NCBI GenBank assembly: GCA_017303675.1
Contig: JAFLBX010000002.1
Coordinates: 496,001-560,000, forward strand
Source: Ignavibacteria bacterium
GTDB taxonomy: Bacteria > Bacteroidota > Ignavibacteria > Tepidaquicellales > OLB5
Direction: 5' to 3'
DNA: 64,000 nt
This document shows positions 1 through 64,000 of the stretch, piece by piece. Position numbers and translations under genes: made by a program. Under the pieces are notes generated by a model, which was not told the origin of the DNA, made no database searches, and saw nothing but the letters and a program-made list of their open reading frames with translations. Each line of letters opens with the position of its first letter. The first letter of the stretch is position 1.

Positions 1-33
1 AAAAACTGATCCTGGTAAATAATATAATTTTAT

Positions 34-70
34 ACACAAAGTTTCTTAAAAGAGGCTTTGTGTTTTTTTT
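34..70 (+). terminator. Rho-independent terminator of an upstream gene
   Basis: An 8-bp stem (ACACAAAG at 34-41 paired with CTTTGTGT at 56-63) is followed by a run of seven T. It points rightward, so it should end a transcript from a gene to the left of the window, just before the CvpA-like gene. Confidence 0.75.
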
Positions 71-88
71 AATATTTAATATTACAAA

Positions 89-625
89 TTGAACTGGTTA
101 GATATAGTAATTGTTTTAATTGTTACTTTACCGACATTTTTCGGTTTCAGGAAAGGCTTCCTTAGAAAGCTCCTTGGAATCGCCGGAATTATTCTTGGGT
201 TTATACTCGCTGTAAATTTTTACAGCAGTGTATCAGTGATTTTAAGCAAGGTTATAAAAGAAAACCAGGTATTTGTAAATGTATTAAGCTTTTTACTGAT
301 AATCGGTATTGTTTACGGTGCTTCAATATGGCTTGCCAGATTTATCGCTTCCATGAACTCCGGTACAAGCATTATAGATAAGATATTAGGCACAATAGTC
401 GGGTTTATCCAGGGATTACTCGTAGCTAGTGTTTTATTGTATAACCTTTCAGTTGCCGATCTGCCTTCGAAATCAACAAGGGAGAGTTCATTATTATATC
501 CAACTGTCACAAAAATTGCCCCTGCATTGTTTGATAAGATTCTGGAATATTTTCCGGGTTTGCAGGAATTGTATAAAGAATATATTATACCAGAAAAGAA
601 AGAGCCGAAAAAAAGCTCAGTATAG
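89..625 (+). CDS. CvpA family inner-membrane protein
   Basis: 178-residue protein with four hydrophobic segments (roughly residues 4-20, 26-50, 62-84 and 100-122) and a lysine-rich C-terminal tail. The opening NWLDIVIV...FFGFRKGFLRKLLGI is the typical start of the CvpA (colicin V production) family, a small integral membrane family of uncertain biochemical role. The start is TTG; no better ATG precedes the conserved region. It ends 17 nt before the response regulator and may be co-transcribed with it. Family assignment is good; the role in this organism is unknown. Confidence 0.8.
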   Translation: MNWLDIVIVLIVTLPTFFGFRKGFLRKLLGIAGIILGFILAVNFYSSVSVILSKVIKENQVFVNVLSFLLIIGIVYGASIWLARFIASMNSGTSIIDKILGTIVGFIQGLLVASVLLYNLSVADLPSKSTRESSLLYPTVTKIAPALFDKILEYFPGLQELYKEYIIPEKKEPKKSSV

Positions 626-642
626 AGTAATTAATAGAGTAA

Positions 643-2016
643 ATGAGTACAATATTAATCATAGAAGACGATAAGGCGATAGTAGATGTCCTTAAGATGA
701 TACTTGAACATGACGGGTTCAGGATCGAAAAGGCATTCAACGGGCCAACCGGGATTGAAAAGTTCAAAGAGGTTGATCCTGATATCGTTCTTCTTGATAT
801 ACGTATGCCGAAAATGGATGGTATAGAAGTACTCCAGGAGCTTCGTAAAATTGACCCTTCATCGATAATAATAATGATATCCGGACACGGAAATATTGAA
901 ACAGCTGTACAAACCACTAAACTTGGTGCGTATGATTTCATTTCAAAGCCATTTGATGTAGAAAGGCTTAAGCTTACCATTCAAAACGGGATGAACTACA
1001 GAAAGCTTCTTGCTGAAAATGAAAGCATGAAGAAGAAATTTGATACTGATGCAGAGTTCCTCGGTTCAAGCGATGAAATGAAAAGACTTAAAGACCAGAT
1101 CACAAAAATTGCATCAACATCAAGCAGGGTGTTAATCACCGGTGAGAACGGAACCGGCAAGGAGCTTGCCGCGAAACAGATACACAGATTAAGCGACAGG
1201 GCAGATAAGCCTTTCATTCATCTCAACTGCGCTATAATACCGAAGGACCTGCTTGAAGTTGAGCTCTTTGGCTGTGTAGAAGGCTATCTTTCATTTTCAC
1301 CCGGTAAACGTATCGGAAGATTTGAAATGGCCAACGGCGGAACTTTGTTCCTCGATGAGATAGCTGACCTCAGCATGGAATCACAGGCTAAGCTGCTGAA
1401 TGTTTTGGGAGAGAACAAGATTGAACCGCTCGGAAGCAGTAATTTTATACCGGTTGATGTAAGGGTAATTGCATCTACCAACAGGGATCTTAATCAATTG
1501 ATATCAGAAGGTAAATTCAGGGAAGATCTTTATCACAGGCTGAATGTTCTGACCTTGGTTTTACCACCATTGAGAAACAGGAAAGAAGATATTGCTGAGT
1601 TAGTCTGCTTTTTTTCAAAGGCAATATCTATTAAGAACGATATGCCTGTAAAAACATTCACCCCAAAGGCTCTTGAATATTTAAGCTCTTTAAAGTGGCC
1701 GGGTAACGTAAGAGAGCTGAAAAACACTATTGAAAGGCTTATAATCCTTTCAGATTCTGATGAAATAGACAGAAAAAACATAGAGGGTGAAAATCAGCCG
1801 TATTCTTCTGAAATGGATAAATTAGTTAATTCAGAAAGCAGTTTAAGGGATTTTCAGGATATCTCAGAAAAGATCTTCATTGAAAAACGGCTTCTTGAAA
1901 ACAACTGGAACATATCCAAAACCGCTGAATCCCTTGATATTCAAAGAAGTCACCTTTATACCAAAATTAAGCAATTCAACATAGAAAACCCCGAAAAAGA
2001 CGATAAAAATCAGTAG
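643..2016 (+). CDS. NtrC/NtrX-type response regulator lacking GAFTGA motif
   Basis: 457 residues in the order receiver domain (1-120; acidic pocket E8/D9/D10, phospho-acceptor D52, S80, K102), AAA+ ATPase (about 135-370; Walker A GENGTGKE at 167-174, Walker B TLFLDEI at 234-240, R293 and R299 in the arginine-finger region) and a C-terminal Fis-type helix-turn-helix (about 410-445). This is the architecture of sigma-54-dependent activators. However, the GAFTGA loop that contacts sigma-54 is replaced: after ELFG (207-210) the sequence reads CVEGYLSFSPGKR. NtrX-like regulators with altered loops are known to act without sigma-54, so this protein may use its ATPase differently. No cognate histidine kinase lies beside it. 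Confidence 0.88.
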   Translation: MSTILIIEDDKAIVDVLKMILEHDGFRIEKAFNGPTGIEKFKEVDPDIVLLDIRMPKMDGIEVLQELRKIDPSSIIIMISGHGNIETAVQTTKLGAYDFISKPFDVERLKLTIQNGMNYRKLLAENESMKKKFDTDAEFLGSSDEMKRLKDQITKIASTSSRVLITGENGTGKELAAKQIHRLSDRADKPFIHLNCAIIPKDLLEVELFGCVEGYLSFSPGKRIGRFEMANGGTLFLDEIADLSMESQAKLLNVLGENKIEPLGSSNFIPVDVRVIASTNRDLNQLISEGKFREDLYHRLNVLTLVLPPLRNRKEDIAELVCFFSKAISIKNDMPVKTFTPKALEYLSSLKWPGNVRELKNTIERLIILSDSDEIDRKNIEGENQPYSSEMDKLVNSESSLRDFQDISEKIFIEKRLLENNWNISKTAESLDIQRSHLYTKIKQFNIENPEKDDKNQ

Positions 2017-2121
2017 TAAATATGACTAATATAGGCAGTTTTCCGCTTATTGCTTATTAGAACATATTTTCATATAATCACGGAATTCAAATTCTAATTT
2101 TTATTAATTTTAAACAAGAAA

Positions 2122-3522
2122 ATGATAATTAAGAAATACTTTCTGGCTTTTTTACTTATGCTCTCTTTATTTGCAGCCTCTGAAGGAAATGTTTTCGCTC
2201 AGCTTGGCAACAGCAATATGACATTACTGGCTAACAGAAATACACATCCCGGAACAGGCGGAAATTTATATTCTGCATTATGGGGTTATGTAGCTCCCAA
2301 TGGCCGTGAATACGCAATTTTAGGCTGCGCTTCAGGTACAGCTTTCTATGATGTAACTGATTCAGCAAATATAGTTGAAGTAGGATTTATTGCCGGACCT
2401 ACCAGCAACTGGCGCGAAATGAAAGTGTTTTCTAATTATGCTTATGTTGTTTCAGAAGCTAACAACAGCAAAATACAGATCATTGACCTTTCAAACCTTC
2501 CGGCATCAGTAACTTTGGCAGGTACATCAAATATGCCAAGCCATTCTACAACACACTCAATCTCACAGGATGGCCCGTATCTTTATCTGCATGGCTGTAA
2601 CAGCAGCTTTGGACAGGGCGTTACAGTTGTAGATCTTACAAATCCGCTGGCACCTGTAAAAAGAGGCGGCTGGAATACTCATTACGTTCACGATAGCAGG
2701 GTAAGAAACGATACCATTTATGCCTGCAATATATATGATCCGCCGGGAACTGTAACAGTTATAAACGCAGCAAACAAGGATAATCTGACTACAATTACAT
2801 CATGGGTAAATAATCCCAATCCTTTCCCGCACAATGCTGCTTTAACAGCAGGCAGAACCTATATCTATACTACCGATGAAACTTCATCACCAAACGGAAA
2901 ATTAAAAGTATGGAATATATCAAATCTTTCAAATGTAACATTTGTAACAAACTGGCAGCCAACAGGTATTACAACTGCAATTGTTCACAATGTAGAAATA
3001 TACGGTAACTACGCTTTAGTAGCACATTATTCAGCAGGGATCAGGTTAATAAACATATCAAATCCTACTACTCCTACTGAAGTAGCATGGTATGATACTT
3101 ATCCAACAAATAACAGTTCAAACTTCAATGGATGTTGGGGAGTATATATGTTCCCTTCCGGTAAGATAATCGCATCTGACAGACAGACCGGTTTATATGT
3201 TGTAAAACCAACCATTCCATTAGTTGGTATCAATGAACCGGGAAATGAAACACCAGATAAGTTTGAATTAAAACAGAATTATCCAAACCCGTTTAACCCA
3301 ACCACATATATAGATTTTAATCTTAAAACAGCAGCTCATGTTAAATTAAAAGTTACTGATATTCTTGGCAGGCAGGTTGCTTTACTTGCAGATGAATTCA
3401 GAAATGCAGGAGCTCATAAGATCAGCTTTGATGCAGGCAGACTTTCAAGCGGTATTTACTTCTATACTTTATCAACTGATAAAGGATTTTCTGAAACCAA
3501 AAAGATGATCTTAAACAAATAA
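2122..3522 (+). CDS. Choice-of-anchor B (LVIVD repeat) T9SS protein, copy 1
   Basis: 466 residues. An N-terminal signal peptide ends near FAQ (residue 27). A body of LVIVD-type repeats follows (for example WREMKVFSNYAYVVSE, KIQIIDLSNL, GVTVVDLTNP, GIRLINISNP), predicted to fold as a beta-propeller. The C-terminal sorting domain of about 85 residues opens with LKQNYPNPFNPTT and ends in SSGIYFYTL...KKMILNK, the tail cleaved during T9SS export. First of three tandem paralogs, with only 4 nt to the next. LVIVD proteins are surface or secreted proteins without an assigned reaction; none is evident here. Confidence 0.88.
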   Translation: MIIKKYFLAFLLMLSLFAASEGNVFAQLGNSNMTLLANRNTHPGTGGNLYSALWGYVAPNGREYAILGCASGTAFYDVTDSANIVEVGFIAGPTSNWREMKVFSNYAYVVSEANNSKIQIIDLSNLPASVTLAGTSNMPSHSTTHSISQDGPYLYLHGCNSSFGQGVTVVDLTNPLAPVKRGGWNTHYVHDSRVRNDTIYACNIYDPPGTVTVINAANKDNLTTITSWVNNPNPFPHNAALTAGRTYIYTTDETSSPNGKLKVWNISNLSNVTFVTNWQPTGITTAIVHNVEIYGNYALVAHYSAGIRLINISNPTTPTEVAWYDTYPTNNSSNFNGCWGVYMFPSGKIIASDRQTGLYVVKPTIPLVGINEPGNETPDKFELKQNYPNPFNPTTYIDFNLKTAAHVKLKVTDILGRQVALLADEFRNAGAHKISFDAGRLSSGIYFYTLSTDKGFSETKKMILNK

Positions 3523-3526
3523 TAAA

Positions 3527-4921
3527 ATGAAAATTAATCTAAACAGGTCATTTATAGCTGTTGTTTTATTATTTTTAAGCGCAGCAACAGCATTTTCACA
3601 ATTACCAAACCAAAATACAACTTTGCTTGCACAGAAAGATGAACATGGCAACGGTTACTCAGCTTTATGGGGTTACGCTGGTCCTAACGGCAGGGAATAC
3701 GCTATTTTAGGCTGCAGTACAGGAACAGCATTTTACGATATAACTGATACTGCTAACATTCATGAAGTTGATTTTGTGCCCGGAGTAGCTTCAGGCTGGC
3801 GCGAAATGAAGGTATTTTCAAGCTATGCTTATGTTGTTTCAGAAGGCACCAACAGCAGGCTGCAGATCATTGCGCTGCAATATCTGCCGGATTCTGTAAG
3901 CCTTGTTGCTACATATTCATATACTGGATATACAAAAACACATTCAATTTCTCAATCAGGACCGTATTTATACCTGCATGGCGGCAACAATACACAGGGT
4001 GGAACGGATCCGGGAGGAGTGACCATACTTGATATTACAAATCCACAGTCACCTGTAAAACGCGGTTCATGGTCAAACTTTTATATACATGATTCAAGAA
4101 TTCTCAACGATACAATCTATGCATGTAATATATATGATCCCCCGGGAACAATATCTGTAATTAATGCTGCTAACAAGGATAATCTTGTAACAATCGGAAG
4201 CTGGGTGAATAATCCCAACCCGTTCCCGCATAACTGCGCTATTCCTAATGACAGAAGATATATCTATACTACAGATGAAACTTCATCGCCAAACGGCAAG
4301 CTGAAGGTTTGGAATAAATCAAATCTTAACAATGTAACACTGGTTACTACTTGGCAGCCTACAAATATTACAACTGCTATAGTTCATAATGTAGAAATTT
4401 ATAATAACCTGGCTGTTGTGGCGCATTATACTGCAGGTATAAGGATAATTGATATTTCAAATCCAACAACACCTAATGAAATTGCCTGGTATGATACTTA
4501 TCCTTCAAGCAATTCAGCTCAGTTTGCAGGCTGTTGGGGAGTATTTATGTTCCCCTCATCAGGAAAAATAATTGGTTCTGATATGTCAGGCGGTTTATTT
4601 GTTATAAAAGTCGGCAGCAACATCACCGGACTTGCAGGCAATGAATCAATTCCCGATGGATTTTCATTAAAGCAAAATTATCCAAATCCGTTCAACCCAT
4701 CAACAACAATTGAATATAACCTGCCAAAATCAACATATGTAACATTAAAGATATATGATGTTGTGGGCAGGGAAGTAGCTCTTCTTGCTGATGAATTTAA
4801 GATAGCCGGCAATTATAAGGTGAATTTTGATGCTGCAAGGCTTTCCAGCGGAATATATTTCTATTCAATTACAACAAAAGAAGGATTCAGAGATACTAAA
4901 AAACTTGTTTTAACAAAATAA
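3527..4921 (+). CDS. Choice-of-anchor B (LVIVD repeat) T9SS protein, copy 2
   Basis: 464 residues: signal peptide ending at AFSQ, LVIVD-repeat propeller, and a T9SS tail opening LKQNYPNPFNPSTT. It shares long near-identical blocks with copy 1 (DTIYACNIYDPPGT, NNPNPFPHN, YTTDETSSPNGKLKVWN), which implies a recent tandem duplication. It starts 4 nt after the previous stop, so the first two copies should be co-translated. A strong terminator follows. Expected at the cell surface or in the medium; substrate unknown. Confidence 0.88.
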   Translation: MKINLNRSFIAVVLLFLSAATAFSQLPNQNTTLLAQKDEHGNGYSALWGYAGPNGREYAILGCSTGTAFYDITDTANIHEVDFVPGVASGWREMKVFSSYAYVVSEGTNSRLQIIALQYLPDSVSLVATYSYTGYTKTHSISQSGPYLYLHGGNNTQGGTDPGGVTILDITNPQSPVKRGSWSNFYIHDSRILNDTIYACNIYDPPGTISVINAANKDNLVTIGSWVNNPNPFPHNCAIPNDRRYIYTTDETSSPNGKLKVWNKSNLNNVTLVTTWQPTNITTAIVHNVEIYNNLAVVAHYTAGIRIIDISNPTTPNEIAWYDTYPSSNSAQFAGCWGVFMFPSSGKIIGSDMSGGLFVIKVGSNITGLAGNESIPDGFSLKQNYPNPFNPSTTIEYNLPKSTYVTLKIYDVVGREVALLADEFKIAGNYKVNFDAARLSSGIYFYSITTKEGFRDTKKLVLTK

Positions 4922-4942
4922 TTCAGCTTAAATTTTTAACCG

Positions 4943-4967
4943 GCCCGCTTTTGAAGCGGGCTTTTTT
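4943..4967 (+). terminator. Rho-independent terminator after second propeller paralog
   Basis: Perfect 8-bp GC-rich stem (GCCCGCTT / AAGCGGGC, 3-nt loop) followed by six T. It separates the first two propeller genes from the third. Confidence 0.88.
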
Positions 4968-5018
4968 ATTGATGTAATGTGATATTGTTTTTATGTTAAC
5001 AGATAATTAACTTGGAAA

Positions 5019-6386
5019 ATGAAAATTATTATAAAAGCAGCTATAGTCCTCTTTATTTTTTCGATGCATGTTTTTTCGCAGCTGCCTAACAGCAATATGC
5101 GGCTTATTGCCAATAAGAATGAACATTTTACAAATTTTTACTCTGCAATTTGGGGATATACTGCACCTGATGGAAGCGAATACGCAATATTGGGTTGCGC
5201 CAATGGAACTGCTTTTTACAATATAACAGATACTAATAATGTATTTGAATCCGGGTTTGTACCGGGATTAACATCACTTTGGCGTGAGTTTAAAACCTTT
5301 GGACACTATGCTTATATTGTTTCAGAAGCTTATGGCAGCGGTTTGCAGGTGGTTGACCTTCAGTACCTGCCGGATTCTGTATCTTTGGTTAATACAATTA
5401 CGTTTACAGGTTATGCCAGAACGCATACAATTTCCCAGGAGGGTCCGTATTTATATTTAAGCGGGGGTGATTATAACGGAGGCGGGATATTTATCTTTGA
5501 TGTATCAACTAATCCGGTAAATCCCGTAAAACGCGGTAACTGGTATGAACATTACATACATGACTGCCGGGTATACAATGATACCATTTGGGGTGCTGCA
5601 ATTTTTGACGGTTATATTTATGCTATAGATGCAGTAAATAAAGATAGTATGCGTACAATTACAAGATGGTATAATATACCTCAACCCGGTCCGCATAATA
5701 CTGCTATAACTGAAGATGGAAGCTATCTTTATGTAACTGATGAAATAGGCGGATTCCCGAGGTTACTAAAAGTATGGGAAGTTGATAATTTAACTAATCC
5801 GTTACTGGTTGCTCAATGGCAGCCTACCGGTATCGATTCATCAATTGTACACAACGTTGAAATTTACGGCAATTATGCATTGGCGGCACATTATACCGCA
5901 GGAGTCAGATTGCTGAATATATCAAATCCTTCCGTACCGGTAGAAATTGCCTGGTATGACACTTATCCGCAGAATAACGGCTTTACTTATGACGGGTGCT
6001 GGGGTGTTTACATGTTCCCAAGCGGAAAAATAATTGCATCTGACAGGTCAACCGGCTTATATGTGCTTAAAATCTCAGCAATTCCACCGATTGGAATAAA
6101 TTCAAATGGCAGCGAAGTGCCTGCAGGATATAAATTAGAGCAGAATTATCCTAATCCATTCAACCCTGTTACAAAAATTAATTATTCATTACCTAAGAAT
6201 GCATATGTTAAATTATATGTGTATGATGCTTCCGGAAGGCTGGTAAGAAAATTAGTTGATTCATTCGAGCCGGCCGGGAACAGATCAATAAGCTTTAATG
6301 CAGGGGAGCTCTCAAGCGGCGTGTATTTTTACACTATGCAGGCAGACGATAATTATTTATCCAAAAAGATGATCCTTATAAAATAA
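5019..6386 (+). CDS. Choice-of-anchor B (LVIVD repeat) T9SS protein, copy 3
   Basis: 455 residues: signal peptide (to about VFSQ), LVIVD repeats and a T9SS tail opening LEQNYPNPFNPVT. It is clearly homologous to the two preceding genes but more diverged: the DPPGT block is missing and replaced by DGYIYAIDAVNKD. It lies beyond a strong terminator, so it probably has its own promoter and may be expressed independently. No catalytic motif was recognised. Confidence 0.87.
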   Translation: MKIIIKAAIVLFIFSMHVFSQLPNSNMRLIANKNEHFTNFYSAIWGYTAPDGSEYAILGCANGTAFYNITDTNNVFESGFVPGLTSLWREFKTFGHYAYIVSEAYGSGLQVVDLQYLPDSVSLVNTITFTGYARTHTISQEGPYLYLSGGDYNGGGIFIFDVSTNPVNPVKRGNWYEHYIHDCRVYNDTIWGAAIFDGYIYAIDAVNKDSMRTITRWYNIPQPGPHNTAITEDGSYLYVTDEIGGFPRLLKVWEVDNLTNPLLVAQWQPTGIDSSIVHNVEIYGNYALAAHYTAGVRLLNISNPSVPVEIAWYDTYPQNNGFTYDGCWGVYMFPSGKIIASDRSTGLYVLKISAIPPIGINSNGSEVPAGYKLEQNYPNPFNPVTKINYSLPKNAYVKLYVYDASGRLVRKLVDSFEPAGNRSISFNAGELSSGVYFYTMQADDNYLSKKMILIK

Positions 6387-6398
6387 CTGAACTACTAT

Positions 6399-6710
6399 AT
6401 GGATAACATGGACGAATCCTGGGTAATATTATGTGAAACGTATGATTATATGGAATCAGAGCTTATCGAAGCGTTATTAAGGGACAGCTCTATAGAATAT
6501 TTAACCAAAAATAAAGCTGATACTGCGTCAGATGAGCTTGGAACAAGAATTATGGGAAAAATATCTGCCGGAATTCCGATAATTATATATATTCAAAAGG
6601 CAGATGAAGCCCGGGCTTTAAACATGTTAAATGAAGACAAATCTCATTTGCTTGACAGGGAAGACCTTGATTTCGGTATAATTACTGATGATATTGGCGA
6701 CCCTGAATAA
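6399..6710 (+). CDS. Small DUF2007-like protein
   Basis: 103 residues, soluble and acidic, with no signal peptide. The pattern WVILCETYDYMESELIEALLRDSSIEYL ... IIIYIQKADEARALNML resembles the DUF2007 'putative signal transducing' fold, a small alpha/beta domain whose core includes a conserved W and a late A..ML helix. It begins 12 nt after the third propeller gene and ends beside the convergent rlmB-like gene. A second ATG lies four codons downstream. Function unknown; the family match rests on pattern only. Confidence 0.6.
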   Translation: MDNMDESWVILCETYDYMESELIEALLRDSSIEYLTKNKADTASDELGTRIMGKISAGIPIIIYIQKADEARALNMLNEDKSHLLDREDLDFGIITDDIGDPE

Positions 6711-7463
6711 CTAATGAGCCTTACAGCTTCTTTGCCGCAATATCTCATATAAGAAAACTCCTGCTGAAACAGATACATTTAAGGAGTCAATTTTACCTAC
6801 CATAGGTATTTTTACAAGGAAATCACATAAATTTATTATATTTTTCCTTAATCCTTCACCTTCACTACCGAAAACCAGCGCACATTTATCAGGAAAATCA
6901 AAATTATAGATCTCTTTATCTGTTTTTAACACTGTTCCTGTAATTTTGTAATTGTTCTCCTTCAGCATCTCAATGGTTTTGTAAATATTAGGTTCTTTTG
7001 AAATTTTAATGTAATTGGTAGCCCCTGAAGATGTTTTTATTACTGTATGGTTTACTTTTACTGAATTTTTATCTGAAATAATAATACCATCGGCACCGGC
7101 TGAAACTGCTGTCCGGATGATTGCGCCGAAATTATGCGGGTCCTGGATCTCATCCAGTATAATTAATGTAGTTCTGGGTTTATCGTTGAGTGACTTAAGT
7201 ATCTCTGTAGTTTTTGAATATTCAAAATCTTTTACATCGGCAAAAATGCCCTGGGAAATTCCTTCTGACTTATCATTTTTATCAAGTACCTTTTCAAAAT
7301 ATGTTTTAGGATAATTTTCTATGGTAATATTTTTTGATTTAGCAGAATTTTCTATTTCCTTTATTTTATTATCGTTTGCGGTCTCAAGCTTTACAATTTT
7401 ATTGATGGTTTGGGGCGCGAATTTTATTGTTTCTAAAACCGGGTTTCTTCCTATTACTAGCAT
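6711..7463 (-). CDS. rlmB: TrmH/SpoU-family 23S rRNA 2'-O-methyltransferase (RlmB-like)
   Basis: 250 residues. An N-terminal substrate-binding region (about 1-80, opening LVIGRNPVLETI) is followed by a SPOUT methyltransferase domain with its three motifs: DPHNFGAIIRTA (motif 1), LVFGSEGEGL (motif 2) and SLNVSVSAGVFLYE (motif 3). Such enzymes methylate ribose 2'-OH using SAM through a knotted active site; this layout fits the RlmB group that modifies a 23S rRNA guanosine. Length is normal. It is divergent from the MFS transporter. The exact modified position is inferred from family. Confidence 0.82.
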   Translation of the reverse strand: MLVIGRNPVLETIKFAPQTINKIVKLETANDNKIKEIENSAKSKNITIENYPKTYFEKVLDKNDKSEGISQGIFADVKDFEYSKTTEILKSLNDKPRTTLIILDEIQDPHNFGAIIRTAVSAGADGIIISDKNSVKVNHTVIKTSSGATNYIKISKEPNIYKTIEMLKENNYKITGTVLKTDKEIYNFDFPDKCALVFGSEGEGLRKNIINLCDFLVKIPMVGKIDSLNVSVSAGVFLYEILRQRSCKAH

Positions 7464-7485
7464 TAAATATGTTTAAGTTTTTGTT

Positions 7486-7493
7486 TATATTTG
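7486..7493 (+). promoter_or_regulatory. Bacteroidetes-type -7 promoter element (TATATTTG)
   Basis: Exact match to the TAnnTTTG -7 consensus in the divergent intergenic region, about 83 nt before the MFS gene. The matching -33 element is not clear. Confidence 0.4.
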
Positions 7494-7576
7494 AAGAATA
7501 ACTCCATTAATTTTATAATAATACTATTTGCAAATCTATAACTCAATCTCAAAATTAATCTGAATTAGCGAAAAAT

Positions 7577-8884
7577 ATGGAAAAGATGCTGGATAAACCT
7601 GTACATTCGCCTGCATTCAAAAAAAGGCGGGGAATCAACTGGATGACTTTAGGCTTAACATATGCAGCAATGTATATGGCGAGATATAATTTTGGCTTTG
7701 CCAATAAGCAACTATCGGATACCTTTGGCTTTTCTAAAACAGAAATCGGGACAATTATAACTATAAGTACCTTATTATACGGTCTTTCTGCAATTTTTAA
7801 CGGACCCATTGCTGACAGGTGGGGTGGAAGAAAGGCTATGATAATAGGCGCAGCCGGTGCATGCGTTTTTAATGTAGCTTTCGGTTTGGCTGCTTATATG
7901 GGATTTTTAGGTACAGGCACATTTATGCTCATCTACCTGGCAAGTATGTGGACCCTGAACCAATATTTCCAGTCTTACAGCGCATTAGCGCTCATTAAAG
8001 TCAATGCAGGCTGGTTCCACGTAACCGAAAGAGGCGTATTTTCTGCAATATTCGGTTCTATGATACAAAGCGGCAGGTTTGCTGTATATGCTTTAATGAC
8101 AACAGCTCTTGTTGCAGGCTTGCCCTGGCAGTGGAAATTCTTCCTGCCGGCAATGATAGTCGGGGTATTCACCATGTTAACCTTTATGTTCGTAAAAGAT
8201 ACACCCAAAGATGCAGGTTTAGGTGATTTCGATCCCCAGGATGCAACCAGCGGCGATACTGAAAAGATCACACTTGGATATGTAGCCAAAAAAGTATTCA
8301 CAAACCCCATAGCAATTACTATTGCAGCTGCGGAATTCTGTACCGGGCTTGTGAGAAAAGGATTCGAAGAATGGTTCCCCAGGTATATGCAGGAGGTTCA
8401 CCACCTGCAGCTTGATAATCCCGTTTTCCAGCGAAATGCATTTGCAGTGGTTATTGCCGGTATTGCAGGGGCTTTTATAGCGGGATTCCTTTCAGATAAA
8501 GTCTTTGGGCACCGAAGGCCGCCTGTAGCATTTTTAGGTTATGTGATACAGGTTATTTCCTTAACAATAGTAGCATTAGCGCCAAGCCTTGAAGCTATTA
8601 TTATCGCTTTCACGCTTAACTCACTTGCGATTTCGATGGTTCATTCTATGCTTTCAGGCACCGCGTCTATGGATTTTGGCGGCAAACGCGCTGCAGCAAC
8701 TGCAGCAGGTATGTTCGATGGCATGCAGTATGTGGGAGGTTCAGTTATGGGCGTTGGAGCCGGCTGGCTGATTGAAACCTACGGCTGGAATACATGGGGC
8801 CCGAGTATGGTTGGATTTTCAGTTATTGGCGCGATTTTAATGTTAAAGTTATGGAATGCACGGCCTTCCAGGGGCGGCCATTAA
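7577..8884 (+). CDS. OPA-family MFS transporter (GlpT/UhpT-like)
   Basis: 435 residues with about 12 predicted transmembrane helices. The N-terminus (RRGINWMTLGLTYAAMYMARYNFGFA) and the loop DRWGGRKAMI between helices 2 and 3 are characteristic of the organophosphate:phosphate antiporter branch of the major facilitator superfamily, which exchanges sugar phosphates or glycerol 3-phosphate for phosphate. The substrate cannot be read from the sequence. First gene of a three-gene unit: the next gene starts directly after its stop codon, and a HAD phosphatase follows, so a role in uptake of a phosphorylated compound is plausible but unproven. Confidence 0.82.
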   Translation: MEKMLDKPVHSPAFKKRRGINWMTLGLTYAAMYMARYNFGFANKQLSDTFGFSKTEIGTIITISTLLYGLSAIFNGPIADRWGGRKAMIIGAAGACVFNVAFGLAAYMGFLGTGTFMLIYLASMWTLNQYFQSYSALALIKVNAGWFHVTERGVFSAIFGSMIQSGRFAVYALMTTALVAGLPWQWKFFLPAMIVGVFTMLTFMFVKDTPKDAGLGDFDPQDATSGDTEKITLGYVAKKVFTNPIAITIAAAEFCTGLVRKGFEEWFPRYMQEVHHLQLDNPVFQRNAFAVVIAGIAGAFIAGFLSDKVFGHRRPPVAFLGYVIQVISLTIVALAPSLEAIIIAFTLNSLAISMVHSMLSGTASMDFGGKRAAATAAGMFDGMQYVGGSVMGVGAGWLIETYGWNTWGPSMVGFSVIGAILMLKLWNARPSRGGH

Positions 8885-9973
8885 TTGAAGCTATTTAAAG
8901 CAGAAGAAGGCAGCACAAGTCAGCTAATTCAGTTCTGCATAGGGTATTTTTTACTTTATGTAATAACGGGAATTTCTGTAAAATACTTTTTGGGAAGCCC
9001 TGAACAGGGATTCCCGGGTATGCCGGAGCTACATTACCTTGTATATAACACAATAGGCGGGAACCTCCTTGCGCTTGTTATAGTTTTGATGTTCAGATGG
9101 TACAGGATGCAGTCAAATTCTTACAGTATTTTTCTCGGCAGAAAAATTCCTTCTGAGCTCCTCTACATAATTCCGTCAGGAATTTGTACAGCAGTTGTTA
9201 TTCCAACAACTACTTTAATGTACACTTTGCCTATCAGTGTTATGGTAGCAATGGTTATTATGCGCGGCAGCATTATTGTTATAAGCAGGATAATTGATGC
9301 TATACAAATAAAGCAGGGAATACTTACTAAAAAAGTGTATTGGGAAGAAAATGCAGCTGTAATTTTTGCTGTTATTGCTGTTGCCGCAAATCTGGTTAAT
9401 ATGAAACCCGGCAGTTTTGATTTTATAGGCTCAACTGCTGCTATGACCATACTGACAAGTTACCTTATTGCTTATTCTATCAGGATTTATATAATGAATT
9501 ACTACAAGAACACCAGGGGCAAGGGTGTTAAACAGGATAATAAAGCTTTTTTTGCAATTGAACAGATAGCTGCAACTCTTTCCATGTTACTTGGCGGGAT
9601 AATAATTTATAATTCTATTGATCTTTTCGGGTGGAACATAGAGCAGGTCATTGAGTTCCGTGAAGCATTCAACACACCTGATAATTTATGGGAATGGGCA
9701 ATGATATCCGGTCTTGCATTCGGGCTGCTGGCTTTCTTTTCTGTATTTATATTCATGTTCAAAGGAAGAACTGCAACATTTGCGGGACTTGTGAACCGAT
9801 TAACATCACTTATAGCCGGAACGGCTGCCACGCTGATTTTCGCTGTTGTATTTGGAGGAAAGTATCCTGTTACAGAAGACTGGATCACCCTGGGATTTAT
9901 TTTAATTGCCGTTGCTTTTCTGACAAAAGCTGAAAAGAAACGTGCCCGTGAACTGAAACTTACAGGTAATTAA
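8885..9973 (+). CDS. DMT-like multi-pass membrane protein
   Basis: 362 residues with about ten hydrophobic segments alternating with short loops, resembling drug/metabolite transporter (EamA-type) proteins: an inverted repeat of about five helices each and an RGSIIVISRI segment in the first half. Starts with TTG immediately after the stop codon of the MFS gene; its own stop overlaps the start of the HAD phosphatase. Tight coupling suggests a joint role with that transporter. The family assignment comes from topology and general pattern; substrate unknown. Confidence 0.6.
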   Translation: MKLFKAEEGSTSQLIQFCIGYFLLYVITGISVKYFLGSPEQGFPGMPELHYLVYNTIGGNLLALVIVLMFRWYRMQSNSYSIFLGRKIPSELLYIIPSGICTAVVIPTTTLMYTLPISVMVAMVIMRGSIIVISRIIDAIQIKQGILTKKVYWEENAAVIFAVIAVAANLVNMKPGSFDFIGSTAAMTILTSYLIAYSIRIYIMNYYKNTRGKGVKQDNKAFFAIEQIAATLSMLLGGIIIYNSIDLFGWNIEQVIEFREAFNTPDNLWEWAMISGLAFGLLAFFSVFIFMFKGRTATFAGLVNRLTSLIAGTAATLIFAVVFGGKYPVTEDWITLGFILIAVAFLTKAEKKRARELKLTGN

Positions 9974-10620
9974 TGAAATATAAAAATATATTATTCGATC
10001 TGGACGGAACTATTACTGATTCAAGTCCGGGTATAATAAACTCATATCTTCATTCACTTGAAAAAACCGGGTTAGCTGAAAACGATATTAACAGGCTAAA
10101 AAGTTATATCGGCTCACCCTTAAGGGCATATTATACCGAAAGGCATAATATGAATGTAAATGATTCAGATACTGCAGTTAAACATTTCAGGGAGCATTAT
10201 TCAGTTACGGGAATTTTCGAAAATAATGTTTATCCGGGCATGGGTGAATTAATTGAAAAGCTGCACCGCTGCGGCTTTAAGCTTTTTATTGCCACATCAA
10301 AGCCGCTTCAGTTCGCAATAACTGTGCTTGATCATTTTAACCTGAAGGAGTATTTTATCAGCATTCACGGCTCTGATATGTCAGCAGATAATAAGCCTAA
10401 AGATAAGCTGATAGCTGACGTTTTGCTGATGAACGGATTGATTAAAAATGAAAGTATTATGATAGGGGACAGGTACCACGATATAAACGGGGCTAAACTC
10501 AATGGCATCGATTCACTAGCTGTAACCTATGGTTACGGCAGCAGGGGAGAGCTTGAACCGCTTAAACCTGAATTTTTAGTCTCCTCGTCTGCAGAAATTG
10601 AAAGAATTTTTTTCCCTTAA
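9973..10620 (+). CDS. HAD-superfamily phosphatase (phosphoglycolate phosphatase-like)
   Basis: 215 residues. HAD motif I is FDLDGTITDS (nucleophile and acid D9/D11), motif II is the TSKP segment, and motif IV is the GDRYHDINGA segment near residue 163. A helical cap lies between motifs I and II, as in subfamily IA enzymes such as Gph/PpaX. It hydrolyses a small phosphate ester, but the exact substrate is not predictable. It overlaps the preceding membrane protein gene by 1 nt (TAATG) and ends the MFS-DMT-HAD unit; a bidirectional terminator follows. Confidence 0.8.
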   Translation: MKYKNILFDLDGTITDSSPGIINSYLHSLEKTGLAENDINRLKSYIGSPLRAYYTERHNMNVNDSDTAVKHFREHYSVTGIFENNVYPGMGELIEKLHRCGFKLFIATSKPLQFAITVLDHFNLKEYFISIHGSDMSADNKPKDKLIADVLLMNGLIKNESIMIGDRYHDINGAKLNGIDSLAVTYGYGSRGELEPLKPEFLVSSSAEIERIFFP

Positions 10621-10656
10621 TGACAAAGAATTTAAACGGATAATATCATAAAATAA

Positions 10657-10688
10657 AAAAGGATAAGATTATTCAGCTTATCCCTTTT
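10657..10688. terminator. Bidirectional terminator between HAD gene and nuoL
   Basis: Stem AAAAGGATAAG / CTTATCC(c)TTTT with an 8-9 nt loop, flanked by A and T runs on opposite sides, so it can serve both convergent genes. Confidence 0.78.
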
Positions 10689-10744
10689 CTCCTCCTCTAA
10701 ATATCTCCTTATTAAAAAGATATCTAAAGTATAATCATTTTAAT

Positions 10745-12643
10745 TTACCTGAGCAGTATGTAAAGCAGTATTGCGACTATACCTGCTACGGATACAATTG
10801 CATAATCCTGAACAATACCTGTCTGGAGCTTGCGCCAGTCGAGCGAAAGGCTGTTAAAGAATTTAGCAGTACCGTTCACAGCGCCGTCAATTATTTTAAC
10901 ATCAAGTATCTTGTAAAATATTTCTGTCAGCCACATTAAAGGCGCAATAATTATCTTATTGTAAAGCTCATCAACTCTGTACTTATCGCGAAGCAGGTTG
11001 TAGAATCCGCCTGAGAATGCATCGAGCTTTTCGCCGGACTTGAACATCTTAAGTGAAATAAGTATTGCTATAACAGCTACAAGAACTGATGATACGATAA
11101 GCCCTATTTCAGTTGAAGCAACTACGTGATTTTCAGGAAGCAGCGCAAGCGCCGGAGCGAATACAGGCTCAAGCCAGTGTTCTATCAGGTTGGGTCCGAA
11201 TATATGCGGAATACCTATAAATCCGCCTATCACAGAAAGTACAGCAAGTATTATGAGCGGGAAAGTCATTAATGCCGGTGATTCATGCGGGTGAACATGT
11301 GCTTCATCATACCTTGGCTTGCCGTAGAATGTTAAAGCTATCAGGCGCCATACATAAAATGCTGTCATAAATGCGGTAAGCACTGCAATTGCGAATACAG
11401 GATAGTGTCCTGCAAAGAATAATTTAGATAGGATCTCATCTTTACTGAAAAATCCGCTGAACGGGGGAATACCTGAGATCGCAATTCCGCCCATTAAAAA
11501 TGTAAGGAATGTAATTTTCATTTTATTTTTTAAGCCGCCCATCTTTGTTACATCCTGCTCTTCGTGCATTCCGTGAATAACCGAGCCAGCACCGAGAAAC
11601 ATTAAAGCTTTAAAGAATGCATGCGTTGTAACGTGGAATATACCGGTTGAAAAAGCGCCTGCACCCATTGCCATGAACATGAATCCAAGCTGACTGACTG
11701 TTGAGTACGCAAGTATTTTTTTAATATCGTTCTGCGCAACTGCAATTGTTGCGGCCATAAAGGCTGTTAAGCAGCCTATTATCATAACAACTTCCATTGT
11801 GATGGGAGCTGATGCAAACAGCAGGGAAGTCCTGCCGATCATATATACACCGGCTGTTACCATTGTTGCGGCATGGATAAGCGCTGATACCGGGGTCGGA
11901 CCTGCCATAGCATCAGGCAGCCAAACATATAAAGGTATCTGCGCTGATTTACCAGTAGCGCCGACAAAAAGCAGTAATGTTATAATTGTGAACATTGAAA
12001 CCGGAACAGCTGAACCCGGAATTGCTGCATTGATGGCAGCGAAGTTCAGTGAACCGAAGCTCATAAATATAAAGAACATTGCAAGCATAAAACCAAAATC
12101 ACCAATACGGTTCACCCAGAAAGCTTTGTTAGCCGCATCACCAGCGAATTTCTTTTCATAAAAGAAGCCGATAAGTAAGTATGAACACAATCCAACGCCT
12201 TCCCAGCCAAGGAACATTAAAAGCATGTTATCACCAAGCACCAGGTTAAGCATAGCGAAAATGAAGAGGTTCAGGAATGCGAAGAATCTCGCAAAGCCTC
12301 TATCACCATGCATGTAGCCGATGGAATAAATATGAATAAGAAATCCGACGCCTGTTATAATTAAACACATTGTAACAGAAAGCGGATCAACAAGGTAAGC
12401 TGCGCTGATATTAAGTGAACCTGTTGTTATCCAGCTGAAAAGGGGAATGGTAATGCTGCGTGAGCCTTCAGGCAGTGAAGTAATATGCAGGTAAGCCATA
12501 ATTGTGATTATGAACGAACCTAATACCATTAATGAGCCTATTATACCTGAGACTTTTTCATTTTTTATTTTAGTGCCAAACAGGCCATTGATCAAAAATC
12601 CGACTAAAGGTAAAACCGTGATTAAATAGAAGTACTCTACCAT
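10745..12643 (-). CDS. nuoL: NADH-quinone oxidoreductase subunit L
   Basis: 632 residues, multi-pass, matching the usual NuoL length. Antiporter-like core segments include [57 protein letters not shown] and [28 protein letters not shown], with the long lateral helix and extra C-terminal helix characteristic of subunit L. It is one of the proton-translocating membrane-arm subunits of respiratory complex I. Overlaps nuoK by 7 nt, but nuoM and nuoN are not adjacent: they sit at about 44.3-45.8 kb and 23.0-24.4 kb. Confidence 0.95.
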
Positions 12644-12936
12644 TTTAAAATATTAATTTCATCCAGGTTAATTGTTGATTTATTGCGGTAAAGGGCTATA
12701 ATGATAGCCAGTCCGATAGCAGCTTCAGCTGCGGCAACTGTCATAATAAAAAATACGAATATCTGCCCGTTTAGATTCCCAAGGAATGATGAGAATGAAA
12801 CGAATACCAGATTAACTGAATTGAGCATAAGCTCAATACACATAAATACAACTATCGCATTTCTGCGCGTTAAAACTCCGATTACTCCGATCGAAAATAA
12901 AAGGAGCGCCAGTATTAAGTAGAAATTTAGTTCCAT
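12637..12936 (-). CDS. nuoK: NADH-quinone oxidoreductase subunit K
   Basis: 99 residues, the usual NuoK length, with three transmembrane helices. Conserved segments are [27 protein letters not shown] (with the membrane glutamate of the proton path in IELMLN) and [17 protein letters not shown]. It overlaps the start of nuoL, consistent with an operon whose other genes (J and upstream) are absent here. The 470 nt upstream, to the start of the next gene, hold no convincing coding sequence. Confidence 0.95.
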
Positions 12937-13372
12937 TTACAAAAATAACAGAAATTCAGCATTTTATCAATTTATTTAGTGAAATAATTAAAAATATTTA
13001 AAAAATAAATGAGAGCTGCTGTATTGCTAATGCAGATCAAGTTCATTTAAGATATAGAATAAGAATAGTTTATATTTAGCACTAATAATTATTCATTAAT
13101 ATATTTTGATAACAAACTGTTTACATACAAAATCAGATGAATAAAATTATCCGGTATAAAAATAAGGCAACTCACAGATAGTAAAAGGGAACAGGCTGAA
13201 ACAGAAACCGAAAGTTATCAACAAATCGCATAAATAAACATAACATTCAACTTTACATAATATATATTATTTCTCAATTTATCCACAATATGTGAAAATG
13301 CTGTGTTTTTGGATAATTCCGCATACCGTAAATTTGGGGTTTTAGATGATTGCTTTTATAGTTTCGGTTAAT
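12937..13372. other. AT-rich gene-free divergent intergenic region
   Basis: About 440 nt between the divergent nuoK and a small secreted-protein gene. It is very AT-rich, with stops in all frames. A TATTTTTG (-7-like) sequence lies at 12940-12947 on the minus strand but is probably too near the nuoK start to be its promoter. No RNA gene or riboswitch was recognised. Confidence 0.5.
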
Positions 13373-13380
13373 TACTTTTG
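13373..13380 (+). promoter_or_regulatory. Bacteroidetes-type -7 promoter element (TACTTTTG)
   Basis: Matches TAnnTTTG and ends 26 nt before the likely ATG of the small secreted-protein gene. Confidence 0.4.
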
Positions 13381-13406
13381 ATGTGTTAAATAATCTAATT
13401 GTATAT

Positions 13407-13877
13407 ATGTATAAATATTTTTTCATCTCTATAATATTCTTCGCTTCTTTATTTACCTGCAGTACCAATGCACAAAATGACTGGAAAGCCGAATGGCAAT
13501 TCGCCCTGGCAAAGCTTGATTCAATGTTTTACCGTGAACAGGCTCAGTTCAGGCTCATGCAAAGCTATCAGAATGACGCTACTGAGGAATTGATATTAAA
13601 GGATATCGATACTTTAAATGTATTCGTAAATGATGTAAATGCCCACATAGATTATGCCAATAATTTCAAGTTCAATACTGATGCTGATGTTTTAAACGCA
13701 TCAGAAACGATTAAGCTGAAAGTTGACGGCTTAAAGGAATATTTTGAGCAATGCAGGATGCAAATTCACGTAAATAACAACATTTTACAGAAAAAGCTTA
13801 AAAACGAGTCTTTGGACTTTAAAGTCAAACAAATTGACGAACTGAAGCTTGGTAATTACGCGCCTGTATTGAAATAG
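13407..13877 (+). CDS. Small secreted protein of unknown function
   Basis: About 156 residues from the ATG at 13407, preferred over the in-frame GTG at 13383 because it places a clean signal peptide (MYKYFFISIIFFASLFT..NAQ) at the N-terminus. The mature part is mostly polar and helical with no cysteines in a recognisable motif; a C-terminal lysine-rich helix ends in NYAPVLK. No family was recognised. It stands alone between the nuo genes and the GTPase gene, with a TAnnTTTG element just upstream. Confidence 0.6.
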   Translation: MYKYFFISIIFFASLFTCSTNAQNDWKAEWQFALAKLDSMFYREQAQFRLMQSYQNDATEELILKDIDTLNVFVNDVNAHIDYANNFKFNTDADVLNASETIKLKVDGLKEYFEQCRMQIHVNNNILQKKLKNESLDFKVKQIDELKLGNYAPVLK

Positions 13878-14028
13878 CAACTAATTCTGAGCGAACTTTG
13901 TGAGAGAAGAATCTCAATTTAAGCGCAAGACCTGAATAGTTTTGCATTTAACTATTAATACACATACCAAACCATAAGCAAGATCCGTAAATTTGTTTAG
14001 TTTTTTATCCTGTCTAAACTCCTAATAA

Positions 14029-14050
14029 GATCCTTCACTTCGTTCAGGAT
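14029..14050. repeat. Short dispersed palindromic repeat, class I copy 1
   Basis: Core CCTTCACTTCGTTCAGG flanked by GAT and AT. Related copies occur at 25411-25429, 33476-33497 and 49038-49060 in this window, always between genes. Confidence 0.7.
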
Positions 14051-14096
14051 TCACGCATTTATGACTTAAATCATAGTTGGTAATGACCTTAAGTGC

Positions 14097-14104
14097 TATA
14101 TTTG
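14097..14104 (+). promoter_or_regulatory. Bacteroidetes-type promoter (TTGG ... TATATTTG)
   Basis: TATATTTG at 14097-14104 is an exact TAnnTTTG match, with a TTGG at 14077-14080 that could be the -33 element. It lies 30 nt before the GTPase start codon. Confidence 0.5.
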
Positions 14105-14133
14105 TATAAGTTACTAATATAAATTCTACCAAA

Positions 14134-15468
14134 ATGACTAAAATAAATGTATTGATCATGGGTGCTGCTGGTAGAGATTTCCATAACTTCAATGTTGTTT
14201 ACAGAAATAACCCTTTATACAACGTTGTAGCATTCACAGCAACACAGATCCCAAATATCGAAGGCCGTAAATACCCGGCAAGCCTTGCCGGCAAGCTGTA
14301 TCCTAAAGGAATCCCAATTTTTCCGGAATCAGACCTGCTTGATCTGATCAAAAAATTCAACGTTAACCAGGTTATATTTTCTTATTCAGATGTCCCCTTC
14401 AGCTATGTTATGCAGAAAGGCGCAATAGTTAACGCAGCGGGAGCCGATTTTATTACACTTGGCGCGGCAGATACTATGGTCAAATCAATTAAGCCCGTTG
14501 TTGCAGTGGTAGCAAGCCGAACGGGAGCCGGAAAAAGCCAGACATCACGCAAAGTTGTTGATGTATTGCAGAAACTTGGCAAAAAGACCGTTTCAGTAAG
14601 GCATCCAATGCCTTATGGCGATCTTGCAAAGCAGAAAGTTCAGCGGTTTGCGGCTATCAGCGACCTGAAAAAGCATGATTGCACCATCGAAGAAATGGAA
14701 GAATACGAGCCGCATATTTCCAGAGGCAATGTTATATATGCCGGTGTTGATTACGAAGCTATACTCCGTGATGCTGAAAAAGAAGCTGATATTGTTATCT
14801 GGGATGGCGGAAATAATGATATGTCATTTTATAAAGCCGATCTTACTATCACAGTTGTTGACCCTCACCGCGCCGGACATGAAATGAGCTACTACCCCGG
14901 AAGAACAAATATTCATCTTGCAGATGTGGTAGTTATTAATAAAATAGATTCAGCTAACTTAGAACAAATTAATACAGTTAGAGAAAATGTTCTAAAGCTG
15001 AATCCCGCAGCTAAAATTGTAGAAGCAGCCTCCCCTATTTCACTTGAAAATCCAAATGATATTAAGTTAATTCGTGGTAAGAAAGTTCTGGTTGTTGAAG
15101 ACGGTCCCACATTAACGCATGGTGAAATGAAATACGGCGCCGGCACAATTGCCGCTCAGAAGTTCGAAGCTGCCGAAGTAATTGACCCGAGACCTTATGC
15201 AGTTAAGAGCATAAAAGATACTTACGATAAATATCCCGGTATCGGAATACTCTTACCGGCTATGGGATACGGTGATAAACAGATGAAGGACCTTGAGGCG
15301 ACCATTAACAAGATACCATGTGATGCGGTTATTATCGGAACACCGATCGATCTGAGGCGTGTTATCAAGATTAATAAGCCGGCTGTAAGGATAGATTATG
15401 ACCTTCAGGAAGTCGGCAGGCCGGACTTGACACAGATATTGACTGATTTCGTTAAAAAATACAAATAA
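14134..15468 (+). CDS. Cyclic 2,3-diphosphoglycerate synthetase-like P-loop protein
   Basis: 444 residues, cytosolic. An N-terminal Rossmann-like part (MGAAGRDFHNFN at 9-20) is followed by a P-loop NTPase domain with Walker A SRTGAGKS at 128-135, IVIWDGGNND near 220-229 and an NKID base-recognition motif at 269-272. This matches the cyclic 2,3-diphosphoglycerate synthetase family, named after archaeal enzymes; the bacterial members are mostly uncharacterised and annotated as GTPases. It sits directly upstream of a carbamoyltransferase in the same direction with almost no gap, so a joint role is possible. Family assignment is fairly firm; the reaction in this bacterium is not. Confidence 0.75.
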   Translation: MTKINVLIMGAAGRDFHNFNVVYRNNPLYNVVAFTATQIPNIEGRKYPASLAGKLYPKGIPIFPESDLLDLIKKFNVNQVIFSYSDVPFSYVMQKGAIVNAAGADFITLGAADTMVKSIKPVVAVVASRTGAGKSQTSRKVVDVLQKLGKKTVSVRHPMPYGDLAKQKVQRFAAISDLKKHDCTIEEMEEYEPHISRGNVIYAGVDYEAILRDAEKEADIVIWDGGNNDMSFYKADLTITVVDPHRAGHEMSYYPGRTNIHLADVVVINKIDSANLEQINTVRENVLKLNPAAKIVEAASPISLENPNDIKLIRGKKVLVVEDGPTLTHGEMKYGAGTIAAQKFEAAEVIDPRPYAVKSIKDTYDKYPGIGILLPAMGYGDKQMKDLEATINKIPCDAVIIGTPIDLRRVIKINKPAVRIDYDLQEVGRPDLTQILTDFVKKYK

Positions 15469-15508
15469 ACTTTAAGCTACGGTAAAAAAGATCACACAAA
15501 AAAGTAAA

Positions 15509-16546
15509 ATAAATACCTGGGGAGAAGCTGAAAAGCTGAGCGAAAAAAAACGGCTTAAGCTTCTTTCCTCAGGGAGAATATACCATGTACTTTCCGCTCA
15601 GCAGTTCAGCCGAAGTGAGCTTTACGGACTGTTTGAGCTTGCTGACCGCATCAGAAAAATAGCCAAAAGCAAAGACGGGCTTGATTTTCTGCAGTCTATA
15701 CTCTCACATAAGCGCGCAGTGCTGTATTTCGCACAGCCTTCAACCCGCACATACCTCTCATTCAACAATGCATGCCAGATACTCGGAATTAAAACCAGCG
15801 ATATGCGTTCAGCAGGTTATTCCAGCGAAGTTAAGGGCGAATCCATCGAGGATACCCTTGAGACCATGCACTCATACACTGATATGATAATAATGCGCCA
15901 TGTTGAGGAGAATCTCGCTGAAAAAGCTGCGCTGATGTTCAATAATTCAGATAAGCCTATACCGATAATTAATGCAGGTTCAGGACCGCATGAGCACCCA
16001 ACACAGGCATTGCTTGATGTTTACACGCTATGCAGGGCGTTTAAAGGCAAGGTTAAGAACAAGACTATAGCATTTATCGGTGATCTTAAGCGCGGCAGAG
16101 CTGTGCGTTCATTGGTTTATATGCTGAGCAATTTTGATGGTATTAAATTTGTGTTTTTATCACCTGAGGAGCTAAAAATCCCGGATGATATCAGGGCGTA
16201 TTTGCTTAAGGAAAAGATAAGTTTTGAAGAATCAGATAACCTTGAAAAATACATCAAAAAAGCGGATGTATTTTATTATACAAGGATTCAGGATGAATAT
16301 GATAAGCAGCATGAGTCGAAAACCATAGATTACACAACATTTTACCTTAAAACGGCATTATTGCATCAAATGAAGCCGAATGCGGTAATTCTGCACCCGC
16401 TCCCCCGCCGGAATGAGATTCCCCCGGAGATAGATAAAGACCAGCGCGCATGGTACTGGAAGCAGGAAGTCAATGGCCTTTGGATGCGTACGGCGCTCAT
16501 TGCGCACATCTTCAAAGAAGATGGATATATCCTGAACTATAAATAG
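15509..16546 (+). CDS. pyrB: Aspartate carbamoyltransferase, start codon non-canonical or lost
   Basis: The frame is open from 15476 (after a TAA at 15473) to 16546. It carries the ATCase signature residues: QPSTRTYLSF (carbamoyl-phosphate loop), EVKGES (the K84 equivalent), MRH, EHPTQALLD, GDLKRGRAVRSL (R167 equivalent), TRIQDEY (R229/Q231 equivalents) and HPLPRRNEI. Homology clearly begins upstream at GRIYHVLSAQQFSR, yet no ATG, GTG or TTG occurs in frame before a GTG at 15719, which would delete the first domain half. Candidate starts are ATC (15491), ATA (15509) or CTG (15536, after GGGGAG). The ATA is an arbitrary choice here. Predicted to make carbamoyl-aspartate for pyrimidines. Confidence 0.8.
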   Translation: MNTWGEAEKLSEKKRLKLLSSGRIYHVLSAQQFSRSELYGLFELADRIRKIAKSKDGLDFLQSILSHKRAVLYFAQPSTRTYLSFNNACQILGIKTSDMRSAGYSSEVKGESIEDTLETMHSYTDMIIMRHVEENLAEKAALMFNNSDKPIPIINAGSGPHEHPTQALLDVYTLCRAFKGKVKNKTIAFIGDLKRGRAVRSLVYMLSNFDGIKFVFLSPEELKIPDDIRAYLLKEKISFEESDNLEKYIKKADVFYYTRIQDEYDKQHESKTIDYTTFYLKTALLHQMKPNAVILHPLPRRNEIPPEIDKDQRAWYWKQEVNGLWMRTALIAHIFKEDGYILNYK

Positions 16547-16570
16547 CTAAGTGTATTATATATAAACATA

Positions 16571-16595
16571 AAAGCCTCTGATGTTAGAGGCTTTT
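16571..16595 (+). terminator. Terminator after carbamoyltransferase gene
   Basis: Stem AAAGCCTCT / AGAGGCTTT with a 6-nt loop and a following T-rich stretch, 24 nt after the stop codon. Confidence 0.8.
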
Positions 16596-16664
16596 ATAGT
16601 ATATATGGCTGTCCTATCTATTTTCTTATTTCTAATTTATTGGTTCGGGAAATTATCAAAATTG

Positions 16665-16694
16665 TAACCACGAATTACACAAATTACACGAAAT
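16665..16694. repeat. Dispersed CACGAATT repeat, copy 1
   Basis: A 30-nt block beginning TAACCACGAATTACACA and ending TTACACGAAAT. A copy with about three differences is at 25593-25622. Located in the roughly 300-nt gene-free gap before the BNR protein gene; nothing else was recognised there. Confidence 0.6.
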
Positions 16695-16846
16695 CGATAA
16701 TTTCGAAATTGAAAACACTAATAATAGTAACAAAATAAAAAAGTTACTGGGATTATCAAATTTAATTTTATATTCTGATTGAATTGTAATTAGTATGCAA
16801 TAGATGTATTTTAATCTGCACATAACAAAATTTTATAAAATAAAAT

Positions 16847-18496
16847 ATGATTTATTTGCGTGTAACTATCATTAGCCTTTCACTTATCATTACTTTATTA
16901 CAGTTTCATCAAAGAACTTACAGCACTGATAAATTTAATAAATCTACATTCAATATTAGTCCAAGCTACAGGGTTCTTCCTTCTGATTCAGTTTCTCAGA
17001 CAGAAACTAATATTACAGTTCATCCGCACAATCCTGATATTATATTCAGCGCATTTAATACAAAAGTCTTTAACTCATACATTCTAGGGTCTTCTATTAG
17101 TACAAATGGAGGTATTAACTGGTTCGGCACCAATGCTTTTGCACCATTTTCAAATGCTGCATTTGATCCTGCACCAATTATAGATATAAACGGTGTTATG
17201 CTTTACATAGCAATAGCTAATACTACAGGAAACAATTATGGCGCAGTTTGTTCATATTCTACTAACAACGGTTTTACATGGTCAGATAAAATAGTCATTC
17301 AGGAGAGAAGCGCTGATAAAATTTTGGCTGGTATAGATAATTCTTTATTAAGCCCATTTTACGGAAGGACTTATGCAGTCTGGTCAAATTATCTTACTGT
17401 TCCGATTTCAGCTGCTTTATCTTTTACTGCTAATAACGGATTAAACTGGACAGTTCCTAAACAGATTAATACTGTTATTACAGGTCACTATCCCGGTGGA
17501 TGTGAAGTAGCAACGGGTATAAACGGTGAGGTTTATGTTTGCTGGGCTTCTAAAATAACTTTTGCACCTCTAAATGAAGACTTTATTGCATTTAGCAAGT
17601 CGACAGATGGAGGTATTAACTGGCAGCCAACCGATACTGCATTGAATATTAACGGTATATTAAAATCAAATTTTAACGGATGGGGAATCCGTGTAAACTC
17701 AAACCCAAGAATAGCTGTTGATAAGAGCGGCGGGCCATTTAATGGACGAGTGTATATTGTAACTTCTTCATATAACTTACAGCCAGCCGGAAGCGATGCA
17801 GATATTATATTATGTTATTCATCAAATTCAGGCGTTACATGGTCTCCGGGTATAAAAGTAAATCAGGACCCGCTGAATAACGGTAAAGTACAGTTTTTCC
17901 CTGCAATCTGTGTTGATCAGTATGGCGGAATAAATATTACGTTTTATGATAACAGAAATTTTCCTTCTGTTGGAGATTCTTGCGAAACATTTATGGCTCG
18001 GTCTACCGATGGCGGAGAAACATGGAATGATTTTAAAGTGAGCGGCCATGCATGGCTGGTAAAATCGGAACAAGGTTCACCCGGTTATATGGGAGACTAT
18101 ATCGGTATAACTGCAGCCGGTGATAAAATTCGGCCAATTTGGTTTGACGATAAATCAGGAATACATCAGGCATGGACCTGTGAAGTAACTATTAAACCTA
18201 TTGGAATAACACAGATTAACAGTAATGTGCCAATGAAATCTCAGCTGAAACAAAATTACCCTAATCCATTTAATCCCACTACTGTAATTGAATTTAATAT
18301 AAATAAACCCGGAATGATACATTTAAGTATTTATGATATAAATGGAAAATTGATTGATCAATTACTGAACCAAAACTTAAATGCCGGTGAATACCGAATA
18401 ATTTATAATGCAAATAAGCTTTCAAGCGGATTATATTTTTATAAATTAAACACCCAAAACTTTATTGAAACAAAAAAAATGCTTTTACTGAAATAA
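16847..18496 (+). CDS. BNR/sialidase-fold T9SS secreted protein
   Basis: 549 residues. The signal peptide is hydrophobic from residue 5 to about 20. The body has repeated Asp-box motifs typical of sialidase-like propellers: STNGGINWF, STNNGFTWS, STDGGINWQ, SSNSGVTWS and STDGGETWN. The C-terminal sorting domain opens LKQNYPNPFNPTT and ends KKMLLLK. Asp-box propellers occur in sialidases and in many non-enzymatic surface proteins, and a full sialidase catalytic set was not identified, so an enzymatic role is not claimed. Closely similar in design to the protein at 41.0-42.7 kb. Confidence 0.83.
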   Translation: MIYLRVTIISLSLIITLLQFHQRTYSTDKFNKSTFNISPSYRVLPSDSVSQTETNITVHPHNPDIIFSAFNTKVFNSYILGSSISTNGGINWFGTNAFAPFSNAAFDPAPIIDINGVMLYIAIANTTGNNYGAVCSYSTNNGFTWSDKIVIQERSADKILAGIDNSLLSPFYGRTYAVWSNYLTVPISAALSFTANNGLNWTVPKQINTVITGHYPGGCEVATGINGEVYVCWASKITFAPLNEDFIAFSKSTDGGINWQPTDTALNINGILKSNFNGWGIRVNSNPRIAVDKSGGPFNGRVYIVTSSYNLQPAGSDADIILCYSSNSGVTWSPGIKVNQDPLNNGKVQFFPAICVDQYGGINITFYDNRNFPSVGDSCETFMARSTDGGETWNDFKVSGHAWLVKSEQGSPGYMGDYIGITAAGDKIRPIWFDDKSGIHQAWTCEVTIKPIGITQINSNVPMKSQLKQNYPNPFNPTTVIEFNINKPGMIHLSIYDINGKLIDQLLNQNLNAGEYRIIYNANKLSSGLYFYKLNTQNFIETKKMLLLK

Positions 18497-18570
18497 AATT
18501 GAATTAATTAACCTTTAATAACAATTTTAAAATATTATAAAATCTTTAATATTGTTTAATTTTTAATTAT

Positions 18571-18756
18571 AACAGAAAATCCATTGTTGCTGCAGTAAGT
18601 AAATTACAGCAGTATGAAAAAGAAATAAAAGCAGTTACTTCAAAAGACACCAATTTAGGCGAAATCTTATATAAAGCTGATTATACCCCCGAAAGGCTTT
18701 ATATATTGACAATCTCCATTATACTTAGGAATGATACTAGTAATTCAAAGTCCTGA
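18571..18756 (+). pseudogene. Possible remnant of a coding sequence
   Basis: In the 394-nt gap after the BNR gene, one frame reads about 61 codons of protein-like sequence (KLQQYEKEIKAV ... GEILYKADYTPERLY) with no usable start codon before an in-frame stop just upstream. Composition looks coding rather than intergenic. It could be a decayed gene or chance; no family was recognised. Confidence 0.3.
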
Positions 18757-18814
18757 AAAAACCAATTATTAACTGAATTGCCCGCAAAAAGAGAACGACT
18801 TTTCAGAAATAATG

Positions 18815-18843
18815 AAAAACCACTAATTTTAGAGGTTTTTTTT
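18815..18843. terminator. Bidirectional terminator between convergent genes
   Basis: Stem AAAAACC.CT / AG.GGTTTTT with one mismatch and a 6-nt loop, A run on the left and T run on the right. It lies between the rightward BNR gene and the leftward Ycf48-like gene. Confidence 0.6.
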
Positions 18844-18890
18844 AATATATACTACTGATAATTTAAAGTAAGCGGAGGAATTAATTTGTG

Positions 18891-20240
18891 CTACTTTAAA
18901 AGAATCATTTTTTTTGTGTCTAAAATAATTCCTTCAACTGTAAGACTATAAAAATATACTCCCGAAGCATATCCGTTACCACTAAAATCCACTTCATATA
19001 TTCCTGCGGATTGTTCCTGATTTACCAGTTTTGTTATTTCTTTACCCGTTATATCAAATACTACTAGTTTCACGTTTGACGTTTCACCTTTCACAGAATA
19101 CTTTATATTTGTAACCGGGTTGAATGGATTTGGATAATTCTGATATAGTTTATATTCTTTCGGTACTTCTGTGTTTATTTGATTTACAGGCAGCAAAAAT
19201 GTTGTATCGCCGCCGTTGGTTGTATGAATACCTCTGTTTGTTGTATATGCCCAGCCTATTCTTCTATTTATAAATTGCAAATGATAATACATGAAATTAT
19301 TTATAGAAGTATCGGGTAAATTAAACAGCCAGTTGTTTCCGCCATCTATGGTCCTATATAATATACCCCGTGAACCGGAACCTACAGCCATTACACCACC
19401 GACAGCCCACAAAGTATCCTTGTTTAGCGCTGAAAATTTATTTACTCCTGTTACAAATATGTTCCCTCCCGTTGGGAGAATTTGTGTTATCCAGTTATTT
19501 CCGCAATTTGTAGTTTTATAAACGCCTGTTCCATGTGAATACCAGCCTGTCAAGCTATCTGTAAAAGTCATATCCCTGATATACTGTCCGCTGATATTTA
19601 ATATCCAGTTCACACCTCCGTTCGTGGTTTTGTATATATTCGGCAATGCAGAGCTGTTAGACATAAACCCTATTCTTGCGTTGTACATGTATATCTTATT
19701 CGGATTCTGATTGCCTGAGGAAAATTGGTTCTGCCAGTTCACTCCGCCGTTTGAGGTGAAGAAAATTCCGCCATCTAGACTGCTTCTTTGAACCAGCCAC
19801 ATTGTATCTTCTCCAAATAATGACATATCATCATACCATATAGAACCTGGAGTATTTAATGGTTGCCAGTTTATTCCGGCATTCGTGGTTTTAATCAGTT
19901 CACCGCTTGAAGTATTGAAACCCCCGCACACAAATCCTGTATTTAAATTTAAGAATTTTATCCTTAAATGATTTCTATATGCCCTGTAAATAATATTCCA
20001 TGAATCACCTCCTGATGTTGTTTTAAGAATATAATTAGTATCATTTGGTGTTTGATCTCCTGTAATAGCATACCCATTTAAACTATCAACGAAAATAATA
20101 TCTGAAATTGGCATGTTATTTATATTCGGCATAAACTGCTGGTACCAAAAACCGTTTGGCATATTTAAAGGCACAGCAAAGCCAAGCAATAATATTGTTG
20201 TAAAAAATACGGTAAGCGTTATTTTAAGCAGCTTTTTCAA
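18891..20240 (-). CDS. Ycf48/BNR-like propeller T9SS secreted protein
   Basis: 449 residues with a hydrophobic signal segment (residues 5-25). Repeats of the type KTTSGGDSWN, KTTNAGINWQ, TSNGGVNWQ, KTTNGGVNWI, KTTNCGNNWI and RTIDGGNNWL mark a Ycf48-like seven-bladed propeller. The T9SS tail opens LYQNYPNPFNPVT and ends KKMILLK. The best in-frame start is TTG at 20240, just before the signal peptide. It is oriented toward the BNR gene across a terminator. Probably surface or secreted; no enzymatic function is indicated. Confidence 0.83.
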   Translation of the reverse strand: MKKLLKITLTVFFTTILLLGFAVPLNMPNGFWYQQFMPNINNMPISDIIFVDSLNGYAITGDQTPNDTNYILKTTSGGDSWNIIYRAYRNHLRIKFLNLNTGFVCGGFNTSSGELIKTTNAGINWQPLNTPGSIWYDDMSLFGEDTMWLVQRSSLDGGIFFTSNGGVNWQNQFSSGNQNPNKIYMYNARIGFMSNSSALPNIYKTTNGGVNWILNISGQYIRDMTFTDSLTGWYSHGTGVYKTTNCGNNWITQILPTGGNIFVTGVNKFSALNKDTLWAVGGVMAVGSGSRGILYRTIDGGNNWLFNLPDTSINNFMYYHLQFINRRIGWAYTTNRGIHTTNGGDTTFLLPVNQINTEVPKEYKLYQNYPNPFNPVTNIKYSVKGETSNVKLVVFDITGKEITKLVNQEQSAGIYEVDFSGNGYASGVYFYSLTVEGIILDTKKMILLK

Positions 20241-20297
20241 ATGGCGTGGAATTTGATTATTGTAAATTAAGATAAATTGTTTGTATCTACAAACAAA

Positions 20298-20327
20298 AAA
20301 GGCTGCCTTATTACTAAGACAGCCTTT
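20298..20327 (-). terminator. Terminator after ssb
   Basis: Stem AAAGGCTG.CT / AG.CAGCCTTT with a 7-nt loop. On the minus strand it is followed by a T run, about 25 nt past the ssb stop. Confidence 0.82.
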
Positions 20328-20351
20328 GATCTGTATCTATTTTATTTAAAA

Positions 20352-20783
20352 CTAAAACGGTAAATCATCATCTGTTGTTGCTGCAGGTTTACCTGCGGGT
20401 TTGGTTTGGCTGTAATTACCGCCGTTACCGCTTCCGCCTGAGTTATCGCCTTTTCCGTCAAGCATTATCATTTCATCTACAACGATCTCCGTCTTATAAT
20501 GCTTTTTCTTGTTCTCGTCTTCCCAGTTGGATGTTTCAAGCCTGCCTTCAACATAAACCTTACTTCCTTTTTTAAGATAGTTGCTTATTGTTTCAGCAAG
20601 TCCGCGCCATGCTTTGCAGTTATGCCATTCGGTTTTTTCCTGCCAGTTGCCTTCCTGGTCTTTCCATTTAAGTCCGGTTGCCACTGAAAAACTTACTACC
20701 GCTATACCGCTCTGGGTATATTTCAGTTCGGGATCCTGTCCCAATCTGCCGATAAGCATTGCTTTGTTTAGATCTTTTGCCAT
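20352..20783 (-). CDS. ssb: Single-stranded DNA-binding protein
   Basis: 143 residues. An OB-fold domain (about 1-105) opens LNKAMLIGRLGQDPELKYTQSGIAVVSFSVAT and contains the WHNCKAWRGLAETISNYLKKGSKVYVEGRL block. A glycine-rich linker (GGSGNGGN) follows, then the acidic tip DDDLPF that binds partner proteins of replication and repair. It forms tetramers coating ssDNA. Genes on both sides are unrelated in function, and a terminator follows directly. Confidence 0.95.
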   Translation of the reverse strand: MAKDLNKAMLIGRLGQDPELKYTQSGIAVVSFSVATGLKWKDQEGNWQEKTEWHNCKAWRGLAETISNYLKKGSKVYVEGRLETSNWEDENKKKHYKTEIVVDEMIMLDGKGDNSGGSGNGGNYSQTKPAGKPAATTDDDLPF

Positions 20784-20884
20784 GATGTTTTCCTTTCTTA
20801 AGAAAACAGCCTATGATATCACCCGTTTTAATTCCCGTATCCGGGAAAGTGTTACCAGCTATTAGTTATTTTTTTTAATTTTAG

Positions 20885-21796
20885 TTAATTCTGAATTGAG
20901 TATTTATGAACCGAATCTTTTGATAACAACAAAACGGTGTTCTTATCAATTACAGCGATATCGGTTAAACTCTTAATTGCAGGGAATCTGTAGAATTTTG
21001 AGAACTGTCCCTTCTTTAAGTCATAAACTATCAGCTCATTGGCATGCAATATAAATAAATTATCATTAAAATATGCAATACTTTTTATTGGACTATTTCC
21101 CCGCTTGGTAATTTTTTTTACGAATACACCGAAATTATTAAAATTTATTAGGTCACCTGTTTTTTTATCAAGTATCCACATATCAAGCTGGTTCCCTTTT
21201 ACTATCTTTACCGGTTCTTCAAGGCGCTCCGCGCCAAGGCTGTTGGAGCCGAACACTATGCTTATTTCGCTGTAATCGTTTATTCTTGCAGCCTTATAAT
21301 TTGTGGCGTCGCACAGCACGTATACTTCGCCTGTGCTTAGTGTCATCACGCCGTTTGGGTTGTATATTTTTTTTGATGATTCAGCCGTAAGGTTATATGA
21401 GTTGAAATCAAATGATAAAATGTAATTCAGGTTTATATCAAGCCTTTTGATGCGGTTGTTCTGGTAATCTGCCACAAGCACATCAAGCCCGTTTGATGCA
21501 TCGATGGAATATGGCTGGTTAAGCTCATTAGGCCCTAATCCTGAGCCGCCAAATGATGCAAGCTCAACACCGGTGGTTGAAAGCTTGTAAATTTTGTTAT
21601 CTTCAAGGTCTGATACAAAAATAAACTCTTCCCTGGCAGTTGAAATTGATACTGCGTTTTTGAATTTGCCGAGTGTGCCTTTAAAGATCAGCGAATCAAC
21701 GGATTTAACGCTGTCCGTTTGGGAATAAATTCCCGGCAGGGTTACAAAGAAACTAAGTATTACAGCATACTTCAGCAATGTTCGTTTTAATTTCAA
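20885..21796 (-). CDS. NHL-repeat six-bladed propeller protein with signal peptide
   Basis: 303 residues: signal peptide to about IYSQ, then NHL-type repeats (EFIFVSDLEDNKIYKLSTTG, LDVLVADYQNNRIKRLDINL, GEVYVLCDATNYKAARIND). NHL propellers mediate protein or ligand contacts in the periplasm or at the surface; no T9SS tail is present. The start is TTG, overlapping the stop of the VWA gene by 4 nt (TTGA), so the two are probably translationally coupled. Whether they work together is unknown. Confidence 0.75.
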   Translation of the reverse strand: MKLKRTLLKYAVILSFFVTLPGIYSQTDSVKSVDSLIFKGTLGKFKNAVSISTAREEFIFVSDLEDNKIYKLSTTGVELASFGGSGLGPNELNQPYSIDASNGLDVLVADYQNNRIKRLDINLNYILSFDFNSYNLTAESSKKIYNPNGVMTLSTGEVYVLCDATNYKAARINDYSEISIVFGSNSLGAERLEEPVKIVKGNQLDMWILDKKTGDLINFNNFGVFVKKITKRGNSPIKSIAYFNDNLFILHANELIVYDLKKGQFSKFYRFPAIKSLTDIAVIDKNTVLLLSKDSVHKYSIQN

Positions 21797-22896
21797 TCTT
21801 CAAATCTTCTTTTATTTTTCAGGTAGTCAACAAAAACCTGCTCGCCAAGCTCGTTAAGCGATGAATAATACGCCTTGCCGCCGTTTGCGGCTGTGAATTC
21901 CTTAATGAACTCGATCAAATATTCATCCTGCGCTATCATAAATGTTGTGATTTTTATTTTCTCACGCCGGCAGGCTATGGCTTCATCAAGTGTCTTGTTG
22001 ATTATTTTGGGATCCAGCCCCCAGGAATTTTTATAAATGCGCCGTGAATTGGTACCGGGTTCATAAATTGCAGAAGGCTTGCCGTCGGTTATCATAATAA
22101 TTTGTTTGTTCGCGTTCTTTTTTCTGCGTAAAATGCTGCGCGCAAGCTCAAGTCCCGCTTTTGTGTTGGTGTGGTATGGACCCACGCTCACAAAAGGCAA
22201 TTCACTGACAGAAACTTCGCGGGCTTCATCGCCAAAGAGCACAATGTTAAGTGAATCCTTGCGGTATTTTGAAAGTATCAGCTCAGAAAGCCCAAGGGCA
22301 ACCTGCTTGGCAGGAGTAATCCTGTCCTCTCCGTACAATATCATGCTGTGGCTTATATCAACAAGCAGCACAGTCGCTGCCGAGGTCTGCATTTCTGTTT
22401 CATAAATTTCGATATCATCTTCATTCAGACTGAAACTGTCTATTCCTTCGCGCTTAAAAGCATTGCTGAGGGTCTGTGTGGTATCTATATTCTGCGGCTG
22501 ATCGCCGAACTGGTATTTTTTTGTGGTGTTATTGCGCTCAATCCCCTTGCCGCTCATAGGTGACTCATGAAATCCTTCCGGGGATTTTTTCATATTCCCG
22601 AATATCTCTTTGAATGAATCCTGGCGAATTTTCATTTCGCCTTTGGGGGTTAAGGTGAACATACCGTCAGTATCATCAATAAGTCCTTTTTCTTTGAGCT
22701 TATTTATGAAATCACTTAGCGACATGTTCTCATCAAAGAAGTTATAACGCTCATCAAGCTGGCTAAGCCAGTCAAGAGCTTCGTTCACATCACCTGAAGT
22801 CTGCAAAAGGATATAGCTGAACAAATTAAGAAGCTTTTCAAGCCTTTGTTCATCAGTAAGGGAGCTTTCGTTCCATTTGGAATAAACTAATTTCAT
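21793..22896 (-). CDS. VWA-domain protein
   Basis: 367 residues, no signal peptide. The N-terminal half (1-165) is helical and unassigned. The C-terminal half is a von Willebrand A domain with a complete MIDAS metal site: DISHS (D180, S182, S184), T243/T245 in YHTNTKAG, and ITDGKPS (D271). Such cytosolic VWA proteins often partner with MoxR-type AAA ATPases, but none is encoded nearby. It is followed with a 4-nt overlap by an NHL propeller gene. Confidence 0.82.
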   Translation of the reverse strand: MKLVYSKWNESSLTDEQRLEKLLNLFSYILLQTSGDVNEALDWLSQLDERYNFFDENMSLSDFINKLKEKGLIDDTDGMFTLTPKGEMKIRQDSFKEIFGNMKKSPEGFHESPMSGKGIERNNTTKKYQFGDQPQNIDTTQTLSNAFKREGIDSFSLNEDDIEIYETEMQTSAATVLLVDISHSMILYGEDRITPAKQVALGLSELILSKYRKDSLNIVLFGDEAREVSVSELPFVSVGPYHTNTKAGLELARSILRRKKNANKQIIMITDGKPSAIYEPGTNSRRIYKNSWGLDPKIINKTLDEAIACRREKIKITTFMIAQDEYLIEFIKEFTAANGGKAYYSSLNELGEQVFVDYLKNKRRFED

Positions 22897-22962
22897 TCTC
22901 TCTTTTTAATTCACAACTTATTCAAAGAGAAATATTATATTTTAACCGGGGGAATTACCTTA

Positions 22963-24396
22963 TCAGAAAATGTTCCTGATGTACCTAAGAACCAGCTCGG
23001 GATAAACACCGAAAGCAAAGAGTCCGATAACCGAAATAACTGCCGCGGTGTATGAAAAATCCTGCCTGTGCTCGGTAACTGATTCACCAACCGGTTCATA
23101 GAACCACATATATAATATCACTTTGATGTAATAGTAAACACCTACAAGGCTCAATAAAATCCCGATAATTGCCACCCAGATATAATTAAGCTGAATAGCT
23201 GAAAGGAAGATGTAATACTTGCCCCAGAATCCCGCAAAAGGCGGAATGCCGGCAAGCGAGAATAGAAATATTGTCATAAGCAATGAAAGCATGGGATTTG
23301 TTTTACCAAGGCCCTTGTAGCTTTCAAGCAGATTGCGTGAGCCGTTATCAGGTGTTTTTTCTTCAACCATTGAAATTATTATAAAAGCACCTGACTGCAT
23401 CAGTATATATGAAACCAAATAGAATAAAATTGCATGAATTGAAAATGCGTTAATTGTAAGGAAGCCAACCATTATATAACCTGCATGAGCAATACTCGAG
23501 TATGCAAGCAGTCGTTTAATATTCGTCTGTACAAGAGCAACTACGTTGCCGTATAACATGGTTAATATTGCAACCATTGCAACTACCATGGGAATATTGT
23601 TCAGCCCGAATATTGAAAAGAAAGATATCATTGCGCCGAATGCGGCGGTTTTACCTACACTGGACATCATACCTGTAACAATTGTTGGAGCGCCCTGGTA
23701 AACATCGGGTATCCACATCTGCAGCGGGAAAGCTCCGGTCTTAAATATAAATGCAATAAAAACGAGTGTTAAACCGAGTAAATAGAAAGTATCTTTTTCG
23801 GGATGTTTATCTGCAATTGCTGTGAAGTTTGTTGAGCCTGTATAACCGTAGATAAAAGCTATTCCAAGCAGCAGGAAGCCGGTCAAAAATGCGCCGAGCA
23901 GGAAATATTTTATAGCGCTTTCGTTTGATTCGATCTTTCTTCTCATAAACCCGGCCAGGATGTAGAATGAAATTGACATAAGCTCAAGTCCTACAAAAAC
24001 CACTATCAGGTCATTTGCCTGGCACATCAGCATCATTCCCAGCAGAGAAAAGAAAAGAAGCGAATAATATTCGCCGTGATTGATATTTTCTGATTCAAGA
24101 TATTTTTTAGATGAAAGAACGGTGATAAATATTCCCGCTATCATTGCTATATTAAGCACTGATGTAAGCGTGTTCACACGCAGGAACTTGTTATATATCA
24201 CAAAATTTTTCGTTAAGTCGCCAAATGAAAAAGCAACTGCCGCTGCAAGCGCTGCAATAGAAAAATAAAATATTATCGTTTCACTTTTGCCTTTAAATGA
24301 GCGCGGAAAAACAGTTTCCAGCAGCATTACCATTAACGCGCCGCCTGCGACAATTAATAACGGAATCGAATTCGCAAAATCTAAAAAATTTATCAA
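22963..24396 (-). CDS. nuoN: NADH-quinone oxidoreductase subunit N
   Basis: 477 residues, the usual NuoN length, with about 14 transmembrane helices. Key segments are VGLELMSISFYILAGF, IFKTGAFPLQMWIPDVYQGAPTIVTGMMSSVGKTAAFGAM and NIKRLLAYSSIAHAGYIMVGF, carrying the conserved membrane lysines and glutamate of the proton path. It starts with TTG after an AAAGGA ribosome binding site. It lies alone, more than 10 kb from nuoLK and about 20 kb from nuoM. Confidence 0.94.
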   Translation of the reverse strand: MINFLDFANSIPLLIVAGGALMVMLLETVFPRSFKGKSETIIFYFSIAALAAAVAFSFGDLTKNFVIYNKFLRVNTLTSVLNIAMIAGIFITVLSSKKYLESENINHGEYYSLLFFSLLGMMLMCQANDLIVVFVGLELMSISFYILAGFMRRKIESNESAIKYFLLGAFLTGFLLLGIAFIYGYTGSTNFTAIADKHPEKDTFYLLGLTLVFIAFIFKTGAFPLQMWIPDVYQGAPTIVTGMMSSVGKTAAFGAMISFFSIFGLNNIPMVVAMVAILTMLYGNVVALVQTNIKRLLAYSSIAHAGYIMVGFLTINAFSIHAILFYLVSYILMQSGAFIIISMVEEKTPDNGSRNLLESYKGLGKTNPMLSLLMTIFLFSLAGIPPFAGFWGKYYIFLSAIQLNYIWVAIIGILLSLVGVYYYIKVILYMWFYEPVGESVTEHRQDFSYTAAVISVIGLFAFGVYPELVLRYIRNIF

Positions 24397-24514
24397 CTTA
24401 ATGTTCCTTTAGGTTAATATACCTTTGGTTTTAATACTTCAGAGGTTTTAAAACTTTAGTTGTGTTAAATCCCCGGTTAATATATACAGTAAATTTGAAT
24501 ATTATAAATTAAAA

Positions 24515-25354
24515 CTATAAATACTTTTTAAGCCAGCTTAACATCAGGTCATTTATTTCGGGTTTTTCTTCTATCAGGAATTTGCCGTGTTTACCGGAAT
24601 CGTAAACTTTCATCTCAGAAGGTTTATCACAAAAATTTTCATAGATCCATTTTTGCCCTGATTCATGATCACCATCTTTGCTGGCGCATATCAACATCAC
24701 ATTTTTCATTTTAGGGAAGTTCGGCCTTCCCATCATCAGCTCATTGAATCCCGTGAAAGCTTCAAAAGTCTGCTTGCCGTTGGAAACGGCGATGGGGATT
24801 TTTACTCCGCAATTCAGCGCTGCATACAGAGCCAAATTACCTCCCACTGATGTACCAATGGCGGCGATCCTGGTTGAATCGATCCCCTTTCGGGATTTAG
24901 CCCAATCAATAACAGCCTTAATATCCAGGGGTGCCTGTTCCGGATCGCTTAAAATACTTTCAAGCTCACCGTTTTGTTTATCTGACCTACCATGTCCCCT
25001 GATATCATAAGCCAGCACTTTGAATCCGCTGTTCAGCAATGAATCAATAAAGCTTTGCTGCCACTGTTTGCGGTCTTGAGTAAACTGGTGAACCAGAATA
25101 ACCAGAGGCTGTGATTCATCCTTTTTTGATTCCGAAAAAAATAAAGAACCTGATATTTCTTTTTTATCTGATGTTGTTACAGTAAAATCTTCAGTAGTAT
25201 TTACTGAATTTTTTGAGCTTATTTTCACATTATTACTTTGTATATTTTTATTTTTTATACTGTCCGGAACGGGAGTCCAGTCAACTTTATCCTTTGTACA
25301 GCTGAATGAGCTGAACAAAAAATATAAAACCAGAGATAATGTTATTATTCTCAT
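24515..25354 (-). CDS. Alpha/beta-hydrolase lipoprotein
   Basis: 279 residues. The N-terminal lipoprotein signal ends FSSFSC, with C19 as the predicted lipidation site. The alpha/beta-hydrolase domain has LVHQF (oxyanion region), YDIRGHGRSD, the nucleophile elbow GTSVGG (S169), an acid in ASKDGD (D227 or D229) and H256. Probably an envelope-anchored esterase or dienelactone-hydrolase-like enzyme; substrate unknown. No co-directional neighbour is close, and the 5' side is a repeat-filled gap. Confidence 0.78.
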   Translation of the reverse strand: MRIITLSLVLYFLFSSFSCTKDKVDWTPVPDSIKNKNIQSNNVKISSKNSVNTTEDFTVTTSDKKEISGSLFFSESKKDESQPLVILVHQFTQDRKQWQQSFIDSLLNSGFKVLAYDIRGHGRSDKQNGELESILSDPEQAPLDIKAVIDWAKSRKGIDSTRIAAIGTSVGGNLALYAALNCGVKIPIAVSNGKQTFEAFTGFNELMMGRPNFPKMKNVMLICASKDGDHESGQKWIYENFCDKPSEMKVYDSGKHGKFLIEEKPEINDLMLSWLKKYL

Positions 25355-25410
25355 TTTTATACTATAACCCTCAAAAATAGCAATATTTATTAACTATTTC
25401 AATTCTTTAT

Positions 25411-25429
25411 TCCTGAGCGAAGCGAAGGA
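25411..25429. repeat. Short dispersed palindromic repeat, class I copy 2
   Basis: TCCTGAGCGAAGCGAAGGA, the reverse-orientation version of the family seen at 14029, 33476 and 49038. Confidence 0.65.
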
Positions 25430-25592
25430 ACTCAACAGGTATATTGATTATATACTAACACATCGCCCCTATGGGGCTTTGTAATAATGGTATATGTCAA
25501 TCTCCTTCCGGGGTTAACAGAGTTGGTGTCATGGCTTCGTTTACTCCATTGGGGTAAAAGCAGGTATCTTTTTTCAAAATTACTAAAAGCCA

Positions 25593-25622
25593 TAACCACG
25601 AATTGCACTAATTACACGAAAT
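25593..25622. repeat. Dispersed CACGAATT repeat, copy 2
   Basis: Same 30-nt block as at 16665-16694 with about three substitutions (begins TAACCACGAATTGCACT, ends TTACACGAAAT). Confidence 0.6.
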
Positions 25623-25888
25623 ATAACTTATGTTGTCATACCCCTGCCTGCAGCATGCAGGCGCGAAAGCGGGTATCCAGGCAACAATCTCAGTAGAAAT
25701 AAATGGTTTTGGAAATGAGGGATTCTCTTCAATGCCGTTTACCAAAGTTAAAATTATTTAAAAAATTAAAAGCTTTTCACCACAGAGAAACAAAGTTACA
25801 GAGAAAAGAATATTCAATCAGAAGTCAGGCAAGTCTTGCCTTCAACAAATGCAATATGAAGAACTTTGAATAAATGACTGGTTAATAA

Positions 25889-26644
25889 TTACCAAATGAT
25901 ATTACCATCTCTCCTGATGTACTTTTCAACCCTTGTTAATGGGTCGTTTGAAGTATAATACCTGCACACACCGTTTTGCCATAGGCCGGGTGAATAAAAA
26001 TAACCTGATTCCAGGAAGCCTTTATCATCATATTTCAGTTCAGCTTTGATAATGACATCACCTTTTTCATTTATGAATGCATTATAGCAATTATCTGAGG
26101 GCAGGTCAGATTCTTTGAACTTAATAAAAACGGGTGCAAGCCCCTCACTGAACTCCCCTGCCATTTCGTAGATTGCAGGTAATACCACAACATCGGGTCC
26201 GAGCCTGTAGCCCCATTTCATATTTTCGTAAAACGGAATTAGAGTTTTCTTCGCGTCAAGATCAATTGGGGGAGTTATGAATTGTACGGGTATACCGGAT
26301 TCATTTATGAAATATATACTGTCATTTTCATTTATGATCTTAGCCTGTCCGTTATTGAAATCATAAACGTACTTTGCGTTTATTTGGAATTGAGTTGTTC
26401 CAGTTGTACTAATACAATTCCATAAATTTGAATTATTATCTGACTTCACGAATGCAAGCCCTTCGCTGTAATCTTTTGCAAAGGTAAATTGCGGCTGAAT
26501 GCTTAAGTAACCCTGATTATTTATATATCCGTATTTATAACCGGATTCTGTAAACGCTTTTACAGGGTATAATGTATCTGCAGATTGTGAAAAAGCAGAA
26601 GCTACAATAATAAACAAAAGAATGAAAAGGAATATTCTATTCAT
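25889..26644 (-). CDS. WG-repeat secreted protein (shorter paralog)
   Basis: 251 residues with a signal peptide ending ASAFSQ. WG/KWG-type repeats follow: YGYINNQGYLSIQPQFTFAKDYSEGLAFVK, a middle copy YRLGPDVVVLPAIYEMAGEFSEGLAPVF and a degenerate end. Such repeats are predicted to form beta-rich, possibly surface-exposed modules of unknown function. It overlaps the upstream paralog by 8 nt and shares its N-terminal block ADTLYPV and its C-terminal block (RVEKYIRRDGNIIW versus FERYVRSDGKFIW), so the pair arose by duplication. Confidence 0.78.
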   Translation of the reverse strand: MNRIFLFILLFIIVASAFSQSADTLYPVKAFTESGYKYGYINNQGYLSIQPQFTFAKDYSEGLAFVKSDNNSNLWNCISTTGTTQFQINAKYVYDFNNGQAKIINENDSIYFINESGIPVQFITPPIDLDAKKTLIPFYENMKWGYRLGPDVVVLPAIYEMAGEFSEGLAPVFIKFKESDLPSDNCYNAFINEKGDVIIKAELKYDDKGFLESGYFYSPGLWQNGVCRYYTSNDPLTRVEKYIRRDGNIIW

Positions 26645-27737
26645 CTAATAAATCCTTAACCCAAATAAATTTTCCATCACTTCTTACATATCTTTCAAAA
26701 ATTGTCAGCGTTACATAAGATGAATAATTACAAATTCCATTTTTGAATGGTTTTGGCCAAAATATTTCATTTCTTGTGAAGCGATCAGGGAAAAATTTAC
26801 TTTGATATTTAGTTGAATCCCGGATAATTACTTTTCCGGTCTTATTAATGAATGAGTTAAAACTTCCATTTATTGAATATTCAGTATGTACTGGTGCCAA
26901 TCCTTCAAAGAAACAACCCGCATTGCTGAACTTTGGTTCAATGACAAATTTCCATGTTGTATCAATGAAACCCCATTTCCCGCCTAAACTTACTGAAGCT
27001 AGTCCTTCATAAAAATCATTACCTCTTTCAAATACCGGATTAATTTTTATATTACCATTCAAATCTATATATCCAACTTTATTGTTAATTTTAACCGGTA
27101 TAAAATTGCTGACAATGTTTCGATTTTCGTTCACAGTAAATGCAAAATGAATGGAAGTATCTAAGTAAGAAACGTTAAAATTAGTATCGATAATACCTCT
27201 TTGATTATTTATTTGAATTTTTGCATAACCATTATTAAAATCAGATATGAAATTATATAAAGAATCTAATACAATTTCTCCTTTTTTATTTATTACTGAA
27301 ATATTTCTATTTTGAGAATTAAGTTTTACAACTGCAAATCCGTTATGAAAATTATTAGCATAATAAAATGTCTTATTAAAAACATTATTTCCATTTCTAT
27401 CGATAAAGAAATAATCATTCTTATAGCTTGTTACAGCAAATCCTTCTGAAAAACCCTCAATAAAATAATCAGCTTTTATTATGAATAAAATCTCATCGTT
27501 AGTATTAATACATGCCCATAGGTCAGATAATCTATCAATTTCCACAATTGCCAAGCCATTGTTAAAATCAGTTGCACGATAATATTTGGGTTGAATTACT
27601 ATTTCTCCATCACGATTAATATACCCATACATCAGCTTATCTTTAACATAAACATTTACCGGATACAAAGTATCTGCAGATTGCGCAAATACTGCCGCTG
27701 TAATAACAAAGGATAATATTACAACCAACCTCAGCAT
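26637..27737 (-). CDS. WG-repeat secreted protein (longer paralog)
   Basis: About 366 residues from the ATG at 27737. An upstream in-frame ATG at 27779 is less likely because it would overlap the beta-CASP gene by 41 nt and precede the signal peptide (MLRLVVILSFVITAAVFAQ). At least five WG-type repeats follow (MYGYINRDGEIVIQPKYY, YFFIDRNGNN, GYIDLNGNIKINPVFE, KWGFIDTTWKFVIEPKF and SFINKTGKVII). It starts 2 nt after the stop of the nuclease-like gene, forming a three-gene leftward unit with it and the shorter paralog. Function unknown. Confidence 0.78.
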   Translation of the reverse strand: MLRLVVILSFVITAAVFAQSADTLYPVNVYVKDKLMYGYINRDGEIVIQPKYYRATDFNNGLAIVEIDRLSDLWACINTNDEILFIIKADYFIEGFSEGFAVTSYKNDYFFIDRNGNNVFNKTFYYANNFHNGFAVVKLNSQNRNISVINKKGEIVLDSLYNFISDFNNGYAKIQINNQRGIIDTNFNVSYLDTSIHFAFTVNENRNIVSNFIPVKINNKVGYIDLNGNIKINPVFERGNDFYEGLASVSLGGKWGFIDTTWKFVIEPKFSNAGCFFEGLAPVHTEYSINGSFNSFINKTGKVIIRDSTKYQSKFFPDRFTRNEIFWPKPFKNGICNYSSYVTLTIFERYVRSDGKFIWVKDLLDE

Positions 27738-27738
27738 T

Positions 27739-29154
27739 TTACAACTGCACCTCATCGCCTTTGGCGGGAATACCAACATCTTTATAATTCATATCACCAA
27801 GCATTGATCTTAATGCTTCCTGCTGATCGGGGTCACCGTGTACAAGGAATATCTTCTCAAGCGTGCCTTTTGTGAACTTACCGAAATATTCCCTCAACTC
27901 ATCCCTATCAGCATGAGCGGAAAATGAGTTCAGAACATATATCTTAGCTTTAACTGCATGCTCTTCCCCGAAAATTCTAACGAACATTCCCTGTTTGCCT
28001 TCGGCTTCAACAATACGCCTGCCGAGAGTATGCGGCGCCTGGAAACCGACAATGAGTATTGTATTTTTTTCGCTGCTGATGTTATTCCGCAGATGGTGCA
28101 CAATTCTGCCTGATTCAGCCATGCCGCTTGCGCTTATTATCATACATGAGCCTTTAAAATAATTCAGCTTTTTGGAATCCTCTGCATCTTTAATGTATGT
28201 TAAGTTCTGGAAGCCGAATACATCAACTCCGCGCGAGATAAGCTCCGCCGTTTCGCTGTCAAAGCACTCAGGGTGCAGCTTGAATATTTCTGATACATTT
28301 GTGCTTAATGGACTATCAACAAATATCGGGAATTTAGGAATTATTCCTTTGGCGAAAAGCTTTGAGAGCGAATAGACAAGCTCCTGCGTTCTGCCAACGC
28401 TGAAGGCGGGCACAATAATTTTTCCGCCGCGCTGAAGCGCTTCAAGTATCACTTTGGCAAACTGTTCATCCATATCTGCCGCTTTATCATGCACTCTTCC
28501 GCCGTATGTTGATTCTGATATCATGAAATCAACATCACCCATATGGTCAGGGTCACGCAGTATCGGCAAATGCGGCCTGCCGATATCACCCGTGAAACCG
28601 AATTTTATCTTTTTACCGCCTTCATTGATATCAAGCCTTACCTGCGCAGAGCCTAATATATGACCTGCATCAAAATATGTTACCTGAACGTTTCCTCCGA
28701 ATCCGTTAAGGTTAAATTTCCGTTTATAAGGCATGCATTTAAAAAGCTTCATAATACCTCTTACTTCTTCAAATCCGTACAGCGGCTTAAAAAGCGGTTC
28801 ACCGTTTCTGATCTTTTTCCTGTTCACAAATTCAATATCCCTTGTCTGTATATGCGCGCTATCCTGCAGCATGATAGCGCACAGGTCACGGGTTGCAGGT
28901 GTTGAATACACATCTCCCCTGAAGCCTGATTTATAGAGTCCGGGCAAAAGGCCTGAGTGATCAATGTGCGCGTGCGAAAGCACTACAACATCTAGCTCTT
29001 TCGGATCAAAAAGGAAATGTTTGTTGATATTATATGCTTCTTCGCGTTTACCCTGGTAAAGACCGCAGTCAAGCAGTACTTTTTTGCCGGATATTTCGAG
29101 TAAATGCTGTGAACCTGTAACTGTTTGAGCGGCGCCGCAAAATTTTATTTTCAT
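27739..29154 (-). CDS. MBL-fold beta-CASP ribonuclease-like protein
   Basis: 471 residues, cytosolic. The metallo-beta-lactamase motif is SHAHIDH (H61, H63, D65, H66), with further ligands in DAGHILGSAQ and TGDIGR. The beta-CASP insert includes VPAFSVGRTQELVY and VDSPLST, followed by an RNA-specificity module (SASGMAESGRIVHHL, NSFSAHADRDEL, VHGDP). This matches the bacterial YSH1/CPSF73-like branch of RNA nucleases. Two zinc ions are expected. It heads a leftward unit with two WG-repeat genes; no functional link is evident. Confidence 0.86.
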   Translation of the reverse strand: MKIKFCGAAQTVTGSQHLLEISGKKVLLDCGLYQGKREEAYNINKHFLFDPKELDVVVLSHAHIDHSGLLPGLYKSGFRGDVYSTPATRDLCAIMLQDSAHIQTRDIEFVNRKKIRNGEPLFKPLYGFEEVRGIMKLFKCMPYKRKFNLNGFGGNVQVTYFDAGHILGSAQVRLDINEGGKKIKFGFTGDIGRPHLPILRDPDHMGDVDFMISESTYGGRVHDKAADMDEQFAKVILEALQRGGKIIVPAFSVGRTQELVYSLSKLFAKGIIPKFPIFVDSPLSTNVSEIFKLHPECFDSETAELISRGVDVFGFQNLTYIKDAEDSKKLNYFKGSCMIISASGMAESGRIVHHLRNNISSEKNTILIVGFQAPHTLGRRIVEAEGKQGMFVRIFGEEHAVKAKIYVLNSFSAHADRDELREYFGKFTKGTLEKIFLVHGDPDQQEALRSMLGDMNYKDVGIPAKGDEVQL

Positions 29155-29163
29155 GCTATTTAT

Positions 29164-29183
29164 ATTTCCGCGAAAGCGGGAAT
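29164..29183. repeat. dRS3-like palindrome, copy 1
   Basis: ATTTCC-N8-GGGAAT, one mismatch from the ATTCCC-N8-GGGAAT form known from Neisseria dRS3 repeats. A perfect copy is at 33578-33597. Confidence 0.5.
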
Positions 29184-29367
29184 CTATGTTCTAAATTTAT
29201 TTCAATAATACCAATTCAAAACATAACATTAAATGTAATAAATCTTTTGGGCACCAAGACACAAAGGCTTTAAGTAACACAAAGGTTTTAATAATTTTAA
29301 AAATATTTTCTTGGAGTCTTGTTGTGCCTTGAGGATTAGTCTTGATACGGTTTTTATAATAAAAAAA

Positions 29368-29392
29368 GCCGGCTTTAATAATAAACCGGCTG
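29368..29392 (-). terminator. Terminator after T9SS protein gene
   Basis: Stem AGCCGG / CCGGCT flanking an AT-rich loop, with a T run on the minus strand, 24 nt past the stop codon of the following leftward gene. Confidence 0.72.
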
Positions 29393-29415
29393 GATAAAAT
29401 CCTTATTTAAAAACT

Positions 29416-30390
29416 TTATTTAATCAGTACCATTTTTTTTGTTTCTTTATAATCACCCGCTGTTAATTGATAATAATAAACACCGCTTGGATAGTTAACT
29501 GCATTCCATTGGGTTTCATAAGAGCCGGCATTTAATTGTTCACTGACTATTGTTTCAATTTCATTGCCCAGCAGATCAAAAATTACAATTTTAGTAAATG
29601 CCGCTTCCGGCAAAGCAAATTGTATGTTAGTATTCGGATTGAACGGGTTTGGGTAGTTTTGAGAAAGAGAAAATTCCATAGGTACTTCAACAGAGATCTG
29701 GTTAATTCCAACCAGCATACTTGTATCTCCAAAAACAGTACCGTTTATCACGCAGCCAAGAAGTATCATTTGTCTGGTACATACAAACGTGCCTCCATCT
29801 AGTCCCTGCATGTAAGCATGATATAGGCCTATCCCTTTAGCATATTTTCTGTAAATACTTCCTTCAAAACCTGCATTATTGAAAAATCTTGCCTGCCGGC
29901 TTGATCCAAGAACTGTTGCATTATTTGTATCACTGCAGATATAATGCTGAAATTGATTCGGTGGCATACAGTTCATTCTTACAGTATCACCAAGCTTTGC
30001 TTTAAAACTGTCAATCATCATCTCTCCGGGTGAATATTGACAGCCCCCTGAATATAACTGGTAAATATTCCCGTTTTGCAGATCAAACCTTGTGTTGAAA
30101 AGCGTTATTAATCCTAAAGCTCCGCAGCTTTGGCAGGCCCCTGATATAGCGCTGCTTGTTGATACTGCTTTCTTATAGGTTTTACCGTTAGCCGTTGTAT
30201 CACCTGTTAATATAATTCTGACTCTGCCTGAACAACCGCCGCACATTGAGCCATTTGTTGAACATTGATATACCCAGATATTACCCGTTTGAAGTGGAAT
30301 AAAATCTGATAAGCTGCTTTGTGAAGTTACATTGAAAGGAATCAGAGTAAAAATAAAAAACAATGTGAGAAAACAATATATTTTTTTCAT
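29416..30390 (-). CDS. Cysteine-rich T9SS secreted protein
   Basis: 324 residues: signal peptide to about VTSQ, a unique middle domain containing a cysteine cluster (CSTNGSMCGGCSG, then CQSCG and later single cysteines), and a T9SS tail opening LSQNYPNPFNPNT. The motif FIPLQTGNIWVYQ near the N-terminus resembles PLTVGNKWFYN in the protein at 40.1-41.0 kb, suggesting a shared family. The cysteines may form disulphides outside the cell. Function unknown. Confidence 0.78.
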   Translation of the reverse strand: MKKIYCFLTLFFIFTLIPFNVTSQSSLSDFIPLQTGNIWVYQCSTNGSMCGGCSGRVRIILTGDTTANGKTYKKAVSTSSAISGACQSCGALGLITLFNTRFDLQNGNIYQLYSGGCQYSPGEMMIDSFKAKLGDTVRMNCMPPNQFQHYICSDTNNATVLGSSRQARFFNNAGFEGSIYRKYAKGIGLYHAYMQGLDGGTFVCTRQMILLGCVINGTVFGDTSMLVGINQISVEVPMEFSLSQNYPNPFNPNTNIQFALPEAAFTKIVIFDLLGNEIETIVSEQLNAGSYETQWNAVNYPSGVYYYQLTAGDYKETKKMVLIK

Positions 30391-30410
30391 AAAAACCTCC
30401 TTAGGTATTA

Positions 30411-30418
30411 CAAATATA
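30411..30418 (-). promoter_or_regulatory. Bacteroidetes-type -7 promoter element (TATATTTG, minus strand)
   Basis: CAAATATA on the given strand is TATATTTG on the minus strand, 21 nt before the start codon of the cysteine-rich T9SS gene. Confidence 0.45.
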
Positions 30419-30593
30419 ATACATAAACATCGGGTTTATAACACTATAAAATCTTTATTTTCTAAAACTCAGGAATAAAATTTTATAAACATGTTCAGTT
30501 CAACTACACCTGTAATTGTATTTTATTTATGGTAATTAACCGTTAATTTCGCATCATTAAATCAGAATTCTGAATAAGGAATAATATTCTAAT

Positions 30594-31715
30594 ATGGATA
30601 ACCTGTTAATTTCACCCAAAGAAGTAAAAGATCATATAAATTCAGCAGAAAACGGCTACGTTTTGCTTGATATAAGAAGAGAAGATGAATATAAGGACTG
30701 GAATATAAAGGGCAGCATAAATATCCCTATAAACGACCTTATTTCTGACGGCAATTACATCGGCATAAAGGAAATGCTTAAAACACTTCCAAAAGATAAA
30801 ATGATAGTTACTATCTGCGCAAAAGGTCTGAATTCACAGGTCGCAGCTTCAATTTTAAGGGATATGGGCTATAATTCAGTCAGCCTTGAAAAAGGTATGA
30901 AAGGCTGGAACGAGAATTTTGATATTTATAAGCTGGATTTTACGGATTTTACTGTAATTCAGTTCGTTAGGATTGGTAAAGGATGCCTTTCTTACATTGT
31001 CATTGATAAATCAACACAGCAATGCGCTCTTATCGAACCGGCTGTATTTATAGATGAGTATGAAGATTATATACGGGCAAATGCACTTACACTGAAATAT
31101 ATAATTGATACACATGCTCATGCTGATCATTTTTCCGGCGGTATGGAGCTTGCGAGAAAATTAAATATGGATTACTATGTTAATGAAATAGAAGTAGATA
31201 AAGTATTTCAGTTTAAGTCATTAAAAGATATATCACAATTTGTAATTGGAAGCACTAAGCTTGAAGTTTTGAGCACACCCGGTCATACAGATGGAAGCGT
31301 ATCATTTCTTGTAAACAATGAAGCTTTGCTTTGCGGTGACCTGCTTCTGCTGGAATCACCCGGCAGACCTGATCTGGCAAGGACGAAGGAAGAAACAACA
31401 AAAGGAGCAGCTATTTTGTTTGATACTCTTCAAACGATAATGGGTAAACTGAGTGATGAAGTGAAAATATTCCCAAGCCACTTCACAAAAACCGAGATCA
31501 GACCGGTTGTGATGAGCTTTGGTGATTTAAAAGCTTCTTCAGAACCTTTAAAAATGAATGATAAACAGAAATTCATAGATTATATTACTTCCAGCATACC
31601 AAATACCCCTCCAAATTATGAGACCATAAAGAAATTCAATAAAGCGGGAGTTATGATTCCTTTGGATTACGCTGAAGACCTTGAGATCGGTCCAAACCGC
31701 TGCGCTGCAAGATAA
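30594..31715 (+). CDS. Rhodanese-MBL fusion (persulfide dioxygenase-like)
   Basis: 373 residues. An N-terminal rhodanese domain (1-110) has the candidate sulfur-carrying C75 in ICAKGLNSQ. An MBL-fold domain of the ETHE1/persulfide dioxygenase type follows (about 115-310): THAHADH (173-179), TPGHTDGS (H231), GDLLLLE (D249) and PSHF (H296). The order is the reverse of the common MBL-then-rhodanese fusion. It ends 9 nt before a SulP transporter, forming a probable sulfur-handling operon. Persulfide oxidation or sulfur transfer is inferred from domains; GlpE-type loop residues are not fully conserved. Confidence 0.82.
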   Translation: MDNLLISPKEVKDHINSAENGYVLLDIRREDEYKDWNIKGSINIPINDLISDGNYIGIKEMLKTLPKDKMIVTICAKGLNSQVAASILRDMGYNSVSLEKGMKGWNENFDIYKLDFTDFTVIQFVRIGKGCLSYIVIDKSTQQCALIEPAVFIDEYEDYIRANALTLKYIIDTHAHADHFSGGMELARKLNMDYYVNEIEVDKVFQFKSLKDISQFVIGSTKLEVLSTPGHTDGSVSFLVNNEALLCGDLLLLESPGRPDLARTKEETTKGAAILFDTLQTIMGKLSDEVKIFPSHFTKTEIRPVVMSFGDLKASSEPLKMNDKQKFIDYITSSIPNTPPNYETIKKFNKAGVMIPLDYAEDLEIGPNRCAAR

Positions 31716-31724
31716 ATCTAAATA

Positions 31725-33428
31725 ATGTTAGTTCCAAAACTCGTAACTACCCTCAAAACCTACAATAGATCACTGTTCCTGAGCGATGTATCATCAGGTG
31801 TAATAGTCGGAATTGTAGCTTTACCTCTGGCAATTGCATTCGGAATAGCTTCGGGAGTTTCTCCAAATAATGGATTAATCACAGCGGTAATTGCGGGATT
31901 TATAATTTCAGCACTTGGAGGAAGCCGTGTACAAATTGGCGGTCCCACCGGTGCATTTATTGTGATCGTTTACGGTATTGTTCAAAAATACGGACTTGAC
32001 GGGCTGATGATAGCTACAATTATGGCCGGCATAATTTTAGTTTTGATGGGTTTTATGAAGCTTGGGACGCTTATTAAGTTCATACCTCTCCCTATAATAA
32101 CCGGCTTCACTTCAGGCATAGCGCTAATAATCTTTACAACACAGATAAAAGATCTTCTGGGGTTAAATATACATGAGCTGCCTTCTGAGTTTTTGTCAAA
32201 AATTCCAGTTTACGCAAAAAGCATAACTACCTTTAATATTGATACGATAATCGTATCAGCTATATCACTTTTTATTATAATCTTCCTTGGGCGGTTTATA
32301 AAAAAGATACCCTCAACTTTTGTTGCACTGATATTTAGTACGCTGATTGTGTATATATTCGGGTTAAATGTAGAAACAATTTCATCGAAATTCGGGGAAT
32401 TGAGCAATTCAATTCCGGCACCGGGTATTCCTGTTATTACATTTGATAAAATTTACAATCTTGCCGGACCTGCATTTACTATTGCGATCTTAGGAGCTAT
32501 TGAATCATTACTTTCCGCTGTTGTGGCTGATGGTATGATAGGAAGCAAACACAGGTCTAATATGGAGCTGATAGCTAACGGTGCAGCAAATATAATTACA
32601 CCTCTTTTCGGGGGAATACCCGCCACGGGAGCTATTGCGCGCACAGTAACAAATATTAGAAATGGTGGTAAAACCCCGGTTGCAGGAATGGTGCATGCTG
32701 TTGTATTGCTGCTGATAATGCTGTTTTTTGGTAAATATGCCGGTATGATACCAATGTGTGTACTCGCTTCAATTTTGGTTGTAGTTGCATATAATATGAG
32801 TGAATGGCGGGAATTTAAGGCTCAGCTGAAAATGCCTAAAAGTGATGTAATTGTTCTGCTTACTACATTCTTTTTAACGGTTATATTTGATCTGACAATT
32901 GCCATTGAAGTTGGTATGGTACTTTCTGCAATGTTATTCATGAAAAGAATGGCAGAAGTTACAAATGTGGGTATCATCAACCGCGAGTTTGATGAAAGTA
33001 TTGAATCAGACGAAACCGGCGCAAACTCGATACAGGGAAAAAATATTCCAAAGGGTGTTATAATTTATGAGATCAACGGACCGTTTTTCTTTGGTGCAGC
33101 AAGTAAATTTAAGGAAGCTATCAGGATAGTCGGCAAATCAACAAAAGTACTTATTTTAAGGCTTAGAAATGTTCCGGCAATTGATTCAACTGGCATTGCA
33201 ACACTGGAAGATTTTTATTATGATTGTAAAAAGAACTCCACTGTTTTAATTCTCTCAGGTATTCATGCCCAGCCAATGTTTGCCAGTGAACGGGCTGGGT
33301 TGCTTGAAAAAATTGGTGAAGAAAACATTCGGGGCAATATTGATGACGCTTTGAACCGTTCAAGAGAGATATTAGGGCTACCCAGTGAGGAAATTAAAGC
33401 AGATAAGGAAAGTTCAATAGAAAAGTAA
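31725..33428 (+). CDS. SulP-family anion permease with STAS domain
   Basis: 567 residues. A membrane part of about 12 helices carries SulP signatures (GIVALPLAIAFGIASGVSPNNGLITAVIAGF, GGSRVQIGGPTGAFIVI, ATGAIARTVTNIRNGGKTPVAGMVHA). A cytosolic STAS domain follows (about 440-555; VLILRLRNVPAIDSTGIATLEDF). SulP proteins move sulfate, bicarbonate or related anions. The neighbouring rhodanese-MBL enzyme makes sulfate or another sulfur oxyanion an attractive substrate, but this is inference. A class I palindrome lies shortly downstream. Confidence 0.88.
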   Translation: MLVPKLVTTLKTYNRSLFLSDVSSGVIVGIVALPLAIAFGIASGVSPNNGLITAVIAGFIISALGGSRVQIGGPTGAFIVIVYGIVQKYGLDGLMIATIMAGIILVLMGFMKLGTLIKFIPLPIITGFTSGIALIIFTTQIKDLLGLNIHELPSEFLSKIPVYAKSITTFNIDTIIVSAISLFIIIFLGRFIKKIPSTFVALIFSTLIVYIFGLNVETISSKFGELSNSIPAPGIPVITFDKIYNLAGPAFTIAILGAIESLLSAVVADGMIGSKHRSNMELIANGAANIITPLFGGIPATGAIARTVTNIRNGGKTPVAGMVHAVVLLLIMLFFGKYAGMIPMCVLASILVVVAYNMSEWREFKAQLKMPKSDVIVLLTTFFLTVIFDLTIAIEVGMVLSAMLFMKRMAEVTNVGIINREFDESIESDETGANSIQGKNIPKGVIIYEINGPFFFGAASKFKEAIRIVGKSTKVLILRLRNVPAIDSTGIATLEDFYYDCKKNSTVLILSGIHAQPMFASERAGLLEKIGEENIRGNIDDALNRSREILGLPSEEIKADKESSIEK

Positions 33429-33475
33429 GTTTAATAGCAAATCTAAGTCGAAAGCAATTAATACATTTTTTTGTC

Positions 33476-33497
33476 GCCCTGAGCGGAGTCGAAGGGC
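33476..33497. repeat. Short dispersed palindromic repeat, class I copy 3
   Basis: Core CCCTGAGCGGAGTCGAAGGG, inverse orientation of the family at 14029 and 49038. It may also act as a terminator-like hairpin after the SulP gene. Confidence 0.65.
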
Positions 33498-33577
33498 TTT
33501 GCAGTTTTAATGAAAGTCATATTCATATCGAGAATTGCAGATTTAAGATAAGATAATTTAATAAATCAATAATAGAG

Positions 33578-33597
33578 ATTCCCGCTTACGAGGGAAT
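33578..33597. repeat. dRS3-like palindrome, copy 2
   Basis: ATTCCCGCTTACGAGGGAAT, a perfect ATTCCC-N8-GGGAAT element ending 9 nt before the aldehyde dehydrogenase start codon, where it replaces any clear ribosome binding site. Confidence 0.65.
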
Positions 33598-33606
33598 GAA
33601 AGTAAA

Positions 33607-34980
33607 ATGAAATTAAAATACATCGATGACATCAATCCCGCAACGGGAAAGCTTATAAAAAAGGTTAAGTGTTCCACCGAAAAGGAAATTGACCGCGCAG
33701 TAGCTAGTGCAAGGGCAGCACAGAAAAAATGGGCTTCATTAACACTTGCGCAGAGGAGCAAAATGCTTGAAGCCTGCGCTAAGGATTTTGTTAAGCAGAA
33801 AGAAAAGATCGGAAGAATAATTACCGATGAAATGGGTAAGTTGTACAGATCAGCAGTGGGTGAAACCCACGCAGTGGCTTACGGCATCCGCGAAACCATT
33901 GAACAGGCTAAAACTGCTCTTGCTGTTGAAAATTTACAGGAAGAAAACCTGCGGACTGAAATGCACCGCACACCGCTGGGAGTCTGCGCAATCATCACAC
34001 CGTGGAATTTCCCGGTAAGTATGCCGGAATCCCTGCTCTCCCCTGCCCTGATCGCCGGGAATACGGTCGTATTCAAGCCATCTGAAATGGTCCCGCTTAC
34101 AGGCAAAGCGATATTTGATATTTTCAATAAACATTTACCTAAGGGAGTTATAAACCTCGTTCAGGGTGCTGATGAAGTTGGTAATTACCTCATACACAGC
34201 AATATCGATATGATAGCTTTTGTCGGCTCTCAAGCCGTTGGCAAAATAATTATGAAAGCTGCCGGCGATAAGCTGAAACGCATTGTTTTAGAGCTTGGCG
34301 GCAAGGATCCAATGATAGTGCTGAATGATGCAGACTTAGAAAAGGCTGCGAACTTTGCAGTGAACGGTTCTTTACGCAACACAGGCCAGGTTTGTGTTTC
34401 GGTTGAAAGAATATATGTTCAGGAAAAAGCAGCCGATAAGTTCACAACACTTGTTGCCAACGGTGTAAAGAACTTTAAATACGGCAATGGTTATGATGAT
34501 TCTGTTCATATGGGTCCGCTTGTGAGTGAAAGGCAGCGCGCAAATGTACTTTCACAGGTTAAGGATGCTGTTAAAAAAGGAGCTAAACTAATTGTAGGCG
34601 GCAAAGCGCCAAAAAATAATAAGGGTTTCTTTATGGAGCCTACCCTGCTTACAAATCTTTCCCATAAACACAGGATAATGAATGAAGAGACCTTCGGTCC
34701 GGTTGTTGCAATACAGAAAGTCAAAACTGAAGATGAAGCTGTAAAGCTTGCCAATGATTCACCATTTGGACTCGGCGCTACCGTGTGGACTAAGAATAAG
34801 AAAAAGGGACTGGATATAGCTCGTAAGATCGAATCAGGCATGATAGGCGTTAACCAGGGCATCGGCGCTGTGAGCGGTACACCATGGGTCGGTGTTAAGC
34901 AGAGCGGTTACGGTTATATCGGCTCGATTGATGGCATAAGGCAGTTCACAGTACCAAGAAAAATAAGTTATAAGAAGTAA
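33607..34980 (+). CDS. Aldehyde dehydrogenase (succinate-semialdehyde type)
   Basis: 457 residues, an ALDH-superfamily protein of the shorter succinate-semialdehyde dehydrogenase class. Landmarks are PWNF (N134), KPSE (K157), LELGGK (E229) and the nucleophile in TGQVCVS (C263). It oxidises an aldehyde to the acid with NAD(P)+. The class fit is good but the substrate is not fixed by sequence. It stands alone between a dRS3-like repeat and a palindrome cluster, and no GABA transaminase gene is beside it. Confidence 0.85.
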   Translation: MKLKYIDDINPATGKLIKKVKCSTEKEIDRAVASARAAQKKWASLTLAQRSKMLEACAKDFVKQKEKIGRIITDEMGKLYRSAVGETHAVAYGIRETIEQAKTALAVENLQEENLRTEMHRTPLGVCAIITPWNFPVSMPESLLSPALIAGNTVVFKPSEMVPLTGKAIFDIFNKHLPKGVINLVQGADEVGNYLIHSNIDMIAFVGSQAVGKIIMKAAGDKLKRIVLELGGKDPMIVLNDADLEKAANFAVNGSLRNTGQVCVSVERIYVQEKAADKFTTLVANGVKNFKYGNGYDDSVHMGPLVSERQRANVLSQVKDAVKKGAKLIVGGKAPKNNKGFFMEPTLLTNLSHKHRIMNEETFGPVVAIQKVKTEDEAVKLANDSPFGLGATVWTKNKKKGLDIARKIESGMIGVNQGIGAVSGTPWVGVKQSGYGYIGSIDGIRQFTVPRKISYKK

Positions 34981-34991
34981 AAATGTGCAGT

Positions 34992-35154
34992 TCCGAACAC
35001 CATTCGGAGTAATACAAGCGAAAATCATGTTATACTCGAATCAGCGATTCGAGCTACAACAGATCAGTGAACCATTCAATTAATGTAGCTCCGAACGCTG
35101 TTCGGAGTAATTGGCACTAAAATTGAGTTGTACATGAATCAGCGATACGAGTTA
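34992..35154. repeat. Cluster of four alternating palindromes (BIME-like)
   Basis: Four hairpin units. A1: TCCGAA / TTCGGA at 34992-35008. B1: CTCGAATC / GATTCGAG at 35035-35053. A2: CTCCGAAC / GTTCGGAG at 35089-35107. B2: a degenerate copy at 35131-35154. Read in one orientation, A2 and the reverse of B1 share the frame TGTAGCTC, a five-base arm, GCT, the complementary arm, GAGTA. The units alternate orientation, and A and B have different but still self-complementary arms. Confidence 0.75.
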
Positions 35155-35203
35155 CTATAAATCAATTCATCCATAAATCCAACATAGAAGGAGCAGCTTC
35201 AAA

Positions 35204-35647
35204 ATGAAAACAATCATCAGTATAGCCTGTTTTGTTTTTCTATTTACAGCAGCATCATTTTCACAGGATGATCTTAAATCAGCGGGAGAAAAGATGGAGC
35301 GAAGCCTGTTCCAGGCTGTTAAGGATAAAGACTGGGGCACTCTTGAGGGACTCATAGCCAACGGCTTTCAATCAATGCATGCTGATGGACCCAAATCACG
35401 TACCGTGGCTATAGATTATATAAAATCCATTACTTTTAAATATTACCATTTTTCTGATATTGTGGTTACAAATAACGATGCCGGTACTAACATAGTCATC
35501 AGTTATAAATTATCATTTTCTGAAAATCTTGAAATGACCGAAGAGGAAAAAGGAAAATTTGTTAACAATCTTAGCTTATGGCAGAAAACCGGCGATAAAT
35601 GGCAGTGGATAAGTCACAGCGTATTTGACGGAAATGTGAAGAAGTAA
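35204..35647 (+). CDS. Secreted SnoaL/DUF4440-like protein
   Basis: 147 residues with a signal peptide ending ASFSQ. The mature part has the pattern of an NTF2-like cone fold of the DUF4440/SnoaL group: an N-terminal helix (MERSLFQAVKDKDWGTLEGLIANGFQSMHADG), a strand-rich middle and a final WQKTGDKWQWISHSVF hairpin. Such small domains bind ligands or act as isomerase-like enzymes; no active site can be named. An AGAAGGAG ribosome binding site precedes the ATG. Confidence 0.7.
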   Translation: MKTIISIACFVFLFTAASFSQDDLKSAGEKMERSLFQAVKDKDWGTLEGLIANGFQSMHADGPKSRTVAIDYIKSITFKYYHFSDIVVTNNDAGTNIVISYKLSFSENLEMTEEEKGKFVNNLSLWQKTGDKWQWISHSVFDGNVKK

Positions 35648-35656
35648 AAATGTAAT

Positions 35657-36625
35657 TTATTTCATAACCACTTTCATCGCTTCAATAATCTCAGGATTCG
35701 GCAATCCCTGCTGCTGATTCACGAGCATCACAAAATGATCGGCTGAGAGCTCTTCGGCGTGAATATTATAATTGGTGTTTCTGCCGGTCTGCTCATAAAA
35801 GCCTTTAACTTCTTTCAGTTTTAATATAAGTGGTTTACCATCGAGGTAAACCGCTTTTTTATTGGCATTATCCCCTTCCACAACAAGAAGTCCCAATTGC
35901 ATATAACCAAAAAAGCTGCCGCCGGTGAATTCCCTGCCGGAAAATAATATCAGCATTACATCAACAGGCGTATCATTGTGGTTTACTGTAATATAAAAAT
36001 TGTTATATGGCGCATCCGGATTTGATATCCTAAAATCCGCGATCTCAGGCGGGTATGGTACTTCATTACATTTTTTGAATCCGATAATATTATACACCTT
36101 TTCACTCATCTCTTTATCATACCTCGAAAAAACATGGAATAATTCATGAATGAACGTACTGTGCGTTATTTTCCCCTCCGGCAGAACTATATAATTTGCC
36201 CTTGTATAACCTGCCGCACCGCCTTCGTTGGACATATCTGAAAGTACTATTTCTATCTTTTCAGGCATCTTTATCTTAAGCCCCAGGTCTGAGATCTTTT
36301 TTCTGACGGACTCTACATTTTCTTTTAGGTCTTGCATTGATTCCTCATCCCATTTTTTAACCGTTGCAGCAGCTTTCCTCAGGTAATCAGAAAGCTTAAC
36401 AGTATCGCTTTTTGAGCCGGTTTTGCTCATTAGATCAAACCTGCTTAAAATGGATGTATATTCATCTTCAGTCATTAAAAGCTCCTTAGCCCGCTCACCA
36501 TCTACCGGAACCACATAGGTACCTTCCTGCAGCAGGAAACCTTCGTGAACCTGAGCAGCAGCTTCTAAACGAAATATAAGGAGAAATAATACAATATATC
36601 CAAGCCTGATTTTTATATGTGACAT
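35657..36625 (-). CDS. Putative exported HExxH zinc metallopeptidase
   Basis: 322 residues: signal peptide to about AAAQ, a helical region (80-120), then the zinc-protease signature HELFH (H160, E161, H164) inside ITHSTFIHELFHVFSRYD. A downstream HAEELSADHF block near the C-terminus could supply the third, glutamate ligand, as in some gluzincins. Surrounding sequence does not match a family I can name. It is convergent with the SnoaL-like gene, 9 nt away. Protease activity is inferred from the motif only. Confidence 0.65.
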   Translation of the reverse strand: MSHIKIRLGYIVLFLLIFRLEAAAQVHEGFLLQEGTYVVPVDGERAKELLMTEDEYTSILSRFDLMSKTGSKSDTVKLSDYLRKAAATVKKWDEESMQDLKENVESVRKKISDLGLKIKMPEKIEIVLSDMSNEGGAAGYTRANYIVLPEGKITHSTFIHELFHVFSRYDKEMSEKVYNIIGFKKCNEVPYPPEIADFRISNPDAPYNNFYITVNHNDTPVDVMLILFSGREFTGGSFFGYMQLGLLVVEGDNANKKAVYLDGKPLILKLKEVKGFYEQTGRNTNYNIHAEELSADHFVMLVNQQQGLPNPEIIEAMKVVMK

Positions 36626-36736
36626 ATTTTTTTAATAAATTAATCTGTAAATTTAAGAAATTAATAATTAATATTTACAACCATTGGAAGCCTTTTATTG
36701 GTTTCTGCGGGAATATTTCAGGAGGCAGGCAAAAAA

Positions 36737-37081
36737 ATGAAATTTGAATTTTCACCATATATAGCTATCCAGGTTCAGGATAACGCAAAGGCTGTTGATT
36801 TTTATAAACGGGTTCTGGGTATGGAATTTGTTGATGAACGCGGCACCGATACATATTTGAACAAAGACGGGATAAATTTTGTAATTGAAGATAATTCCGA
36901 AGGCGCAGGTTCTGCGTTCTTTGAATTCAAGACCGATAACCTGGCCGAAGCAAAGCAGGCTTTGCTTGCCGAAGGCTGTGAGATCACCGCTGAATACAAC
37001 GAGCACTCAATAATGTTCAGCGATCCTTTCGGTATGAATTTCCATGTATGGGAAGAAGGCGCATTTCCGGATAACCCGTAA
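36737..37081 (+). CDS. VOC (glyoxalase/bleomycin-resistance) family protein
   Basis: 114 residues from the ATG at 36737, chosen because AGGAGG lies 11 nt upstream; an in-frame TTG at 36698 would add a poorly conserved leader. Paired beta-alpha-beta-beta-beta units are typical of a single VOC domain (YIAIQVQDNAKAVDFYKRVLGMEFVDERG ... FSDPFGMNFHVWEE). The HVWE end supplies a potential metal-ligand glutamate. Reaction unknown; members include lyases, dioxygenases and binding proteins. Confidence 0.78.
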   Translation: MKFEFSPYIAIQVQDNAKAVDFYKRVLGMEFVDERGTDTYLNKDGINFVIEDNSEGAGSAFFEFKTDNLAEAKQALLAEGCEITAEYNEHSIMFSDPFGMNFHVWEEGAFPDNP

Positions 37082-37164
37082 GCTGGATTTTTAAATCCCC
37101 ATCGTCAATTAATGATGGATACAAAAATAGGTTAAATTGTTACTTTATGAATTTTCAAGATTTA

Positions 37165-37184
37165 GTCCCCCTTTAAAAGGGGGC
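37165..37184. repeat. C5/G5 hairpin repeat
   Basis: CCCCCTTT / AAAGGGGG hairpin with a 1-nt loop, similar in style to the CCCCCT/AGGGGG hairpins that flank the DUF559 gene. Confidence 0.55.
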
Positions 37185-37206
37185 TTAGAAGCAGGTATTT
37201 ACCAAA

Positions 37207-37764
37207 CTATTCAAACGAGAATTTAAGACCTGAATGAATTCCGGTATAGATAAACCCTTCATCAAATCCAATTACGTTTAATCTTCCGTTCAGTACCAAT
37301 GAAAATCCTGTAGTAACCGGATAATTAAACCCAGCGCCGATCTGCGGACCCCATAATGTCTCTCTTAAATATGAGCCAGTATAAAGGCCGAATCCAAGAT
37401 CGATGTTGACGTACAATTCTTTCATATTGCCAATGTAAAATCTAGGGCCGGCATTTACTTCAATTAAACTGAATGATCGTTTATTATCGTTGTTTCCCCA
37501 ATAGAAATCTTGTGTACTTGCGTTTTCTTTGGTAATATTTATTCTTGAATTTAGATATACGGCAATTCCTTTACTTCGTGTTTCAAATTCCAATCCAAGA
37601 TTGTAACCGTTGGTTATTCTATTTCCCAATGAACCATGTACTATCAAAGTACCGGCAGTAAAGGCAGATGAATAGATCTGTTTATTCTGAGCAGATATAC
37701 CGGCTGCTAAACATAAAAAAAAAGGAATGTCAGAATTTTCATTTTCTATTTTTATTAGATTCAT
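37207..37764 (-). CDS. Outer-membrane beta-barrel protein, frameshifted at its signal peptide
   Basis: Open frame of 185 residues, rich in alternating hydrophobic strands and aromatic ends (for example GPRFYIGNMKELYVNIDLGFGLYTGSYLRE) and ending in F-E. The frame's own N-terminus is an unlikely leader. An ATG at 37742, which overlaps the upstream stop as ATGA, would give a perfect signal peptide (MKILTFLFFLCLAAGISAQ) if the T9 tract (37715-37723) had ten T. With nine it hits a stop after 11 codons. So the gene is frameshifted, phase-variable or misassembled. Paralog of the gene just upstream. Confidence 0.7.
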   Translation of the reverse strand: MNLIKIENENSDIPFFLCLAAGISAQNKQIYSSAFTAGTLIVHGSLGNRITNGYNLGLEFETRSKGIAVYLNSRINITKENASTQDFYWGNNDNKRSFSLIEVNAGPRFYIGNMKELYVNIDLGFGLYTGSYLRETLWGPQIGAGFNYPVTTGFSLVLNGRLNVIGFDEGFIYTGIHSGLKFSFE

Positions 37765-38296
37765 TCAAGCTATACCTTAATCCAAGATATACTCCTGCAT
37801 AAGTTTCCCATTCCTCTTCCTCAAACACGTTTACCTTCATATTCAGATTTACCGATAATTTTTTGTTAATATTAACATTACCACCAATACCGGGCTGCAC
37901 GCCCCAGGGAATCTTATGTAAATAATTACCTGTATAAATACTGAATGCAAGATCCACATTCGCGCTGAGTGGTTTTGAATTGCCTAAATACCACCTGCCA
38001 CCGGCAGAAATTTCACCGATTGTGTATGTCCACTTTCCTAACATAGGCATACCATATGGATCGAAATACCACCGGTAACCTTTAACCTGGTTAACTCTTC
38101 CTGAGGTGAAAAAAGCAAAATTTTCTTTTCGGGTTTCTAGATCAATTCCGGCATTATATCCTGTATTAAATCTATAAGAAAGTTTTTCTAAAGGAATTAT
38201 TGTACCGCCATTTACTGAAATAGAATATATTCTGTTGGATTGAGTGAATGAAGGTATTGTTAAAGTAAGTAAAACTAAGGTTATTACGGTTTTCAT
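37739..38296 (-). CDS. Outer-membrane beta-barrel protein
   Basis: 185 residues: signal peptide to about SFTQ, then barrel-like strands (NFAFFTSGRVNQV, GEISAGGRWYLGNSKPLSANVDLAFSIYTGNYLHK, KLSVNLNMKVNVFEEE, YAGVYLGLRYSL). It shares length and block order with the downstream gene, so the two are tandem paralogs; its stop overlaps the downstream ATG as ATGA. Predicted outer-membrane location; no partner or substrate is identifiable. Confidence 0.72.
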   Translation of the reverse strand: MKTVITLVLLTLTIPSFTQSNRIYSISVNGGTIIPLEKLSYRFNTGYNAGIDLETRKENFAFFTSGRVNQVKGYRWYFDPYGMPMLGKWTYTIGEISAGGRWYLGNSKPLSANVDLAFSIYTGNYLHKIPWGVQPGIGGNVNINKKLSVNLNMKVNVFEEEEWETYAGVYLGLRYSLNESNKNRK

Positions 38297-38351
38297 TGTT
38301 TTAGGGAAAATTTTTTGTAAAATGTGATTTATTCCTTAACAATCTTTGCTT

Positions 38352-38771
38352 TTATCTCCCCCTAACAGGGGGAGATAAAGAGGGGGTCTTTTTTAGAATT
38401 AACATACTTTCCACTTGCATCGAAATTGCTTTAACTACCCCATCAATGTTATTGTAAATATCATCATTTCGAATTCTAAGAAACGTAAGTCCCAAGCTTT
38501 CCAATTCACTTTGCCGATATCTATCGTATTCAATTTCTTCATCAGTAAAGTGAGTAGGTCCGTCAACTTCAATTATTAGTAATAACTCGGTTGAATAGAA
38601 GTCAACAATATACTCTTTTATACTAAATTGCCGTCTGAATCTAACCCCAAGAATTTGTTTTCTTCTGATACAATTCCATAATATAACTTCAGCGTGTGTC
38701 ATGTTATTACGCAATTTTCTCCTGCGTTCTTCCATGAATTTTACGTTATATTTCAGATTAAATCTATTCAT
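38352..38771 (-). CDS. DUF559 / Vsr-like nuclease-fold protein
   Basis: 139 residues. The DUF559 core is visible: LRNNMTHAEVILWNCIRRKQILGVRFRRQFSIKEYIVDFY, then LLIIEVDGPTHF with acidic residues of the restriction-endonuclease-like fold and LGLTFLRIRNDDIYNN. DUF559 proteins resemble very-short-patch-repair endonucleases but have no established role. The gene is bracketed by inverted repeats of about 35 nt; its C-terminal TPSLSPPVRGR is encoded by the left repeat. This suggests an inserted unit. It separates peptidase T from the barrel genes. Confidence 0.8.
   Translation of the reverse strand: MNRFNLKYNVKFMEERRRKLRNNMTHAEVILWNCIRRKQILGVRFRRQFSIKEYIVDFYSTELLLIIEVDGPTHFTDEEIEYDRYRQSELESLGLTFLRIRNDDIYNNIDGVVKAISMQVESMLILKKTPSLSPPVRGR
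38354..38390. repeat. Left inverted repeat flanking DUF559 gene
   Basis: A hairpin CCCCCT-aac-AGGGGG followed by a spacer and GGGGGTCTT. It matches the right repeat (38779-38814) in inverse orientation with few differences. Confidence 0.72.
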
Positions 38772-38778
38772 TGGGTAT

Positions 38779-38814
38779 AAGACCCCCTTGTGTTCCCCCT
38801 GTCAGGGGGAAATG
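38779..38814. repeat. Right inverted repeat flanking DUF559 gene
   Basis: AAGACCCCC, a spacer, then hairpin CCCCCT-gtc-AGGGGG, the inverse of the left repeat. It also supplies the stop codon of the peptidase T gene. Confidence 0.72.
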
Positions 38815-40070
38815 GAATTTGGTTTAGCCTTCTCCTCCCATATCATGCACAAATGCACGATTGTTTCCACTGCTTTCTGCATATCCTGCACGCTGCACCA
38901 CTCCTGTTTGCTGTGAATGCCATGCTCACCTGCAAAAACATTCGGACACGGCAGCCCCATAAACGAGAGCTTCGAGCCATCCGTTCCGCCGCGAACTGAC
39001 TTCTTGAACGGGGTTAATCCCGCCCGTTTAACAGCCTCAAATGCATACTCAGTCACAAAAGGCACGTTTTTTAAAACCTCATTCATATTGCGGTAAGATT
39101 CTTCAATTATAAACTCATAACTACTATTAGGAAAAGCAGTTAATACTTTATCTGTAATGTTTTTTAGAATATTTTCTTTATCAGCAAGGCCCGCTGTTAC
39201 AAAATCACGTATGATAAATTTTACCTCTGTGTATTCAGCGCCGCCTTTTACTGAAACAGGGTGAATAAATCCTTCGAGACCTTTAGTAGTTTCAGGTGAA
39301 AGTGTATCCTTGGGCAATGCCGCGATTATATCGCTCGCAATTTTAATTGCGTTTTCCATCTTGCCGTAAGCTGAGCCGGGGTGTGTTATTACCCCGTTTA
39401 TTTTTATTGTAACGGAATCAGCCGAAAACGTCTCATCTTCAACGCAGCCCGCCTTATCGCCATCCATAGTATACCCATAATCAGCGGCAAGTTTAGCCAT
39501 ATCAAGCTTTTCCACTCCCCTGCCAACCTCTTCATCGGGCGTGAATAGAATGCGAATTTTGCCGTGCTTAATTTCAGGGTGGGTCAACAGATAATTCGCC
39601 GCATCCATAATTTCTGCAACACCTGCTTTATTATCAGCCCCAAGCAGCGTTGTGCCGTCACTTGTGATTATATCATTACCTATCTGGTTCTTAAGTTCAG
39701 CGTGCACTTCAGGTGTTAAAACCTGCGTTTTATCACCGGGGAGCGTTATATTGCCTCCCCGGTAATTATTGTGAACTATAGGCTTAACATTTTCACCGCT
39801 TAAATCAGGTGAAGTATCCATATGCGAACAAAAGCATATCACAGGGACTTTCTTATCAGTATTGCTTTCTATTGTGCCGAAAACATATCCATACTCATCC
39901 ATGTTGGCATCTTTTATACCCATTTCAAGCAGTTCAGCAACCAGGATCTTCGCAAGATCCTTTTGCTTTTCGGTAGAAGGGTAAGTTACGGAATTCGGGT
40001 CTGACTGTGTATCAACCTGAACGTACTTTAAGAATCTATCAACACATGTAAATTTATAATCCTTGAACAT
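38802..40070 (-). CDS. pepT: Peptidase T (tripeptide aminopeptidase)
   Basis: 422 residues, M20 family, slightly longer than the usual 408-410. Metal-site motifs are CSHMDTSPD (H83, D85), LLGADNKAG (bridging aspartate), TPDEEVGRG (catalytic glutamates) and a C-terminal GEHGIHSKQEWCSV histidine. It removes N-terminal residues from tripeptides using two zinc ions. The last residues (KAKPNSISP) run into the right inverted repeat, which provides the stop codon, so the natural C-terminus may have been altered by the repeat. Confidence 0.92.
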   Translation of the reverse strand: MFKDYKFTCVDRFLKYVQVDTQSDPNSVTYPSTEKQKDLAKILVAELLEMGIKDANMDEYGYVFGTIESNTDKKVPVICFCSHMDTSPDLSGENVKPIVHNNYRGGNITLPGDKTQVLTPEVHAELKNQIGNDIITSDGTTLLGADNKAGVAEIMDAANYLLTHPEIKHGKIRILFTPDEEVGRGVEKLDMAKLAADYGYTMDGDKAGCVEDETFSADSVTIKINGVITHPGSAYGKMENAIKIASDIIAALPKDTLSPETTKGLEGFIHPVSVKGGAEYTEVKFIIRDFVTAGLADKENILKNITDKVLTAFPNSSYEFIIEESYRNMNEVLKNVPFVTEYAFEAVKRAGLTPFKKSVRGGTDGSKLSFMGLPCPNVFAGEHGIHSKQEWCSVQDMQKAVETIVHLCMIWEEKAKPNSISP

Positions 40071-40076
40071 AATTTT

Positions 40077-40988
40077 TTATTTTACCAGTATCATTGATTT
40101 TGTTTGGGTGAATTCACCTGCTGTTAATTTGTAGAAATACACTCCGCTTGTCAGACTCATTGTATTATAATCAATTTCATATTTACCCGGTTTCAAAAAT
40201 CTATTTACCAAAATATTAATTTCTTCTCCTAATATGTTATAAACAGTAAGTTTAGTATAATCTGATTTTATAATTTGAAATTGAATTTTAGTTGAAGAAT
40301 TAAATGGATTTGGAAAATTATTTAATAACAAGTAAGATTTGGGAACGGTATTAGAAATGGTTGTTATTCCTATTAATGAAGTATCACCATAAAGCACACC
40401 GTTTATTATTGCTCCTCTTAAAGTTTGAGTAGAATGAATAGTATTGTTTCGCCCTGAAACACTACTATTGAAAATGAGACCTAAATTTTTTAAAAAATGC
40501 CAATTTCTGATATAAATAGCCCACCCAATATTAGTAATGTTATACATTTTAATCTTAGATGTAATTCCGAATAAAGTAGTATCCTGTAATAATACGCACG
40601 AATAACTGTTTATAGTACATTGATCTCTGATAGTATCTCCGGGAATAGCATTAAATTTGTACAAATTAACTTCATTTTCACAATTCAAAAATGACGAATC
40701 GTATTTTACTAAGTAACCTGTAAGTTTATTGAAACGTATCCATATAGTATCATAACCCTCCCAATATTTTTCACATTTAAAATATTTTTTCCCTGCGATA
40801 TACTTTTCCTCTGTAATTGACATAATAAAATGGCCATAAACTGTCGGGAAACCACCACTTGTAACAGTATTATAAAACCATTTATTGCCAACGGTTAACG
40901 GTAGATATAAACTATCATCTGTTTGTGATTTTAGTTTTACAGGTAAACTCAAGATTAAAAGAATTATGAAGCTAAAAAGTATTTTCAT
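40077..40988 (-). CDS. T9SS secreted protein with variant sorting motif
   Basis: 303 residues: signal peptide to about LKSQ, a middle domain opening LYLPLTVGNKWFYNTVTSGG (similar to the protein at 29.4-30.4 kb), then a C-terminal sorting domain whose opening is LLNNFPNPFNSST instead of the usual NYPNPFNP, ending SSGVYFYKL-type (here TSGVYFYKL) and MILVK. Next gene in the same direction after a BNR protein (14-nt gap). Likely exported by T9SS; function unknown. Confidence 0.75.
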   Translation of the reverse strand: MKILFSFIILLILSLPVKLKSQTDDSLYLPLTVGNKWFYNTVTSGGFPTVYGHFIMSITEEKYIAGKKYFKCEKYWEGYDTIWIRFNKLTGYLVKYDSSFLNCENEVNLYKFNAIPGDTIRDQCTINSYSCVLLQDTTLFGITSKIKMYNITNIGWAIYIRNWHFLKNLGLIFNSSVSGRNNTIHSTQTLRGAIINGVLYGDTSLIGITTISNTVPKSYLLLNNFPNPFNSSTKIQFQIIKSDYTKLTVYNILGEEINILVNRFLKPGKYEIDYNTMSLTSGVYFYKLTAGEFTQTKSMILVK

Positions 40989-41002
40989 TTGATATGAGAA
41001 TT

Positions 41003-42694
41003 TTATTTAACTAAAATCATTGATCTTGTTTGTGAAAATTCACCCGCAGTGAGTTTATAAAAATACACACCGCTTGCCAAAGCGCCGGCATTGAAATTTA
41101 TTGAATGCTCCCCTGCCGGGTACCTGCCGCTGGCAATAGTTTTTATCAATGTACCAATTGAGGAATATATCTCTATTTTAAGCTGTGATGCATTCGGCAG
41201 GCTGAAAGAAATACGAGTATTCGGGTTGAACGGATTGGGGTAATTCTGCATCAGGCTGAACTCAGCCGGCATATTACCACTGTTTCCGCTTACCGGAAGC
41301 AGCTCATCAATTTCGGATGTGAATATTTCCTGGTTAAATCCGCCGGCGCGCTCATCAGTCCATACAGGAACAAGACGCTTGCCTGCATAATCCAGGTCAA
41401 TATAATCACCAAATCTTACATTGCTGCCGGGTATAAGCGTTGGAGAAGGTTCCGTACTTAATAATTCATTGGTAAATGTTACACCGCCATCATAAGACCT
41501 GGCAATATATGCTTCGACAATTGTGTTATCTGCAGTATTCCTGGAATCCATGAACAGCACAGCAATATTGCCCTGGTTATTAACAGCAATGGTTGGCCAG
41601 TACTGAATTTTACCGTTACCTACAGGATCGTTGTTTATCCTTAAAGGGCTTGACCAGTTTGTTCCGCCGTTAGTGCTCTTTACAAGAAAAATATCACAAT
41701 CACCATTGCGGTTATCAGCAAATGCTATATATATCCAGCCCCCTCTTGGACCTGTACTGTTATCACTGGCTATGGTTGGGAAAGTATTCACATCATTGGG
41801 TAAGCCGAAGGGAAAAGTTCCTGTAGTTATTATCTGGTCAGTGCCGAAATTATCTCCGCCGTTTACGGACTTGTCAAAAGTAACTTCAGCATCAGAGCTG
41901 AAACCCAGCCAAACTACATTTACCTGTCCGTCACGGCTTATACAAATATCTGAACCCTGCACTCCGCCGGTAGCATCGCTTACATTGCTGGGTGTGCTCC
42001 AGTTTACGCCAGCATTGGTTGATTTTGTTACCTTAATTCCGCCAAGTGAAAAGCTTGTCCAGCTAATATACAGAGTGTTTAAGAACGGGCTGATATCACT
42101 CAGATCTGTGGTAATCCATTCCTTATCTTCAGTTCCTGTTTGTGAACATATAAATGCCTGCGGAAAGGTCTGCCCGCCATTGGTTGATTTATAAACTGCT
42201 AATGTCAGGTTACCGCCTGAGAGTCCCTGGATTGCAACAACGGCAATATAGAAATTTCCGGCTGTATCAACAGTAACAACAGGGTCGCTGTTTCTTGTAA
42301 GACCGCCCGGAAGCAGAGTTGAATCGAGTATTCGGGAAACTGACCATGTAAGCCCGCCATTGGATGAATAGCTGTAGCCAACCCTGCGGTTGGCTGCGGG
42401 ATCTATACCATACCTGAAATCACGCCATGCGGCAACAACCTTGTTGGTATCTTTTCGGCTGATCCTTACCGAGGGTTCATTCTGCGGAGCTGAATTCTGT
42501 GATATGTTAATATTAAAGAATTCAAGCGGGTCCGGCTTCATATTTACCGGTCCGGGTGTATTATAAACCTTCCCGGGGATATCAAGTGCCAGCGGGTAGT
42601 TCAGTCTTTCCCTGGCAGTCATTTGAGAAAGTGGATCTTTGGTCATTGAGAGCATTAATAAAAAAAACAGGGCTAAGAGAGTGGTGTTTTTCAT
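41003..42694 (-). CDS. BNR/sialidase-fold T9SS secreted protein
   Basis: 563 residues: signal peptide (residues 4-24), a propeller region with Asp-box motifs (SSNGGLTWS, STNGGQTFP, STNAGVNWS, SVNGGDNFG, STNGGTNWS, SYDGGVTFT) and a T9SS tail opening LMQNYPNPFNPNT. Similar in plan to the protein at 16.8-18.5 kb, including the shared VWTDERAGG-like versus IWFDDKSGI block near the end of the propeller. A complete sialidase active site was not traced, so the name reflects fold only. Confidence 0.83.
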   Translation of the reverse strand: MKNTTLLALFFLLMLSMTKDPLSQMTARERLNYPLALDIPGKVYNTPGPVNMKPDPLEFFNINISQNSAPQNEPSVRISRKDTNKVVAAWRDFRYGIDPAANRRVGYSYSSNGGLTWSVSRILDSTLLPGGLTRNSDPVVTVDTAGNFYIAVVAIQGLSGGNLTLAVYKSTNGGQTFPQAFICSQTGTEDKEWITTDLSDISPFLNTLYISWTSFSLGGIKVTKSTNAGVNWSTPSNVSDATGGVQGSDICISRDGQVNVVWLGFSSDAEVTFDKSVNGGDNFGTDQIITTGTFPFGLPNDVNTFPTIASDNSTGPRGGWIYIAFADNRNGDCDIFLVKSTNGGTNWSSPLRINNDPVGNGKIQYWPTIAVNNQGNIAVLFMDSRNTADNTIVEAYIARSYDGGVTFTNELLSTEPSPTLIPGSNVRFGDYIDLDYAGKRLVPVWTDERAGGFNQEIFTSEIDELLPVSGNSGNMPAEFSLMQNYPNPFNPNTRISFSLPNASQLKIEIYSSIGTLIKTIASGRYPAGEHSINFNAGALASGVYFYKLTAGEFSQTRSMILVK

Positions 42695-42709
42695 TTGTGA
42701 TATGATTAT

Positions 42710-42934
42710 TTATTGTATGATATCTGAATTATACCTGTATTTTTCGATAATATCTTCATCGGTCGATGAAGCTATGATTTCGCCGCAGTTCTGGCACTGG
42801 AAAACAACTTCAGTTGGCTTTGCGCTGTAACCCATTGAAAGCCAGAAGTAGCCTTTTTTGTTATACTTTGTTTTTGGGATTATCATAGGGTCGCCAACAG
42901 AAAAGCCGCATTTACATTTTTTACCTGTATTCAT
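42710..42934 (-). CDS. Small zinc-ribbon-like protein
   Basis: 74 residues with two cysteine pairs, CKCG near residue 7 and CQNCG near residue 47, spaced as in a zinc ribbon. The middle (GYFWLSMGYSAKPTEVVFQ) is aromatic. No signal peptide. No family could be named. Follows the antiporter gene in the same direction. Confidence 0.6.
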   Translation of the reverse strand: MNTGKKCKCGFSVGDPMIIPKTKYNKKGYFWLSMGYSAKPTEVVFQCQNCGEIIASSTDEDIIEKYRYNSDIIQ

Positions 42935-42976
42935 TTACAAATATAAAGGTATTAAAAAATCTGAACAAGTGAATAT

Positions 42977-44236
42977 TTACTTAATAAATATCCACCAAAT
43001 CAGCAAATATATCGGTATTAGGACGGGAATTGAGAACATATACATATATTTAAAGAAACCGGGTGTTTCTACATCCTGGTTATCGGCTATAGATTTTACC
43101 ATAAAGTTGGGTCCGTTGCCTATATAGGTCATTGCGCCGAAAAATACAGCTGAAATTGAAATCGCAACAACATGCGCTTCGTGTTCCGCAATAAAAGCAA
43201 GTACATTCTGCACACTGTTCACATCGAGGCCGTAAATACCCATAGCGGCAGTAAGGAAAGTTAAATAAGTCGGGGCATTATCAAGAAATCCGGATAAGAT
43301 CCCTGTGAACCAGTAGTATTGCGATGGAGATGTAACACCAAGGTCTGTGGAATGAATTCTCAACAGTTCAAGCGCCGGGGTCATTGTAATAAATATACCA
43401 ATAAAAAGCCATGCAACTTCTTTTATAGGATGGAAATTGAACTGGTTCTTTTTATGGATCTCTTTTTTTGTAAGCTTATATGAAAGAAAGGCAGTCAGTA
43501 ACATAATTCCTTCTCTTAGGAAAAGAGGACTTGTTATAAAAACAGAGCCTATTACCACAGCAAGGAAAATAAAATTTATTCCTCCTGTTATTTTTATTTT
43601 TTCTTTTGCTTTCCTTTCAATTTCTTCCACTTCATCAGGGGCTTTTTTAAAATTTATAGTATCAATTATATAAAATATAATAAGCAGTATAACAATAGCC
43701 AGCAGCCATTTAAAGAATACTTTATCAAATATCCAGAAGAACGGAATACCTTTTAAAAACCCGAGGAAAAGCGGCGGATCGCCGATTGGAGTTAAAGCGC
43801 CGCCGACATTTGACACAATAAAAATAAAAAATACTATATGAAAATTGGTAATTCTGACTTTATTGGTTTTAATATAAGGCCTTATAAGCAGCATGGAAGC
43901 ACCGGTTGTGCCGATAATATTCGCAAGAACCCCGCCTATTGCAAGCAGCACAGTATTCCTGAATGGTGTTGCAAGCCCTTTTATCTCAATTAATATTCCC
44001 CCTGAAACAATATACAATGCAGTTAGAAGCGAAATGAACATTACATATTCTTCCAGTGAGTGCATCAGGCTCCACCCCTTGGTGATTATGATGTAATATA
44101 CAGCGGTAATAAAGCCGAGTCCGACTGATACAATATGATAATTATCATGCCAGAACTTAGGGGCAATAAAAGGCATCACTGCAATGGAAAGCAGTAAAAA
44201 TACAAAGGGAAGAACGCTAAGTATGTTAGGTTCCAT
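42977..44236 (-). CDS. NhaD-like sodium:proton antiporter
   Basis: 419 residues with about 12 transmembrane segments of the ion transporter superfamily. Diagnostic blocks are NIIGTTGASMLLIRPYI, SNVGGALTPIGDPPLFLGFLKG and, in the second half, LDNAPTYLTF and GAMTYIGNGPNFMVKSIA, the paired half-helix motifs of NhaD/ArsB-type carriers. Expected to exchange Na+ for H+. It lies between nuoM and the small zinc-ribbon gene, a setting that would suit ion homeostasis around complex I, although no operon is proven. Confidence 0.8.
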   Translation of the reverse strand: MEPNILSVLPFVFLLLSIAVMPFIAPKFWHDNYHIVSVGLGFITAVYYIIITKGWSLMHSLEEYVMFISLLTALYIVSGGILIEIKGLATPFRNTVLLAIGGVLANIIGTTGASMLLIRPYIKTNKVRITNFHIVFFIFIVSNVGGALTPIGDPPLFLGFLKGIPFFWIFDKVFFKWLLAIVILLIIFYIIDTINFKKAPDEVEEIERKAKEKIKITGGINFIFLAVVIGSVFITSPLFLREGIMLLTAFLSYKLTKKEIHKKNQFNFHPIKEVAWLFIGIFITMTPALELLRIHSTDLGVTSPSQYYWFTGILSGFLDNAPTYLTFLTAAMGIYGLDVNSVQNVLAFIAEHEAHVVAISISAVFFGAMTYIGNGPNFMVKSIADNQDVETPGFFKYMYMFSIPVLIPIYLLIWWIFIK

Positions 44237-44264
44237 TAATAAATCAGCTAGTTCTAAATTAATG

Positions 44265-45785
44265 TTACGGAGTTTTCAGCAGATTTCTCTTCGCTGTTTC
44301 AACATTTTCAATAAGCTTCTTTACAGATGCTTCTGATTTGCTTAAGAATGTATTGGGGTAAACACCGATCCATATAATGAATATAAGCAATAGTGATGAT
44401 GCAAAGATCTCCCTGAAATTGAGATCAGGGATAGTTTTATTTTCTTCTTTGGTAATAGGTCCAAGTAAAACTCTCTGGTACATCCACAATAAATACACTG
44501 CGCTTAACACAACACCTGTTGTTGCCGCAATTGTGTAAGTATGATTATGTAGCAGCGGTGAGTTGAATGAACCGATAAGGATCATAAACTCACCTATAAA
44601 GCCGTTCAAACCGGGTAAACCGATTGATGAGAGAACTATTACCAGGAATAATGATCCGTAGATAGGAATAGTCTTAAGTATACCGCCGTAATCTGCTATT
44701 TCACGGGTATGCCGTCTGTCATATAAGAATCCGACGAACATAAACAGCGCGCCGGTTGAAAGTCCGTGGTTCACCATTTGAATTATCCCGCCCTGTATTG
44801 ATTCCACGGTCATAGCGGCAATGCCAAGCATTATAAAACCCATATGGCTGACAGATGAATACGCAACAAGCTTTTTGATATCCTTCTGCGCTATGCAAAC
44901 CATAGCACCGTAAATGATGCCAATTACACCAAGCAGTGCAAGCAGCCATGCATAAGATACGAAAATCAGCGGGAAAAGCTCCATTGAAAACCTTAACAGA
45001 CCGTAAGTACCCATTTTAAGCAGCACGGCTGCAAGGATGATACTTCCCGCAGTTGGCGCTTCAGTGTGAGCGTCCGGCAGCCACGTGTGGAACGGGAACA
45101 TCGGCACTTTGATGACAAAGCTAATTGCGAAGAAAATAAATAGCCATAGCTGAATCTTCTCAGGAATGTAAGGTGATACTTTCTTCAGCTCAAGATAATC
45201 GGTTGTAAATCTGCCGATCTGCGGCGTTAGATACTGCGATATCCAGATGATAGCCACAAGCATCAGCAGAGAGCCGAACATTGTATATAAAAAGAATTTT
45301 AAATTTGCGTAATATTTATTTTTACCTCCCCAGAACCCGATTATAAAGTACATCGGTATCAGTATCAATTCCCAGAACATGTAGAACAGGATGAGGTCGA
45401 GCGAAAGAAATACCCCGAATAAAGCTCCCATAAGCAACAGGAGCAGGAAGTAAAATTCTTTAACCCTTGTAGTAACAGAATTCCATACCCCCAGTATTGT
45501 TACCGGGAAGATGAATGCCGTAAGCATTACCATTAAAATAGAAATACCATCAACACCAAGCTGGTAGAATACATTGAATTCTTTTACCCACTGGTATCTT
45601 TCTATGAACTGGTAATCAGGGTTAGCAGCATTATACATTGAAAACAGGTATAATGAAAGCCCGAATACACCGCTTGAAATTACAAGCGAATAGATCTTAA
45701 TTAACTTTTCATTCTTTCCAAAAAACAGAATCGGAATCCCTAATACAATTGGCGCAAAGATCAGAATTGATAGAATATTGTTCAC
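44265..45785 (-). CDS. nuoM: NADH-quinone oxidoreductase subunit M
   Basis: 506 residues, the usual NuoM length. Blocks are FYMFWELILIPMYFIIGFWG, IKVPMFPFHTWLPDAHTEAPTAGSIILAAVLLKMGTYGLLR, QKDIKKLVAYSSVSHMGFIMLG and NGFIGEFMILIG, carrying the proton-path lysines and glutamate. Starts with GTG. It sits alone next to an antiporter gene, away from nuoL, nuoK and nuoN. Confidence 0.95.
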   Translation of the reverse strand: MNNILSILIFAPIVLGIPILFFGKNEKLIKIYSLVISSGVFGLSLYLFSMYNAANPDYQFIERYQWVKEFNVFYQLGVDGISILMVMLTAFIFPVTILGVWNSVTTRVKEFYFLLLLLMGALFGVFLSLDLILFYMFWELILIPMYFIIGFWGGKNKYYANLKFFLYTMFGSLLMLVAIIWISQYLTPQIGRFTTDYLELKKVSPYIPEKIQLWLFIFFAISFVIKVPMFPFHTWLPDAHTEAPTAGSIILAAVLLKMGTYGLLRFSMELFPLIFVSYAWLLALLGVIGIIYGAMVCIAQKDIKKLVAYSSVSHMGFIMLGIAAMTVESIQGGIIQMVNHGLSTGALFMFVGFLYDRRHTREIADYGGILKTIPIYGSLFLVIVLSSIGLPGLNGFIGEFMILIGSFNSPLLHNHTYTIAATTGVVLSAVYLLWMYQRVLLGPITKEENKTIPDLNFREIFASSLLLIFIIWIGVYPNTFLSKSEASVKKLIENVETAKRNLLKTP

Positions 45786-45858
45786 CTGGTTATAAATTTA
45801 AAATTTTAATGTTTACTTTTTCTGTTGAAATAAATATTTTTCCTGTAATCTGAATAAC

Positions 45859-47223
45859 TTACTTTTTGTGATTTTCGTGAAACAGCTTCAGGCGTTCTTC
45901 AAGCTCAGGAAGCTGTGAATCATGGACCAATGATACACATGCCCTTATCCCCTCAGTCCGCAGGCTGCCGGTATTGCTGAGTGATATTGCGCTTATACCG
46001 TAATACAATAGCTCTTCGAGCAGCTGCTCACCTGTTAAGCCATCATAGGCAACTGTGAAATAAAATCCATCAGCTATAGGATCTCCGTCATCATGATCAT
46101 AAACTATCCTGAAACCGTTGACAAGGAACATCTTTTTCATTTTGCCGGCGCGGTGACCGTATATCTTAACTTCCTTCACAAAATCATGATCGCCGTCATT
46201 TACAGCCTTAAGCAATGCTGCAAGCGCATATTGTGTGGAGTGTGTTACTCCCGCGCTTACGGAGTAAGCCGAGCCGTATATCATAGTATGCCCGAAGTTT
46301 GCGCTGCTGAAATATCTGAGCAGGTCAGGATATTCACGGTTGAACAGGCTGTTTGAAATTATTATACAGCCGATACGCTGACCGGCGTAAGAAAATATCT
46401 TTGAGCCTGATACAAGTATCATGTAATTATCGCAATACTTTGCAACTGTTGGCTGATGAGGTTCCAAACCGGGCTTTGAATAATCCTTACGGAAATCCAT
46501 ATTAAAATATGCCAGGTCTTCTATGGGAATAACATCATACTTTTTGCAAAGCTCGCCTATTATCTGAAGCTCTTTTGCGGTAAAACAAATCCATGAAGGA
46601 TTGTTAGGATTTGAATACAACAGGCAGGAAATATTTCCCTGTTTTAATTTTGCCTCAAGGGCTTCGCGCAGCTTTTCACCGCGGAATTTATAAACATCGA
46701 TATTAGTCTGGTTTATTCCCAGCACCTTAAGCTGCATTTTATGCACCGGGAAACCCGGGTCTAAAAAAAGCACTGTATCTTTGTTCTTATCTGCCCTTGC
46801 AAGTGTTAAAAATGTTACAAAGCTTCCGCTGGTTGAGCCTGTGCAGGGAATGCATGATCTTTCCTGCACATCAACATCAAGGAATAACTTTATGAACCTA
46901 GAAATTTCGCGTTTTAATTCCGTGATGCCTTCGATTTCAGGATAAGCGTTTGCCACTCCCCTTTTTAGCGCTTCAATTTCGGCATCAATGCCTATCTTAG
47001 AAGCAGGAAGCCCGGGAACGCCCATTTCCATTCTAATGAATTTTTTGCCGCTTGCTTTTTCTATTTGATTTATAAGGGTTCTTATTTCTCTGATTGATGC
47101 TTTGCCTACATTCGGCAGTTTTGATTCTTCGATCTTCTGTTTAACTATATTAAAGTCTATAGGAGTGTTAATCCGTATATCTGACGAAGTTTGTAACAGA
47201 GTATTTTCGAGTACTTCTTTCAC
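45859..47223 (-). CDS. PLP-dependent class I/II aminotransferase
   Basis: 454 residues. Fold-type I landmarks are the TGSTSGSF phosphate-binding loop (128-135), SNPNNPSW (204-211), D236 in PIEDLAY, the Schiff-base lysine K275 in SGSKIFSYAGQRIG, and R283. It starts with GTG. The N-terminal 60 residues are longer than in typical aspartate aminotransferases. Substrate not predictable; it could act in amino-acid or cofactor metabolism. It stands between nuoM and an aldehyde dehydrogenase gene, each separated by a gap. Confidence 0.78.
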   Translation of the reverse strand: MKEVLENTLLQTSSDIRINTPIDFNIVKQKIEESKLPNVGKASIREIRTLINQIEKASGKKFIRMEMGVPGLPASKIGIDAEIEALKRGVANAYPEIEGITELKREISRFIKLFLDVDVQERSCIPCTGSTSGSFVTFLTLARADKNKDTVLFLDPGFPVHKMQLKVLGINQTNIDVYKFRGEKLREALEAKLKQGNISCLLYSNPNNPSWICFTAKELQIIGELCKKYDVIPIEDLAYFNMDFRKDYSKPGLEPHQPTVAKYCDNYMILVSGSKIFSYAGQRIGCIIISNSLFNREYPDLLRYFSSANFGHTMIYGSAYSVSAGVTHSTQYALAALLKAVNDGDHDFVKEVKIYGHRAGKMKKMFLVNGFRIVYDHDDGDPIADGFYFTVAYDGLTGEQLLEELLYYGISAISLSNTGSLRTEGIRACVSLVHDSQLPELEERLKLFHENHKK

Positions 47224-47349
47224 TTTTATATATGTCTATAAGACAAGTATTTTATTGTATTTGGGTTATAATTTATTAACAAACTTAACCAAAAAATGCG
47301 TTTTATTCAATAAATAAAGGAGTGACAATAATGATTATTCTATTTATTA

Positions 47350-47382
47350 AAAAAGGCAACCCGATTGAGTTGCCTTTAATTT
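47350..47382 (-). terminator. Terminator after aldehyde dehydrogenase gene
   Basis: Stem AAAGGCAAC / GTTGCCTTT with an 8-nt loop; on the minus strand a T run follows. Just past the stop of the leftward gene at 47404. Confidence 0.85.
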
Positions 47383-47403
47383 ATTTTAACCGTTTCACAC
47401 AAA

Positions 47404-48894
47404 TCAATCCTGCGGCACTGTAACATTGTACCAGAACTTCTTCTTCCGGTCAAGCACTTCATCAATGTGAATATGTTTAACTTCAGTATAAGCCTTCAGG
47501 CCTTCAATGCCAAGCTCTCTGCCAATACCGGATTGTTTATATCCGCCAAAAGGCGCTTTATCATTAAGTATATGCCATTCGTTGACCCATACAGTTCCCG
47601 CTCTCAGTTGTTTAGCAACGTTTAGCGCGCGGTCGTTATCACGTGACCATACACCGCCTGCGAGTCCGAAGCTTGATGCATTTGCAATACGAATTGCGTC
47701 GTTTTCATTATCAGCTTTTATTACAGCAAGTACGGGTCCGAATATTTCTTCCTGTGCAATTCTCATATCATTATTTACATCAGCAAAGAGTGTTGGCTCA
47801 ACATAACATCCCTGTTCGAATCCTTTAGGTACTCCACCCCCGTAAACCAGCTTCGCGCCTTCTTTTTTCCCTATTTCAATATATTCCAATACACGCTTTT
47901 GCTGTTTTTCACTTACCATCGGACCGATATCAGTATCTTTATCCATCGGGTTGCCGATCTTCATTTTGGCAAGCTTAGCTTTCAGCCTTTCAACAACTTC
48001 ATCGTAATTTTTATTTGTTAAAATTAATCGTGAACCTGCCACGCAGCATTGACCGTTATGGAAATATCCCGCGTATGCTGAACCGTCTATTGCAAGATCA
48101 AGATCCGCATCATCCAGTATAATGCTGGCTGATTTTCCGCCAAGCTCAAGTGTAACACTTTTCATTGTTGCTGAAGCAAGCGACATAACTTTTCTGCCAA
48201 TTTCAGTTGAGCCTGTAAAAGCGACTTTATCAACCATCGGGTTAGTTACCATTTCTTCGCCAACTTCAGCATCGCCTGTAATTATATTCACAACGCCTTT
48301 GGGCAGATCGGTTGAGTCAATTATCTTTGCAAGCTCAAGCGCGCTTACTGATGTTTCAGGCGCGGGTTTAAGTACTATTGTGCAGCCTGCGGCAAGTGCG
48401 GGACCTATCTTCCACATTGCCATCTGCAGCGGGAAGTTCCACGGTATAATAGCCGAAACAACTCCAACAGGTTCGCGCACCAATAGATTCTTGCTCACAC
48501 CTTCCTTTGAAATATCGAGTGTTTCGTTAAGATCTGTAAGCGCAAGCTTTGCAAATGTACTTGCCGCGCGGTATGTAAGAAACATATCGTCCTTTGATTT
48601 TTTGTAAGTTGAGCCTGATTCCTTTATTTCAAGCTCCTGCAGCATTGCGGAGTTTTCTTTTATCTTATCTGCAATTTGTTTTAAGATCGCGCTGCGTTCT
48701 TCATTTGATTTGCCTGACCATATACCGCTATCAAAGGCATTGCGTGCAGCTTTTACAGCAAGTTTGGTATCTTCAACAGTTGATTTAGCAAGCTTCGCGA
48801 AAACGCTTTTATCGTACGGGTTCACTGCATCCATGGTTCCGTTATCAGAGGCATTTCTGAACTCACCGTTTATGTAAATTTTGTATTCGAGCAT
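47404..48894 (-). CDS. Aldehyde dehydrogenase, long class
   Basis: 496 residues, the normal length for ALDH1/2-type or betaine-aldehyde-type enzymes. Landmarks are PWNF (N153), LKPAPE (K176), LELGGK (E250), the GQCCVAG nucleophile (C284) and PFGGYKQSGIGRELG near the C-terminus. NAD(P)+-dependent oxidation of an aldehyde; substrate unresolved. Distinct from, and longer than, the ALDH at 33.6-35.0 kb. No co-directional partner is close. Confidence 0.87.
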   Translation of the reverse strand: MLEYKIYINGEFRNASDNGTMDAVNPYDKSVFAKLAKSTVEDTKLAVKAARNAFDSGIWSGKSNEERSAILKQIADKIKENSAMLQELEIKESGSTYKKSKDDMFLTYRAASTFAKLALTDLNETLDISKEGVSKNLLVREPVGVVSAIIPWNFPLQMAMWKIGPALAAGCTIVLKPAPETSVSALELAKIIDSTDLPKGVVNIITGDAEVGEEMVTNPMVDKVAFTGSTEIGRKVMSLASATMKSVTLELGGKSASIILDDADLDLAIDGSAYAGYFHNGQCCVAGSRLILTNKNYDEVVERLKAKLAKMKIGNPMDKDTDIGPMVSEKQQKRVLEYIEIGKKEGAKLVYGGGVPKGFEQGCYVEPTLFADVNNDMRIAQEEIFGPVLAVIKADNENDAIRIANASSFGLAGGVWSRDNDRALNVAKQLRAGTVWVNEWHILNDKAPFGGYKQSGIGRELGIEGLKAYTEVKHIHIDEVLDRKKKFWYNVTVPQD

Positions 48895-49037
48895 TAAGTT
48901 ATGTTTATGTTTTTAATTAATAAAAATTTCGTGATAAATTTTCAGAATCAGTAAAGCTATACATTATCCTTTAAATTTGAATTGACAAATTTAGAAATTT
49001 TGAAATTTGGGTTTTGACATTTGACATTGAAGAACAA

Positions 49038-49060
49038 GATCCTTCACTTCGTTCAGGATC
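49038..49060. repeat. Short dispersed palindromic repeat, class I copy 4
   Basis: Core CCTTCACTTCGTTCAGG with GAT and ATC arms, identical in its core to the copy at 14029. Lies just beyond the stop codon of the HNH gene. Confidence 0.7.
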
Positions 49061-49065
49061 GGGAG

Positions 49066-49557
49066 TTAATTCATATACAAATACGGTTTCCAGTCGTCAT
49101 CTACCCTGCCGACGAAGTGTTTCATGAATGTAATATGAGAAGGACGCGTAGGTTTTTTGAATAGCTGCATTTTAGCATCTTCGGGTGAGCGGTCACCTTT
49201 TTTATTGTTGCACTTTACGCAGGCAGTAACAAGGTTCTCCCATGTATCATCACCGCCTTTTGATTTCGGAACAATATGATCAATTGTCAGCGGAAGATCA
49301 TGCCTCTGGCAGTACATGCATTTATGCCCATCCCTGCGAAGAATATTTTTTCTTGAAAGAACGATCTTTTTGTAAGGAACTTTTATATATATTCTGAGCC
49401 TTACAATTGTCGGAAACGGAAGCTCTGTATTCACTGAATAAACTTTTTTGGAATCTTTAGCTGATATGAGCTCAGCCTTTCCCAGAAAGATAAGCACTAC
49501 TGCTCTTTGAACATTACAAATACTCATAGCTTCATAGTTCTGGTTCAGCACCAGCAC
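49066..49557 (-). CDS. HNH endonuclease
   Basis: 163 residues from a GTG. The C-terminal HNH module is complete: CMYC and CVKC zinc pairs, LTIDHIVPKSKGG (D-H) and NLVTACVKCNNKKGDRSP. The N-terminal domain LVLNQNYEAMSICNVQRAVVLIFLGKAELI is the partner domain common in this family. The frame continues upstream without a stop to 49674 and reads protein-like (EERTYDFESDHAFEF), but contains no ATG, so the true start may be earlier and non-canonical (ATT at 49674). Possibly a housekeeping HNH protein; role unknown. Confidence 0.82.
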   Translation of the reverse strand: MLVLNQNYEAMSICNVQRAVVLIFLGKAELISAKDSKKVYSVNTELPFPTIVRLRIYIKVPYKKIVLSRKNILRRDGHKCMYCQRHDLPLTIDHIVPKSKGGDDTWENLVTACVKCNNKKGDRSPEDAKMQLFKKPTRPSHITFMKHFVGRVDDDWKPYLYMN

Positions 49558-49889
49558 TTTGCCGCTTAATTTGCCGTTAGTATACGGCTGTTCCCAGGGG
49601 TCACTGAATTCAAATGCATGGTCTGATTCGAAGTCGTACGTCCTTTCTTCAAAACTGTTATGATTCTTTGTAATTTAGATATTCATAAAAATAGCATTTT
49701 TACCGAAAATAAGCAAGGGAGGCTGTTTAATTTAAAAAATGACAAAATTTATCATTTAAAAATTTTGGTATTGCATTATTTGAGTTCAAAACCTAAAATT
49801 ACGTAATTACAAACTAAAAATGCCTATGAAGCAATAATTACGGTTTTAAATCTTAGAGTAAATTATTGTTAAAATATAAAACCAATTAC

Positions 49890-52800
49890 ATGAAGTTTCT
49901 GTTTGCTGCAGTTTTGTTTATCGTTATATTCAGCTCAGCAAATGATACTTTCGCTCAGGGCAGGGATAGAAGTAAGTTCCAGATCGGATTCATAGATACA
50001 TCAGGCTCTTACCTGGATACCTCACTAATAAGCGATACAACTAAGATCAGGGGTCCGATTGACTCGACTGCAAGGGTTAATAATTTCAAATTTGAAAAAA
50101 CTGAAGACCCGGTACCGGAATACGGCGATTGGCGCTCTCCCCTCTTATTATACGGCTCTCAGCTTGAACGTTATGATATAAAATTCGATTCACTCAATAA
50201 TGTTGTAATTACCCAAACACTGGATGGCGAACAGCTTAAAGTTCCGCTTGTGCTGCCGCTTGAAAAATACCTCGAGCTCAGAAGCCGGTTAAACGTTAAA
50301 GACCAGTTCTACCGCCTTGTTACCGATACATATATAATTGAAACTGAAGATGACCTCGAGAAGCTTTTCAAGAATATAACTGAAATAACGATCCCGCTGC
50401 CATTTGCAACTGAAACAATATTCGGCCCCCCTACTATCAATTTAAAGATAAACGGTATCATTGATATTACAGCCTCATATCAAAAGAGTACCAATGACCT
50501 GCAGACAATTTTAAGCGAATCACAAAATCAGAATAATATCAATTTTAAGCAGGAAGTCCAGGTCACAACCAAAGGAACTGTTGGAGATAAGCTGACAGTA
50601 GATGCTGACTGGAACTCTCAGCGTACTTTTGAATTTGAAAACCAGCTTAAGTTAAAATATACCGGTTATCCTGATGAAGTAATTCAGAGCATTGAAGCAG
50701 GTAACGTTTCGCTGGAAACACGCTCAAACTTAATAGGTAGCACACAGGCATTATTTGGTGTCAAAGCTCAATTCAAATTGGGTCCGCTTACACTTACAAC
50801 AATTGCATCACAGAAAAAATCAGAAAAGAAAGAAGTTAACATCACCGGCGGTTCAGTTGAAACCCCATTTGATAAATCGATATACGATTACGCTGAAACC
50901 AACTACCTTCTTGATGAAAGATGGGGGCAGTATTTTACCAGTTACTATACAACGGGTATTACCCCGATTGATATAACACAAATTGAAGTATGGGTTTATG
51001 CTGAGCCTAACAATCCCAATAAAAGATCTGTATATGCAAACGATACTTTATGGCGCAGGCCGGTAGGCGGTTATGTTCTTCAGGATAGTACTACTGCAGA
51101 GCTTGGCCATACATTAATAGGAAATTTTGTAAAGCTTGATCCTTCAGAATTCACATATAACAGGTATGCCGGTTATATCACATTAAAAACACTGCAAGCG
51201 CTTGGCAAAGATGCTATTGCAGTAGCATATAAATACAATGGACCCGATGGCAATGATGTGCAGGTTGGTGATTTTTTAAATGATATTTCTCCAAGCGCGA
51301 AAGTTAAGCTGAGGCTGCTTAGATATGAAAACATGAAGCCGCCAGACCAGGACCCGAATTACAGCCGCCTGTGGGAAAGGATGCTTAAAAACATCTATCA
51401 CATTGATGCCAGAAATATTAAGAACGATCCTTCAAACCTGACTTTTAATATTTATTATACTGAGCCGGGTCTAACTCCAAATCCACAGTATAACGGGCAA
51501 ACAGCACCCATCAGCAACAGGTCATGGATGAACCTGACCGGCCTTGATTACAGAATTAATGGTCAGCCAAGTGACAGTATTCCTGCCGGTGATAATGCAT
51601 TTGACTTCTTCCCGGGCAATACTATAGATCTTGAAAATGGATTGATAATCTTTCCGTATTTAAGACCTTTTTCAACCGCTCTCAGAGATAAAGGCGTTGA
51701 AGAAACTTTCGTTGGCAGAAACGATACTATTTACACTTCATCAAAAACAACTGCACAAAGTGTAGGATATTTAAAGTTCACTTTAAAAGGAACAGCAAAA
51801 GGCGATGCTTCATCAAGATATTCACTCGGGTTCAACCTGGTTGAAGGTAGCGTAAAAGTGTTCAATGGTTCTGTTGAGCTTGCCCAGGGAATAGATTATT
51901 CCATAGATTACGCATTAGGCGAACTTGTGATAATTAATGCCAGCGCGCTTGTTGCGGGGGCAAACCTGAAGATCACATATGAAACCAACGACCTTTTCCA
52001 GCTTGCATCCAAAACTTTGCTGGGTACCAGGGCTGAGCTTCAGATAAATAAAACAAGCTATCTTGGCTTTACCCTTATTAACCTGAAACAGCAGACATTA
52101 AACAATAAGATAAGGATCGGCGAAGAGCCTACCAACAATACAATTATTGGATTCGATGCATCAACAGATATTAAGACCAACTTTTTAACTAAGCTGGTAA
52201 ATAAAATTCCGGGGTATAATACCAAAGAAGAATCAATACTTAATTTTAAAGGTGAAGTTGCATTTATGCTGCCTGACCCCAACACTTTAAAAAGTATTAT
52301 TCCCAGTGATAACGGCGAATCAGTTGCTTATATTGATGACTTCGAAGGTGTAAAAAAAGTTATACCCTTAGGTTTGAATCCCCTTTCATGGACATTGTCA
52401 TCAATTCCGTATGATGACAGGCTTGTTCCCGGAACATTTACTGATGAAGTAAGAGACAGCTTAATGAGCAGGAAACGCGGCAGGCTTAACTGGTATAATC
52501 TGCTTAACAATGTTCCAATACTCGAAGTATATCCGTTCAGAAGTGTTGCAAGCAACCAGAACCAGTCTTTAACCCCAATGGTGTTTGATATCAAGCCTGA
52601 TTCTGTAGGTCAGTATAATTATTTAAAATATAATGACTTTTTTGCAGAAGGTCCGGCTGAAAATAAATGGAGCGGTGTCTTTAAATTTATTAACTCATCA
52701 CAGACTAACTTAATTGATGAAAATATAAATTACATTGAAGTCTGGATGCAGGTAAACGGCGGAATTCCGATTGTTAGCGATTCAGCTAAAATGCTTATTG

Positions 52801-55800
52801 ACCTGGGAGCGATTTCTGAAAGGATCATTACTTCAAAAACAATGCCGCTTAATTCAACTGATCCCAACATTAATTATCACACTGAAGACAGGAACGGCAG
52901 CGGTCAATTGGATGTAGGTGAAGATAACGGTATTGACGGCCAGCCAAGCTCAGTTGAAGCGCAGTATTACCCTGATCTTGTAAGTGAAACAGGAGGTGAC
53001 CCAAGCCGTGATAATTATTCATGGGTCCAGGGTAGCACAAATTATTCAGGATTTAACGGAACAGAGCTTAACGCTACAAATTTAACCGAAGCAAAAAGAA
53101 TTGATACAGAAGACCTTAATAATAATGGTAACCTTGATCTTATAAATAATTATTTTGAATATGTAATTCCGCTTGATTCAAACTCGTTTAAAAATCACCC
53201 GTTCATAGCCGGCGGAGGAAATGCTGGCTGGTACCAGTTCATTATTCCGCTTGATGAATGGCATAGAACTGTTGGCGGAAGTCCCACTTTAACCAATATT
53301 CAGTATGCAAGGGTTTGGTTCAAGGGTTTTGAAACACAGACTCAGATTAAGATCGTTGATTTTAATTTAGTTGGTAACCAGTGGGTTAAGGAAAATAAAA
53401 ATGATACTACTTATACAGTATCAGTTGTAAATATAGAAGATAATCCTAACTACTACTCCCCCCCGGTTGATGGTTTAAGACAGCGTGACCAGACACAGGT
53501 AGATCAGAATGTGCTTTCAAACGAACAGTCAATGTCACTGGATGTTCAGAAGCTTCTGCCCGGACAGGATAAGTTTGTTTTCAAATCATTTAATACAAGG
53601 CCTCTTGATCTTGTAAATTACAAGATTTTTAAGCTATTCGTAAACGGTGACAGCTCATTTACATATACCAGTCCGAATGATTATGACGCAGCAGTTGTGG
53701 TAAGGATCGGTAATGATACATCGAATTACTATGAATACCGCGCTCCCATAAGACCTGATGTAAGGCCAATGACACCATGGAACGCTTTCAATGAAGTTAT
53801 AATCAATTTATCAGAATTAACTGCTATAAAACAAAAAGCTGATAGTACAGGTATCATTCATTACGAACCTGTTATAAACGGTCCCCCGGGCGCTTTTTAC
53901 GGAGTTATAGGAAGTCCTTCTATACGTGATATTAAACAAATATCTCTGGGTATTTATAATAACAATAATAATCCCATTGTGCCGAAGGAGCTTACCGGTT
54001 CAATCTGGTTTGATGAAATGAGGGTTATCCAGGCTAATGATGCAAGCGGGTATGCGTTTACTTTAAGTACCGGTTTAAAAATTGCTGATCTTGCAACTTT
54101 GAACTTCAGCTATAATAAAACTGATCCTAATTTCCATTCGCTTGAAACAAGCTTTGGCGGGTTAACGACAGCCAACAGCTGGGAATTTTCAGGAGTGGTT
54201 AATGCCCATAAAGTGCTCAATGCTTTGCTTTCAAAATATGTATCTGTCAAGTTCAAGGATTTCTTCACCCTGCCAATTTCATTTTCACACCAGGAAATTC
54301 TGGATAAGCCTAAATACCTGCCGGCAACTGATATTGATCTTGAAACAGCAGCAAATAACCGCTATGCACAGATACTTGCTGAAACCGGCAACCAGGAGCT
54401 TGCTGCTTATTACGCTGACCAGATCAGAGTTTCAGCGCAGACATTGAGGATAGCAAACAGGTTCTCTATAAGCGGTGCTAAGTTCACTTTCCCGGGCGAA
54501 AACTTTTTTGTTCAGCAGATACTTAACAAGATTGAAATTAATTTTGTTAGGAATTCTTACACAGAAAGAACCCCCACTCTTGAAAGCAAATATGCATGGG
54601 ATATGAACGGTTCTGTTGGATTAAGTTCAGACTTGGATTTAATGAATACCCTGAATCTTAAGATAGGAAAATTCCTTCCGTTTGGTGAAGAGTTCAGCCA
54701 GGCCAGAATGTATTTCTTTTTCCCATTCATGCCGCTTGCTCCCCTATTCACTAATAACATTTCGCTTTCCGGAAGCTTTAACAGAAGGCGCGGTGATGAA
54801 AAGTTAAGATCAAGCTTTGAAAACAGCCCGACATCAAGGCAATTTGATGCTAACAGGGGCTTTACTATGAACTGGAAGTTCATTGAGAACTGGATCGTTG
54901 ACCTGCAGGGCGATTATTCTTTCCGTTCAGGCAGCGACCTCACATATCTTGAAACACTTAATGATTCAGCAAGAACACAGCGTCCAAATACTGAAATTTT
55001 CGATGACATTTTCTTTAATAACGGACTTATTAACTGGGGTAAAGATCTTGATTACTCTCAAACTGTTTCTTTTAATCCAAGGTTCAACATTCCCGGCTTA
55101 AGGGATTTCATTGACCTCACTGGGAGCTACCGCGTTATTTACGGATGGCGTGCTTCCAATTTCAACAATGCACAGGGAAGCAATGTTGGATATAACACCG
55201 ATATGCAGGCAACGGCTTTTGTAAAGCTTAAGAATCTGTTTAATATCTTCAGCTCAACAAACAAAATTATGGGTGGCTCAGGCAAAGGTTTCCAGCAGCA
55301 GGACCCCGCTGATCTGTTAAAAATACTTAAAACTTTTTTACCTGACCAGGTTTCAGTAACATATGCGCAGACCAAACAGCTTCAGAATCCCGCGATACAA
55401 GGCAGACCCGGTTTTGGTAATTTCTGGATGCAGTTCAATTCCAAAGAAAACCTTGGTCCATCCAGAATGTACCAGCTTGGTTGGGAAACTGACCCGGGCA
55501 GAAGAATTCCGCTCACAAACCTGGTTGATAACCTGAATCTGAATACAACATATACATTCAATACGTTTATTAACCCGATCTTCCCGGACAATTTGAAGAT
55601 TAATTTTACTTATAAGACCGGAACGGGTACGATCAGCGCATTAACATATAATACCGATTCACTTGGATTCCTTGGCACACCTGTAAACTCATCTGAGAAC
55701 AGGACAATTACAAGACCCAGTTTTTTTGTAAGCCTTGGAACAGTTGCAGATAAACTGGGAATTCCGACAGGTCTGGATACTTTAAGCCCGGCAAAGTTCT

Positions 55801-56480
55801 TCTCGGAAAATTTCGAAAAAAATGTTGTCAGCATGCCCTTCCCCAGCTGGAATTTATCATTAACAGGTATCGAAAAATTTGAAATGTTCCAGAATATTGC
55901 ACAGGCGATAACACTTGAAAGCGGTTATTCAAGTGAGTACCGTAAAGTTCTTACTTACGACGGATTAAAACCGGAGTATATTAGCGCACAGGCGCTGACA
56001 TCAGGATTTACACCGCTTATTGGTGTTAACTTCACATTTAAACAGCTTTCCGGAGGAAACCTGACGGCTTCATTTAAGCTGAGCAATACTGATAATATAA
56101 TTATGGAGCCAAACAATGCGAAGCTTACAAATACAGCCACAAGTGATATTGCAATAAATGCTAGTTTTACCAAATCCGGATTTTCACTGCCGCTGTTCGG
56201 GTTATCACTTGAAAATAATCTGACAATTTCATTTTCATATACGCGGACCAAGAATGATCCTCAGGTCTATTCTTTTTTAAGCGGATTCTGGGAATCGAAC
56301 TCTCAAAATGGCTCTACTTCAACAACACTGAATCCTTCGATTCAGTATAATCTTTCAAGAAGTGTAACTATGCAACTGTTTTATAAATATACCAAAATTG
56401 AACCTACCGGTTCAAACCTGCAGATAACTACAAGAACGACCAATGAAGCTGGCTTGAACATTAGACTGCAGATACAATAA
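49890..56480 (+). CDS. sprA: SprA, T9SS outer-membrane translocon protein
   Basis: About 2196 residues from the ATG at 49890, preferred to a TTG at 49866 because it begins a clean signal peptide (MKFLFAAVLFIVIFSSA..FAQ). Features fit SprA/Sov: the N-terminal WRSPLLLYGSQLERYDIKFDSLNN block, many beta-strand repeats, AYIDDFEG in the middle and a C-terminal strand-rich half ending in an aromatic/Q-rich strand (LNIRLQIQ). In Flavobacterium SprA forms the giant 36-strand outer-membrane pore of type IX secretion; somewhat shorter here. Explains the nine T9SS tails in the window. No other T9SS core genes are adjacent. Confidence 0.92.
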   Translation: MKFLFAAVLFIVIFSSANDTFAQGRDRSKFQIGFIDTSGSYLDTSLISDTTKIRGPIDSTARVNNFKFEKTEDPVPEYGDWRSPLLLYGSQLERYDIKFDSLNNVVITQTLDGEQLKVPLVLPLEKYLELRSRLNVKDQFYRLVTDTYIIETEDDLEKLFKNITEITIPLPFATETIFGPPTINLKINGIIDITASYQKSTNDLQTILSESQNQNNINFKQEVQVTTKGTVGDKLTVDADWNSQRTFEFENQLKLKYTGYPDEVIQSIEAGNVSLETRSNLIGSTQALFGVKAQFKLGPLTLTTIASQKKSEKKEVNITGGSVETPFDKSIYDYAETNYLLDERWGQYFTSYYTTGITPIDITQIEVWVYAEPNNPNKRSVYANDTLWRRPVGGYVLQDSTTAELGHTLIGNFVKLDPSEFTYNRYAGYITLKTLQALGKDAIAVAYKYNGPDGNDVQVGDFLNDISPSAKVKLRLLRYENMKPPDQDPNYSRLWERMLKNIYHIDARNIKNDPSNLTFNIYYTEPGLTPNPQYNGQTAPISNRSWMNLTGLDYRINGQPSDSIPAGDNAFDFFPGNTIDLENGLIIFPYLRPFSTALRDKGVEETFVGRNDTIYTSSKTTAQSVGYLKFTLKGTAKGDASSRYSLGFNLVEGSVKVFNGSVELAQGIDYSIDYALGELVIINASALVAGANLKITYETNDLFQLASKTLLGTRAELQINKTSYLGFTLINLKQQTLNNKIRIGEEPTNNTIIGFDASTDIKTNFLTKLVNKIPGYNTKEESILNFKGEVAFMLPDPNTLKSIIPSDNGESVAYIDDFEGVKKVIPLGLNPLSWTLSSIPYDDRLVPGTFTDEVRDSLMSRKRGRLNWYNLLNNVPILEVYPFRSVASNQNQSLTPMVFDIKPDSVGQYNYLKYNDFFAEGPAENKWSGVFKFINSSQTNLIDENINYIEVWMQVNGGIPIVSDSAKMLIDLGAISERIITSKTMPLNSTDPNINYHTEDRNGSGQLDVGEDNGIDGQPSSVEAQYYPDLVSETGGDPSRDNYSWVQGSTNYSGFNGTELNATNLTEAKRIDTEDLNNNGNLDLINNYFEYVIPLDSNSFKNHPFIAGGGNAGWYQFIIPLDEWHRTVGGSPTLTNIQYARVWFKGFETQTQIKIVDFNLVGNQWVKENKNDTTYTVSVVNIEDNPNYYSPPVDGLRQRDQTQVDQNVLSNEQSMSLDVQKLLPGQDKFVFKSFNTRPLDLVNYKIFKLFVNGDSSFTYTSPNDYDAAVVVRIGNDTSNYYEYRAPIRPDVRPMTPWNAFNEVIINLSELTAIKQKADSTGIIHYEPVINGPPGAFYGVIGSPSIRDIKQISLGIYNNNNNPIVPKELTGSIWFDEMRVIQANDASGYAFTLSTGLKIADLATLNFSYNKTDPNFHSLETSFGGLTTANSWEFSGVVNAHKVLNALLSKYVSVKFKDFFTLPISFSHQEILDKPKYLPATDIDLETAANNRYAQILAETGNQELAAYYADQIRVSAQTLRIANRFSISGAKFTFPGENFFVQQILNKIEINFVRNSYTERTPTLESKYAWDMNGSVGLSSDLDLMNTLNLKIGKFLPFGEEFSQARMYFFFPFMPLAPLFTNNISLSGSFNRRRGDEKLRSSFENSPTSRQFDANRGFTMNWKFIENWIVDLQGDYSFRSGSDLTYLETLNDSARTQRPNTEIFDDIFFNNGLINWGKDLDYSQTVSFNPRFNIPGLRDFIDLTGSYRVIYGWRASNFNNAQGSNVGYNTDMQATAFVKLKNLFNIFSSTNKIMGGSGKGFQQQDPADLLKILKTFLPDQVSVTYAQTKQLQNPAIQGRPGFGNFWMQFNSKENLGPSRMYQLGWETDPGRRIPLTNLVDNLNLNTTYTFNTFINPIFPDNLKINFTYKTGTGTISALTYNTDSLGFLGTPVNSSENRTITRPSFFVSLGTVADKLGIPTGLDTLSPAKFFSENFEKNVVSMPFPSWNLSLTGIEKFEMFQNIAQAITLESGYSSEYRKVLTYDGLKPEYISAQALTSGFTPLIGVNFTFKQLSGGNLTASFKLSNTDNIIMEPNNAKLTNTATSDIAINASFTKSGFSLPLFGLSLENNLTISFSYTRTKNDPQVYSFLSGFWESNSQNGSTSTTLNPSIQYNLSRSVTMQLFYKYTKIEPTGSNLQITTRTTNEAGLNIRLQIQ

Positions 56481-56482
56481 AC

Positions 56483-56740
56483 TTGGAAACATTCACTTTA
56501 GCGCTTGGTTTGCTGGCAGCCTGTTTAACAACATTTGCTTACCTGCCGCAATCCATAAAAGCTATCCGGACAAAACATACCAAGGATATCTCTTTCCCGA
56601 TGGTAATCATGCTTGAAGCAGGCCTTATAACCTGGCTTTCATATGGTATTCTTATAAACAGTATCCCCATAATTGCGGCAAATACAGTTTCAATTGTATT
56701 TATGACCACTATCCTTATTTTGAAAATTAAGTACAAATAG
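56483..56740 (+). CDS. SemiSWEET / PQ-loop sugar transporter
   Basis: 85 residues with three transmembrane helices, the size of a bacterial SemiSWEET. The PQ motif occurs in TTFAYLPQSIKAIRTKHTKDIS. These proteins dimerise to form a small sugar pore. Starts with TTG 2 nt after the sprA stop, so it is probably co-translated with sprA; a functional link is not evident. Confidence 0.85.
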   Translation: METFTLALGLLAACLTTFAYLPQSIKAIRTKHTKDISFPMVIMLEAGLITWLSYGILINSIPIIAANTVSIVFMTTILILKIKYK

Positions 56741-56778
56741 CGATATTTATTTATATTTCTTTTAATTTGCAGATTTTT

Positions 56779-56786
56779 TATATTTG
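56779..56786 (+). promoter_or_regulatory. Bacteroidetes-type -7 promoter element (TATATTTG)
   Basis: Exact TAnnTTTG match 41 nt before tRNA-Arg, suited to drive the two tRNA genes. Confidence 0.45.
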
Positions 56787-56827
56787 TAACTTGTTATTGA
56801 AAAAATCATCAATTATTAAGATAATTT

Positions 56828-56901
56828 GCGCCCATAGCTCAATCGGATAGAGCGACAGCCTTCTAAGCTGTAGGTTTCAGGTTCGATTCCTGATGGGCGT
56901 A
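56828..56901 (+). tRNA. tRNA-Arg (anticodon TCT)
   Basis: 74 nt that fold as a cloverleaf: acceptor GCGCCCA / TGGGCGT (with a terminal G-U pair), D arm AGCTC..GAGC, anticodon arm ACAGC-CTTCTAA-GCTGT with anticodon TCT, and T arm CAGG-TTCGATT-CCTG. CCA is not encoded. Confidence 0.93.
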
Positions 56902-56911
56902 CAAGTTTTAT

Positions 56912-56989
56912 GGTGAGCGTAGTTCAGTTGGTTAGAACATCAGATTGTGGCTCTGAGGGTCGGGGGTTCGAATCCCCTCGCTCACCCCA
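56912..56989 (+). tRNA. tRNA-His (anticodon GTG), CCA apparently encoded
   Basis: Cloverleaf with an extra 5' G opposite a discriminator C, the hallmark of tRNA-His; acceptor GTGAGCG / CGCTCAC; anticodon loop TTGTGGC with anticodon GTG; T arm GGGG-TTCGAAT-CCCC. The sequence after the discriminator reads CCA. Ten nucleotides after tRNA-Arg, so probably one transcript. Confidence 0.93.
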
Positions 56990-57072
56990 AATTCCACTAA
57001 ACAGCGCAGTGAATATAAACCAAACCCCCTGGTTAACTGCTATTTTTCATTGATTATTAAAGACTTTAAAAT

Positions 57073-57080
57073 TATATTTG
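57073..57080 (+). promoter_or_regulatory. Bacteroidetes-type -7 promoter element (TATATTTG)
   Basis: Exact TAnnTTTG match 47 nt before the secD start codon. Confidence 0.45.
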
Positions 57081-57127
57081 TTTCTTAGTATTTTTTAAGG
57101 GATTTCCAAAATTTACAGAGGATTAGT

Positions 57128-59194
57128 TTGAGAAAAAACAGGTTCAGAATTATTTTAACGTTACTTTTTATAGGTCTTTCCCTATACTTCCTGTATCCAA
57201 CATATAAGGATTACCAGTTCAACAAAGATATTAAAAATCTGGCTAATGCACAGGATAGCGCTGCATTTTTTGATAAATACGGCACAGAATTATTAAAAGC
57301 CCGCGAAGACAGGATAAAGCTTGGTCTTGACCTTCAGGGCGGTATGTATGTCATCATGGAAGTTGATATTGCCAAGCTGTTAACTGACCTTGCAAAAAAG
57401 CAGGATGAAACACTTAAGCAGGTTCTTGCCGCTACCAGTGAGCAGACAAAAAATGCTGATGATGATTTTGTTGATATTTTTGAGCAAAAGCTTAAAGAAA
57501 AAGGACTATCATTAAAGGCATATTACGGCGAAATAAGGGATGAAGACGCTGCAATTAAATCAAACCTGAAATCAGAAGTTGAAAACGCTATTGATAGAGC
57601 TATTCAGGTTGTAAGGAACAGGATTGACCAGTATGGCGTTTCAGAACCGGTTATTCAGAAAAAAGGCTCAAGCAGGCTAGTTGTAGAGCTTCCCGGCGTT
57701 AGCAATATCGCTGAAGTAAGAAAGCTTCTGCAGGGTACTGCCCTGCTTGAATTCAAGCTCGTTATCGATCCGCAGATCGCTGTTAAAGTGATGGAAAAGA
57801 TAAACACTTTCATGGCCGGCGGCAATCTTGATTCACTTATAAAAGCTGATTCATTAAGCAAGATAACTAAGGTTGATTCAGTTAAAAAAGATACAACCAA
57901 GCTAACCGATACAAAGATCAAAAAAGATTCTACGATTGTAAAAACTGCTGATACCACCAAAAAGGATATCACCAAAAAAGATACTACAAAAAAAGATACA
58001 AAGAAGGATACATCCAAAAAGATAACATCCAAGGATTCCATTAAGCCAACTGATTCAAACCTGACAGGCTTGACAGACAGCAACGGAAATCCGATCGATA
58101 CAAACCAGCAGATGAGCGAAGAGGAGTTCAAGAAAAAGAACCCATGGTTCTACCTCGTTCGCCCGCAGCAGTACCAGGATGGCTCACTTGTATGGCTAGT
58201 CCGTGAAACTGATAAACCCAAAGTTCAGAAGCTGCTTGATAAAAAAGAGATACAGGATCTTATTCCAACAGATATAAGTTTTGCTTTCAGCAACCGCTCG
58301 GAATTTGTTGATGGCGGCGAAAAGATATTCCAGTTCTACATTCTTAAAAAAGTTCCTGAGCTCACAGGTGGTGTTGTAATAAACGCAAGATCGAATATTG
58401 ATCCTACTAATAATACTCCCGTTGTTTACATGGAAATGAACAGCGATGGATCTGCTGACTGGGCAAGAATAACAGGCGCAAACATTAATAAACAGATTGC
58501 TATTGTTCTTGATAACGTTGTTTATTCTGCTCCCGTAGTTAGAAGCAAAATTACAGGCGGTAATTCACAGATCGAAGGTATGGCAAATATCCAGGAAGCA
58601 AAGCTTCTTGAGATCGTGCTTAAAGCCGGTGCGCTTCCAGCTCCCCTTTCAATTATTGAAGAAAGAACAGTCGGACCATCACTCGGTGAAGACTCAATTC
58701 AGAAAGGTTTATATTCATCTATCATAGCGCTGATACTTGTTGCTATATTTATGATAATATATTACCGCTTCGCAGGTAGTGTTGCTGATCTTGCTCTGGT
58801 GTTCAACATGTTCGTAATTCTGGGTATCATGGCAAGCTTCCATGCAACATTAACTCTGCCGGGTATCGCAGGTCTTATTCTCTCTATTGGTATGGCGGTG
58901 GATTCCAACGTTCTTATTTATGAGCGAATACGCGAAGAGCTAGCCGGAGGCAAGCCGATAAAAACGGCAATTGAAATTGGATATAAAAAAGCTTTTTCAG
59001 CTATTTTTGATGGTCACGTGACCTCAATTATAACGGCAATTATTCTTTATCAGTTCGGTACAGGTCCTATCCAGGGATTCGCTTTAACACTGCTTATCGG
59101 TTTGATAGCAAACCTCTTCACCGCTATTGTTATGACAAGAATAGTGTTTGATATTATGACTGATAAAGGTAAATCCACAATTAATTTCGGATAA
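57128..59194 (+). CDS. secD: Protein-export membrane protein SecD with charged insertion
   Basis: 688 residues, longer than E. coli SecD (about 615). One N-terminal helix (8-25), the P1-head opening LGLDLQGGMYVIMEVD, and the C-terminal six-helix RND core including AVDSNVLIYERIREEL. It uses the proton gradient to help pull proteins through SecYEG. Residues about 240-325 form a Lys/Asp/Thr/Ser-rich low-complexity insertion between halves of the periplasmic head, an unusual feature. The start is TTG after AGAGGA. secF follows after 20 nt. Confidence 0.93.
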   Translation: MRKNRFRIILTLLFIGLSLYFLYPTYKDYQFNKDIKNLANAQDSAAFFDKYGTELLKAREDRIKLGLDLQGGMYVIMEVDIAKLLTDLAKKQDETLKQVLAATSEQTKNADDDFVDIFEQKLKEKGLSLKAYYGEIRDEDAAIKSNLKSEVENAIDRAIQVVRNRIDQYGVSEPVIQKKGSSRLVVELPGVSNIAEVRKLLQGTALLEFKLVIDPQIAVKVMEKINTFMAGGNLDSLIKADSLSKITKVDSVKKDTTKLTDTKIKKDSTIVKTADTTKKDITKKDTTKKDTKKDTSKKITSKDSIKPTDSNLTGLTDSNGNPIDTNQQMSEEEFKKKNPWFYLVRPQQYQDGSLVWLVRETDKPKVQKLLDKKEIQDLIPTDISFAFSNRSEFVDGGEKIFQFYILKKVPELTGGVVINARSNIDPTNNTPVVYMEMNSDGSADWARITGANINKQIAIVLDNVVYSAPVVRSKITGGNSQIEGMANIQEAKLLEIVLKAGALPAPLSIIEERTVGPSLGEDSIQKGLYSSIIALILVAIFMIIYYRFAGSVADLALVFNMFVILGIMASFHATLTLPGIAGLILSIGMAVDSNVLIYERIREELAGGKPIKTAIEIGYKKAFSAIFDGHVTSIITAIILYQFGTGPIQGFALTLLIGLIANLFTAIVMTRIVFDIMTDKGKSTINFG

Positions 59195-59214
59195 TTTAGA
59201 AAGAAAATTTTATA

Positions 59215-60165
59215 ATGCAATTTTTTCATAGTACTAATATAGATTTTTTAAGCAAGAGAAAGATGTTCTATCTTGCTTCAACCGCGCTGATTGTGATAGG
59301 TATGGTAGCCTTTTTTGCAAAAGGACTTGTAATAGGTATCGATTTTGCAGGCGGTACAGAAGTGCTAGTCCGTTTCCAGAACAATGTTGAAATAAACAGC
59401 ATCAGGTCTGCAATGGATGTTTCAGGTATAACCGGTGCGGAAATTAAAACACTGGGCAGCGATAGAGATATTCTTATCAGAACCGCTGAACCCGGCGAAG
59501 GCACAACAGTCAGCGACAGGATAAAGGAAAGCTTAACCAAAAATGTACAGGGTAATCCGTTTGAAGTATTAAGGATAGATAAAGTAGGACCCAAGATCGG
59601 AAAAGAGCTTACTACCTCTGCAATTTACGCTACAATATTTTCGCTGATCGCTATCCTTATATACCTCGCATTCAGGTTTGAATTCCTGTATGCACTAGGC
59701 TCTGTAGTTGCTTTGCTTCATGACGTATTAATGACACTTGGAATTGTTGCATTAACCGGGGCTTTGTTCCCTTCTATGAACCTGGAGCTAAATCAGGGTA
59801 TGGTTGCCGCATTTTTAACACTTATCGGTTTTTCGGTAAATGATACAGTTGTTGTGTTTGACCGTATCAGGGAAAACATTAAGCTGTTTAAAAGCGAAAG
59901 CATATTCACAGTTATGAACAAAAGCTTGAATTACACTCTTAACAGAACAATTATCACAAACGGTACGGTATTTATTACTGTGCTTATTCTTTTGATATTC
60001 GGCGGTGAAGTTAACAGAAGCTTTGCCTATACATTTTTGATCGGTATTATTACCGGAACATATTCATCAATTTATGTTGCCGGCGCTTTTGTGGTTGATG
60101 CAAAAGGATACCTTGATAAAAAGAACAAACCTGCCGCAAGAACTGCTGCAGTAAGCAAAGCTTAA
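59215..60165 (+). CDS. secF: Protein-export membrane protein SecF
   Basis: 316 residues, the normal SecF length. N-terminal helix, periplasmic head opening GIDFAGGTEVLVRF, then five further helices with the conserved FSVNDTVVVFDRIREN and SLNYTLNRTIITNGTVFITV blocks. Works with SecD to complete Sec-dependent translocation. Downstream of secD by 20 nt and followed by a terminator. Confidence 0.94.
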   Translation: MQFFHSTNIDFLSKRKMFYLASTALIVIGMVAFFAKGLVIGIDFAGGTEVLVRFQNNVEINSIRSAMDVSGITGAEIKTLGSDRDILIRTAEPGEGTTVSDRIKESLTKNVQGNPFEVLRIDKVGPKIGKELTTSAIYATIFSLIAILIYLAFRFEFLYALGSVVALLHDVLMTLGIVALTGALFPSMNLELNQGMVAAFLTLIGFSVNDTVVVFDRIRENIKLFKSESIFTVMNKSLNYTLNRTIITNGTVFITVLILLIFGGEVNRSFAYTFLIGIITGTYSSIYVAGAFVVDAKGYLDKKNKPAARTAAVSKA

Positions 60166-60180
60166 TATATCAATTATTCA

Positions 60181-60204
60181 AAGCCCGGTATAACTGCCGG
60201 GCTT
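60181..60204 (+). terminator. Terminator after secF
   Basis: Stem AAGCCCGG / CCGGGCTT with an 8-nt loop and a short T-rich tail, 15 nt after the secF stop. Confidence 0.82.
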
Positions 60205-60221
60205 TACTTCCATTCTTCTGA

Positions 60222-61517
<1,296 letters not shown>

Positions 61518-61538
61518 AACAAAGTTTTTGTATAAAAC

Positions 61539-61571
61539 AAAAGGCTCAGAAATATTTTCTGAGCCTTTTTA
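61539..61571. terminator. Bidirectional terminator between purA and lipoprotein gene
   Basis: Stem AAAGGCTCAGA / TCTGAGCCTTT with an AT loop, A run before and T run after. Confidence 0.87.
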
Positions 61572-61588
61572 ATTTAAACTAATTGGTG

Positions 61589-62062
61589 TTATTTTTTCAG
61601 ATATACAGCTTTGAACAATCCGCCTTCATTATGTGTTCCGCGGAATGTTGAATAATGCCAGCCGCCTTCAAGGTTTTTGCTTTTTACAAATGCGTTAATA
61701 AATACATTAGCATCGGCAATTTTTGGATTTGTATTTATATTGATAAATTTTTTCTTATCGTTATAATATCCCTTCAATTCACCGCCTGTCATGGTAGAAA
61801 AGCCCTGGTATGAAGTATCTGCAGTGTTTTTAGTTATTGTATAGCTGCCGGTCACTTCGTAGTCATTTTCATCACCGGTGGCTTTCTGTTTTGTTATATT
61901 TACCACAGACATCTCACCTTCTACAAGGCTTGTGCCGGCGCTATCGGTAATTACATAGCTGTATTTACCGGTTTTCAGCGAAATTGATTTTTCGCTTTCA
62001 CTGCCAGAGCACGCATTAAATATCAAAACAAAAGCGATTGAAAGTATTGTTATTATTTTCAT
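61589..62062 (-). CDS. Small lipoprotein of unknown function
   Basis: 157 residues. The lipoprotein signal ends FNACS, with C18 predicted as the lipidation site. The mature part is strand-rich (YEVTGSYTITKN, GGELKGYYNDKKKFININTNP, GGWHYSTFRGTHNEGGLFKAVYLKK), resembling small calycin-like or immunoglobulin-like envelope domains without a firm match. Its ATG overlaps the protease stop (TAATG), so the two are probably translationally coupled. Confidence 0.72.
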   Translation of the reverse strand: MKIITILSIAFVLIFNACSGSESEKSISLKTGKYSYVITDSAGTSLVEGEMSVVNITKQKATGDENDYEVTGSYTITKNTADTSYQGFSTMTGGELKGYYNDKKKFININTNPKIADANVFINAFVKSKNLEGGWHYSTFRGTHNEGGLFKAVYLKK

Positions 62063-63792
62063 TATTTTATCAGCACCATTTTTTTAATTTCTGAATAGAC
62101 CGAATTATTTTCTCTGCTAACATCCAGTTTATAAAAATATACCCCTGATGAAAGATTATACATATTTGCATCAAGTGTATATGAAAATATACCGATCGGG
62201 TAATATTGCGAATTTATCAGCTGAGCTACTTCCCTGCCTGCAGCATCATATACCTTTAAATTTACAAACCCATCCTGCGGAAGCGCGAATTTGATGTTTG
62301 TTGATGGATTGAACGGATTCGGATAGTTCTGCAGCAGGTTAAAATCAAGCGGAGCTTCAGATGAATTCAGCGGGTTATCAATACATAAAGCCTGCTGGTA
62401 CCTTAACCTGATAGTATCACCGGGTAACGGTCCGAAACCAAGATTAAAGTTAATAGCGCCGCCTACCGGTATATGGCAATAGCTCATTATTGTACCATTT
62501 GGATTTGGACGGGTTTGACTGAAACAGCTTCCCTGTTCAGCAGCTACACATGAATCAATAGCACCAATTCCGCCTCCGGGTAAAGATGGCCAAATACATG
62601 CCTGTGTATGTGATGAACCGAAATTGTGGCCGGTTTCATGAGCCATTACCTCAACTGTCCATGAATAAATAGGTACATTATTGTATGAATTTTCAAGCTC
62701 ATTGAAAGCATATCTGCCTGACTGGCTGCCCGGTTCATAAGGCTGGCAGAGAACATTCACCCATGCAATTGCACCCTGAACAGGTGTTCTTGTTGAAAGC
62801 AGCTGCGCAAGATTACCGCCGCCCCTGATATCGTTTTTAATAGTACTTCCAAATGCATAAAGTATTTCTGCGGTCTGGCTGGTGCTGTATTGTCTGTACG
62901 GGTCAGCGCTTGTATAAACAAGCATTTCTGATGCCAGCTGCAGGCTTAATGATTCATTGTTATAAAGTACATTTACCTGGTTAAATACTGCTGTAACATA
63001 ATTCACAACACTTTGTGAATTGCTGCCTTTATCCAGGTACATCTGGTAATCACAAACATAATACATCTTCACAGGGTTAACTGTTGAAGATGAATTCGGA
63101 GTCGGGTCAGGTTTTACATGGTTATTGTTATCCCTGTAATGTTTCCCGTAACCGTCTTCAGTGTGGCAGTTGAATTCGAATTTTTTTCTCAGGTCCCTGT
63201 CATTATAATAAATGTATTCATTGTTATCATTTTCCATTGCGCCAAGATTGTAATTACCGTCATTTGTTGATACAACGCCGATAATTTCATTTTCGAAAAT
63301 ACTTATAGCGGCAATTGAATTAGCCTCGTTTTTAATAATACCCTGGTAATAGAGTCCCTGTTTATATACTTCAGATTTTCCGTCTGATGTCATTATTTTA
63401 AAATCTGCAGGAATAAAATTTACCCTGCAAAGTTCAAGCTCAACATTCCCTTTGTTCGAAGGGATCACAAATGTAATATTTTGTGAGCCTTTTGAATTCA
63501 AATTACTGAGAGCAGCTCTATCCAGTGTGAAAAATGAAGCATCTTTCACCGCATTGTTTAATGCTGCTGAATTATCTTTTTCGCTCTTCTTAAGCAGGTT
63601 AACAGTTTCAAAGTTTGCTCCTGTTTTTCTGCTGTTTACAAGCTCATAAGCTGAGTTCTTGTGTTCTATCTTATTTTCAGATTGTTTAACCGTTTCTGTA
63701 TTTTCAGGTGTGTTAAATGCCGTAAATGCAAAAACTATAACACACAGAAATATTGAAACGAAAATCAGGTTTAATTTATATGTTTTTTTCAT
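62062..63792 (-). CDS. Reprolysin-type (M12B-like) zinc metalloprotease with T9SS tail
   Basis: 576 residues: signal peptide (residues 5-25), propeptide-like region to about 210, a metzincin catalytic domain with HETGHNFGSSH (the HExxHxxGxxH zinc motif) and a Met-turn MSYC, several cysteines for disulphides, and a T9SS tail opening LLQNYPNPFNPST. Expected to be secreted or surface-attached and to degrade extracellular protein. Translationally coupled to the following lipoprotein gene. Confidence 0.88.
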   Translation of the reverse strand: MKKTYKLNLIFVSIFLCVIVFAFTAFNTPENTETVKQSENKIEHKNSAYELVNSRKTGANFETVNLLKKSEKDNSAALNNAVKDASFFTLDRAALSNLNSKGSQNITFVIPSNKGNVELELCRVNFIPADFKIMTSDGKSEVYKQGLYYQGIIKNEANSIAAISIFENEIIGVVSTNDGNYNLGAMENDNNEYIYYNDRDLRKKFEFNCHTEDGYGKHYRDNNNHVKPDPTPNSSSTVNPVKMYYVCDYQMYLDKGSNSQSVVNYVTAVFNQVNVLYNNESLSLQLASEMLVYTSADPYRQYSTSQTAEILYAFGSTIKNDIRGGGNLAQLLSTRTPVQGAIAWVNVLCQPYEPGSQSGRYAFNELENSYNNVPIYSWTVEVMAHETGHNFGSSHTQACIWPSLPGGGIGAIDSCVAAEQGSCFSQTRPNPNGTIMSYCHIPVGGAINFNLGFGPLPGDTIRLRYQQALCIDNPLNSSEAPLDFNLLQNYPNPFNPSTNIKFALPQDGFVNLKVYDAAGREVAQLINSQYYPIGIFSYTLDANMYNLSSGVYFYKLDVSRENNSVYSEIKKMVLIK

Positions 63793-63797
63793 GTGTT

Positions 63798-64000
63798 TTA
63801 TTTTATTATTTCTGATGAATTATAGTTTGAAACGGTTTTGCCTTCTTTTTGATTTACATTATTTTTTTCGCTTATCGAATTGGAATAATACAGAATCCTG
63901 TTATTATTTACACCTGTTAAGACCAGCTGATTGCTTTGTGTAAATGAAAAATTATACTGGACACCAGAATCAGTATAAGTTAAAGTTGAACCTGATACGG
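63798..64000 (-). CDS. C-terminal end of an unidentified gene cut by the window edge
   Basis: The frame is open from the window edge to a TAA at 63798 and encodes at least 66 residues (SGSTLTYTDSGVQYNFSFTQSNQLVLTGVNNNRILYYSN... then a Lys/Asn-rich end). Strand-like repeats suggest an exported protein. It ends 5 nt before the protease start codon, so it is probably the upstream gene of the same operon. No T9SS tail is present at its C-terminus. Confidence 0.6.
   Translation of the reverse strand, partial: VSGSTLTYTDSGVQYNFSFTQSNQLVLTGVNNNRILYYSNSISEKNNVNQKEGKTVSNYNSSEIIK

Follow-up and report, generated by a model that had tools for sequence, protein, structure and literature searches.

What are the four alternating palindromes that lie between two co-directional genes in this Ignavibacteria genome, and to which system do they belong? 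In the window, by which we mean the whole stretch of 64,000 nucleotides analysed here, a sequence-only reading had placed at positions 34992-35154 a cluster of four palindromes in A-B-A-B orientation, with arms that differ but are each still self-complementary, and had likened it to the REP/BIME elements of RAYT transposases. Our results support that assignment. The array is very probably an intergenic BIME whose REP units belong to a RAYT (TnpAREP) system, a conclusion drawn from dispersed copies with paired arms and from a RAYT gene that carries such units and is followed by them. The features of the locus are listed below, with scores from the covariance model R1, which is described later in the text.

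33607 to 34980, plus strand: upstream gene, aldehyde dehydrogenase (PF00171), whose stop lies 6 nt before the array
34986 to 35164, no strand assigned: BIME-like array, a tandem duplication of an A(+)-B(-) pair with period 98
34986 to 35011, plus strand: REP unit A1, foot TGCAG, arms TTCCGAAC/ATTCGGAG with one mismatch, R1 score 25.1 bits
35033 to 35058, minus strand: REP unit B1, foot TGTAG, perfect 8-bp stem CTCGAATC/GATTCGAG, GCT loop, R1 score 41.7 bits
35084 to 35109, plus strand: REP unit A2, foot TGTAG, perfect 8-bp stem CTCCGAAC/GTTCGGAG, GCT loop, R1 score 37.4 bits
35131 to 35156, minus strand: REP unit B2, decayed, 5/8 stem pairs, R1 score 29.6 bits
35204 to 35647, plus strand: downstream gene, DUF4440 protein of 147 aa, co-directional with the upstream gene

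Positions 34986-35156 contain four REP-like units, each 26 nt long and arranged A(+), B(-), A(+), B(-), so the interval first proposed was slightly short. Both arm types described there, CGAAC/GTTCG and GAATC/GATTC, are present and the alternation of orientation holds, but the uniformity of the palindromes was overstated. Only B1 and A2 are perfect hairpins with a GTAG foot, an 8-bp stem, and a GCT loop; A1 has a GCAG-type foot and seven of eight stem positions paired, and the pairing of B2 was counted by eye on the alignment. Folded as single-stranded DNA, the units have minimum free energies of -7.0 (B1), -8.0 (A2), -5.2 (A1), and 0 kcal/mol (B2, unfolded). Two direct repeats of 81 nt, at 34986-35066 and 35084-35164, are 73% identical, which shows that one A(+)-B(-) pair has been duplicated in tandem. 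An identical 25-mer of unit B1 is also found at C2:37976-38000.

A genome-wide search, which had been suggested for these units, revealed further copies in this genome and in congeners, with different yet self-complementary arms. The pattern given by the sequence-only reading, allowing up to two mismatches, occurs at seven places in the 3.65-Mb genome, against two for a backward control; one of the seven (L014) has arms that are not self-complementary and looks like a chance match. The core CGAATCGCTGATTCG, with at most one mismatch, occurs at nine places, and its control at none. Most copies are accompanied by a second, inverted hairpin with the arms CGAAAC/GTTTCG, and thus the family typically appears as REP/inverted-REP pairs, each some 50 nt long. 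The arms of the two partners differ: a CGAATC-type unit faces a CGAAAC-type unit elsewhere, and a CCGAAC-type unit faces a CGAATC-type unit in the window array. Each unit combines GTAR with a hairpin of 8 bp and a loop of the form G-C-Y, the foot being GTAG or GTAA in most of 34 aligned rows (in TGTA, columns 1-3 are at least 90% conserved and column 4 fully). Twelve of the 13 inspected places of this genome lie between genes, and the remaining one falls within a RAYT gene of the other contig.

The model R1 was built from 34 units and used with a match threshold of E <= 0.05. A scan requiring at least six of eight pairs gave 47 rows, 33 of which were used, and unit B2 was added. The remaining 14 comprised five rows of L055 (the same places as L015), two of L086 (the same as L057), three duplicates (in L010, L018, and L058), three weaker L015 rows, and one good L090 row that was left out without a stated reason. 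Since the training rows include L018, L057, and L058, matches at those loci hold by construction; the genomes G009, G053, G047, and G028 were outside the training set. R1 finds 183 matches in 59 genomes, 157 of them in 13 genomes of the genus and the other 26 in 10 of the 46 genomes beyond it. The present genome holds 29 units at this threshold and does not reach the more than 100 copies per genome that are usual for REPs according to the available text of PMC2817692. When genome contigs were scanned for the REP pair, five were found, all labelled Ignavibacteria; the contig locus L086 is the locus L057 of G012, identical over 2508/2508 overlapping bases, and this identity assigns the genus of the window to Ignavibacteria.

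Two sets of rows were used to examine the stems. Paired cells make up 94.1% of the 272 cells in the 34 distinct rows and 95.8% in the 68 distinct rows obtained from 85 model matches and fitted to R1, both percentages being biased upward because the rows came from the scan requiring at least six of eight pairs. In the smaller set, changes on both sides occur at five of the eight pairs, a number of pairs that is unremarkable (reached in 82 of 500 shuffles). The cells changed on both sides amount to 47, against a shuffled mean of 18.0 and two to seven in a slid-structure control; none of the 500 shuffles reaches 47. In the larger set there are 87 such cells against 28.3 in shuffles, and its further pair types are no higher than in shuffles. 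As the rows were partly chosen for their pairing, the two outermost pairs were tested on the nine copies found by the 15-nt core alone, a set with no row-choice bias for these pairs, and 17 of 18 were standard pairs (shuffling test, p = 0.014). A single orthologous place, compared across four species, has outer arms that read CTCG/CGAG vs CGCG/CGCG and GTC/GAC vs GCC/GGC with pairing kept; the same place also has a mismatch in this genome (G000) and G-T pairs in G001 and G005 (all by eye). The arms drift by paired changes because, we suggest, the pairing of the stem matters more than its sequence.

The absence of a RAYT gene from the window, as previously reported from the letters alone, was confirmed: none of the nine PF01797 matches and none of the seven RAYT-protein matches of the genome falls within C2:496001-560000. 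The cognate gene is on the other contig, at about C1:1060554-1061237 (L018), and its open frame reads as a RAYT (IMPNHVHVVF ... GQFWQNESYDHVIRN ... YVINNPVKAGLV). After the HUH motif and before the catalytic tyrosine, an embedded REP pair is read in frame as VGRIADSTARNSVSGYR, and a second REP pair begins 4 nt past the stop codon. The protein matches NCBIfam NF047646 (REP_Tyr_transpos) with an E-value of 1.5e-20; for the RAYTs of this genome, G012, and G009, the E-values span 4.7e-18 to 2.9e-22, and the scores of 73.6, 65.5, and 79.1 bits, respectively, fall short of the 80 bits set as the curated cut-off. The RAYT of this genome is not matched by Pfam Y1_Tnp, which a split of the domain by the embedded REP may explain; the G012 orthologue matches the TnpArep structure PDB 4er8 (E 1.5e-4). 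The motifs NHVH, FWQ, and YVINNP here, and WH and YVIQNP in G012 (by eye), are near the published NH[IFV]H, WQ, and YIxNNP without being exact. A PF01797 search alone missed this gene, which was found only through the REP copy inside it.

The nine genes that PF01797 does detect (L001-L009) were considered as partners and rejected, since their examined flanks hold other palindromes. Six of them (L001-L006; G000:C1:483378, C2:430890, C2:920023, C2:21133, C1:587270, and C2:1530258) encode Y1 transposases whose Y..NQ..HH-like motifs resemble those of subclass 1.2, a group that the available text of PMC6006769 lists as being without REPs. Each lies between inverted copies of its own palindromes (by eye), and those of L006 and L003 recur in the genome, at 14 palindromic places and at 17 places, respectively. 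L007 and L009 (G000:C1:97122 and C2:1235959) are Y1 genes flanked by their own repeated palindromes, of the CAGGTCTGAGGACCTG and GTCGTTGGTG..CACCAACGAC types, and L008 (G000:C1:437786) is a RAYT enclosed by inverted GTAGTCGCAGCC..GGCTGCGA repeats, which makes it the second GTAG-type REPtron of this genome. In other genomes, the related RAYTs L061 (G045), L063 (G017), and L064 (G020) contain different GTAG palindromes, likewise in frame and at the corresponding position past the HUH motif. A RAYT-like match in G001 (C259:1008-1148) was also rejected, since it spans only that part of the query which a REP encodes and lies where G001 itself has a REP.

The cognate RAYT adjoins an epimerase-like gene (named by eye), and the same locus is present in G002, G012, and G009. 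The G002 gene is frameshifted and has a REP pair inside and another after it; the G012 gene is intact, with a pair inside and none after it within the region examined; the syntenic G009 gene is intact, without a REP inside and with five units on each side. RAYT genes accompanied by the same units, which the sequence-only reading had proposed to look for, are thus found both on the other contig and in G009. More distant members of the class include G053, whose RAYT has units inside and beside it, and G047, with units inside; an in-frame REP between HUH and Tyr is seen in G000, G012, and the G047 fragment L129. For G000, G002, G009, G012, G047, and G053 together, a count by eye places at least 27 of the 114 matches no more than 1 kb from a cognate RAYT. 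The embedded and 3' pairs differ at 2/50 positions in G000 and at 2/50 in G002, and the embedded pairs of these two genomes show four differences, two of which are the partners of a single stem pair. In the embedded REP, the replacement of a C-G stem pair by T-A from one species to another changed an encoded amino acid. Copy numbers agree with the link to the RAYT, as raw counts that ignore kinship and assembly quality: the four genus members with a strong RAYT have 29 (this genome), 28, 28, and 18 matches, and the nine others have 10, 0, 1, 13, 2, 2, 17, 9, and 0, where 13, 17, and 9 belong to G005, G008, and G010, which have no strong RAYT.

By analogy with other TnpAREP enzymes, we infer cleavage, strand transfer, and mobility by the RAYT, including any mobility at the present day. 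A REP would fold on transiently single-stranded DNA; the HUH/Tyr enzyme would read the GTAG foot, the loop, and the unmismatched stem, and by cutting at a nearby dinucleotide and joining strands it would create new pairs between genes. A more speculative idea, which we consider doubtful, is that the pair inside the RAYT frame is the family's master copy: the gene would carry its own substrate, selection on the DNA hairpin would override selection on the protein there, sequence would be exchanged with the copy beside the gene, and the enzyme might bind its own gene, or regulate it, through the hairpin.

It is about as likely as not that the array is only the relic of an old REP family, kept by vertical descent and local duplication in a genome without a working transposase. 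The frame of the genome's own RAYT is interrupted by a TAA at codon 39, near the N-terminus, and as a result the family may be a relic that probably no longer spreads in this genome; together with the frameshifted G002 copy, this stop makes current activity doubtful. The imperfect A1, the decayed B2, and the low copy number point in the same direction, and several BIMEs occupy orthologous places in several species, which indicates that many copies are old and vertically inherited. A relic is harder to reconcile with the persistence of stem pairing in 94-96% of cells (both figures biased upward), and later change is shown by the tandem duplication at the array and by the 3' REP pair that is absent from G012. 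Such a relic would in any case date the BIME of a RAYT system and not replace it as the best explanation.

The site itself varies among relatives. The DUF4440 gene has orthologues in three of the 12 other genus members (G002, G009, and G012), and the gap before it holds four units (two pairs) in this genome, one pair in G012 (one CCGAAC-type and one CGAAAC-type unit), no units of the REP family in G009, and two copies of an unrelated repeat (CACCCTGAGCCTGTCGAAGGG ...) in G002 (L092); from these differences we conclude that the content of the gap turns over. The empty gap of G009 weighs against a reading that we hold to be quite unlikely, namely that the hairpins are kept as RNA, either to stabilise the 3' end of the upstream mRNA or to attenuate read-through to the co-directional gene. 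An RNA role has been proposed for REPs in the available text of PMC3733652, and here the flanking genes run in the same direction, the array starts 6 nt past a stop codon, and the region as RNA folds better than shuffles (z -3.19). Nevertheless, a terminator-like site was searched for at the array and not found, units are found in either orientation, some of them within coding sequence or next to the RAYT, and one of the four in the array is unfolded. A secondary RNA effect of the hairpins may still exist. Short inverted repeats are common between genes, but it is almost certainly wrong to attribute the array to chance palindromes or to intrinsic terminators belonging to the flanking genes. 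This origin was rejected because the window contains two perfect GYAR + 8-bp + 3-nt-loop hairpins, both inside the array, where 60 dinucleotide-preserving shuffles of the window averaged 0.07 and never exceeded 1, because dispersed homologues exist, and because the array has no terminator-like site.

As an intergenic BIME of a RAYT system, the array is in other respects typical of a kind already described, and REPs inside the gene have also been published. It matters as a clear instance of REP/RAYT in Ignavibacteria: the arms change in pairs at sites inherited vertically, and the transposase gene contains a substrate hairpin. The available portions of the literature on Ignavibacteria REPs, RAYT/REPIN, and RepRanger (PMC12306157) contain no earlier report of this family. 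The RAYT system resembles TnpAREP subclass 2.4, in which, according to the available text of Quentin et al. 2018 (PMC6006769), REPs lie in frame inside the gene, generally between HUH and Tyr, and which is recorded there in Bacteroidetes, Cyanobacteria, and various phyla. Common to both are the in-frame REP between HUH and Tyr and the GTAR-footed REPs beside the gene, and the motifs NHVH, WQ, and Y-x-x-NNP come close to those of the subclass; unlike subclass 2.4 as described in that text, the present family is low-copy and belongs to an Ignavibacteria genus, and the copy embedded in its RAYT gene joins a REP and an inverted REP whose arms are of two types.

Three other systems, as presented in the same available texts and in that of PMC8266576, share part of this design. 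With the GTAG-tagged palindromes of Di Nocera et al. 2013 (PMC3733652), an account whose available text does not mention Ignavibacteria, the family shares the GTAG foot, dimers in opposite orientation, mostly intergenic positions near the 3' ends of genes, and repeat-specific REPtrons. As in the BIMEs and REPtron Ec of Escherichia coli (PMC8266576, PMC6006769), REP and inverted REP alternate and several REP subfamilies correspond to one transposase, although the E. coli REPs have a required stem bulge and the stems here are unbulged. In REPtron Sm (group 3) of Stenotrophomonas maltophilia (PMC8266576), the REP is a 23-nt element consisting of GTAG, an 8-bp perfect palindrome, and a GCT loop, which is the layout of units B1 and A2; unlike that system, the present family has a foot of either GTAG or GTAA and a RAYT that is closer to a different subclass. 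Cleavage of the Stenotrophomonas REP is affected or nearly eliminated by mismatches and not drastically by changes of stem sequence (PMC8266576), and the paired changes observed here agree with this published biochemistry, in that an unmismatched stem matters more than the exact sequence of the stem.
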